Shown here one piece after another: positions 1 to 33,410 of a DNA stretch of 33,410 nt (within the stretch, counting starts at the first letter, position 1; every line of letters begins with the position of its first letter). The notes under the pieces were generated by a model. That model saw only the letters and a list, made by a program, of their open reading frames with translations. It made no database searches and was not told the DNA's origin. The position numbers and the translations under genes are program-made. The DNA comes from Clostridiales bacterium CHKCI006 (lineage in GTDB: Bacteria; Bacillota_I; Bacilli_A; Erysipelotrichales; Coprobacillaceae). Location: NCBI GenBank assembly GCA_900018345.1, contig FCNA01000084.1, positions 1-33,410 on the forward strand, read 5' to 3'.

Positions 1-33
1 ACTATATAGTATATTATACCATTAAACAACAAA

Positions 34-83
34 AAAATCGAGGAATATGTAGCATTTGTATAGCTAATTTATTCCTCGATTTT
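34..83. terminator. Hairpin, probable bidirectional terminator
   Basis: A perfect 13-bp stem pairs 34-46 with 71-83, with a 24-nt loop that holds a small tagc/gcta inner stem. On the minus strand the stem is followed by a run of seven T, so it could be a backup terminator behind htrA. On the plus strand it is followed by a less regular T-rich stretch, so it could also end a gene lying left of the window. Nothing else is seen in 1-160. Confidence 0.6.
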
Positions 84-160
84 ACTATCTTTTTTCTTTA
101 TTTCAATTTCTTCATGAAACAACCCTGTTCCAACAACCAGCACGGGTTTCTGAATCAACT

Positions 161-186
161 AAAAAAGAGCAGCATTATGCTACTCT
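161..186 (-). terminator. Terminator of the HtrA-like gene
   Basis: On the minus strand a 9-bp stem (178-186 with 166-174, one G-U pair, 3-nt loop) is followed by six T (166-161). The 5' arm contains the TAG stop codon (180-182), so the terminator overlaps the end of the gene. Confidence 0.8.
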
Positions 187-1277
187 AATGTCACACTCAG
201 ATCTCTTTCATGGCCATCTCTTTCTACCGTGATCACAACCGTATCTCCTGGATTATGTGCATACAACAGATTCAGGAATGATTTATATGTAGTGATATCC
301 TGCCCATCAAAACGAATCATGATATCACCACTTTCAAGTCCTCCCTTCCAGGCAGCTGAACCATTTTGAACAGTATACACATATACCCCCTCCGTCGAAG
401 AAGAATCAATATGATTATAATATCTTGCATAACTAGAGATGCTTTCCATTGCAATGCCCTGAATTCCCAGAACCGGACGTTCGATCTGACCGTTCTCTTT
501 GAGCTGTTCAATGTTTTTCATCGCATCTGAAATGGGGATCGCAAAGCCGATGCCTTCCGCACCATTCGAAATCTTCATCGAGGTGATCCCCACCAGCTCA
601 CCAGACATATTGATCAGGGCACCTCCGCTATTTCCGGGATTGATCGCTGCATCTGTCTGGATAACATTCATATCCCAGTCATCTACACCATCATCATTGA
701 GATCGACTGAGACGACGCGATCCAACCCGGAAACGATTCCCTGCGTCGTTGTACCGCTATAATTCGACCCAAGCGGACTTCCGATGGCGATGACGGTCTC
801 TCCGACATCCAGCAGACTGGAATCCCCGATGGCAATTGGTTCGACCTCAAAGCTGACCTCAGATTCCAAAACAGCCAGGTCCGTATATTCGTCTGATCCC
901 AGCAGGTTCGCTGTGACCGACTCCCCATTGGCAAATAAAACATTGATCGTATCACCACCTGAGATCACATGATGATTCGTCACAATATAAAGCGTATTGT
1001 CTTCTTTTTGATAAACCACTCCGCTGCCAGTAGAATAGGCCTGACCACCGGCATAAACTTCAATCGTAACGATACTGTCACTGACATTGGCAACAACCTC
1101 CGTCGTTTCCGAAGAAACATCATGAACTGTACCGATCACTTTAGTTCCGTCACTTGTCGGATGTGCAGACAGCTGATCTTCTAACTGCTGGATACGCAAG
1201 AACAAATAGCCATTCGTCCCAAGCGCAACGATAAGAAGTATCACCACTACAATCATGCCCAGTCGATTTCTTTTCAT
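180..1277 (-). CDS. HtrA/DegP-type membrane-anchored serine protease
   Basis: 365 residues. It has an N-terminal membrane anchor (about residues 3-27), a short linker, a trypsin-like protease domain and one C-terminal PDZ domain (about 265-365). The catalytic triad is readable: His103 in TNHHVI, Asp133 in YTDLAV and Ser217 in NPGNSGGAL. Members of this family act on the outer face of the membrane and degrade or refold misfolded exported proteins. An ATG eight codons upstream (1299-1301) is also open. The ATG at 1275-1277 is preferred because it has an AAGGGAG ribosome binding site 8 nt upstream, and because the best promoter -10 box overlaps the upstream ATG. The gene is monocistronic, diverges from the M42 peptidase gene and ends in a terminator that overlaps its stop. 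Assignment to the HtrA family is firm; the substrate is unknown. Confidence 0.93.
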   Translation of the reverse strand: MKRNRLGMIVVVILLIVALGTNGYLFLRIQQLEDQLSAHPTSDGTKVIGTVHDVSSETTEVVANVSDSIVTIEVYAGGQAYSTGSGVVYQKEDNTLYIVTNHHVISGGDTINVLFANGESVTANLLGSDEYTDLAVLESEVSFEVEPIAIGDSSLLDVGETVIAIGSPLGSNYSGTTTQGIVSGLDRVVSVDLNDDGVDDWDMNVIQTDAAINPGNSGGALINMSGELVGITSMKISNGAEGIGFAIPISDAMKNIEQLKENGQIERPVLGIQGIAMESISSYARYYNHIDSSSTEGVYVYTVQNGSAAWKGGLESGDIMIRFDGQDITTYKSFLNLLYAHNPGDTVVITVERDGHERDLSVTLE

Positions 1278-1296
1278 GGTCACCGCTCCCTTCTTT

Positions 1297-1325
1297 TGCA
1301 TAAACCATTATTCCTGAAAATGCAA
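1297..1325 (-). promoter_or_regulatory. Candidate htrA promoter
   Basis: On the minus strand TTGCAT (1325-1320) and TATGCA (1302-1297) are separated by 17 bp. The -10 box is a weak match, so this is tentative. Confidence 0.35.
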
Positions 1326-1328
1326 CTT

Positions 1329-1357
1329 TTTAATCATTTCTAGATTTCTTGATTAAA
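1329..1357. repeat. 29-nt dyad upstream of htrA, possible operator
   Basis: TTTAATCA (1329-1336) and TGATTAAA (1350-1357) form a perfect 8-bp inverted repeat around a CTAG-containing centre. It lies just upstream of the candidate htrA -35 box. No T-run follows it, so an operator is more likely than a terminator. The cognate regulator is unknown. Confidence 0.35.
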
Positions 1358-1479
1358 GGACTGTTTGACACGCTCGCTACCTTTCAGCGGATGTCCATAA
1401 CAGGTAACAAACCTACAGAAGGCAGCAGGCTTTACCGTTCATTTTCATAAAAACTAATGTAATTTTTCCCAATCCCAGC

Positions 1480-1497
1480 TATAATAAGCATGAGGTG
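1480..1497 (+). promoter_or_regulatory. TATAAT box and ribosome binding site of the M42 gene
   Basis: A consensus TATAAT (1480-1485) lies only 20 nt before the ATG, with GAGGTG (1492-1497) seven nt from the start. No good -35 box is found at 17 bp, so the promoter call is weak. The ribosome binding site is clear. Confidence 0.35.
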
Positions 1498-1504
1498 AAT
1501 AAAA

Positions 1505-2542
1505 ATGAATCAAGATTTTTTATTACGCATGCTTCAAACCAGTTCGGTATCCGGACATGAAATCACATTACAGAAGCATGTCATTGAAGAAATGCAGTCC
1601 TATACGGACACTATTGTAACAGATTTGACGGGAAATGTCATCAGTGTGCTTAATCCCGAGGCGAAGTTTAAAGTGATGTTAGCAGGACATATTGATGAAA
1701 TCGGTCTCATCCTCACCCATGTCCTCGATAATGGGCTGATTCGTGTGGTCAAGGCCGGTGGTATTGATGCGAACCATTATCCTGGGCATAAAGTCGTGAT
1801 TGAAACCAGTCAGGGACCTGTTTATGGAGCCGTCGTTAGTTCACGAGAAATGACCAAAAAGAATGTGCAGCCTGAAGATCTTCTCATTGACATTGGTGCT
1901 GCCAGCAAAAAAGAGGCTCTTGAACATATCAGTATTGGTGACCCTGTCCGTTTAGACACGGATTATCGTTTCCTGCTCAACAAGCGTCTTTCAGCCAGAG
2001 CTTTAGATGACCGTTCTGGGGCTTTCATTGTTCTTGAAGCGCTTAAGCGAGCAAAGGAACTGGGGGTTGAGATCGGTGTCTATGCCGCAACAACCGTCGG
2101 TGAAGAAACGACCATGCGCGGTGCACGCTGGGCCAGTGAACGGATCAGTCCAAATGTAGCAATAGCTGTTGATGTAACCTATGCAACCGATTATCCAGGT
2201 ACTGATCCCGCCACAAGCGGAGATGTTCGTTTAGGTAAAGGGCCTGTTCTCTGTCACAGTTCAATCGTCAATCCCCATTTAAACGCATTGCTTAAAAAGG
2301 TCGCCAACCAGCACCAGATCCCTTATCAGGAAGAAACGTTTGTGGGACGCACCGGAACTGATGCCGATCAAATGCATTTTTCCAGCCACGGTATCGCAAC
2401 CGCTCTGGTTTCATTGCCTTTAAGATACATGCATTCACCAGATGAAGTATGCAGCTTAGAAGACATTCAAAACTGCATCGAACTGTTAGCGCAATTTTTA
2501 GTCTCCATCGATGCTTCTACTCAGCTCGATCCTTTTATCTGA
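1505..2542 (+). CDS. M42-family metallopeptidase (glutamyl aminopeptidase/PepA type)
   Basis: 345 residues, the usual M42 length. The co-catalytic metal ligands of the family are visible: His62 and Asp64 in AGHIDEIG, Asp168 in LDDRSG, the Glu pair 200-201 in VGEET, Asp223 in VDVTYA and His310 near the C-terminus (YMHSPDE). A GTDAD motif lies at 284-288. M42 enzymes form large tetrahedral cytosolic complexes that trim peptides from the N-terminus. GAGGTG precedes the ATG. The next gene starts 50 bp downstream with its own strong AAGGAGG site and no terminator between, so the two peptidase genes are probably co-transcribed. Family assignment is firm; the exact residue preference cannot be read from the sequence. 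Confidence 0.93.
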   Translation: MNQDFLLRMLQTSSVSGHEITLQKHVIEEMQSYTDTIVTDLTGNVISVLNPEAKFKVMLAGHIDEIGLILTHVLDNGLIRVVKAGGIDANHYPGHKVVIETSQGPVYGAVVSSREMTKKNVQPEDLLIDIGAASKKEALEHISIGDPVRLDTDYRFLLNKRLSARALDDRSGAFIVLEALKRAKELGVEIGVYAATTVGEETTMRGARWASERISPNVAIAVDVTYATDYPGTDPATSGDVRLGKGPVLCHSSIVNPHLNALLKKVANQHQIPYQEETFVGRTGTDADQMHFSSHGIATALVSLPLRYMHSPDEVCSLEDIQNCIELLAQFLVSIDASTQLDPFI

Positions 2543-2592
2543 CAAAAAAAGTCCTCTTATATCCACTATTATAACTCTAAGGAGGAAAATTT

Positions 2593-4335
2593 ATGTTTAA
2601 ACGTTTAATTGCCTGTCTGCTCACTTTTTGCTTAGTGGCCTGTGGACAGGCCAGCAGTCCGCCTGCAACAGATTTTGATACCTTTATCCAGGAATCCACC
2701 GTCACACTTCTGGATGGAACCACGCATTTCAATATGCAGTTTTTAGTGAATGACTGTGAAGCGCTTGGCGTTGCCAAACCAACGACTTATGGTGTCGGTT
2801 TTACGACCTATGAAGAATATCAGGAGATCATGACCACTTATCAGGAAATCCTGGATGAGCTCAACAAATATGACTATGATACCTTAAGCGACAAACAACA
2901 GCGCGTCTATACCAATTTGAAGGATTATCTGTCCAGAGAACTGCTGCTAAAAGACGATTATTATTTCAGTAATGCCCTGATTGGCAGCTATTCTGCGCTC
3001 CAGCAGGAGATTCCATTGACGCTTTCATTGTACACGATCCAAGACGAAGAAGATATCCAGGGATTCATCAAAGATGTCCAGGCACTCGATGCTGATTTCC
3101 AGGATTACGTCGAATTAGAGAAGACCCGCCAGGAAATGGGCTTAGGCTATGCTCAGGATGTATTGGATAAAAGTCAAAGCCAGGCCTTGACCATCGCTGA
3201 AGGTCAGGGTCAGGAAATCACACAGAGCATTCAAGCAAAGATCGACCTGATCGAAGATATGGATACCGCAACGAAGGAAAGCTATAAACAGCAAGTGAGT
3301 CAGGTAATGAGCGAAGATTACACGCAGGCTTACCAGCACCTGGCCGACAGTCTGGACACGATTCAAGCCACGCAAAGCGAAACGATGGGTGTCAGCCACT
3401 ATGAAGGCGGCAAAGATTATTATGCCGATATTGTGCAAAATCAGTTAGGTGTCAAAGCCACACCGGATGAAATTGCTAAAGAAATCAGCCAGGCACAGGA
3501 TGATGCCTTCCAAAACCTGCTGCAGATTGCGTTAAGCTATCAGGATCTGATCATGACAGAAGATTACACGAACATTGAATACCAGGAAGCACCGACACCT
3601 GAAGCTGGCCTTGACTACCTAAAGACCAAAATCACGGGCGTTTTCCCTTCCATCGATAATTTAAATTATCAGGTCTATACTGTTCCGGAAGGGAACCGGG
3701 ATGGCTTTGCCCCGGCGGCTTACCTGACTGGCAAGATCGATATGGGCGAAAACGAAAGTGAGAGCATCATGATCAATCCGGATTCACAGGGCAACCTGAT
3801 GTCTACCCTTGTTCACGAAGGATATCCAGGACACATGTATCAGAATTCCTATCTGCGCTCACTCGATTATCCGGCCATCATGTATCTCACTGACTGTATT
3901 GGTTATAGTGAAGGATGGGCCATTTATACAGAAAGCTATACGGCGGAGTTCTTAGAAGATGAAACGGAAAAGGCACTGACTATGATTGCCCAGGCCGAAA
4001 CTGATTATACGAATCTGCTCTTAGCCTATACAGATGTCCAGATCAACCAAAATGGTTGGACCTATGATCAGTTTTATGATTATCTTTGTGAAGAAATAGG
4101 CGGAGATGTAGGTGATGTCAAGGAAATCTACGATATTATCTGTCAAACTCCTGGTTATTATCTTTATTATGTTTATTGTGGTTACCTCATGACAAGCTAT
4201 CATGATGAAGCCGTCGAAAAACTCGGTGACCAGTTTGATCCTATCAGCTATCACCAAGCGATCTTAGACAGCGGCAATGTCGGCTTAGATATTGTTAAAG
4301 AAAACGTCGATGCTTATATTGAAGCCAACCAGTAA
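2593..4335 (+). CDS. DUF885-family zinc peptidase-like lipoprotein
   Basis: 580 residues. The N-terminus is a lipoprotein signal with a short charged start, a hydrophobic stretch and a lipobox ending at Cys17 (LVAC), so the protein is probably anchored on the outer face of the membrane. The C-terminal half carries the DUF885 signature HEGYPGHMYQ (an HExxxH-type metal site), followed by an Asp/Glu-rich region with SEGWAIYTE. The family is thought to be gluzincin-like metallopeptidases, but few members are characterised. AAGGAGG (2579-2585) lies 7 nt before the ATG. It follows the M42 peptidase gene and is followed by a strong terminator. Together they suggest extracellular peptide trimming plus cytosolic aminopeptidase action, which is inferred from neighbourhood only. 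Confidence 0.88.
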   Translation: MFKRLIACLLTFCLVACGQASSPPATDFDTFIQESTVTLLDGTTHFNMQFLVNDCEALGVAKPTTYGVGFTTYEEYQEIMTTYQEILDELNKYDYDTLSDKQQRVYTNLKDYLSRELLLKDDYYFSNALIGSYSALQQEIPLTLSLYTIQDEEDIQGFIKDVQALDADFQDYVELEKTRQEMGLGYAQDVLDKSQSQALTIAEGQGQEITQSIQAKIDLIEDMDTATKESYKQQVSQVMSEDYTQAYQHLADSLDTIQATQSETMGVSHYEGGKDYYADIVQNQLGVKATPDEIAKEISQAQDDAFQNLLQIALSYQDLIMTEDYTNIEYQEAPTPEAGLDYLKTKITGVFPSIDNLNYQVYTVPEGNRDGFAPAAYLTGKIDMGENESESIMINPDSQGNLMSTLVHEGYPGHMYQNSYLRSLDYPAIMYLTDCIGYSEGWAIYTESYTAEFLEDETEKALTMIAQAETDYTNLLLAYTDVQINQNGWTYDQFYDYLCEEIGGDVGDVKEIYDIICQTPGYYLYYVYCGYLMTSYHDEAVEKLGDQFDPISYHQAILDSGNVGLDIVKENVDAYIEANQ

Positions 4336-4428
4336 AAAGATGATCCATCAGCATGCGGTCTCCTAGAAAACACCATTAAATGAAAAGGGTGGTTTTCAGA
4401 ATTCAATCATATGATCATCAAAACAATG

Positions 4429-4455
4429 AAGAGGTTCTGCGGAACCTCTTTTTTA
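4429..4455 (+). terminator. Terminator of the M42-DUF885 unit
   Basis: A 9-bp GC-rich stem (4429-4437 with 4442-4450), a 4-nt TGCG loop and six T give a textbook rho-independent terminator about 95 nt after the DUF885 stop. Confidence 0.9.
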
Positions 4456-4750
4456 GGATATTTGATGGCTAAACGCCTCTTTCAGAACTTAAGAATGCAT
4501 GCAAATGGATAAAGATATACGTGATCAGATGTTTGAAATGGATCTAGTGATCCTAACAGTAAAAAGTCAAGATTCATTTAGTTAGATTGTTTGAAAAAGG
4601 TTGATGTTCAATGCAGCTACTTCGCCTGAATGCAAGTGTATTACCATAATCATCAGCGTTGTTCTAATGAAAAGACACATTTTCCATTACGTAAGCTACA
4701 CAAGCGGGTATCTTTATTGCTTTTGCATACTGAGGTTTTCCAGCCATCAT
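4456..4750. other. Intergenic stretch with no recognisable gene
   Basis: Between the plus-strand terminator and the MATE terminator nothing convincing is seen. Short open frames on both strands lack ribosome binding sites and show no family resemblance. Confidence 0.5.
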
Positions 4751-4810
4751 AAAAACCCACCTTTGCAGACTTATGAAATTTTCATTATTTCATGTGTCTA
4801 CAAAAGTGGG
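4751..4810 (-). terminator. Long two-tier terminator of the MATE gene
   Basis: On the minus strand an outer 15-bp stem (4810-4796 with 4770-4756) encloses an inner 7-bp stem (4793-4787 with 4779-4773), and five T follow (4755-4751). Two positions of the outer stem are G-U pairs in the minus-strand RNA but C/A mismatches in the plus-strand RNA. The hairpin is therefore a minus-strand structure, 12 nt after the MATE stop. Confidence 0.75.
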
Positions 4811-4822
4811 ATCATATCAGAA

Positions 4823-6196
4823 TCAGACCTCTTTTATTTCACCCTCAAGGCTGTCATTCTTTTTTAACCAGTGCCCTTTGAAATAATAAATAATAAAGAG
4901 GATACTGGTCGTTGCCCATGTCAAAGGATATGAAGTTAGAATTGAAAGCAGACCCGGCCAGATGGGAACAGCAGCCACGATCCAAAGCACACGCAGCACA
5001 CAGATACCAAAGCAAGTCAGGATCATTGGTTTCAAAGCTTCACCAGTTCCTCGAATCGCACCCGACAGAACTTCAACACAGACATAAGTAAAATAAAATG
5101 GTGTCAGATAGTGCAGCATCTGCAAACCAATCTCAATGACGGTTGGATCATTGGTGAATAAACGATACACAATATCCCCAAAAAGCATGAGTAAAACACT
5201 CAAAGCAATGGCACTGCCTATTGCCATTCCCGTACAAACACGAACGCTCTTTTTGATTCGATCATATTTACCAGCCCCATAGTTCTGTCCGACAAAAGTT
5301 GTAATTGCCACACCATAAGCACTCATGATCATCCAGAATAAAGCATCGATCTTTCCGTAAGCCGACCAGGCGGCAATCGTATCTGTTCCCAGAGCATTGA
5401 TGCTTGATTGAATCACCAGATTCGAAACAGAATAAAGCACTGACTGCAACCCAGCAGGTAAGCCGATCCGAACGATGGAAAACAAAATATCTTTGTTGAA
5501 ACTTATTTTACCCAGATTTAAACGATAACTATCCTCGGCTCGCATCAGCACGATCAGAACCAGAATAGCGCTCAAGAACTGACTAGCAACGGTGGCAATC
5601 CCCACACCGGCGACCGCCATGTCTAAAACAACCACTAAAAATAAATCCAGTATAATATTGCAGATGGTTGCAGCAATCAAAAAGTACAATGGCCGTTTTG
5701 AATCCCCGATCGCACGCAAGATCCCCGAACCGACGTTATAAAACAGTGATGGAATCATACCAGTAAAATAAATACGAATATACAAAGTCGCATCCTGAAT
5801 AATATCATCAGGCACAGAGACCATTCGTAAGAGCTGCGGTGCCAAAACAATCCCGATGATCATCAACAGGATCCCACAGACAATCGATAACGCAACAGAC
5901 GTATGTACCGCTAATTCGACCCGTTTATGCTGTCTGGCGCCATAGAACTGAGCAATGATGACCGTTGCTCCTGAAGCTAAACCGACAAAAAAACCAACCA
6001 GCAGGTTGATCAATGTCCCGGTCGCACCAACAGCCGCCAGAGCCCCCTTACCAACGAACTGTCCAACAATGATCGTATCCGCCGTGTTATACAGCTGCTG
6101 GAAGAAAGAACCAATCACAATCGGAATAAAAAAGAACAATAATGGTTTCCAAATAACCCCCTCTGTGATACTGTTCACAGACGATGCTTTTTGCAT
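4823..6196 (-). CDS. MATE-family multidrug/sodium exporter
   Basis: 457 residues with about 12 hydrophobic segments arranged as two MatE halves. The first half opens with FFIPIVIGSFFQQLYNTADT, a typical MATE start (substrate-pocket region of helix 1). Members of this superfamily export drugs or organic cations in exchange for Na+ or H+. It belongs to the prokaryotic (NorM/DinF-like) branch by length and organisation. The substrate is not predictable. A long G-rich ribosome binding site (GGGGGG, 8 nt before the ATG) fixes the start. The gene is monocistronic, bounded by the phosphoribosyltransferase terminator upstream and its own long hairpin downstream. Confidence 0.93.
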   Translation of the reverse strand: MQKASSVNSITEGVIWKPLLFFFIPIVIGSFFQQLYNTADTIIVGQFVGKGALAAVGATGTLINLLVGFFVGLASGATVIIAQFYGARQHKRVELAVHTSVALSIVCGILLMIIGIVLAPQLLRMVSVPDDIIQDATLYIRIYFTGMIPSLFYNVGSGILRAIGDSKRPLYFLIAATICNIILDLFLVVVLDMAVAGVGIATVASQFLSAILVLIVLMRAEDSYRLNLGKISFNKDILFSIVRIGLPAGLQSVLYSVSNLVIQSSINALGTDTIAAWSAYGKIDALFWMIMSAYGVAITTFVGQNYGAGKYDRIKKSVRVCTGMAIGSAIALSVLLMLFGDIVYRLFTNDPTVIEIGLQMLHYLTPFYFTYVCVEVLSGAIRGTGEALKPMILTCFGICVLRVLWIVAAVPIWPGLLSILTSYPLTWATTSILFIIYYFKGHWLKKNDSLEGEIKEV

Positions 6197-6233
6197 TGAA
6201 TTACCCCCCTACCTTTTCTCTAAGATATGAAGT

Positions 6234-6239
6234 ATTATA
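6234..6239 (-). promoter_or_regulatory. -10 box of the MATE gene
   Basis: TATAAT on the minus strand about 38 nt before the start codon. The -35 region is poor, so only the -10 box is claimed. Confidence 0.4.
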
Positions 6240-6288
6240 CTCTTTATCGACAGGATTGAATAGTCCTTTTTAGAAAAAAAAGGTAAAT

Positions 6289-6316
6289 CAAAAGAAGCAG
6301 AGATCGACCTGCTTCT
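6289..6316 (-). terminator. Terminator of the feo-phosphoribosyltransferase operon
   Basis: An 8-bp stem on the minus strand (6316-6309 with 6300-6293) with an 8-nt loop and a short T-run. The 5' arm starts inside the TAG stop of the phosphoribosyltransferase gene. Confidence 0.65.
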
Positions 6317-6869
6317 AGCTTTCAAAACGACGGATACTGATGCCAACCGCATGGACAAAACCACTGGCAATCCATTCCCGATTTTGTTTTTTATTTTCTT
6401 CTCCGCGAATACTGATCGTCGCTGCCCCGATGATCTCACAATCGAATTTTTTGATCAGATCAATGGCTGCTCTTAACTGTGAACCTGTCTCGATCCACTC
6501 ATCCACGATCAACACACGTGCACCCGATGCAATGGCATCTTTTTTCAAACAGAGCTCCTTTTTTTCATGGGAATAATCAATGAGGCTCACAGATTCGATC
6601 ATTTCATCCGGATAAGGTAATTTTCCGCCCTTGCGGACCGGAACAAAAGAAACACCTAACTTTTGAGCCATGGCTACTCCCAGGATCCAGCCGGTAGCCT
6701 CCAGGGCCAGTACACAATCTACTTTACCCTCATATGGCTTACAAAGATGATCGATAATCTCATTAAACAATGTAACATCACTAAAAATAGGCAACAAATC
6801 GTAACGGCCAACTGAGTGATGCGGAATACGACGACTGATTTTTTGACATAATTCTTCATTTAGCAACAT
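6315..6869 (-). CDS. Adenine/xanthine-type phosphoribosyltransferase-like protein
   Basis: 184 residues. The PRPP-binding loop of type I phosphoribosyltransferases is seen as VLIVDEWIETGSQ, in place of the usual VLIVDDLLATGGT of adenine phosphoribosyltransferase. Upstream are an ALEATGWILG segment and an RKGGKLPYP flexible-loop segment, both Apt-like. The second acidic residue of the loop is shifted and the TGGT end is TGSQ, so substrate preference may differ from classic Apt. The ATG at 6869 has GGAGG eight nt upstream; a GTG five codons earlier lies inside that ribosome binding site and is rejected. It starts 21 bp after the feoB stop with no terminator between, so it is probably the third gene of the feo operon. 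A link to iron uptake is not obvious. Confidence 0.8.
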   Translation of the reverse strand: MLLNEELCQKISRRIPHHSVGRYDLLPIFSDVTLFNEIIDHLCKPYEGKVDCVLALEATGWILGVAMAQKLGVSFVPVRKGGKLPYPDEMIESVSLIDYSHEKKELCLKKDAIASGARVLIVDEWIETGSQLRAAIDLIKKFDCEIIGAATISIRGEENKKQNREWIASGFVHAVGISIRRFES

Positions 6870-6890
6870 ATTACCATCCTCCACACAACA

Positions 6891-8684
6891 CTAGTATAGC
6901 ATTATTGTCGAAAAAAAGCTATGACATATCCGCATGATCAGCATCCAACCAAACCCTAATCCTAAAGGAATCAGGATAGAGGCTCCTACGACCTTCCAGC
7001 TACCACTTTCTTTTTTGATCGTCAGCAACGTTGTCGAACAGGGAAAATGCAGCAAAGTCAGAATGAGCGTGTTGAGGCAAGTTAGAACGGTCCAGCCATG
7101 ATCAAAAAAGAGAACTCGCAAACTCACAAGACCATATCCGGCACTCATCACACCCTGACCAGTATACATCATAGCCATCAGCGGAAGAACGATCTCATTA
7201 GCCGGGAAGCCTAAGATAAAGGCCATGAGGATCACCCCATCCAGTCCCACCAAATGCCCCAGCGGATCAAGCAGTTGGATGCCATAACTTAATAAAGAAT
7301 GTCCCTGCACCACGATATTGGCCAGACTATAAATCAGTATGCCTGCCGGAAAAGCTACGATAACAGCCCGGGCAAGCACTTTAAAAGTACGTTGAAAAAG
7401 ACTCTCTACGATGATTTTGCCTAGATGCGGTCGCCGAAAAGGGGGTAATTCTAATACAAAAGCACTTCTCCCTGCACGCCTTAAACAGCATTTAGTCACT
7501 AGTAATGTGTTGCCCAGACTGAAGGCCAGACATCCCAGAATGCCTAGTCCCAGATAGCGATAACCTATCAGCATAGTCAAAAGGATCATCAGCATCCCAA
7601 AGCGTCCATTGCACGGAACAAAGGAATTCGTGACCATCGCTGTGAGACGCTCTTTTTTTGAATGGAGGATCCGCGTTCCCATCACACCAACCGCATTACA
7701 GCCCAGTCCCATACACATACATAATGCCTGTTTGCCACAAGCATGACAGCGCTGAAAACAGGGATCCAGATTCAAAGCGAGTCTAGGCAAAAAACCGAGT
7801 TCCTCCAAAAAGGAGAAAAGCGGGAAAAATATAGCCATTGGCGGCAGCATCACAGAAACGACCCATGCCAGTACACGATAACCGCCCAGTCCAATTGCCT
7901 CTGCCAATGGTAACGGCAGCAGCGCACGCAAACCTTCCAATAAAGGTGTTTCTAAAGAAAAAAGAAGATCACTTAAAAAAGCGCTTGGGATATTGGCACC
8001 CAACATTGTCAGCCAAAGGATAGCCCCCAAAAAAAAGCTCATTATCAGCCAAGACGACCATTTGCCAGTTAGAAGACGATCAAGCCAGTGCTGTACTTTC
8101 GTGCCTTTCTTTTCTTGATGATACACCTGATGATAGATCCGACTTGCTTCTTCTCCCAGACGCACCCACGTATCGTCAGACATTTCTTCAAAATGAGCAT
8201 CGCTCTGAACAGCTGGTGGCAATGAAAGCAAAGCCTCATAGAGTTTCGATAGAGAATCACGAAAATAAGGTCCTAAAGTGAGTACAGGAACACCTAATAA
8301 TGCTTTTAGCTTTGTCATATCGACTAGATCAGCCTGTTTTAAGAAATTCAGTACAATGACTACTGACCTGCCAGAATAAATCATCTGCAACGCTAAGATC
8401 AATTGGCGCTCCAGACAAGTCGCATCCAGCACGACCACATACCAGTCATCATGGCTGGCAACATATTGACGTGTTACTTCCTCTTCCGGACTTGTTGGAT
8501 AAAGAGAATAGGTTCCCGGCAAATCGATCCAGCGATATTTCTCTTTTTGATACACATGATACCCTTTTGCCAGTTCAACCGTCTTACCTGTCCAGTTTCC
8601 TGTGTGCTGGTGAAGATGTGTCGCTCGATTAAATAATGTGCTCTTCCCGACATTGGGATTTCCGACTAGCGTAATCGTGCGCAC
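6891..8684 (-). CDS. feoB: FeoB-type ferrous iron transporter, short divergent subtype
   Basis: 597 residues, shorter than the roughly 700 of many FeoB. The N-terminal G domain shows G1 GNPNVGKS (8-15) and G3 DLPG (54-57). The usual G4 motif NxxD reads N113-F-L-K116, lacking the Asp that selects guanine. The C-terminal membrane part has two gate repeats: MCMGLGCNAVGVMGTRI with a preceding Cys cluster (CFQRCHACGKQ), and NSFVPCNGRFGML. These replace the classical GFGCNVPA and PCSARLP forms, a pattern I associate with a Firmicutes FeoB subclade. The start is GTG at 8684 with GAGGGAAGG upstream, and it overlaps feoA by 19 bp, which suggests translational coupling. Role: GTPase-dependent Fe2+ import at the membrane. 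Mn2+ or another metal is possible given the altered motifs. Confidence 0.87.
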   Translation of the reverse strand: MRTITLVGNPNVGKSTLFNRATHLHQHTGNWTGKTVELAKGYHVYQKEKYRWIDLPGTYSLYPTSPEEEVTRQYVASHDDWYVVVLDATCLERQLILALQMIYSGRSVVIVLNFLKQADLVDMTKLKALLGVPVLTLGPYFRDSLSKLYEALLSLPPAVQSDAHFEEMSDDTWVRLGEEASRIYHQVYHQEKKGTKVQHWLDRLLTGKWSSWLIMSFFLGAILWLTMLGANIPSAFLSDLLFSLETPLLEGLRALLPLPLAEAIGLGGYRVLAWVVSVMLPPMAIFFPLFSFLEELGFLPRLALNLDPCFQRCHACGKQALCMCMGLGCNAVGVMGTRILHSKKERLTAMVTNSFVPCNGRFGMLMILLTMLIGYRYLGLGILGCLAFSLGNTLLVTKCCLRRAGRSAFVLELPPFRRPHLGKIIVESLFQRTFKVLARAVIVAFPAGILIYSLANIVVQGHSLLSYGIQLLDPLGHLVGLDGVILMAFILGFPANEIVLPLMAMMYTGQGVMSAGYGLVSLRVLFFDHGWTVLTCLNTLILTLLHFPCSTTLLTIKKESGSWKVVGASILIPLGLGFGWMLIMRICHSFFSTIMLY

Positions 8685-8917
8685 AGGCCTTCCCTCATTT
8701 CTTCCACCCTGATCCGTTGGGCTTCTTCAAAGCGTAAAGCGAACTGACAGCCGCGAACACGATAAATTTGAGGATCTTTTAGAGGCCCACTACCTATCCA
8801 TTCAATCGGACTGCCCGGTATCACACCTAATGCCATCAACCGTTTAACGATTGTCTGCTCTAATTCCAAACAGACAATTCGCGCCTTTCTTCCTCTCTCC
8901 AATTCACTTAATCTCAT
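8666..8917 (-). CDS. feoA: FeoA-like SH3-fold protein
   Basis: 83 residues with the FeoA pattern: an N-terminal LSEL, then KRLMALGVIPGSPIEWIG, and a C-terminal hydrophobic strand before the basic end. FeoA proteins are small cytosolic partners needed for FeoB-mediated iron uptake. The start chosen is ATG 8917 with AGGTG six nt upstream; a GTG three codons earlier lies inside that site. It is the first gene of the operon and overlaps feoB. Confidence 0.88.
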   Translation of the reverse strand: MRLSELERGRKARIVCLELEQTIVKRLMALGVIPGSPIEWIGSGPLKDPQIYRVRGCQFALRFEEAQRIRVEEMREGLCARLR

Positions 8918-9024
8918 TCCATTCACCTACACTCACTCTATCCTATGCAAGATTCTCTGATTGGTGAGTTAAAGTATCCGCTGCGTGTCAAGAGATTGAT
9001 TCTGTTTCCATCCATTTCATTGCC

Positions 9025-9053
9025 TTTATACCATTCATATATCATCAAAACAA
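9025..9053 (-). promoter_or_regulatory. Candidate promoter of the feo operon
   Basis: On the minus strand TTGTTT (9053-9048), 17 bp, then TATAAA (9030-9025). This leaves a leader of about 100 nt before feoA. The area is AT-rich, but I see no convincing 19-bp Fur box, so iron control is not shown. Confidence 0.45.
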
Positions 9054-9166
9054 GAAAGTTTATACATAACGGCATGATTGTATCAGCCTCAAATCAAAAG
9101 ATACTTGAAATAAATCACTGAAATCATCAAAGTCCTGCCTTTTGATAATCCCTGCTTGATATAAAA

Positions 9167-9397
9167 TCAAGACGTTCTAAAGAGTCCAGACAATCGCATG
9201 AAGAACCCAAACCCTAATCTCCGACCGCCATCCTCAACATTTTGCTTCAGATCAAAAACATGACTACCAAAGTGTTCAATAAAACTGACCAAAGATTCTT
9301 TAGTCAGAGCCCCCGGTTCTATACGGCGATTCAGCCATTCTAGCAGTCGCTGACAAAACAATTCCAAGTCACTTTCCTCAAATGATAGATGCAGCAT
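9167..9397 (-). CDS. Small hypothetical protein
   Basis: 76 residues, not recognised. The N-terminal part is acidic and helical-looking (LSFEESDLELFCQRLLEWL), and the C-terminal end is basic with a Gly-Phe-rich amphipathic stretch. Codon choice looks like the neighbours. There is no clear ribosome binding site; a TATAAG box lies about 8 nt before the ATG, which could mean a leaderless message or a wrong start. A CTTGAT/ATCAAG hairpin (9155-9171) overlaps the stop codon but has no T-run. Confidence 0.45.
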   Translation of the reverse strand: MLHLSFEESDLELFCQRLLEWLNRRIEPGALTKESLVSFIEHFGSHVFDLKQNVEDGGRRLGFGFFMRLSGLFRTS

Positions 9398-9506
9398 CTA
9401 TTTATCTTATATCATCAAACCGATAACTCATCGTATCGACGAATGAACACAGTCTCATTTATCTGCCCACATCTCACAAAAGACGTCCGTTCACAATCAT
9501 CACTTG

Positions 9507-9550
9507 AAAGGAGAACCGTTTTGAATGCATTTTTAATACAGCGGTTCCCC
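9507..9550 (-). terminator. Probable terminator of the surface-protein gene
   Basis: On the minus strand a 9-bp stem (9550-9542 with 9518-9510, one G-U pair) with a 23-nt loop is followed by TTT. The pairing is complete only in the minus-strand RNA. The T-tail is weak. Confidence 0.5.
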
Positions 9551-9576
9551 TCAAATGACATACACTCAATGGAAGA

Positions 9577-12500
9577 CTACTCTAGTTCACGTTTTCTTCT
9601 AAACATGATCAGCGCTGCTCCGGTCCCAGAAATAACAACCAGTCCCACCAGCATTGTCGTATTCTCATGATCTCCTGTTGGGACATCCGGAAGTAAACGA
9701 TTGGTCATCGTGATTTCATAAAGCTTCGTTTCATCATACTGATCATCAATGACCACCTCTATCGGATCACTTTCCAACACATAACCTTCTGGCGCTTTCG
9801 TTTCCTTCAGTGAATAGATTCCCTGTGTCACTACAAAGCTGGCAAGACCATTTTGATCGGTAAGCACGCTCATCAGTGCATTGCCTTGTTCGTCATATAA
9901 AGTAAACTCCGCACCAGCTAAGGTCAGACTTTCATCTGCCTCGTCCACTTTATGGATCTGAATGCTGGTTTCTTTCAGTACATTAAGGATCTCTTCACCA
10001 TCATTGATTTGAATCGTATACGCTGTCACTTGCGGTCCGCGATAGGTAACAGAGAAATCGTACTCTGTTTCATTCAGTTCATAAGCGTCATTGGTCTTCA
10101 GTTCCTTGATATAGTAATCGCCCAGTGGTAAATCAACACTCGTCATTAAATGTCCCTCTTCATCAACAGCGCTCGTGTAGACAAGACTATCTTTGGCAAT
10201 ACCGACACTGCCATCTGCCATCAGGATATCGTTTCTTGCAAAGATGCCAAAGACGACGTCCGCATAGGCATTGGAATAATCATAATGATTCGTTTCCATG
10301 ACCTTAGTCAGATCTAATGTGACCGAGGCACGATTATTAAAGACATCCATGTCCACGTTGACTCCCTGTATATCTTCATCCTTGATCTCAAAAGCATACA
10401 CTTCATTATTTTGGACAAAACCATCAGGGACATTCGTTTCTTTCAGATAATATTTACCAACCAGCAGCGCATCTGAAATAGCCTTCCCCTCTTTATCTGT
10501 TTTCAAAGTCATGATAGCCTCATCCTTTTCAAAATACGTGATCCCATTACCGAGTGTGATATCCTCAGCGGCATAGATCGTAAATTCAACACCTTCAAGT
10601 CCTGCTTCATTAAAGACAGGGGTATGTGTCGTGCCAAAGTCGCTTTCGCCTTCGGTGACCTCATTAAAGAGGTTACCGGTCTTATGGACAGTCACCTGTC
10701 CGGTCTTTAATTCGTCTAGCATCTCTATCTCCTGAATCTCGCCGGTATCACCCACCACAAATTTGATTTCATTCGCAAAATCAAAGCCTAATGGATGAAT
10801 CATCTCGACTAAGGTATATTCCTTCCCGACTTCTAAGCCTTCAATGATATGTGGTTCCTCACCACTGATCCATTCATCCACGATGTTGCCTTCTTCATCT
10901 CTGACCTCCAGATGGGCACCCGGTAATTCTTCTGATGTCGTGGCATCTTTCTTAGAAATCTCAACTTTTGTGATCTCATTTTCAAACGTATAACTAAAGG
11001 TGATGATTGCTTCACCACTATTGGCGACGGTGTCAAACATATAAGCTAATGGATAGCTTGCATAACCAGTCGGTGCTTTGGTTTCAACTAAAGCAAAACT
11101 TCCGTTCACATCACCCACGATCCGATAGCCATCGATCACGGTCTGTGAGAAATTGGGATCGATTGCCTCCTCATCCGAAGCGGCCATTGCTTCGATGATC
11201 GGCAGATCGATAGAGAAACGAACTGTCCCATCAGCTGTTGTGGTCACTGTTTCTAAAGCAGTGCCTGCATCCACGATGACTTCACCTTCATAATTAACGA
11301 TGTCTTTTGCGGCATATAATGTAATCTCAGCTCCGGTAACCGCTTCCTTGCTGTCAACATCAACCTTGATCGTATCCAGCTGAACCTGTTGTCTTTCATT
11401 CACAAAAGAGACACTTTCTTCAACTAAAGCAACTTCTTGTCCTGCATAAGCTAAAGTAACATCCTTTGGTTCCGCATTCAGCGTATAACCATAAGGTGCT
11501 TTCGTTTCTACGACCTGATATTTACCTAACGGATGGAACTGACTGATGGCATCCCCGCGTACATCGGTTACCAAATGTTCAACCACTGTCCCTTTTTCAT
11601 AAATAACAGCACCGTCATTGGATGGATCCATGATATCTTCAGCGGCGATGATGTCATATTCGGCTCCTTTTAATCCTCTCTCTTCGTAGATGAACTGGCC
11701 ATCTTCATAACCTACTAAGACCTCACCGGACTTATTGATCTTGATATGACCTGCAACTGCCTCATCACCAATCTTAACAGTGACAATTGCATCACCATCT
11801 TCATCCATAATAAAAGCACCTGTGTTGGTAATCTCAAAAGGAACTGCTTCCTTATTGAGCACATAACCTTCAGGTGCTTTGATTTCTTCTAACTGATAAG
11901 ATCCCGCATCGAGTTTTAATGGTGTAGAGACCATGCCTGTTTCATCAGTTGTAAAAGTATCTATTGTCTCAAAGATACCGACCTTCTGTGAAACAAATTC
12001 ACCGGTGGCCATATCTCTGATCTTAAAGCTGGCTCCTTCAATGGCAACTGTCTTGCCCGTATCTTCATCCACTTTGATGATCTTGACATAAGCTTCAAAC
12101 GGTCCATCATTCATCACGCGATAAGGTAATGGTTCACGACTATCTTGATTGATCACAACTTCAAAATCCGCAACTGCAGTGACTTCATCCGGTGTCTTAG
12201 TCTCTCTTACCGTATACGTACCATAAGGTAACTCGATGGAGACATCATAACCCTGTTCATCCGTTACCAGCACATCATACGTTTTGGCAGCTTCCCAGCC
12301 ATTGGCGGTAACATCTGATTTTAATTTAACGGTAAACTCAGCACCAGCCAATGTTTCCGTTTCACCGGTAGAACCATCACTGGAGACCTTGATCAAACTG
12401 AAGGCCTGCTTCATGACCTGATCTGTGGCATCCACATGTACGGATACATGAGCGGTCTCTTGATCCTGATAAATTAAGGAAATCTGATACGCTGTTTCGT

Positions 12501-14178
12501 CTAAAAGGTAACCCTCAGGTGCTTGAGTTTCTTTGACATAGTAGTTGCCTAAAGGTAAATTAGACCACTGCACCTGATCATTTCCATTAAAGGTCTTGGT
12601 GGCATTGTCACCCCATTGACCAGAAATGGTCACTTCAGAGTTGGTGGGGAATATAACGGATCCACTGGCGGGATCTTTGATATCTTCTGCAGCATACAAG
12701 GTATATTGTGCGCCTTCTAAAGTTGCATCCCCCTGTGCCGCTGATCCTGTTTCCTTATCTAGCTTACTTAAGGTAACGGTCCCCGTCACCGGTTCATTAG
12801 AGAAAGTTAACTCTACCACTTGTCCTGCTTGGCTAATCGCTGCATTTTCGTTAACTTCTGTGATAACATAGTTTTCAGGCGCCTGTGCTTCACGAACCGT
12901 ATAAGAGCCATAGTCTAATAAACCAGAAGCAGCGATGCCATTGTCATTCGTATAAATCGTTTCAATGACTGAACCATCTTTCACGATTTCAAAAGCAACC
13001 CCTGCCTGTTTAACTACCTGATCAGTCTTAGCATCATATTTTGTGACTTGAATTTTGCCTTGCTTCCAATTGTTGGTTTGGGTGTAATGAGAAGTTATTC
13101 CGGCGGTGATCGTAATCGAATGAATCGTGCTGTCCAATATCAGATGTTCAGGCACACTGATTTCTTGAATATAGACTGTTTGTGGTTGTAAATCTTCGAT
13201 CGTCACCGTTCCATCACTGCCTGTAGTATAAGTACCAATCGGGTCACGCATGTCTGCATGATAAGAAAGCTTAAACTGCGTATCAGGAACATAGACGCCA
13301 CGATCATCCTGTTTAGCTAATTTTAGATTTCCTGTCTCAACCCAATGAACAGTGAACCCACCATAGTTTCCTGGATCCATAATTGGTTTCAAATATCCAA
13401 TATCCTGTAAATTGTTATTAGAACTCGTTAATACAATCGGTTGATAATCTGGAAGATTTCCTTTTACTTCTCCCGTATTCCAAGTTCCATTTACAGTCAA
13501 AGGTGCTTCAAAATGAAAAGTGTCTCCGCCATTGATAGTGACCTGACCGGTCAATGACTGTCCATTACGGACCATCGTGACGTTGGATGGCAGAGTAATT
13601 GTGATTGAGTTATCACCATTCATGACCATGTTTCCAGTAATTTGTTTTTCTCCTTGAACAGTCGCATCTACACTTGACGGACTGAAAGAAATACTTCTGT
13701 CTGGTAATTCTTTACCATCAATATAATTAAGAAAGTCATATACACCTAATTCCCGATTTCCTGTTTCACCACCCGACGCAATCGATTCCGGACCACTATA
13801 CAAATATGACAACGCTAAAGAAGTTACGACAATTGCATTATTTGTACTTTTAAACCCAGACCAGGGTTCAATACCATCATATCCATAATACAACGCTTTA
13901 AGCATCTGCTCATCATCATATATTGATTCAGCAAATACTGTCCCTGTTGAAGGTGTAGACTTAGGATGTTCTAAACAAAATGCCTGTCGTCCATCGACCA
14001 CAAAATTACCCACTGTCGCACTTCCATAACGACCTTGACTATCGCTGATCTTTCCTAAATATTGAAAGCTCGTATAGGCTTCAACATTCATGGTATTCAT
14101 CACTATTGGATAGATGAAAAGGCATACTGCCAGGACTATCTTCCATAGTCTACAAGATTGTTGTTTAATCACATTCAT
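9577..14178 (-). CDS. Large SpaA/Cna-B repeat surface protein with sortase-type anchor
   Basis: 1533 residues. An N-terminal signal peptide (about 1-35, ending NVEA) is followed by a thioester-domain-like head with a Cys in RQAFCLEH (residue 68). About eleven SpaA/Cna-B prealbumin-like domains follow. Each ends in a variant of ETKAPEGYVL (ETQAPEGYLL, EIKAPEGYVL, ETNVPDGFVQ and so on), which holds the Glu used for Lys-Asn isopeptide bonds in this family. The C-terminus is a sorting signal: VPTGD, a hydrophobic segment and FRRKRE. In the head, the position where TQxA thioester domains have Gln reads VVTSLALS, so a classical Cys-Gln thioester is uncertain. VPTGD is one residue shorter than LPxTG. 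The likely role is adhesion to host tissue or mucus, or a pilus subunit. The ATG at 14178 has AAGGG six nt upstream; a TTG seven codons earlier is open but has no site. No sortase gene lies in the window. Confidence 0.9.
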   Translation of the reverse strand: MNVIKQQSCRLWKIVLAVCLFIYPIVMNTMNVEAYTSFQYLGKISDSQGRYGSATVGNFVVDGRQAFCLEHPKSTPSTGTVFAESIYDDEQMLKALYYGYDGIEPWSGFKSTNNAIVVTSLALSYLYSGPESIASGGETGNRELGVYDFLNYIDGKELPDRSISFSPSSVDATVQGEKQITGNMVMNGDNSITITLPSNVTMVRNGQSLTGQVTINGGDTFHFEAPLTVNGTWNTGEVKGNLPDYQPIVLTSSNNNLQDIGYLKPIMDPGNYGGFTVHWVETGNLKLAKQDDRGVYVPDTQFKLSYHADMRDPIGTYTTGSDGTVTIEDLQPQTVYIQEISVPEHLILDSTIHSITITAGITSHYTQTNNWKQGKIQVTKYDAKTDQVVKQAGVAFEIVKDGSVIETIYTNDNGIAASGLLDYGSYTVREAQAPENYVITEVNENAAISQAGQVVELTFSNEPVTGTVTLSKLDKETGSAAQGDATLEGAQYTLYAAEDIKDPASGSVIFPTNSEVTISGQWGDNATKTFNGNDQVQWSNLPLGNYYVKETQAPEGYLLDETAYQISLIYQDQETAHVSVHVDATDQVMKQAFSLIKVSSDGSTGETETLAGAEFTVKLKSDVTANGWEAAKTYDVLVTDEQGYDVSIELPYGTYTVRETKTPDEVTAVADFEVVINQDSREPLPYRVMNDGPFEAYVKIIKVDEDTGKTVAIEGASFKIRDMATGEFVSQKVGIFETIDTFTTDETGMVSTPLKLDAGSYQLEEIKAPEGYVLNKEAVPFEITNTGAFIMDEDGDAIVTVKIGDEAVAGHIKINKSGEVLVGYEDGQFIYEERGLKGAEYDIIAAEDIMDPSNDGAVIYEKGTVVEHLVTDVRGDAISQFHPLGKYQVVETKAPYGYTLNAEPKDVTLAYAGQEVALVEESVSFVNERQQVQLDTIKVDVDSKEAVTGAEITLYAAKDIVNYEGEVIVDAGTALETVTTTADGTVRFSIDLPIIEAMAASDEEAIDPNFSQTVIDGYRIVGDVNGSFALVETKAPTGYASYPLAYMFDTVANSGEAIITFSYTFENEITKVEISKKDATTSEELPGAHLEVRDEEGNIVDEWISGEEPHIIEGLEVGKEYTLVEMIHPLGFDFANEIKFVVGDTGEIQEIEMLDELKTGQVTVHKTGNLFNEVTEGESDFGTTHTPVFNEAGLEGVEFTIYAAEDITLGNGITYFEKDEAIMTLKTDKEGKAISDALLVGKYYLKETNVPDGFVQNNEVYAFEIKDEDIQGVNVDMDVFNNRASVTLDLTKVMETNHYDYSNAYADVVFGIFARNDILMADGSVGIAKDSLVYTSAVDEEGHLMTSVDLPLGDYYIKELKTNDAYELNETEYDFSVTYRGPQVTAYTIQINDGEEILNVLKETSIQIHKVDEADESLTLAGAEFTLYDEQGNALMSVLTDQNGLASFVVTQGIYSLKETKAPEGYVLESDPIEVVIDDQYDETKLYEITMTNRLLPDVPTGDHENTTMLVGLVVISGTGAALIMFRRKRELE

Positions 14179-14212
14179 ACTATACCCTTGTCCTTTCAAT
14201 AGATTCGTTCAA

Positions 14213-14236
14213 ACAAAAAGCAGCTTGAAGCTGCCT
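14213..14236 (-). terminator. Terminator between the Ig-like gene and the surface-protein gene
   Basis: On the minus strand GGCAGC, TTCAA and GCTGC form a short GC-rich hairpin followed by five T (14219-14215). It lies 20 nt after the Ig-like gene stop and 35 nt before the surface-protein start. No separate promoter is obvious between, so it may act as an attenuator within one operon. Confidence 0.7.
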
Positions 14237-14253
14237 CAAAACAGAATTGATAT

Positions 14254-15123
14254 TTATGGAACGGGAATCCAATCCCCTTCGTAATAGTCTCTACCATCAT
14301 ATGTAGATCCTGCATAATGCATATCCGAATCCCAGCTCTGACCAGGAGTTAAGCGGTCTAATACACTTGAAGAAGACTCACTCGATTCATTTCCTGATGA
14401 TTCGAATGAATGAGAAGAATGACTGTCTGAAGAAGAGGAATTGCTTCCCGCTGAAGATTGCTTCTTTGTAGGCGTGCTGCTTGAACCAGCTGAAGTTGCC
14501 GATGGGATTGATTCAAGTTCTTCATTGATAGTAACAGACAGATTTTTTTCTACACTATTACCACTTTGATCAGTGATGATATATTTTACGGAGTACTGCC
14601 CAGCCATATTGGTATCGATATCTTTTTCAATGGTGATACTCGTTTCATCCAGGTCGGTGACACTGATATACTGATTCCAATCATGATTTGTTAGATCTGT
14701 ACCATATTCAAAACTCACACTTTCCTGGGAAAGCATTGCTTCTGGTGCCGTTGTATCAATAATGTGCAATGTAAAAGAGAGTTTTTGACTGCCTGCAGTG
14801 ATGATGCCCTCGTAATCACCTTTTTTTAGATAAGTTATACCATCTTCATTTGTGACAAGTTGATCTTCTGTATAATTCAGATGAATATCCTTAACTGTAT
14901 TTTGCATTTTCACTGAAGTATTTTCGGTATCAATAAATACATCGGCGTCAGATGGCATACCTGAACCCAGTTCCATGGTGTAAATATCGTTATCAAACGG
15001 CAATAATTGAATCTGATTTTGTTTTCTCTGATTGGCACTATACCAGCTTCCTATCCCCACTGATGACACAATGATGCCTAGCGCAGTGCTGCATTTTACC
15101 ATCCGTTTCTTTTTCGCTTCCAT
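14254..15123 (-). CDS. Membrane-anchored Ig-like, Ser-rich envelope protein
   Basis: 289 residues, function unknown. A basic start and one membrane segment (about 12-29) suggest an N-terminal anchor with the rest outside. A bacterial Ig-like/DUF5011 domain is seen at about 125-205 (IDTTAPEAML up to SGNSVEKNLSVTI), then a low-complexity Ser-rich spacer (about 212-258) and a short Tyr/Asp-rich tail (YDGRDYYEGDWIPVP). The same Ig-like type occurs in the polysaccharide deacetylase nearby. AAAGGA lies 9 nt before the ATG. The gene directly precedes the large surface protein on the same strand, so it may help display it or be an envelope-associated partner; this is inference from position. Confidence 0.7.
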   Translation of the reverse strand: MEAKKKRMVKCSTALGIIVSSVGIGSWYSANQRKQNQIQLLPFDNDIYTMELGSGMPSDADVFIDTENTSVKMQNTVKDIHLNYTEDQLVTNEDGITYLKKGDYEGIITAGSQKLSFTLHIIDTTAPEAMLSQESVSFEYGTDLTNHDWNQYISVTDLDETSITIEKDIDTNMAGQYSVKYIITDQSGNSVEKNLSVTINEELESIPSATSAGSSSTPTKKQSSAGSNSSSSDSHSSHSFESSGNESSESSSSVLDRLTPGQSWDSDMHYAGSTYDGRDYYEGDWIPVP

Positions 15124-15174
15124 ATCATCGCATCCTTTCTATCATTTTCCCATTGACTCTTGTGATTACTTTCC

Positions 15175-15201
15175 ATTATATCATTTTATGACAAATTTGT
15201 C
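15175..15201 (-). promoter_or_regulatory. Promoter with overlapping 12-bp palindrome
   Basis: TATAAT on the minus strand (15180-15175) with AAGACA 18 bp upstream. The perfect palindrome GACAAATTTGTC (15190-15201) sits just upstream of the -10 box and overlaps the -35/spacer region, a position typical of a repressor operator. The regulator is unknown. Confidence 0.5.
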
Positions 15202-15345
15202 TTAAAATAATGTTTTAATCACTTATTCTAGCTACTTCGTTCAGCTCAAAAATTCGTTTTTTACAAAGACAAACACCAAAAAGGGTTATACAAAACCGCT
15301 CGTATACAATGCTATTCACCTCTTTTCGCATATGCTGACATGAAG

Positions 15346-15405
15346 AAAGGGGATGCCGTCGGTTTCCCTTTTGTGGATTTGTTTCACACGAAGTGAAAAC
15401 GGCAT
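15346..15405. other. Hairpin-rich non-coding stretch
   Basis: ATGCCG (15353-15358) pairs with CGGCAT (15400-15405), and inside it TTTCAC/GTGAAA (15382-15398) forms another stem. AAAGGG (15346-15351) can pair with CCCTTT (15366-15371) as an alternative fold. No gene is supported in 15202-15405. It could be a small RNA, a processed leader, or chance. No promoter was identified for it. Confidence 0.3.
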
Positions 15406-15431
15406 AAAAAAAGAAGCACCTGCGCGCTTCT
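15406..15431 (-). terminator. Second terminator behind the GNAT gene
   Basis: On the minus strand AGAAGC (15431-15426) pairs with GCTTCT (15417-15412) and a run of seven T follows. It is the second of two tandem minus-strand terminators. Confidence 0.7.
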
Positions 15432-15450
15432 GACATTAACTGAAGAAAAT

Positions 15451-15481
15451 AAAAAAGGAAAGCTGAAAACAACTTCCCTTT
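15451..15481 (-). terminator. First terminator of the GNAT gene
   Basis: On the minus strand a 9-bp stem (15481-15473 with 15462-15454, one G-U pair), a 10-nt loop, then T-rich sequence. It ends transcription about 60 nt after the acetyltransferase stop. Confidence 0.75.
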
Positions 15482-15537
15482 GATTCCTATGCTACTATTC
15501 TAGACGAAAAAAATCCCAAATGCAAGTATTTATTCAT

Positions 15538-16038
15538 TTATTTTAAAGGAATACGCGTATAGTATTCCTGCTCATCTTCATGATCGATATAAGCACCGCA
15601 ATTCAGCATCGCTTTTAAACTGCCTGTATTATACTTATAACAACTTAAGTAAGCTAGATCGATTCCCCTTTCTTTAGCCTTTTCCAAACAGAGTTTCAAT
15701 CCTGCGGTTGCATAACCTTGACGCCGAAATGCAGCACCGATTCCAAAACCGATATGCCCTGACCCATTTCTCAGATTTTCATTAAGATAATGGCGCAATT
15801 TGAAGACTCCTACAGCCTTGTTGTCATTGTTAAAGAGTACATAAGTGGTCTGAGGTACCTTCCAGGCTGGAAGTCCGATTCCCATTGCCGCTTGTTCACT
15901 TTTTTGAACCCATTGTTTGAAGATGTCCCGCGGCATATCTTTGGCTTCATTCATAAAGCCGTTTTCATTGGCTGGAAAGCTTTGAAAAAGGGCATAAATA
16001 TCGTTATCGTTACATAACCACAGTTCTTTTAAGTACAT
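15538..16038 (-). CDS. GNAT-family N-acetyltransferase
   Basis: 166 residues. The acetyl-CoA loop of the GNAT fold is seen in GIGAAFRRQGYATAGL, followed by a helix with KAKERG and a C-terminal strand ending NCGAYIDHEDEQEYYTRI, which is typical of RimJ/L-like or small-molecule acetyltransferases. The substrate is unknown. The ATG at 16038 has GAGGGGGG six nt upstream; a TTG seven codons earlier is open but lies before that site. It lies 56 bp downstream of the deacetylase gene on the same strand and also has a promoter of its own in that gap. Two tandem terminators follow. Confidence 0.85.
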   Translation of the reverse strand: MYLKELWLCNDNDIYALFQSFPANENGFMNEAKDMPRDIFKQWVQKSEQAAMGIGLPAWKVPQTTYVLFNNDNKAVGVFKLRHYLNENLRNGSGHIGFGIGAAFRRQGYATAGLKLCLEKAKERGIDLAYLSCYKYNTGSLKAMLNCGAYIDHEDEQEYYTRIPLK

Positions 16039-16062
16039 GCGGATCCCCCCCTCTTTCAAGCT

Positions 16063-16091
16063 ATTCTACACTATTTTTTCTACTGGAGCAA
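16063..16091 (-). promoter_or_regulatory. Promoter of the GNAT gene
   Basis: On the minus strand TTGCTC (16091-16086), 17 bp, then TAGAAT (16068-16063), 24 nt before the start codon. Confidence 0.55.
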
Positions 16092-16094
16092 TTC

Positions 16095-17486
16095 CTAATT
16101 AAAAATCTGATGATGAATCGGGGTCGTTGAAGCATCAATCGCCTTAAAAACATAACCCTGCTGCAAATAATAAACGATGAGTTCTTCCAATACCTCCACT
16201 GTCGCCTGATTTCCTGAACCATCATGAAGCAGCAGCATTAAATCGCCCTGAAGTTCTGTCTGCGCTTTCCCAGTCACTAAGATATCATTCGCATCATGTC
16301 CCAAGACCGCATCATCCACAGAGCTGTTCCAGTCAAAATACTGATAACCCTGCGCCTCTACTTCATTAGCCAGCTGACTCATGATCCCCTCATGATAGTG
16401 GCGACTGACAATATTGCTTGAACCACCCGGAAAACGTATAAAGGTGGAAGGTGCGCCGGTCTGTTCCTGTACTACAGTCTGAATCTTTTCAAGATCCTGA
16501 AAATAAGCTTCCACACTCTGATAAATCTGACTATATTGATGAGAGTAAGTGTGCAGTCCAATCGTATGTCCTTGCGCATAGGCTGACTGAATCTGTGAAG
16601 TATAGTCCGGATTCATCCCCGTGACAAAAAAACTGGCTTTGACCCCATAGCGATCTAAGATACGCAGCACATCCTGAGTATGCTGGCTGGGGCCATCATC
16701 AAATGTCAGATAAACATAGCGCACATGCGCATGATCCTGGACGGGTATTACACGAATAGGAATCAGTGTCGTTGTCGTATTGCCGGAACGATCGCGCAGA
16801 GTGGCCTGAATCTCATAATCACCTAATTCGTAGATAGGATGCTCATCCAGCTCAGTAGTTAACTGTAGACTGGGATCGCAATCATCGAAAATTTCCAGAC
16901 CAGGCAGACCCAATTTCAGACTTTGCCCTTGTTCCACTTCCAACCTTCCGTCAACTTCGATGGAAGGTGCCGTCGTGTCGATCATGATAAACGTGACTTC
17001 CTGCATGACGATCGTCTCATTGCCATACGCATCGGTCGCTTTGATATATACGGGATTGATCCCCCTGTGCCAATCTGGTTTTTCTAAAAAAGAGAATCGC
17101 ACTTCCGAATGGTCCGTGTATCCTACAATGAAATCTTCTACCATAACCACGCTTGGCCATAAGCGTGTCACATTTTGGGCCTGTACGACAGGCGGTGTCG
17201 TATCCTTCACTTCCACTGTCAGTTTTTTAGTCTGCGCAAATAAAGAATAGACAACCTCATAGGATCCAGGCTGCACCACATTGACAGGATTTTCAATCGC
17301 TACAGGCGCAGTATATAAGCTATAGCCTAAAAACGCATCCGGATCAAAAGTTTCGCCTACTTCAATTTCCACGCTGTCTTCCAGCAGGATCAATGGTTTA
17401 AAAGCCAATGCTAAGATAGCAGACATCATGATGCCCATAGTCAATAAAATGATCCATTGCACGCCTTGATTTAATCTCGGTCTCAT
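16095..17486 (-). CDS. Membrane-anchored polysaccharide deacetylase with Ig-like domains
   Basis: 463 residues. A single N-terminal membrane segment (about 10-32) is followed by Ig-like/DUF5011-type modules (about 35-250, with the repeated DTTPPVV and DTTAPSI starts) and a C-terminal NodB (CE4) domain. All five CE4 motifs are visible: TFDDGP, HTYSH (the metal-binding His pair), RFPGGS, DWN and LLHD. This is the layout of peptidoglycan N-acetylglucosamine deacetylases, which modify the wall outside the membrane and give lysozyme resistance; other glycans are possible. The ATG at 17486 has AAGGTG six nt upstream; a GTG three codons earlier lies inside that site. An insertion sequence ends only about 20 bp upstream, which separates the gene from a TATAAT-type promoter at 19172-19177. 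Confidence 0.92.
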   Translation of the reverse strand: MRPRLNQGVQWIILLTMGIMMSAILALAFKPLILLEDSVEIEVGETFDPDAFLGYSLYTAPVAIENPVNVVQPGSYEVVYSLFAQTKKLTVEVKDTTPPVVQAQNVTRLWPSVVMVEDFIVGYTDHSEVRFSFLEKPDWHRGINPVYIKATDAYGNETIVMQEVTFIMIDTTAPSIEVDGRLEVEQGQSLKLGLPGLEIFDDCDPSLQLTTELDEHPIYELGDYEIQATLRDRSGNTTTTLIPIRVIPVQDHAHVRYVYLTFDDGPSQHTQDVLRILDRYGVKASFFVTGMNPDYTSQIQSAYAQGHTIGLHTYSHQYSQIYQSVEAYFQDLEKIQTVVQEQTGAPSTFIRFPGGSSNIVSRHYHEGIMSQLANEVEAQGYQYFDWNSSVDDAVLGHDANDILVTGKAQTELQGDLMLLLHDGSGNQATVEVLEELIVYYLQQGYVFKAIDASTTPIHHQIFN

Positions 17487-17507
17487 CCTATGCACCTTTC
17501 TTTCTGT

Positions 17508-17520
17508 TATGAAGTGACCT
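17508..17520 (+). repeat. Right subterminal inverted repeat of the IS
   Basis: TATGAAGTGACCT, the exact reverse complement of 19122-19134. A second inverted pair lies further in: ATTCATAATAA at 17541-17551 and TTATTATGAAT at 19085-19095. Confidence 0.75.
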
Positions 17521-17568
17521 TTGTCAAGTGAAAATTACACATTCATAATAAAATTATCTGATTTTACC

Positions 17569-17815
17569 ATCAATGGCATACAAAAGCCCCAAAATATTAG
17601 ATTTATCGACAGTTAACCACTCTGTTATACGGGGATTGGGTACCCCAAGGTCAATGGTTCGTCAAATAAGTTCTAACTATCTATTAACGTGGATCATCAA
17701 TATTTTTGACATTTCAAGATCGCGACTTCTTTTATATCCTATTCATGCCACAAAGAAAGGACCGTAGATAACTAAACCTGCTTCTCCTTTTTTGAGGCTT
17801 CTCTATGCCATTGAT
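17569..17815 (-). ncRNA. Candidate bridge/seeker RNA of the IS
   Basis: This is a structured segment in the non-coding end downstream of the transposase. Its ends, 17815-17790 and 17594-17569 on the minus strand, can pair over 26 positions with 25 pairs, two of them G-U and a single G-G mismatch. The G-U pairs exist only in the RNA of the transposase strand. A GGTACC-centred hairpin (TTGGG/CCCAA, 17636-17648) lies inside. IS1111-group elements are known to encode their guide RNA in this end. Segments matching the element boundaries and the flank (17752-17760, 17764-17771, 17621-17628) support this. It is longer than reported seeker RNAs, so the functional part may be smaller. An alternative is a decayed second inverted-repeat element. 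Confidence 0.5.
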
Positions 17816-17915
17816 TTTGTGTCTGTTTCTCTCGACTTTTGTCTTCCTTTTTATTAATTTTTTTTCAGTTGTGTTCCTACCATCATAAGATATTCTACAC
17901 CATTTAACTAACTTC

Positions 17916-19028
17916 TTATATTCTTCCTGTTTCCATTCCCCATATAAATCCTGCTAATTCTCTTGCCACTGCCATGATGGCTACATTATATGGTTTCCCT
18001 CTTAATACCATTCTTTTAAATCTCTTCTGTAATCTTTCAACTGCTCTATCAGCATAGGCTATTACTGCATCATCCTGCCCTTTTTGTCTCTTTTTCAACG
18101 CTTTTGATTTCTTTCCATTTCCCTTTACCAGTGCCTGTGTACATTCTACAAGTGTCTTTCTGACCATGGCATTCCCCATCTTGGTGATTGGCGTATTGCT
18201 GTGTTTCTCTGCACTTGAGTTCTCTCCGGGCAGCATCCCCAGATTGGCCATGAATGCCTTTGCGGTTGGAAAGCGTTGAAAATCACTTACTGTGACATGT
18301 ATCTTCATTGCTGATAATGTATCAATTCCCTTGAAGCATGATATCTTTGAAACAGGTTCCTCATATTCTTCTTCATGTGAGAATTCTTCTATTCTTTCAT
18401 CATATTTTTTAATACGTTCATTCAAATAATCATATACTTTCAGATACTCATTTAATGTCTCTCTTGTGATTTCTGGCAATTCAATTGTTTCCAGCCATTT
18501 GATGTGTGCAATAGTCCAGTTGCTTTTACCTTCATATCTGAATCCATGGCGTAAAGCTAGAGCACTAATCTGCTGCTTGATTCTCTTTCTTGAGCTGATG
18601 ACATCTTCTCTTAAGCCAATGTATTCCTTGATTTCATTGTCATGTTCTGTTGGCACATGGACAGCTTTGTATGAATTGTACATAAGATTAGTGGCAATAT
18701 TAAAGGCATCCATCCTATCGTTCTTTACTTTTTTGTTTTTGACTGATCCATGCATTGTTGATGGTGCCAATATAACACATGATACATCATGATATGCAAG
18801 TTCATGATACAAGGAAAATCCTAAACACCCTGCTTCATATCCAGTTACAATTTCCATTTCATCTCCTTGGCTTAATCTTTCTTTAGCTGAATCAATAAAT
18901 TTAAGAATATTCTCTACATCAGCTCCACATTTTGTCTGTGCAATAATTTCTCCTGTTGATGAATGAATTCCACATAAACTGTACGTATTTTTATGGACAT
19001 CCATTCCAATATAGATTATACTTTTCAT
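17916..19028 (-). CDS. IS110-family transposase (DEDD recombinase)
   Basis: 370 residues, intact. The N-terminal RuvC-like DEDD domain shows Asp10 (IGMDVHK), Glu65 (TGYEAG), Asp104 and Asp107 (KNDRMDAF). The C-terminal Transposase_20 domain has FKGIDTLSA, then GMLPGENSSAEK with the Ser pair 271-272 (the candidate nucleophile) and ITKMGNAMVRKTL. Such enzymes recombine a circular element into short targets chosen by a structured guide RNA. AGGAGG lies 5 nt before the ATG, but that site is half of a 12-bp inverted repeat, so translation is probably restrained. The catalytic residues are all present, so the element could be active. Confidence 0.95.
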   Translation of the reverse strand: MKSIIYIGMDVHKNTYSLCGIHSSTGEIIAQTKCGADVENILKFIDSAKERLSQGDEMEIVTGYEAGCLGFSLYHELAYHDVSCVILAPSTMHGSVKNKKVKNDRMDAFNIATNLMYNSYKAVHVPTEHDNEIKEYIGLREDVISSRKRIKQQISALALRHGFRYEGKSNWTIAHIKWLETIELPEITRETLNEYLKVYDYLNERIKKYDERIEEFSHEEEYEEPVSKISCFKGIDTLSAMKIHVTVSDFQRFPTAKAFMANLGMLPGENSSAEKHSNTPITKMGNAMVRKTLVECTQALVKGNGKKSKALKKRQKGQDDAVIAYADRAVERLQKRFKRMVLRGKPYNVAIMAVARELAGFIWGMETGRI

Positions 19029-19129
19029 AGTGACCTCCTATTGTCGTTGTGGTATCGACTTTCATAATTTTGTTTTTACACATCTTATTATGAATCGTAA
19101 TCCACGTTTTGGCAACCTAGGAGGTCACT
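19029..19129 (-). promoter_or_regulatory. Leader stem hiding the transposase ribosome binding site
   Basis: In the minus-strand RNA AGTGACCTCCTA (19129-19118) pairs perfectly with TAGGAGGTCACT (19040-19029), which is the Shine-Dalgarno region ending at the ATG. Inside are further stems: GTTG/CGAC, GTGG/CCAC, CGA/TCG and an 8-bp TTCATAAT/ATTATGAA under an 18-nt loop. Translation from read-through transcripts would be blocked. Confidence 0.6.
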
Positions 19130-19134
19130 TCATA
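19122..19134 (-). repeat. Left subterminal inverted repeat of the IS
   Basis: This is the reverse complement of 17508-17520. The same AGTGACCT core recurs a third time at 19029-19036 within the leader stem. Confidence 0.75.
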
Positions 19135-19171
19135 TTATCTACTTAGTTGTAGTTTGTGTTGTTTTTAGCCA

Positions 19172-19177
19172 ATTATA
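19172..19177 (-). promoter_or_regulatory. Probable native promoter (-10) of the deacetylase gene
   Basis: TATAAT on the minus strand, about 32 nt outside the left end of the IS and pointing into it. Without the IS it would lie about 50 nt before the deacetylase ATG. No good -35 box is seen. Confidence 0.45.
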
Positions 19178-19225
19178 CCTGACTTTCTTTAAAATTTTGT
19201 TTAAGTACTAAAAGTACAAAATCAC

Positions 19226-19254
19226 TTTTCAAAAGACGCTAAATGCGCTAGAAT
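19226..19254 (+). promoter_or_regulatory. Promoter of the Lrp-aminotransferase operon
   Basis: TTTTCA (19226-19231), 17 bp, TAGAAT (19249-19254), 43 nt before the Lrp start codon. Confidence 0.5.
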
Positions 19255-19265
19255 AGGAAATAAGC

Positions 19266-19280
19266 GATGTAACATACATC
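19266..19280 (+). promoter_or_regulatory. GATGT-ACATC dyad, possible autoregulatory operator
   Basis: GATGT (19266-19270) and ACATC (19276-19280) flank a 5-nt centre, close to the expected transcription start and upstream of the ribosome binding site. Lrp-type regulators often bind such dyads in their own promoters. Confidence 0.35.
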
Positions 19281-19297
19281 ATACGAGGAGGATTGTT

Positions 19298-19795
19298 ATG
19301 AAAGAGAATCAGGAATTAAAACTGGTTGAGCTGCTTTCCAAAAACGCGCATCTATCCTCATCCGACTTGGCGATGGCCTTGAACGAGGATGAAAAAGATG
19401 TCGTTCAAACAGTAGCTAGACTAGAAAAAGAAGGTGTCCTATTAGGTTACCACACCTTAGTTAATTGGGATAAGACCAAAGCGGAGCGGGTCGTAGCGAT
19501 GATTCAGGTCAACGTATCTCCCGAAAGAGAATTCGGTTATGATCGGATTGCGCGCAGCATCTATCAGTATCCGGAAGTCGATACGATGTATCTGATGAGT
19601 GGAACCAGCGAATTTATCGTGATGGTTCATGGACGGACCATGCAGGAAATTGCACATTTTGTAGGCAGTAAGCTGGCTTGCATTCCGGCAGTGACGGGCA
19701 CCAGCACCTCTTTCCTGCTCAAGCAATATAAGGTTAGCGGTGAAATTTTTGACGATCTGAAAACTGAAGAAGAAAGGCTTTTAGTGACGCCATAA
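19298..19795 (+). CDS. Lrp/AsnC-family transcriptional regulator
   Basis: 165 residues. The N-terminal winged helix-turn-helix (about 5-55) reads LVELLSKNAHLSSSDLAMALNEDEKDV up to LEKEGVLLGYHTLVN. It is followed by a RAM ligand-binding domain (about 65-150) with the VPEVDTMYLMSGTSEFIVMV-like pattern. Lrp proteins form octamers and sense amino acids. GAGGAGG lies 6 nt before the ATG. The stop overlaps the ATG of the aminotransferase by one base (TAATG), so the two are translationally coupled; the regulator very probably controls amino-acid metabolism through its partner. Confidence 0.92.
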   Translation: MKENQELKLVELLSKNAHLSSSDLAMALNEDEKDVVQTVARLEKEGVLLGYHTLVNWDKTKAERVVAMIQVNVSPEREFGYDRIARSIYQYPEVDTMYLMSGTSEFIVMVHGRTMQEIAHFVGSKLACIPAVTGTSTSFLLKQYKVSGEIFDDLKTEEERLLVTP

Positions 19796-20961
19796 TGGAC
19801 TTAGAAAAAGCCTTGAACCAAACCGTCAAAGATCTACCGCCTAGTGGTATTCGTCGCTTCTTCGATCTGGCCGCAGAAATGGATGATGTCATCTCCCTTG
19901 GTGTAGGTGAGCCTGATTTTGACACACCATGGCATATTCGTGAAGCGGGAATCCATTCTATCGAACAGGGCAAGACATTCTACACACCGAATCGTGGATT
20001 GACTAGCCTGCGTAAAGAAATCTGCGCTTACCAAAAACGTCGTTTTAACCTTGCATACGACCCTGAAAAAAATGTGATCGTCACAGTAGGTGGGAGTGAG
20101 GCCATCGATATTTGTCTACGTGCGATCATTGAAGAAGGTGACGAAGTCATCATGATGTCGCCTGGCTATGTCGCTTATGAACCCGGCATCCGCCTGGCAA
20201 AAGGAAAACCGGTACTCGTTGAATTAAAACAGGAAAACCAGTTTAAGCTCACGGCCGATGAACTTGCAGCGGCCATTACGCCTAAAACCAAAGCGATCCT
20301 GCTGAACTACCCATCCAATCCGACAGGTGGTGTGATGACCTATGAAGACTATGCTAAGATCGTCCCACTGATTAAAGAACATGAGCTCTTAGTCATCAGT
20401 GATGAGATCTATGCCGAATTAAGCTATGATGTTCCTTTCTGTTCACCTGCGAACTTTCCGGAAATCAAAGATCAATGCATCGTCATCAGCGGATTTTCAA
20501 AAGCGTTTGCCATGACAGGCTGGCGTTTAGGTTACCTGCTGGCACATGAAACCTTATGTGAACAGATGAATAAGATCCATCAATATGTGATCATGTCTGC
20601 ACCAACAGCTGCCCAATATGCGGCTATCGAAGCGATGCGTCACGGGGATACAGACGTTGAGATCATGCGTCAATCCTACCAGATGCGCCGCAATTTCATT
20701 GTGAATGGCTTCAATCAGCTTGGCTTAGAGACTTTCATGCCGCAAGGCGCTTTCTATATTTTTCCTTGCATCAAATCTACGGGCATGAATTCAGAAGAAT
20801 TCTGCGAAAAACTATTGGCCAGTCAGCGTGTTGCCTGCGTTCCAGGCTCTGCTTTTGGTAAAGCTGGCGATGGTTACGTTCGTGTTTCCTATGCTTACAG
20901 CATCGAGCAGATCAAAGAAGCCCTCGAACGAATCAAAGCTTTCCTCGACACTTTAAAATGA
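19795..20961 (+). CDS. Class I/II PLP-dependent aminotransferase (PatA/AspC-like)
   Basis: 388 residues, fold-type I aminotransferase. The PLP Lys is Lys236 in SGFSKAFAMTGWRLGY; Asn175 (NPTGG), Asp203 and Tyr206 (SDEIY) contact the cofactor, and the C-terminal GDGYVRVSYA holds the carboxylate-binding Arg. The sequence resembles PatA-type aromatic/aspartate aminotransferases, but the amino acid cannot be fixed. It is coupled to the Lrp gene upstream, and its TGA overlaps the next ATG (ATGA). Confidence 0.92.
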   Translation: MDLEKALNQTVKDLPPSGIRRFFDLAAEMDDVISLGVGEPDFDTPWHIREAGIHSIEQGKTFYTPNRGLTSLRKEICAYQKRRFNLAYDPEKNVIVTVGGSEAIDICLRAIIEEGDEVIMMSPGYVAYEPGIRLAKGKPVLVELKQENQFKLTADELAAAITPKTKAILLNYPSNPTGGVMTYEDYAKIVPLIKEHELLVISDEIYAELSYDVPFCSPANFPEIKDQCIVISGFSKAFAMTGWRLGYLLAHETLCEQMNKIHQYVIMSAPTAAQYAAIEAMRHGDTDVEIMRQSYQMRRNFIVNGFNQLGLETFMPQGAFYIFPCIKSTGMNSEEFCEKLLASQRVACVPGSAFGKAGDGYVRVSYAYSIEQIKEALERIKAFLDTLK

Positions 20962-21629
20962 AAAAAATCGTGCTGATCCTCTGGGTCTGTCTTTGTCTCT
21001 GGCTGACTCCGCTGCATGCTTTTGCTAGAGCTGGCGGCGGAGGGAGCAGCGGTTCTGGAGGCGGGGGCAGCAGCAGTCATTCAACGCGGCATTCGTCCAG
21101 TGCGCGACGCATGCATCCGGCAGCCAGTACGATCATAACCATCAGCGCCTTTAGTCTGATTGCATTATCAAAACGCTACCGTGAGATTGGTCCGGCCTTA
21201 AAGAAGCATCGTCAAATCAAAAATCAGCTGCCTGTTGATTCACATCAGCTGGATGACCAGGTCAAAGAAGCCTATTTTGCTTTACAGAATGGCTGGACCC
21301 AGCAAAATTTGGAAGCTATGCGACCCTATCTGTCCCCTTCGCTTTATACGCAATGGGAAGGAAAACTGAGCTGGATGAAGATGCGTCATGAAAAAAATGT
21401 TCTTTTGGACATTGAACTCAAACATACCATCAGCTGTCGTGTCGAACAGGATGCTGTTTATTATCTCATCGAAGGCAAGATGATCGATTATACCTTAAAT
21501 GATACGTCTCAGGAATTGATTGAAGGATCCTACAAACCTTCACGCTTCATTGAATACTGGAAAATGGTTCCTCAAGATGGCCGTTATGTGCTTGATGAAA
21601 TATGGCAGCAGGACGAATTTCGTCCTTAA
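20958..21629 (+). CDS. Exported Tim44-like domain protein
   Basis: 223 residues. A signal peptide (about 1-24, ending AFA) is followed by a Gly/Ser-rich low-complexity segment (25-50), a hydrophobic segment (about 56-70) and a C-terminal Tim44-like domain (about 95-223, with FALQNGWTQQNLEAMRPYLSPSLYTQW and a final WKM strand). This layout is common in Firmicutes, but the function is unknown. It starts inside the aminotransferase stop (4-bp overlap) with no ribosome binding site of its own beyond the upstream coding sequence, so translation is coupled. Confidence 0.85.
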   Translation: MKKIVLILWVCLCLWLTPLHAFARAGGGGSSGSGGGGSSSHSTRHSSSARRMHPAASTIITISAFSLIALSKRYREIGPALKKHRQIKNQLPVDSHQLDDQVKEAYFALQNGWTQQNLEAMRPYLSPSLYTQWEGKLSWMKMRHEKNVLLDIELKHTISCRVEQDAVYYLIEGKMIDYTLNDTSQELIEGSYKPSRFIEYWKMVPQDGRYVLDEIWQQDEFRP

Positions 21630-21655
21630 AACACACGTCAAAGGAGAGAAGAAAC

Positions 21656-22117
21656 ATGCTAACCATTAGTGATACGTTACGTTTGCGTCCCTATGACGGG
21701 CAGCACGATTTTGCGCTGGCCTGGTATCAGGATCCAGAACTCGTCTATTTGGTAGACGGTATCAAAGAACCGTATACGAAAGAAAAATTAGATCGCATGT
21801 ACCATTATCTCAATACGCATGGTGAGCTCTATTTTATTGAAATGAAGATCGACGGCCAGTTTCAGCCTGTGGGTGATGTCACCTTAATGAAGGAAGATCT
21901 GCCCATCGTGATCGGTGTCAAAGACTGCCAGCATCAGGGGCTCGGTCGTCAGGTCGTGCGCGCGCTCATGGAAAAAGCCAGGACGGCACACTTTGATCAT
22001 CTAGGTGTGGACTGCATCTATTTTTATAACCTGCCTAGTCAAAAATTATTTGAAGGACTAGGATTCAAACGTATTCAAACAACATCCAAAGGATATCGTT
22101 ACCGTTATGATTTTTAA
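21656..22117 (+). CDS. GNAT-family N-acetyltransferase
   Basis: 153 residues. The GNAT acetyl-CoA loop is CQHQGLGRQVVRALMEKA, and the C-terminal strand-loop is SQKLFEGLGFKRIQ. The substrate is unknown. The ATG at 21656 has AAGGAG nine nt upstream; an open upstream ATG at 21602 lies inside the previous gene and is rejected. It is the last gene of the Lrp operon. Confidence 0.88.
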   Translation: MLTISDTLRLRPYDGQHDFALAWYQDPELVYLVDGIKEPYTKEKLDRMYHYLNTHGELYFIEMKIDGQFQPVGDVTLMKEDLPIVIGVKDCQHQGLGRQVVRALMEKARTAHFDHLGVDCIYFYNLPSQKLFEGLGFKRIQTTSKGYRYRYDF

Positions 22118-22146
22118 GAAAGCTGTTTATCGGCTTTCTTTTTTTG
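22116..22146 (+). terminator. Terminator of the Lrp operon
   Basis: A 10-bp stem (22116-22125 with 22131-22140, one G-U pair), a TTTAT loop and a run of T. It starts at the stop codon of the acetyltransferase gene. Confidence 0.9.
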
Positions 22147-22170
22147 CATATCATAGATGAGGTGATTGGT

Positions 22171-22263
22171 ATGCGTTATCTTTGGCATCGAGTGTTGAGC
22201 TGTGCCAACATTCTGCTTGCTACGGGCATTTTTGTCCTTATTTTGAAGATTTGGTTTGAATAA
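22171..22263 (+). CDS. 30-residue single-span membrane peptide
   Basis: A short frame with a clear GAGGTG ribosome binding site (22159-22164) six nt before the ATG. The product has a basic N-terminus (MRYLWHR), one hydrophobic helix (about 9-27) and a short charged end (KIWFE). This is a typical small membrane protein, function unknown. It lies between the Lrp-operon terminator and the EF-G2 promoter. Confidence 0.6.
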   Translation: MRYLWHRVLSCANILLATGIFVLILKIWFE

Positions 22264-22268
22264 TTTTA

Positions 22269-22305
22269 TGAAAGCGTTTGCTTTATTAAAAAACTGTGCT
22301 ACAAT
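22269..22305 (+). promoter_or_regulatory. EF-G2 promoter with cre-like box
   Basis: TTGCTT (22278-22283), 16 bp, TACAAT (22300-22305) with an extended TG one base upstream. TGAAAGCGTTTGCT (22269-22282) matches 12 of 14 positions of the CcpA cre consensus and overlaps the -35 box, so catabolite repression is possible. Confidence 0.5.
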
Positions 22306-22353
22306 GATTATAACAACTGAGTAAGATTCTAAGCAAAAGGGAGCGTGATGTAT

Positions 22354-24423
22354 ATGAGAACTTATCAGTCTACCGAAATAGGAAATGTCGTTGTCCTTGG
22401 TCATGCTGGCTGTGGGAAAACCAGTGTGATCGAAGCGATGCTTTATCGTTCCGGCGGGTCGACCCGTTTAGGCAAGATTGCCGATGGGACAACGACAAGC
22501 GATTATGATGCAGAAGAAATGAAGCGCAAAGTATCCATCAATGGTACAGTCATCCCAATGGAATGGGAAAACTGTAAGATCAATATCCTGGATACACCGG
22601 GCTACTTCGATTTCGTTGGTGAAGTCAGACAGGCACTGAAAGTGGCCGATTCTGCTTTGATCATCGTTCCAGCTACTCAGGGCATCGATGTCGGTACCGA
22701 GATTGCCTGGGAGAATGCCAAACATCTGCCAAAGATCATTTTTATCAATGGTTTAGATGAACGGAATGCTTCATTTGATCAGAAACTGGCAGAGCTGAAA
22801 GAAAAATTCGGCAAGACGATTGCCCCTATTCAGGTTCCAATCATGGAAAATGGTAAGATGGTCGGCTATGTCAATGTCGCTAAAATGGAGGGTCGGCGTT
22901 TCAATGGTGAATGGACCGAAGAAATTCCGATTCCTGAAGAGATGATGGATGAAGTTCGTCCAGTGCGTGAAATGATCCTAGAAGCCGTCGCAGAAACAAG
23001 TGATGAACTGCTTGATAAGTTTATGAACGGTGAAGAATTCACGCGTGAAGAAATTTCCTGGGCCTTGCGCAAAGGTGTTTTAAATAATGAATTAGTTCCT
23101 GTATTATGTGGTACCCAGAATATCGGTATCCAGATCATCTTAAACTCTATCGTTGCTTTCTTCCCAGCCGCAGCGGATACGGTTAACTCATTTATCGTTA
23201 AACATGTCAACACAGACGAAGAAGATATCATCGGTTATAATGAAGCCCTCGCACCATCCTGCTTTGTCTTTAAGACCGTAGCAGATCCATTTGTCGGTAA
23301 AATTTCTCTATTTAAAGTTTGCACCGGCGTGATCAAAGCGGGTATGCCATTGTACAATACAAAAAAAGGTGAAATAGAAAAGCCAAATAAGCTCTATATG
23401 ATGAAGGGCAAAGACCTGGTGGAAGTTGAAGAACTCCATGCCGGCGATATCGGCGCTTTCTCTAAATTACAGTTCACTTCAACAAATGATACACTTTGTC
23501 AGGAAAACGATCCTGTTTTATATGAAGATATAGTTTATCCGCATCCTTATTATACCAAAGCGATCCAAGCTTTAAGTAAAGGGAATGAAGATAAGATCTC
23601 TAATGCAATCAATAAGCTCTTAGAAGAAGACCAGACACTGCGCTTTGAGACCCATCCAGAAACCAAGCAGCAGCTCTTATCCGGTATCGGTGATCAGCAC
23701 TTGGATATTACCTTATCTAAACTGAAATCCAAATTCAAGATTGAAATTGGTCTGACAGATCCAAAACTGCCATATCGTGAAACCATCCGTGGTAAAGCAC
23801 AGGTACGCGGTAAGCATAAAAAACAATCCGGCGGCCATGGTCAATACGGTGATGTTGAAATCATTTTTGAACCATCCGGAGATCTTTCAAAAACGTATGT
23901 TTTTGAAGAAAAAATCTTCGGTGGGGCTGTGCCAAAATCCTATTTCCCTGCGGTCGAAAAAGGACTCGCTGAATGCTGCCAGAAAGGAGTATTAGCGGGT
24001 TATCCGATGGTTGGTGTCAAGGCTACTCTGGTCGACGGCTCCTACCATGATGTCGATTCCAGTGAAATGGCCTTCAAGCTGGCAACCGCAATTGCTTATA
24101 AAGAAGGTATTCCTAAAGCCAAACCTGTGATCTTAGAGCCTATCATGTCCTGCAAGGTCACTGTTCCAGAAAGCTACACCGGTGACATCATGGGTGACTT
24201 CAATAAACGTCGAGCACGTGTCATGGGTGTTGAACCCATCGAAGGGACGGATCAATGCGTTATCGAAGCCGAAGCCCCTCAGGCAAATATGATGAACTAC
24301 CCTATTGATCTGCGCTCAATGACGCAAGGACGTGGTAACTTCGATATGGAATTTGTAAGATATGAACAAGTGCCATCGGATGTTCAAAACCAGATCATTC
24401 AAAAAGCAAAAGAAGAAGCCTGA
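22354..24423 (+). CDS. Elongation factor G-like GTPase (EF-G2 type)
   Basis: 689 residues with the full EF-G domain order. The G domain has P-loop GHAGCGKT (16-23), the DGTTTSDYD switch region and DTPGYFDF. Domain II follows, then domain III, domain IV (RETIRGKAQVRGKHKKQSGGHGQYGDV) and domain V to the end. The Ala/Cys P-loop and the DGTT(T/V)SD segment mark the EF-G paralogue group (EF-G2), not the essential FusA. The G4 motif reads NGLD, not NKxD. The role is likely ribosome-linked but not defined. The ATG at 22354 is preferred over GTG 22345 and ATG 22348 because AAGGGAG (22337-22343) is too close to those. A terminator overlaps the stop. Confidence 0.88.
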   Translation: MRTYQSTEIGNVVVLGHAGCGKTSVIEAMLYRSGGSTRLGKIADGTTTSDYDAEEMKRKVSINGTVIPMEWENCKINILDTPGYFDFVGEVRQALKVADSALIIVPATQGIDVGTEIAWENAKHLPKIIFINGLDERNASFDQKLAELKEKFGKTIAPIQVPIMENGKMVGYVNVAKMEGRRFNGEWTEEIPIPEEMMDEVRPVREMILEAVAETSDELLDKFMNGEEFTREEISWALRKGVLNNELVPVLCGTQNIGIQIILNSIVAFFPAAADTVNSFIVKHVNTDEEDIIGYNEALAPSCFVFKTVADPFVGKISLFKVCTGVIKAGMPLYNTKKGEIEKPNKLYMMKGKDLVEVEELHAGDIGAFSKLQFTSTNDTLCQENDPVLYEDIVYPHPYYTKAIQALSKGNEDKISNAINKLLEEDQTLRFETHPETKQQLLSGIGDQHLDITLSKLKSKFKIEIGLTDPKLPYRETIRGKAQVRGKHKKQSGGHGQYGDVEIIFEPSGDLSKTYVFEEKIFGGAVPKSYFPAVEKGLAECCQKGVLAGYPMVGVKATLVDGSYHDVDSSEMAFKLATAIAYKEGIPKAKPVILEPIMSCKVTVPESYTGDIMGDFNKRRARVMGVEPIEGTDQCVIEAEAPQANMMNYPIDLRSMTQGRGNFDMEFVRYEQVPSDVQNQIIQKAKEEA

Positions 24424-24440
24424 TCCGCTTCTTCTTTTTT
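24411..24440 (+). terminator. Terminator of the EF-G2 gene
   Basis: A 9-bp stem (24411-24419 with 24427-24435), 7-nt loop, six T. The TGA stop (24421-24423) lies in the loop, so the 5' arm is coding. Confidence 0.9.
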
Positions 24441-24593
24441 CTAATCTTCAACTCACACATTTTTAAAAAAGGTATTCAATGTTCTATCTATATGGTATTC
24501 ACATGTATTTCCATTTGATGCTGTAAAGTTTTTTCATCCTCCAAAAGCGATTTCAGTATTCGTCCAATCATTGAATAATACAAAAGAAGGTAA

Positions 24594-25661
<1,068 letters not shown>

Positions 25662-25683
25662 TCCCGCCTGATGAAATCAGACA

Positions 25684-25723
25684 AAAAAGCCAGAAACACC
25701 GCAAAAGTGTGTGCTGGCTTTTT
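25684..25723. terminator. Bidirectional terminator
   Basis: A 10-bp stem, AAAAAGCCAG (25684-25693) with CTGGCTTTTT (25714-25723), has T-runs in both directions. It serves the GH1 pseudogene on the plus strand and the small membrane-protein gene on the minus strand. Confidence 0.85.
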
Positions 25724-25741
25724 CGTTTGTGTCCCTTTTTC

Positions 25742-25915
25742 TTAGATACCCTTGATAGCCAGGTAGATGAAGAAAATACCGCAGAATGCAATCATGCCTA
25801 CCCCAAATCCCATCAAAGCAAGATCCGACTTGGCATAATGACGATTTTTAAATAAGATCCAAACAAACCTGATGACAAAGATCCACGAAACGATCCCCAT
25901 TATCCAAGGATACAT
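25742..25915 (-). CDS. 57-residue two-span membrane protein
   Basis: A small gene with AGGTG seven nt before the ATG and a TATAAT box upstream. The product has two hydrophobic helices (about 5-22 and 33-54) joined by a short basic loop (KNRHYAKSD). Not recognised; possibly a small envelope or stress-related membrane protein. It sits between the GH1 terminator and the bidirectional terminator, so it is its own transcription unit. Confidence 0.7.
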   Translation of the reverse strand: MYPWIMGIVSWIFVIRFVWILFKNRHYAKSDLALMGFGVGMIAFCGIFFIYLAIKGI

Positions 25916-25954
25916 GCGCAATCACCTAACCCTTTCTTATGTATTGCTGATTTT

Positions 25955-25960
25955 ATTATA
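25955..25960 (-). promoter_or_regulatory. -10 box of the small membrane-protein gene
   Basis: TATAAT on the minus strand, 39 nt before the start codon. The -35 region is weak. Confidence 0.4.
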
Positions 25961-25992
25961 CATGAAAAAGATAAAAATAACATCCTTTATAC

Positions 25993-26013
25993 AAAAAAAG
26001 GGCACATTGCCCT

Positions 26014-26015
<2 letters not shown>
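25993..26015 (-). terminator. Terminator of the GH1 gene
   Basis: On the minus strand AAAGGGCA (26015-26008) pairs with TGCCCTTT (26004-25997) over a 3-nt loop, followed by T. The 5' arm overlaps the TAA stop (26014-26016). Confidence 0.9.
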
Positions 26016-27387
<1,372 letters not shown>

Positions 27388-27408
27388 TCATCCTCCTTAT
27401 TCATTTCT

Positions 27409-27437
27409 ATTGTACTTAATTTTTAAACAGGAATCAA
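27409..27437 (-). promoter_or_regulatory. Promoter of the GH1 gene
   Basis: On the minus strand TTGATT (27437-27432), 17 bp, TACAAT (27414-27409). The -35 box overlaps the stop codon of the upstream fucosidase C-terminal part. Confidence 0.65.
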
Positions 27438-28450
27438 TAGACATTGATACTCGCCAGTCCCACAGCCTGAAGGCTCAGACCCTGAATGATCTGAATACGA
27501 AGATAGCGTGCCACTTGTACGCCAGGCAAAGCCAATTCGCGCAGATTCGGCAAATGTGCCACATTGTCAAGTGTGTAAATGTATGGCTGACTCCATTGCA
27601 GACCATCCCTGCTCAGATAAACGGCAAGCTTTTCGGCATTATAAACAATATCTTCACCACGACTGATCGGTTCTATCAGGATCCCATGAAGTTGCTTTTC
27701 TTTTTGCATATCGATCTCACAGGCAAAAGTCTCTCCCTGTACAACCAGATATCCATTCTCATCAAGCAAGCTATCCAGATTTCCCACTAACATAGCAAGC
27801 GGTGCCTGACTCGTAATCTGCCAGCCCTGTTGTAATTCTCCAAAATGCCGGCTGACCTGTAATTCCCCCAGTTGAGGATGAACCACACTCACCTGAAGAC
27901 GCGCACTGTGATCTAAAAGAAAAGGTTTTTCATAAAGCTGCCTTGCCGCTTCATCGATCTGATAGAAGAGTTTCCCTTCGTCCTGTGTTTCTAAAGTGAC
28001 CCACCCCGTCGGATCTCTGTGAATCACAGGTGGCTGTAAGGTTTTAGCCTGCGTATATAACTGAATTTGGATCGGCACATAGGCACCGCGAGTCTGGGTA
28101 ACGACCAGACGCAGTTTGGTCGTATGACAAGGTGTTGCCAGGCGCACAAAGCGGCAATGACCAATCGTTGTTCCTTCAGCAAGCGTCTGCCATTGATCCT
28201 GAGAATAACTCTCTAAACGAAAGGCCGCGACACGCTGCCCCTTTGTCAGATCTTCTTTCAAGCCAATCAAATCAAAACAGACTTCCTGATCAAAATTCAG
28301 GATCACCCCATGTTCAATCGGCTGACAATACGCCTCTGCTGCCAGATCAGTAGCGAAAGTCTCTTTTAACAGCTCTCCTAAGCCTAGCAGGCTAGCCTTA
28401 TCTGCCTCAGGCATTCTGCCTGCCTGATTCATCGGCACATTCAATAAGAG
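27434..28450 (-). pseudogene. C-terminal part of the GH29 fucosidase, after an in-frame TAG
   Basis: This frame continues directly from the N-terminal part: the codon after AVGSNT is TAG (28453-28451), then LLLNVPMNQAGRMPEAD, which is the normal GH29 motif LLLNVPPNxxG. The remaining 338 codons are open. They carry the end of the barrel linker (residues LLKETFATDLAAE) and a beta-rich C-terminal half resembling F5/8-type (discoidin) carbohydrate-binding modules, ending in RYLRIQIIQGLSLQAVGLASINVY. Without the stop, the whole protein would be about 662 residues, a normal length for fucosidases with such modules. Alone, this part has no ribosome binding site, so it is probably untranslated unless the stop is read through. 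Confidence 0.75.
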
Positions 28451-29422
28451 CTACGTATTGCTTCCTACAGCGCTAAGATAAAGCTCGTAAAGTTCAGCTG
28501 CACTCTTGACCTGATCATTTTCGCTTGCATGATAAAACCAGCCCGGTCGGATCGAAACATCGATCTGTGCCGGATACCAGTATAGAAAACACTCTTCCTG
28601 CGCTGCCTGCTTTAAATGCGGCAGGGACCCTAAATCAGGTTGTGTGCTGCAGTCTGCATTGTGTCTGACAAAGGCTTCTGCTGTTTTGGCGGACAGTTCG
28701 GCTTCATTGCCATCGGCACCTCCAATGGGCTGAACATTCCATTCACTGGTACGCGCCTTACCCGCCTCGTTGCCGCACCAACGCACATCCGGTCCGACAC
28801 TTGAGATGGTAGCCTTAGGCGCATACGTTCGCACCATCTGAATGATGGCCTGCCAGTCATAGGCCTGGACCTTCCCGTTCGGTCCTTCCCCACAGGCTCC
28901 ATCCAGCCAGACATCTTCGATCGGTCCATACGTTGTCAGCAATTCCTTTAACTGCGCCAGATAAAATGCATTATAGGCTTCTCCGCTGCCATAGGTGGCT
29001 TCGTGACGATCCCATGGCGATAAGTAAATACCAAAAGGCATGGCATAGTGCGTACAGGCTTCCCGAAAAGCCTTGACCACATCCATCTCCGGTTTCACGC
29101 AATGGTTCGTATAGGCACTGGGCCATAAACAAAATCCGTCGTGATGCTTACAGGTCAAAACCAACTGTTTCGCGCCCGCCTGCTTGCAGATACGAACATA
29201 TTCATCTGCATCCAGGTCCGCCGGACAAAACAAGTCAGCCGCTTCTTTGCCATCTCCCCATTCACGATCGGTATACGTGTTCATCCCGTAATGCACAAAG
29301 ATGGCCCACTCTTTGTCATGCCAGGCCAATTGTCTGGCACTGGGCAAGACATCTAGCGTCTTTGCTAAAAGGGTTCTTTCATCATCCTGTTTTAAGAGTT
29401 GTACATGTGTTGGCATCTTCAT
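28451..29422 (-). CDS. GH29 alpha-L-fucosidase, N-terminal catalytic part
   Basis: 323 residues. The GH29 barrel is clear: WAIFVHYGMNTYTDREWG, CKHHDGFCLWPS (91-102), GIYLSPWDRH, and VWLDG with the nucleophile Asp174. The fragment stops at a TAG just before the conserved LLLNVPP motif at the end of the catalytic domain, and the same frame continues afterwards for 338 codons. It is therefore the front of a full-length enzyme that removes alpha-fucose from glycans such as mucin or blood-group sugars. No export signal is seen, so it acts in the cytosol if made. AAGGAGG lies 6 nt before the ATG. No promoter is visible in the 38-bp gap behind the BrxF-like gene. Activity of the fragment is doubtful. 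Confidence 0.85.
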   Translation of the reverse strand: MKMPTHVQLLKQDDERTLLAKTLDVLPSARQLAWHDKEWAIFVHYGMNTYTDREWGDGKEAADLFCPADLDADEYVRICKQAGAKQLVLTCKHHDGFCLWPSAYTNHCVKPEMDVVKAFREACTHYAMPFGIYLSPWDRHEATYGSGEAYNAFYLAQLKELLTTYGPIEDVWLDGACGEGPNGKVQAYDWQAIIQMVRTYAPKATISSVGPDVRWCGNEAGKARTSEWNVQPIGGADGNEAELSAKTAEAFVRHNADCSTQPDLGSLPHLKQAAQEECFLYWYPAQIDVSIRPGWFYHASENDQVKSAAELYELYLSAVGSNT

Positions 29423-29438
29423 CCTCCTTTGCTGCCTG

Positions 29439-29463
29439 AAAAAAAGAAAGCCGAAGCTTTCTA
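29439..29463 (-). terminator. Terminator of the BrxF-like gene
   Basis: On the minus strand AGAAAGC, TTCG and GCTTTCT form a 7-bp stem closed by a C(UUCG)G tetraloop, followed by seven T. The 5' arm overlaps the TAG stop. Confidence 0.9.
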
Positions 29464-29910
29464 TTTACAAATCAATAACTCACATTCCAAAGAATCAACT
29501 GGATATTTGAGATCCTCTGGCAATTTTGAACGGATATGGATGAGTTCATCATTCTCGATCATCCCATTCCAAGTCGCAATAACATATTTATCCATACTGA
29601 TTTTCTTCAAAAAGGCAAGTAGATCAATGGTGGAATGTTTACTGTATAAAATGCGCTTATTATCAAAAAGTATAACATCCTGTTTATAGTTCTTTAAGAA
29701 ATCTTCCATGAATTTCTCAATATACTGACCATCTGATCCATCGGGAACTTCTTCTCCAAAGATGCGGTTAAAATCGACGATTGGAATCCCTGTTTCCTGT
29801 GAATAATCATGAATGAGCTTGGATTTTCCTGTTCCAGGTGTGCCGACGATCAGCAGTAATTTGTATTTGGCATCCTTCAATGCCTCCAATTTTGCTTGTA
29901 TTTCATTCAT
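29461..29910 (-). CDS. BrxF-like P-loop NTPase, orphan
   Basis: 149 residues. Walker A is GTPGTGKS (23-30), Walker B is DVILFDN (78-84), and a WNG motif with following MIENDELI lies at 114-123. The layout (MNEIQAKLEALKDAKYKLL start, LLDN-type Walker B, ATWNG followed by an E-N-x-x-L segment, length about 150) resembles BrxF, the small P-loop protein of type 3 BREX phage-defence systems. No brxC, pglX, pglZ or helicase gene is nearby, so it may be a stand-alone relative. The ATG at 29910 has GGAGG eight nt upstream; an open upstream start (30018) would run through the promoter and is rejected. It has its own strong promoter with a cre-like box. Family call from memory of the motif pattern, not a search. 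Confidence 0.6.
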   Translation of the reverse strand: MNEIQAKLEALKDAKYKLLLIVGTPGTGKSKLIHDYSQETGIPIVDFNRIFGEEVPDGSDGQYIEKFMEDFLKNYKQDVILFDNKRILYSKHSTIDLLAFLKKISMDKYVIATWNGMIENDELIHIRSKLPEDLKYPVDSLECELLICK

Positions 29911-29950
29911 TGTAAGCTCCTCCTTTTCCCTTGCTTGATTGGTTATCTTT

Positions 29951-29988
29951 ATTATAACACTCCAGCCAATGATATGCAAACGCTTTCT
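29951..29988 (-). promoter_or_regulatory. Promoter of the BrxF-like gene with cre-like box
   Basis: On the minus strand TTGCAT (29979-29974), 17 bp, TATAAT (29956-29951), a near-consensus promoter. TGCAAACGCTTTCT (29975-29988, plus strand) matches 12 of 14 cre positions and overlaps the -35 box, a position suited to CcpA repression. Confidence 0.65.
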
Positions 29989-30022
29989 TGAACAATTATC
30001 GCAATTAATCTCTGGCATTAGC

Positions 30023-30244
30023 CTATTTTTTCAGCAAGATAAAGTATTCCGAGAACTCCTCAGCCGTACAGGAAAGATCAAACTCACTACCGTAGATTTT
30101 ATAGGAGATCATGGTCTTATGGTCATCCCGGATCGTGCAGTGATACTGCTCACCTTTTTTAAAAATCGTGCGGTTATCCCGTCCGACCTTCAATATCATG
30201 TCTTTGATGCAAAAGCACTTCTTTCTTTTACCCTCATTTGCCAT
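30023..30244 (-). CDS. Small hypothetical protein
   Basis: 73 residues, not recognised. It starts with a basic MANEGKRKK, contains two close Cys (KCFCIKD) and several beta-strand-like stretches (YHCTIRDDHKTMISYKIYG) and ends acidic then KK. AAAGGGG lies 7 nt before the ATG. It precedes the BrxF-like gene on the same strand with a 112-bp gap holding that gene's promoter, so the two need not be functionally linked. Confidence 0.65.
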   Translation of the reverse strand: MANEGKRKKCFCIKDMILKVGRDNRTIFKKGEQYHCTIRDDHKTMISYKIYGSEFDLSCTAEEFSEYFILLKK

Positions 30245-30308
30245 GACTGATCCCCTTTCTTTACATCATTCTATTTTATTTTAGCATATTTTATTGAAAA
30301 AAACAGGC

Positions 30309-31364
30309 TTATGCTTGATTTTTGGTCCGCACCCACGGAAAGTCAAAATCAAAGCAAACATAATCGTCAAAGCGCTGCGCCTTGAATGCCTCCACTGCCA
30401 GGGCGATTTCTTCATCCCATGTATCCAATCTTGCCAGTTTTCCCTGATGCATCACCAGCGGCAGGATGTAACGCTTCTTAGGTGAAACCTGGATACAGTA
30501 ATGATCAGGAATTGGACAAGTTGAAGTAACTACTTGGCGGCAGGACCGAAAAGCCTGATAGACCGCTTGAATTTCTGGATCAGGCAGCGTTTCGAGATAA
30601 GTCAGGATCTCCCTTTCAGACAGACGATAGAGCATCTCTGCCTGAAAATACCCCTTTTGTACAAGGCAGGCAAATAGATCTGTCCAAAACTGCATGACCG
30701 CTCGATCAGCCTCACTCACAAAAAGCTGCCAGAGCTTGAGCGCCTGATGCACATAGGTTCTGGCTGTCGCAAGATCATCAAAGCCGATCTCAGGCTGGCC
30801 GTCTTCAGCCTGAAAGACCTGCATATGACCATAGATTTCTTGAATGGTCTGAAGATCCCAGATACGATAAAAGCCCAGTCCACTAGAAAACGTATATTCC
30901 AACCGATCAGCACTCAAACGCGGTGTCGGATTATTCGCCAATGGATAAAGACGATCTTCATTAACAGCTTCTAAAGCAATCCCGTCCCGCTTTAAAAGCG
31001 CCATGATCTCGTTGCTCTGACTGATCAGCTGGCTAGTCAACGCTTCTGTTGCCTCTTGTGTTGAAGCATCCCCATACATAAAATCAATACAGTGCTTAAA
31101 AGAAGGAGTGGCAATATCATGAAAAAGCCCACATAAGGTCATAGAACGATCATGACTGAAATGCCAGAGGATCCTGGCGATCCCAATGCTATGGGAAAGC
31201 GTATCATACATATAACAAGGTGAAAAAAGCGGACTATAATCTGTTCCGCAGTTCATACTGACCCCTTTTAAACGCTGCATAGCCGGTGTTTTGATATAGG
31301 CTTCAAGCCAAGCGAGATCTTCATCACATAATAATTGATGATAAACTGCAATTTCATTATCCAT
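30309..31364 (-). CDS. HD-domain phosphohydrolase (SAMHD/dGTPase-like)
   Basis: 351 residues. The HD metal site is visible: His58 (LSHSIGIARI), His82-Asp83 (GLFHDIATPSFKHC) and Asp153 (LSADRLEY), with an upstream MQRLKGV segment. This is the pattern of SAMHD1/dGTPase-like and related HD hydrolases that cleave nucleotides. The substrate is unknown. A Cys- and Trp-rich C-terminal half has no recognisable second domain. GGGAGGGG lies 6 nt before the ATG. The gene diverges from the MmcQ-like gene. A T-rich tract (30303-30297) with a weak dyad follows the stop and may end transcription. Confidence 0.85.
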   Translation of the reverse strand: MDNEIAVYHQLLCDEDLAWLEAYIKTPAMQRLKGVSMNCGTDYSPLFSPCYMYDTLSHSIGIARILWHFSHDRSMTLCGLFHDIATPSFKHCIDFMYGDASTQEATEALTSQLISQSNEIMALLKRDGIALEAVNEDRLYPLANNPTPRLSADRLEYTFSSGLGFYRIWDLQTIQEIYGHMQVFQAEDGQPEIGFDDLATARTYVHQALKLWQLFVSEADRAVMQFWTDLFACLVQKGYFQAEMLYRLSEREILTYLETLPDPEIQAVYQAFRSCRQVVTSTCPIPDHYCIQVSPKKRYILPLVMHQGKLARLDTWDEEIALAVEAFKAQRFDDYVCFDFDFPWVRTKNQA

Positions 31365-31387
31365 CTAAATCCCCTCCCTGAATGTTG

Positions 31388-31416
31388 ATTATACACCCAA
31401 ATGATCGTTTTGTCAT
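31388..31416 (-). promoter_or_regulatory. Promoter of the HD-domain gene
   Basis: On the minus strand ATGACA (31416-31411), 17 bp, TATAAT (31393-31388). Confidence 0.65.
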
Positions 31417-31428
31417 CGAAATTGGGAA

Positions 31429-31458
31429 TTGACAGATCACCCCATTGCCTGTTAGGAT
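31429..31458 (+). promoter_or_regulatory. Promoter of the MmcQ-like gene
   Basis: TTGACA (31429-31434), 18 bp, TAGGAT (31453-31458), 20 nt before the start codon. Confidence 0.55.
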
Positions 31459-31478
31459 GAACCAAAGGAGGGACCACT

Positions 31479-32165
31479 ATGAACTTGGAAGAATTCGTCT
31501 TTCAGCATCAAAAAGCCATCCCTGAGCGTTTGCTGGCTTATGGCTTTCAGCCAACCCGGGAAGGTTATGATTTCAAATGTCACTTGCTTTCGGATCAGTT
31601 TGAAGTACGCCTTTCGATCAATATCAATGGGCAAGTGAGCGGAAAGCTCTACGATCATGAGACAGGCGAAGAGTATGTCAACCTTCACACCCCACAAGCT
31701 CAGGGGTCTTTCGTGACAATGGTACGTGAAGCCTATCTGGAATTGCTTGAAGAGATTGCCCGACAATGTTTTGTCTATCAGCCTTTTCTTTTCGAACAGA
31801 CCCAGCGCATGAGCCAATGGATCGAAGCCCACTACGGAGATAAGCCCGAATTTCTTTGGCAGAACGATGATCACCATGCCGTCTGGCGTCATCGTCAAAC
31901 CGGCAAGTGGTATGCCATCATGATCCAGGTCGAAGCCTCTAAGCTCCAATTGTCTCGGTCCGGTCTTATCGAAATCATCAATGTGAAGATCGACCCCCAA
32001 AAACGAGACCTTTATCTGCAACAGAAAGGCTGCAAGCTTTGTTATCACATGAATAAAAAACATTGGCTGAGCCTGATCATGGATGACAGTCTCTCAGATC
32101 AGTCGATCCAGTCCCTTTTATCTGAAAGCTATGTTTTGACCGCGCCCAGAAAAAAAGTCGCTTGA
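31479..32165 (+). CDS. MmcQ/YjbR-domain protein with N-terminal extension
   Basis: 228 residues. The C-terminal half (about 110-225) has the MmcQ/YjbR pattern: EFLWQNDDHHAVWRHRQTGKWYAIMI, then EIINVKIDPQKRDLYLQQKGCKLCYHMNKKHWLSLIMD, and a final alpha-helix SDQSIQSLLSESYVLT. The N-terminal half is a separate alpha/beta region (about 1-100). These proteins have a CyaY-like fold and were proposed to bind DNA; the role here is unknown. AAAGGAGG lies 7 nt before the ATG. The end of the gene overlaps the tRNA operon terminator, which runs on the other strand. Confidence 0.85.
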   Translation: MNLEEFVFQHQKAIPERLLAYGFQPTREGYDFKCHLLSDQFEVRLSININGQVSGKLYDHETGEEYVNLHTPQAQGSFVTMVREAYLELLEEIARQCFVYQPFLFEQTQRMSQWIEAHYGDKPEFLWQNDDHHAVWRHRQTGKWYAIMIQVEASKLQLSRSGLIEIINVKIDPQKRDLYLQQKGCKLCYHMNKKHWLSLIMDDSLSDQSIQSLLSESYVLTAPRKKVA

Positions 32166-32182
32166 CTGTTGTGTCAAGCGAC
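32150..32182 (-). terminator. Distal terminator of the tRNA operon
   Basis: A 9-bp stem (32182-32174 with 32165-32157) and an 8-nt loop, followed on the minus strand by seven T. The 3' arm lies inside the last codons of the MmcQ-like gene on the opposite strand. Confidence 0.75.
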
Positions 32183-32194
32183 AAATCGCAGCGA

Positions 32195-32221
32195 AAATAA
32201 AAAAGAGGCCTAAGCCTCTTT
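32195..32221 (-). terminator. Proximal terminator of the tRNA operon
   Basis: An 8-bp stem (32221-32214 with 32209-32202) and a 4-nt loop, followed by TTTTTTATTTT on the minus strand, just 11 nt after the last tRNA. Confidence 0.85.
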
Positions 32222-32231
32222 ATCCACTCAA

Positions 32232-32307
32232 TGGCGCTTGAAGTAGGACTCGAACCTACGACCGATCGGTTAACAGCCGATTGCTCTACCGACTGAGCTA
32301 TTCAAGC
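32232..32307 (-). tRNA. tRNA-Asn (anticodon GTT), copy 2 in transcription order
   Basis: 76 nt with an encoded CCA. The acceptor stem GCTTGAA/TTCAAGC, the anticodon loop CTGTTAA and the TTCGAGT T-loop are all regular. It differs from the copy at 32634-32709 by one base in the D-loop. Confidence 0.97.
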
Positions 32308-32309
32308 AA

Positions 32310-32383
32310 TGGAGCGAGTGATGGGAATCGAACCCACGTAGTCAGCTTGGAAGGCTGAAGTTCTACCATTGAACTACACTCGC
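32310..32383 (-). tRNA. tRNA-Gly (anticodon TCC)
   Basis: 74 nt with an encoded CCA; acceptor GCGAGTG/CACTCGC and anticodon loop CTTCCAA. Confidence 0.97.
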
Positions 32384-32386
32384 AGA

Positions 32387-32462
32387 TGGTGACCCGCAGG
32401 CGATTCGAACGCCTGACCCTTTGATTAAAAGTCAAATGCTCTACCGGCTGAGCTAGCGGGTC
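32387..32462 (-). tRNA. tRNA-Lys (anticodon TTT)
   Basis: 76 nt with an encoded CCA; acceptor GACCCGC/GCGGGTC and anticodon loop CTTTTAA. Confidence 0.97.
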
Positions 32463-32470
32463 ATGATAAA

Positions 32471-32546
32471 TGGTGGAGGCTAACGGGCTCGAACCGCTGA
32501 CCCTCTGCTTGTAAGGCAGACGCTCTCCCAACTGAGCTAAGCCTCC
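32471..32546 (-). tRNA. tRNA-Val (anticodon TAC)
   Basis: 76 nt with an encoded CCA; acceptor GGAGGCT/AGCCTCC and anticodon loop CTTACAA. Confidence 0.97.
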
Positions 32547-32549
32547 GAA

Positions 32550-32625
32550 TGGTGACCTGTACGGGATTCGAACCCGTGAATGCATGCGTGAAAGGCATGT
32601 GAGTTAACCGTTTCTCCAACAGGCC
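32550..32625 (-). tRNA. tRNA-Glu (anticodon TTC)
   Basis: 76 nt with an encoded CCA; acceptor GGCCTGT/ACAGGTC (one G-U pair) and anticodon loop CTTTCAC. Confidence 0.96.
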
Positions 32626-32633
32626 ACAAAAAA

Positions 32634-32709
32634 TGGCGCTTGAAGTAGGACTCGAACCTACGACCGATCGGTTAACAGCCGATTGCTCTACCAACTGAGC
32701 TATTCAAGC
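32634..32709 (-). tRNA. tRNA-Asn (anticodon GTT), copy 1 in transcription order
   Basis: 76 nt with an encoded CCA. It is the first tRNA of the operon and identical to the last one except for one D-loop base (GTTGG against GTCGG). Confidence 0.97.
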
Positions 32710-32738
32710 ATTTCTCTTGTTTTCCTTAGTGCTCGTAT

Positions 32739-32767
32739 ATATTACCATACAGCCTAGAAAAAAGCAA
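32739..32767 (-). promoter_or_regulatory. Promoter of the tRNA operon
   Basis: On the minus strand TTGCTT (32767-32762), 17 bp, TAATAT (32744-32739), about 30 nt before the first tRNA. Confidence 0.7.
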
Positions 32768-32872
32768 GTCTTTTTTTATTTTTTCGCACAAAAAAAGATC
32801 TAAAGTTAAACTGGTTCCAAAGTCAAGGACAAAATGATGACAGAGAATAAAAAGTTTATTGATGCTCGCATT

Positions 32873-32907
32873 AATTGAGGCAGGTCAGCTGACCTGCCTC
32901 AATTTTT
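32873..32907 (+). terminator. 32-nt perfect palindrome with T-tail
   Basis: 32873-32904 is a perfect palindrome (AATTGAGGCAGGTC and its complement around AGCT), giving a 14-bp stem with a 4-nt loop, followed by TTTTT on the plus strand. No substantial plus-strand gene ends here. A 14-codon frame (ATG 32834 or 32837, ending TGA 32876-32878) runs into it behind a weak AAGGA site. Confidence 0.7.
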
Positions 32908-32935
32908 GCCATTTCCTACCTGTTTTGTTGTAGCA

Positions 32936-32963
32936 CAAAAAGTGTACTCTTTTATAGTACACT
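32936..32963 (-). terminator. Terminator of the partial gene at the right edge
   Basis: On the minus strand AGTGTACT (32963-32956) pairs with AGTACACT (32948-32941) over a 7-nt loop, followed by T. It lies 30 nt after the stop of the gene at 32994. Confidence 0.8.
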
Positions 32964-32993
32964 CGGTTAGTTTATGGTAACTTGCCTGCCTTC

Positions 32994-33410
32994 CTAGTAT
33001 AGATCGCCTATCTCATTCACGTATCCCAGTTCCGGATATTGATTCCAATTGTTTGGATTGCGTAAGCTTTCCTTTATTTCTGGTGGGCAACCTTCATAGA
33101 ATCGGATAGCTCGTTTCGTCCCTTCATATACTTTATCCAGCTTTTCTATCTGCCTTTCTGCTATTTCTTTACTCTCCTCCCATTTCCTTTTCTCTCTTCG
33201 CAATATTCTTTGATCCCGTGCAATGATTCCCGGCACGCTCGTTAATAAGGCTCGTTCTTCCCGTTTCTTTCTTGCCGCTTCTCTTGCTTTGGCCGCTTTT
33301 TCCCTGGCTTTGTTCAACCGTGCTTCTACCAGCTTGCTCACTGACATCAGTTCTCTGGAGGTCACTCCAAAATAATTGTCCAGTGGATAGATCCCGGTTG
33401 TGGAGTATTG
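32994..33410 (-). CDS. C-terminal part of an unrecognised coiled-coil protein (cut by window edge)
   Basis: The frame is open to the right edge of the window, so the 138 residues seen are the end of a longer protein; a GTG at 33365 has no ribosome binding site and is not taken as a start. The visible part begins TTGIYPLDNYFGVTSREL, continues as a long Lys/Arg/Glu/Ala-rich helix likely to form a coiled coil (about residues 26-100 of the part), and ends with NPNNWNQYPELGYVNEIGDLY. I do not recognise the family. Its place next to a tRNA cluster would suit the end of an integrated element, but no integrase or attachment site is visible here. Confidence 0.6.
   Translation of the reverse strand, partial: QYSTTGIYPLDNYFGVTSRELMSVSKLVEARLNKAREKAAKAREAARKKREERALLTSVPGIIARDQRILRREKRKWEESKEIAERQIEKLDKVYEGTKRAIRFYEGCPPEIKESLRNPNNWNQYPELGYVNEIGDLY

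What the first reader, a model, noticed from the sequence alone, without database searches (positions are those of the whole stretch)
17569..17815. Structured RNA in the right end of the IS: candidate bridge/seeker RNA
Seen: a 26-nt arm pair at the ends of a 247-nt non-coding segment gives 25 of 26 base pairs in RNA of the transposase strand, with two G-U pairs that become mismatches in the opposite strand. Strand-specific wobble is a mark of selection on RNA. Known: IS1111-group IS110 elements carry a guide RNA (bridge RNA/seekRNA) in the non-coding end downstream of the transposase. Inferred: this segment contains that RNA, with a closing stem longer than in described cases.
Basis: partly seen in the sequence, partly recalled or inferred. 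Interest (0 to 1): 0.8.

Follow-up and report, generated by a model that had tools for sequence, protein, structure and literature searches.

The report
Transposon guide RNA aimed at ribosome-binding sites
The structured segment is the guide RNA of an IS1111-type jumping gene; its guide bases pair with the DNA flanking the element, and in this branch the guide copies the ribosome's own anti-Shine-Dalgarno tail, so the elements land just in front of gene start sites.

Summary
In detail: 25 of 26 pairs with two G-U on the transposase strand. It lies in the downstream non-coding end of an IS1111-type element at 17506-19140 (minus strand). About two dozen relatives carry an equivalent stem. Each element's own arms pair far better than swapped arms (mean -37.6 against -21.1 kcal/mol, 0 of 5000 permutations as low). 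A consensus of 53 pairs has 28 with changes on both sides. Inside the stem is an internal loop with two guides: one complementary to the right flank (0 of 20000 permutations), one identical to the left flank (0 of 5000). A third segment matches the element's own right end and changes with it twice. Empty sites of two relatives show precise insertion. The bridge RNA/seekRNA reading is strongly supported by sequence; expression and binding are untested. I found no report of this in the open-access library searched.

The parts
17506..19140 (-). whole IS1111-type element, 1635 bp, from AGATAAT (left end) to CATAAC (right end)
   Evidence: ends defined by alignment of relatives and by empty sites of relatives
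17916..19028 (-). DEDD transposase, 370 aa
   Evidence: Pfam PF01548 + PF02371; NCBIfam NF033542 IS110 family RNA-guided transposase, 5e-60
19122..19133 (-). left subterminal inverted repeat ATGAAGTGACCT, preceded by 7-bp extension AGATAAT (19134-19140)
   Evidence: sequence and relatives
17509..17520 (-). right subterminal inverted repeat AGGTCACTTCAT, followed by 3-bp extension AAC (17506-17508)
   Evidence: sequence and relatives
17569..17815 (-). bridge/seeker RNA domain enclosed by closing stem P1 (arms 17790-17815 and 17569-17594)
   Evidence: 15 of 23 P1 pairs have compensatory changes; own arms versus swapped arms
17766..17778 (-). P2 5' strand (GGUUUAGUUAUCU); 3' strands at 17669-17674 and 17656-17660
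   Evidence: covarying helix
17754..17761 (-). right target guide UCCUUUCU, complementary to AGAAAGGA; same letters as part of the 16S rRNA tail
   Evidence: 27 elements, z 9.5; 16S tail found in family genomes
17690..17750 (-). P3 hairpin closing the target loop (UGGCAUGAA ... UUGAUGAUCCA)
   Evidence: covarying helix
17681..17687 (-). left target guide UUAAUAG, same sense as left flank + AG core
   Evidence: 17 elements, z 5.2, 0/5000 permutations
17622..17628 (-). donor guide AUAACAG, identical to the element's own right end ATAAC + AG
   Evidence: changes with the right end in L079 and L086
17613..17654 (-). P4 hairpin (UUGACC / GGUUAA) carrying the donor guide in its loop
   Evidence: compensatory change in L075
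17522..17527 (-). TTGACA -35 box that gains a GATAAT -10 (19134-19139) at 17-nt spacing when the ends are joined in a circle
   Evidence: 17 or 18 nt in all 13 elements with both ends
17484..17505 (-). right target half: AG core (17504-17505), AGAAAGAAAGG ribosome-binding region, then ATG (17484-17486) of the polysaccharide deacetylase gene
   Evidence: Pfam PF01522
19141..19148 (-). left target half AACTAAGT, directly upstream of the element

Best explanation
17569-17815 (minus strand) encodes the bridge/seeker RNA of an IS1111-type insertion sequence. The RNA would be made with the transposase, probably from the TTGACA-17-GATAAT promoter formed when the ends join in a circle. A long closing stem holds a target-binding internal loop and a hairpin with a donor guide. 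The right guide (UCCUUUCU) pairs with the top strand of the target's right half (AGAAAGGA), the left guide with the bottom strand of the left half, both including an AG core, and the AUAACAG segment matches the element's own right end. The transposase then exchanges strands at or near AG, inserting without a target duplication. In this clade the right guide copies the 16S anti-Shine-Dalgarno tail, so new copies land at ribosome-binding sites, in the direction of the downstream gene. Shown by sequence: guides, structure, junctions, target preference. Inferred: transcription, binding to the transposase, chemistry, and any benefit of choosing ribosome-binding sites.
For: Right guide versus own right flank: 162/216 matches against 100.9 permuted, max 125 of 2000; positions 3-8 only 117/162 against 50.3, 0/20000; elements with other targets alone 55/84 against 24.0, 0/20000; Shine-Dalgarno elements alone 62/78 against 34.0, 0/20000. 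Left guide 77/102 against 56.7, 0/5000. Elements found afterwards in viral contigs show mostly 5-8 contiguous matches in the same register. Structure: 53 pairs, 95.5% of cells paired, 28 pairs with double changes, sliding drops pairing to 31-48%; P1 own versus swapped arms. Donor guide changes with the right end twice. Empty sites. Target: 24/31 against 16% (or 22% for AGGT/AGAA/AGGA sites), binomial p 7e-14 and 6e-11.
Against: No expression or binding data. The permutation tests do not correct for shared ancestry. The window copy's left guide matches only 3 of 5 bases left of the core, and its own right flank (AGAAAGAA) 7 of 8. The right donor guide is not resolved. L073 and L076 do not match their right flanks well, and L133 fits poorly. 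The empty site of the window copy itself was not found. The transposase is 370 aa, longer than the 330-350 aa given for IS1111 types (PMC11187229), and has SA where SG is usual.
Confidence: 0.95

Rival explanations
1. The guide RNA is real, but the position in front of genes is incidental: the guide matches a purine-rich motif, and copies inside genes or in other places have been removed by selection, so the survivors are seen in front of genes.
For: Selection removes gene-disrupting insertions in general; 7 of 31 junctions in the clade have no start codon in range.
Against: Guides are complementary to the motif itself and differ in register together with the flank. Related elements with other guides are not in front of start codons (1 of 15), which general purging does not predict. 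Junction-to-start distances are narrow (9-12 nt for AGGT sites).
Confidence: 0.25
2. The inverted arms are a terminator or an mRNA-protecting 3' hairpin of the transposase transcript and not part of a guide RNA.
For: Position downstream of the transposase; stable stem.
Against: No terminator-like site found; the loop is about 190 nt with its own covarying helices and flank-matching guides.
Confidence: 0.03
3. 17569-17815 is a separate small inserted element (MITE-like) with terminal inverted repeats.
For: Long terminal inverted repeats around a 247-nt segment.
Against: A homologous segment lies between transposase and right end in relatives down to about 45% protein identity, with no relative lacking it among those examined.
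Confidence: 0.01

Closest known systems
IS1111-group seekRNA (ISEc11, ISPa11, ISKpn4, ISPst6; PMC11187229)
   Same: Downstream non-coding region, subterminal inverted repeats with 7 bp and 3 bp extensions, top-strand complement before bottom-strand match, no target duplication, promoter at the circle junction.
   Different: Here guides and helices are enclosed in a 247-nt domain with a conserved 23-26 bp closing stem (whether the known ones have one could not be checked); the target is the Shine-Dalgarno sequence in this clade.
IS110-group bridge RNA (IS621; PMC11208160, PMC11208158)
   Same: Bipartite target guide in an internal loop and guides for donor ends, around a 2-nt core.
   Different: RNA downstream, not upstream, of the recombinase; guide order reversed; AG core instead of CT; donor guide in a hairpin off a multi-branched junction.
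Predicted IS1111 bridge RNAs with donor nucleotides in a multi-loop (PMC11208160, text)
   Same: Donor-matching segment outside a simple internal loop.
   Different: Structures differ by family; no sequence relation was tested.

Membership tests
IS1111 group of the IS110 family | DEDD N-terminal domain plus Transposase_20 C-terminal domain | tested here: met
   PF01548 2.6e-16, PF02371 6.4e-16; NF033542 5.2e-60
IS1111 group of the IS110 family | subterminal inverted repeats of 11-13 bp with 7-bp left and 3-bp right extensions | tested here: met
   ATGAAGTGACCT, 12 bp, with AGATAAT (7) and AAC (3)
IS1111 group of the IS110 family | long non-coding region downstream of tnp | tested here: met
   410 nt downstream, 112 nt upstream
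IS1111 group of the IS110 family | insertion without target duplication | tested here: met
   empty sites of the G029 and L. zeae elements; not available for the window copy
IS1111 group of the IS110 family | transposase of 330-350 aa with GL-P----S(t)G motif | tested here: inconclusive
   370 aa; GMLPGENSSA, SA where SG/TG (occasionally TA) is described (PMC11187229)
[quoted passage not shown]
seekRNA / bridge RNA | segments matching the donor ends | tested here: inconclusive
   left half AUAACAG changes with the right end in two elements; right half (CAUURAC opposite AGAYAAT) only suggestive
seekRNA / bridge RNA | conserved secondary structure | tested here: met
seekRNA / bridge RNA | RNA expressed and bound by the transposase | not testable with these tools
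   needs small-RNA sequencing and co-purification

The most novel reading that the evidence does not exclude
A lineage of RNA-guided insertion sequences has settled on guides that copy the 16S anti-Shine-Dalgarno tail in at least two registers (UCCUUUCU and UCACCU), and so uses ribosome-binding sites as a genome-wide target: each copy enters just upstream of a gene's ribosome-binding site or within it, in the gene's direction.
Probability: 0.65. Interest if true: 0.75.

Novelty: new variant of a known kind. Interest (0 to 1): 0.62.

Why it matters
It adds a natural case of RNA-guided insertion whose guide equals part of the translation machinery's recognition code, giving many targets with one guide, mostly in front of a gene and in its direction. 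About two dozen related elements with different guides, clear junctions and a covarying structure give a ready set for working out how guide, core and flank determine the site in IS1111-type systems.

Tried and rejected
A left guide directly after the right guide was scanned and gave no clear signal; the consensus structure then placed it on the other side of the loop. The four copies in one genome (G077) with different guides are suggestive but not significant alone (3290/20000 permutations). Rfam has no matching family. No solved structure matched by sequence. A transposase search of viral contigs found none, but the right-end pattern did. The exact 17-nt 16S tail was not found in the window's own draft genome; a 16-nt version occurs in 15 of 43 family genomes, at copy numbers and positions that fit rRNA operons. 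Papers on an IS110/IS1111 element aimed at Shine-Dalgarno sites: none found; subscription papers and preprints are not covered. A covariance model was not built because the guide and arm tests already decided the question.

Full report
What is there. The window carries an IS110-family transposase gene on the minus strand (17916-19028; Pfam DEDD_Tnp_IS110 and Transposase_20; NCBIfam 'IS110 family RNA-guided transposase'). Alignment with relatives places the element at 17506-19140, 1635 bp, with 12-bp subterminal inverted repeats, a 7-bp left extension (AGATAAT) and a 3-bp right extension (AAC). These are the IS1111-group proportions given in PMC11187229.

The observation. The arms pair 25 of 26 with two G-U on the transposase strand and lose those two on the other strand. 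The minus strand folds far better than shuffles (z -5.16) and better than the plus strand.

Relatives. DNA and protein searches found related elements in the family, in other families of the order and class, and in Selenomonas, Lacticaseibacillus and Butyrivibrio. In all 24 right ends that I compared, the two arms are present and pair. Folding each 5' arm with its own 3' arm gives a mean of -37.6 kcal/mol; arms swapped between elements give -21.1 +/- 1.3, and none of 5000 permutations fell below -26.9. A 16-sequence alignment gives a consensus of 53 pairs in a closing stem P1 and helices P2, P3 and P4; 28 pairs have changes on both sides, 15 of them in P1; sliding partners by one column halves the pairing. 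The structure was derived from the same sequences, so the slid control favours it; the swapped-arm test does not depend on the alignment.

Target guides. Just after a conserved GGUYYRRYUAUCU segment, each RNA has a variable stretch ending in CU. Its reverse complement is the right flank of that same element, starting at an AG core: 162 of 216 bases match against 100.9 in permutations. Leaving out the core, 117 of 162 match against 50.3, with 0 of 20000 permutations as high; this holds within elements with other targets (55 of 84 against 24.0) and within the Shine-Dalgarno group (62 of 78 against 34.0). On the opposite side of the same internal loop, after GAUCCACG, five bases plus AG repeat the left flank: 77 of 102 against 56.7, 0 of 5000. 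Junctions fetched later from viral contigs fit the same register with mostly 5-8 contiguous matches, one fitting poorly; a Butyrivibrio plasmid element read by eye fits at 7 of 8. For the window copy the right guide is 17754-17761 and the left guide 17681-17687; the second copy in the same genome (contig C10) has the flank AGAAAGGA, matching all 8. These permutations ignore ancestry, so the counts overstate independence, but different guides with different flanks in distant elements are hard to explain otherwise.

Donor guide and ends. The P4 loop carries AUAACAG, the same letters as the right end ATAAC plus the core. In the two elements whose right ends read TATC (L079) and TAGC (L086), the RNA reads UAUCAG and UAGCAG. 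Two decayed copies, L007 and L036, do not match. The other donor guide is not resolved: CAUUA/CAUUG in the RNA goes with AGATAAT/AGACAAT in the left end in most elements, but the same bases form P4. When the ends join, TTGACA and GATAAT stand 17 or 18 nt apart in all 13 elements with both ends, as expected for a circle-junction promoter.

Insertion. The joined flanks of the G029 element are found uninterrupted in two congeners (96% and 91%), and those of the Lacticaseibacillus zeae element in relatives, with no duplication. The L. zeae target is a repeat present in tens of copies in several genomes of the genus.

Where the clade lands. In the window's clade 24 of 31 junctions lie 9-18 nt upstream of a start codon with an open frame of at least 50 codons, in the element's direction. 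Control AG sites in the same flanks give 538 of 3359 (16%), and AGGT/AGAA/AGGA sites 194 of 893 (22%); binomial p 7e-14 and 6e-11. Fifteen junctions of elements with other guides give one. The flanks read AGAAAGGA, AGGTGA or AGGAGG, that is Shine-Dalgarno sequences, and the guides UCCUUUCU and UCACCU are pieces of the 16S tail GGAUCACCUCCUUUCU, which occurs in family genomes. In four viral-contig copies a guide of the same kind (CUCACCU) also lies in front of start codons at 10-12 nt. In the window the element sits between an upstream region with a TATAAT and the ribosome-binding region of a polysaccharide deacetylase gene whose ATG is at 17484-17486; that it takes over the host promoter is inference.

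Mechanism and confidence. I take the segment to be the bridge/seeker RNA, acting as in ISEc11 and IS621 (0.95). Shown by sequence: structure, both target guides, one donor guide, junctions, target preference. Inferred: transcription, binding, strand exchange. The Shine-Dalgarno preference as a real property of the guide is likely (0.65); the rival is that purging shaped the pattern.

Novelty. The RNA itself is a new member of a known kind. The anti-Shine-Dalgarno guide and the ribosome-binding-site target are not reported in the open-access papers I searched, which makes the clade a new variant of a known kind.

Noticed in passing
L067 and genomes of its genus: The L. zeae relative sits in a repeat of roughly 80 nt that occurs tens of times in several genomes of the genus; its guide GCGUUCU matches the repeat's AGAACGC.
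   Followed up: partly
G000:C83:114362-114621: A decayed fragment of a second transposase copy (85 aa, 93% identical) in the window's own genome.
   Followed up: no
window 9577-14199 (-): 1540-aa surface protein with ten SpaA-type repeats and a thioester domain, read from a TTG start.
   Followed up: no
window 22345-24423 (+): Elongation factor G-like protein, 692 aa, that may be a second EF-G.
   Followed up: no
window 32235-32709 (-): Cluster of six tRNA genes.
   Followed up: no
L015, L028, L093-L095 (G022): Five right ends at contig edges, mostly with flanks AGGAGG and similar, a third register of the Shine-Dalgarno sequence; their RNAs are not assembled, so the guide is unknown.
   Followed up: partly
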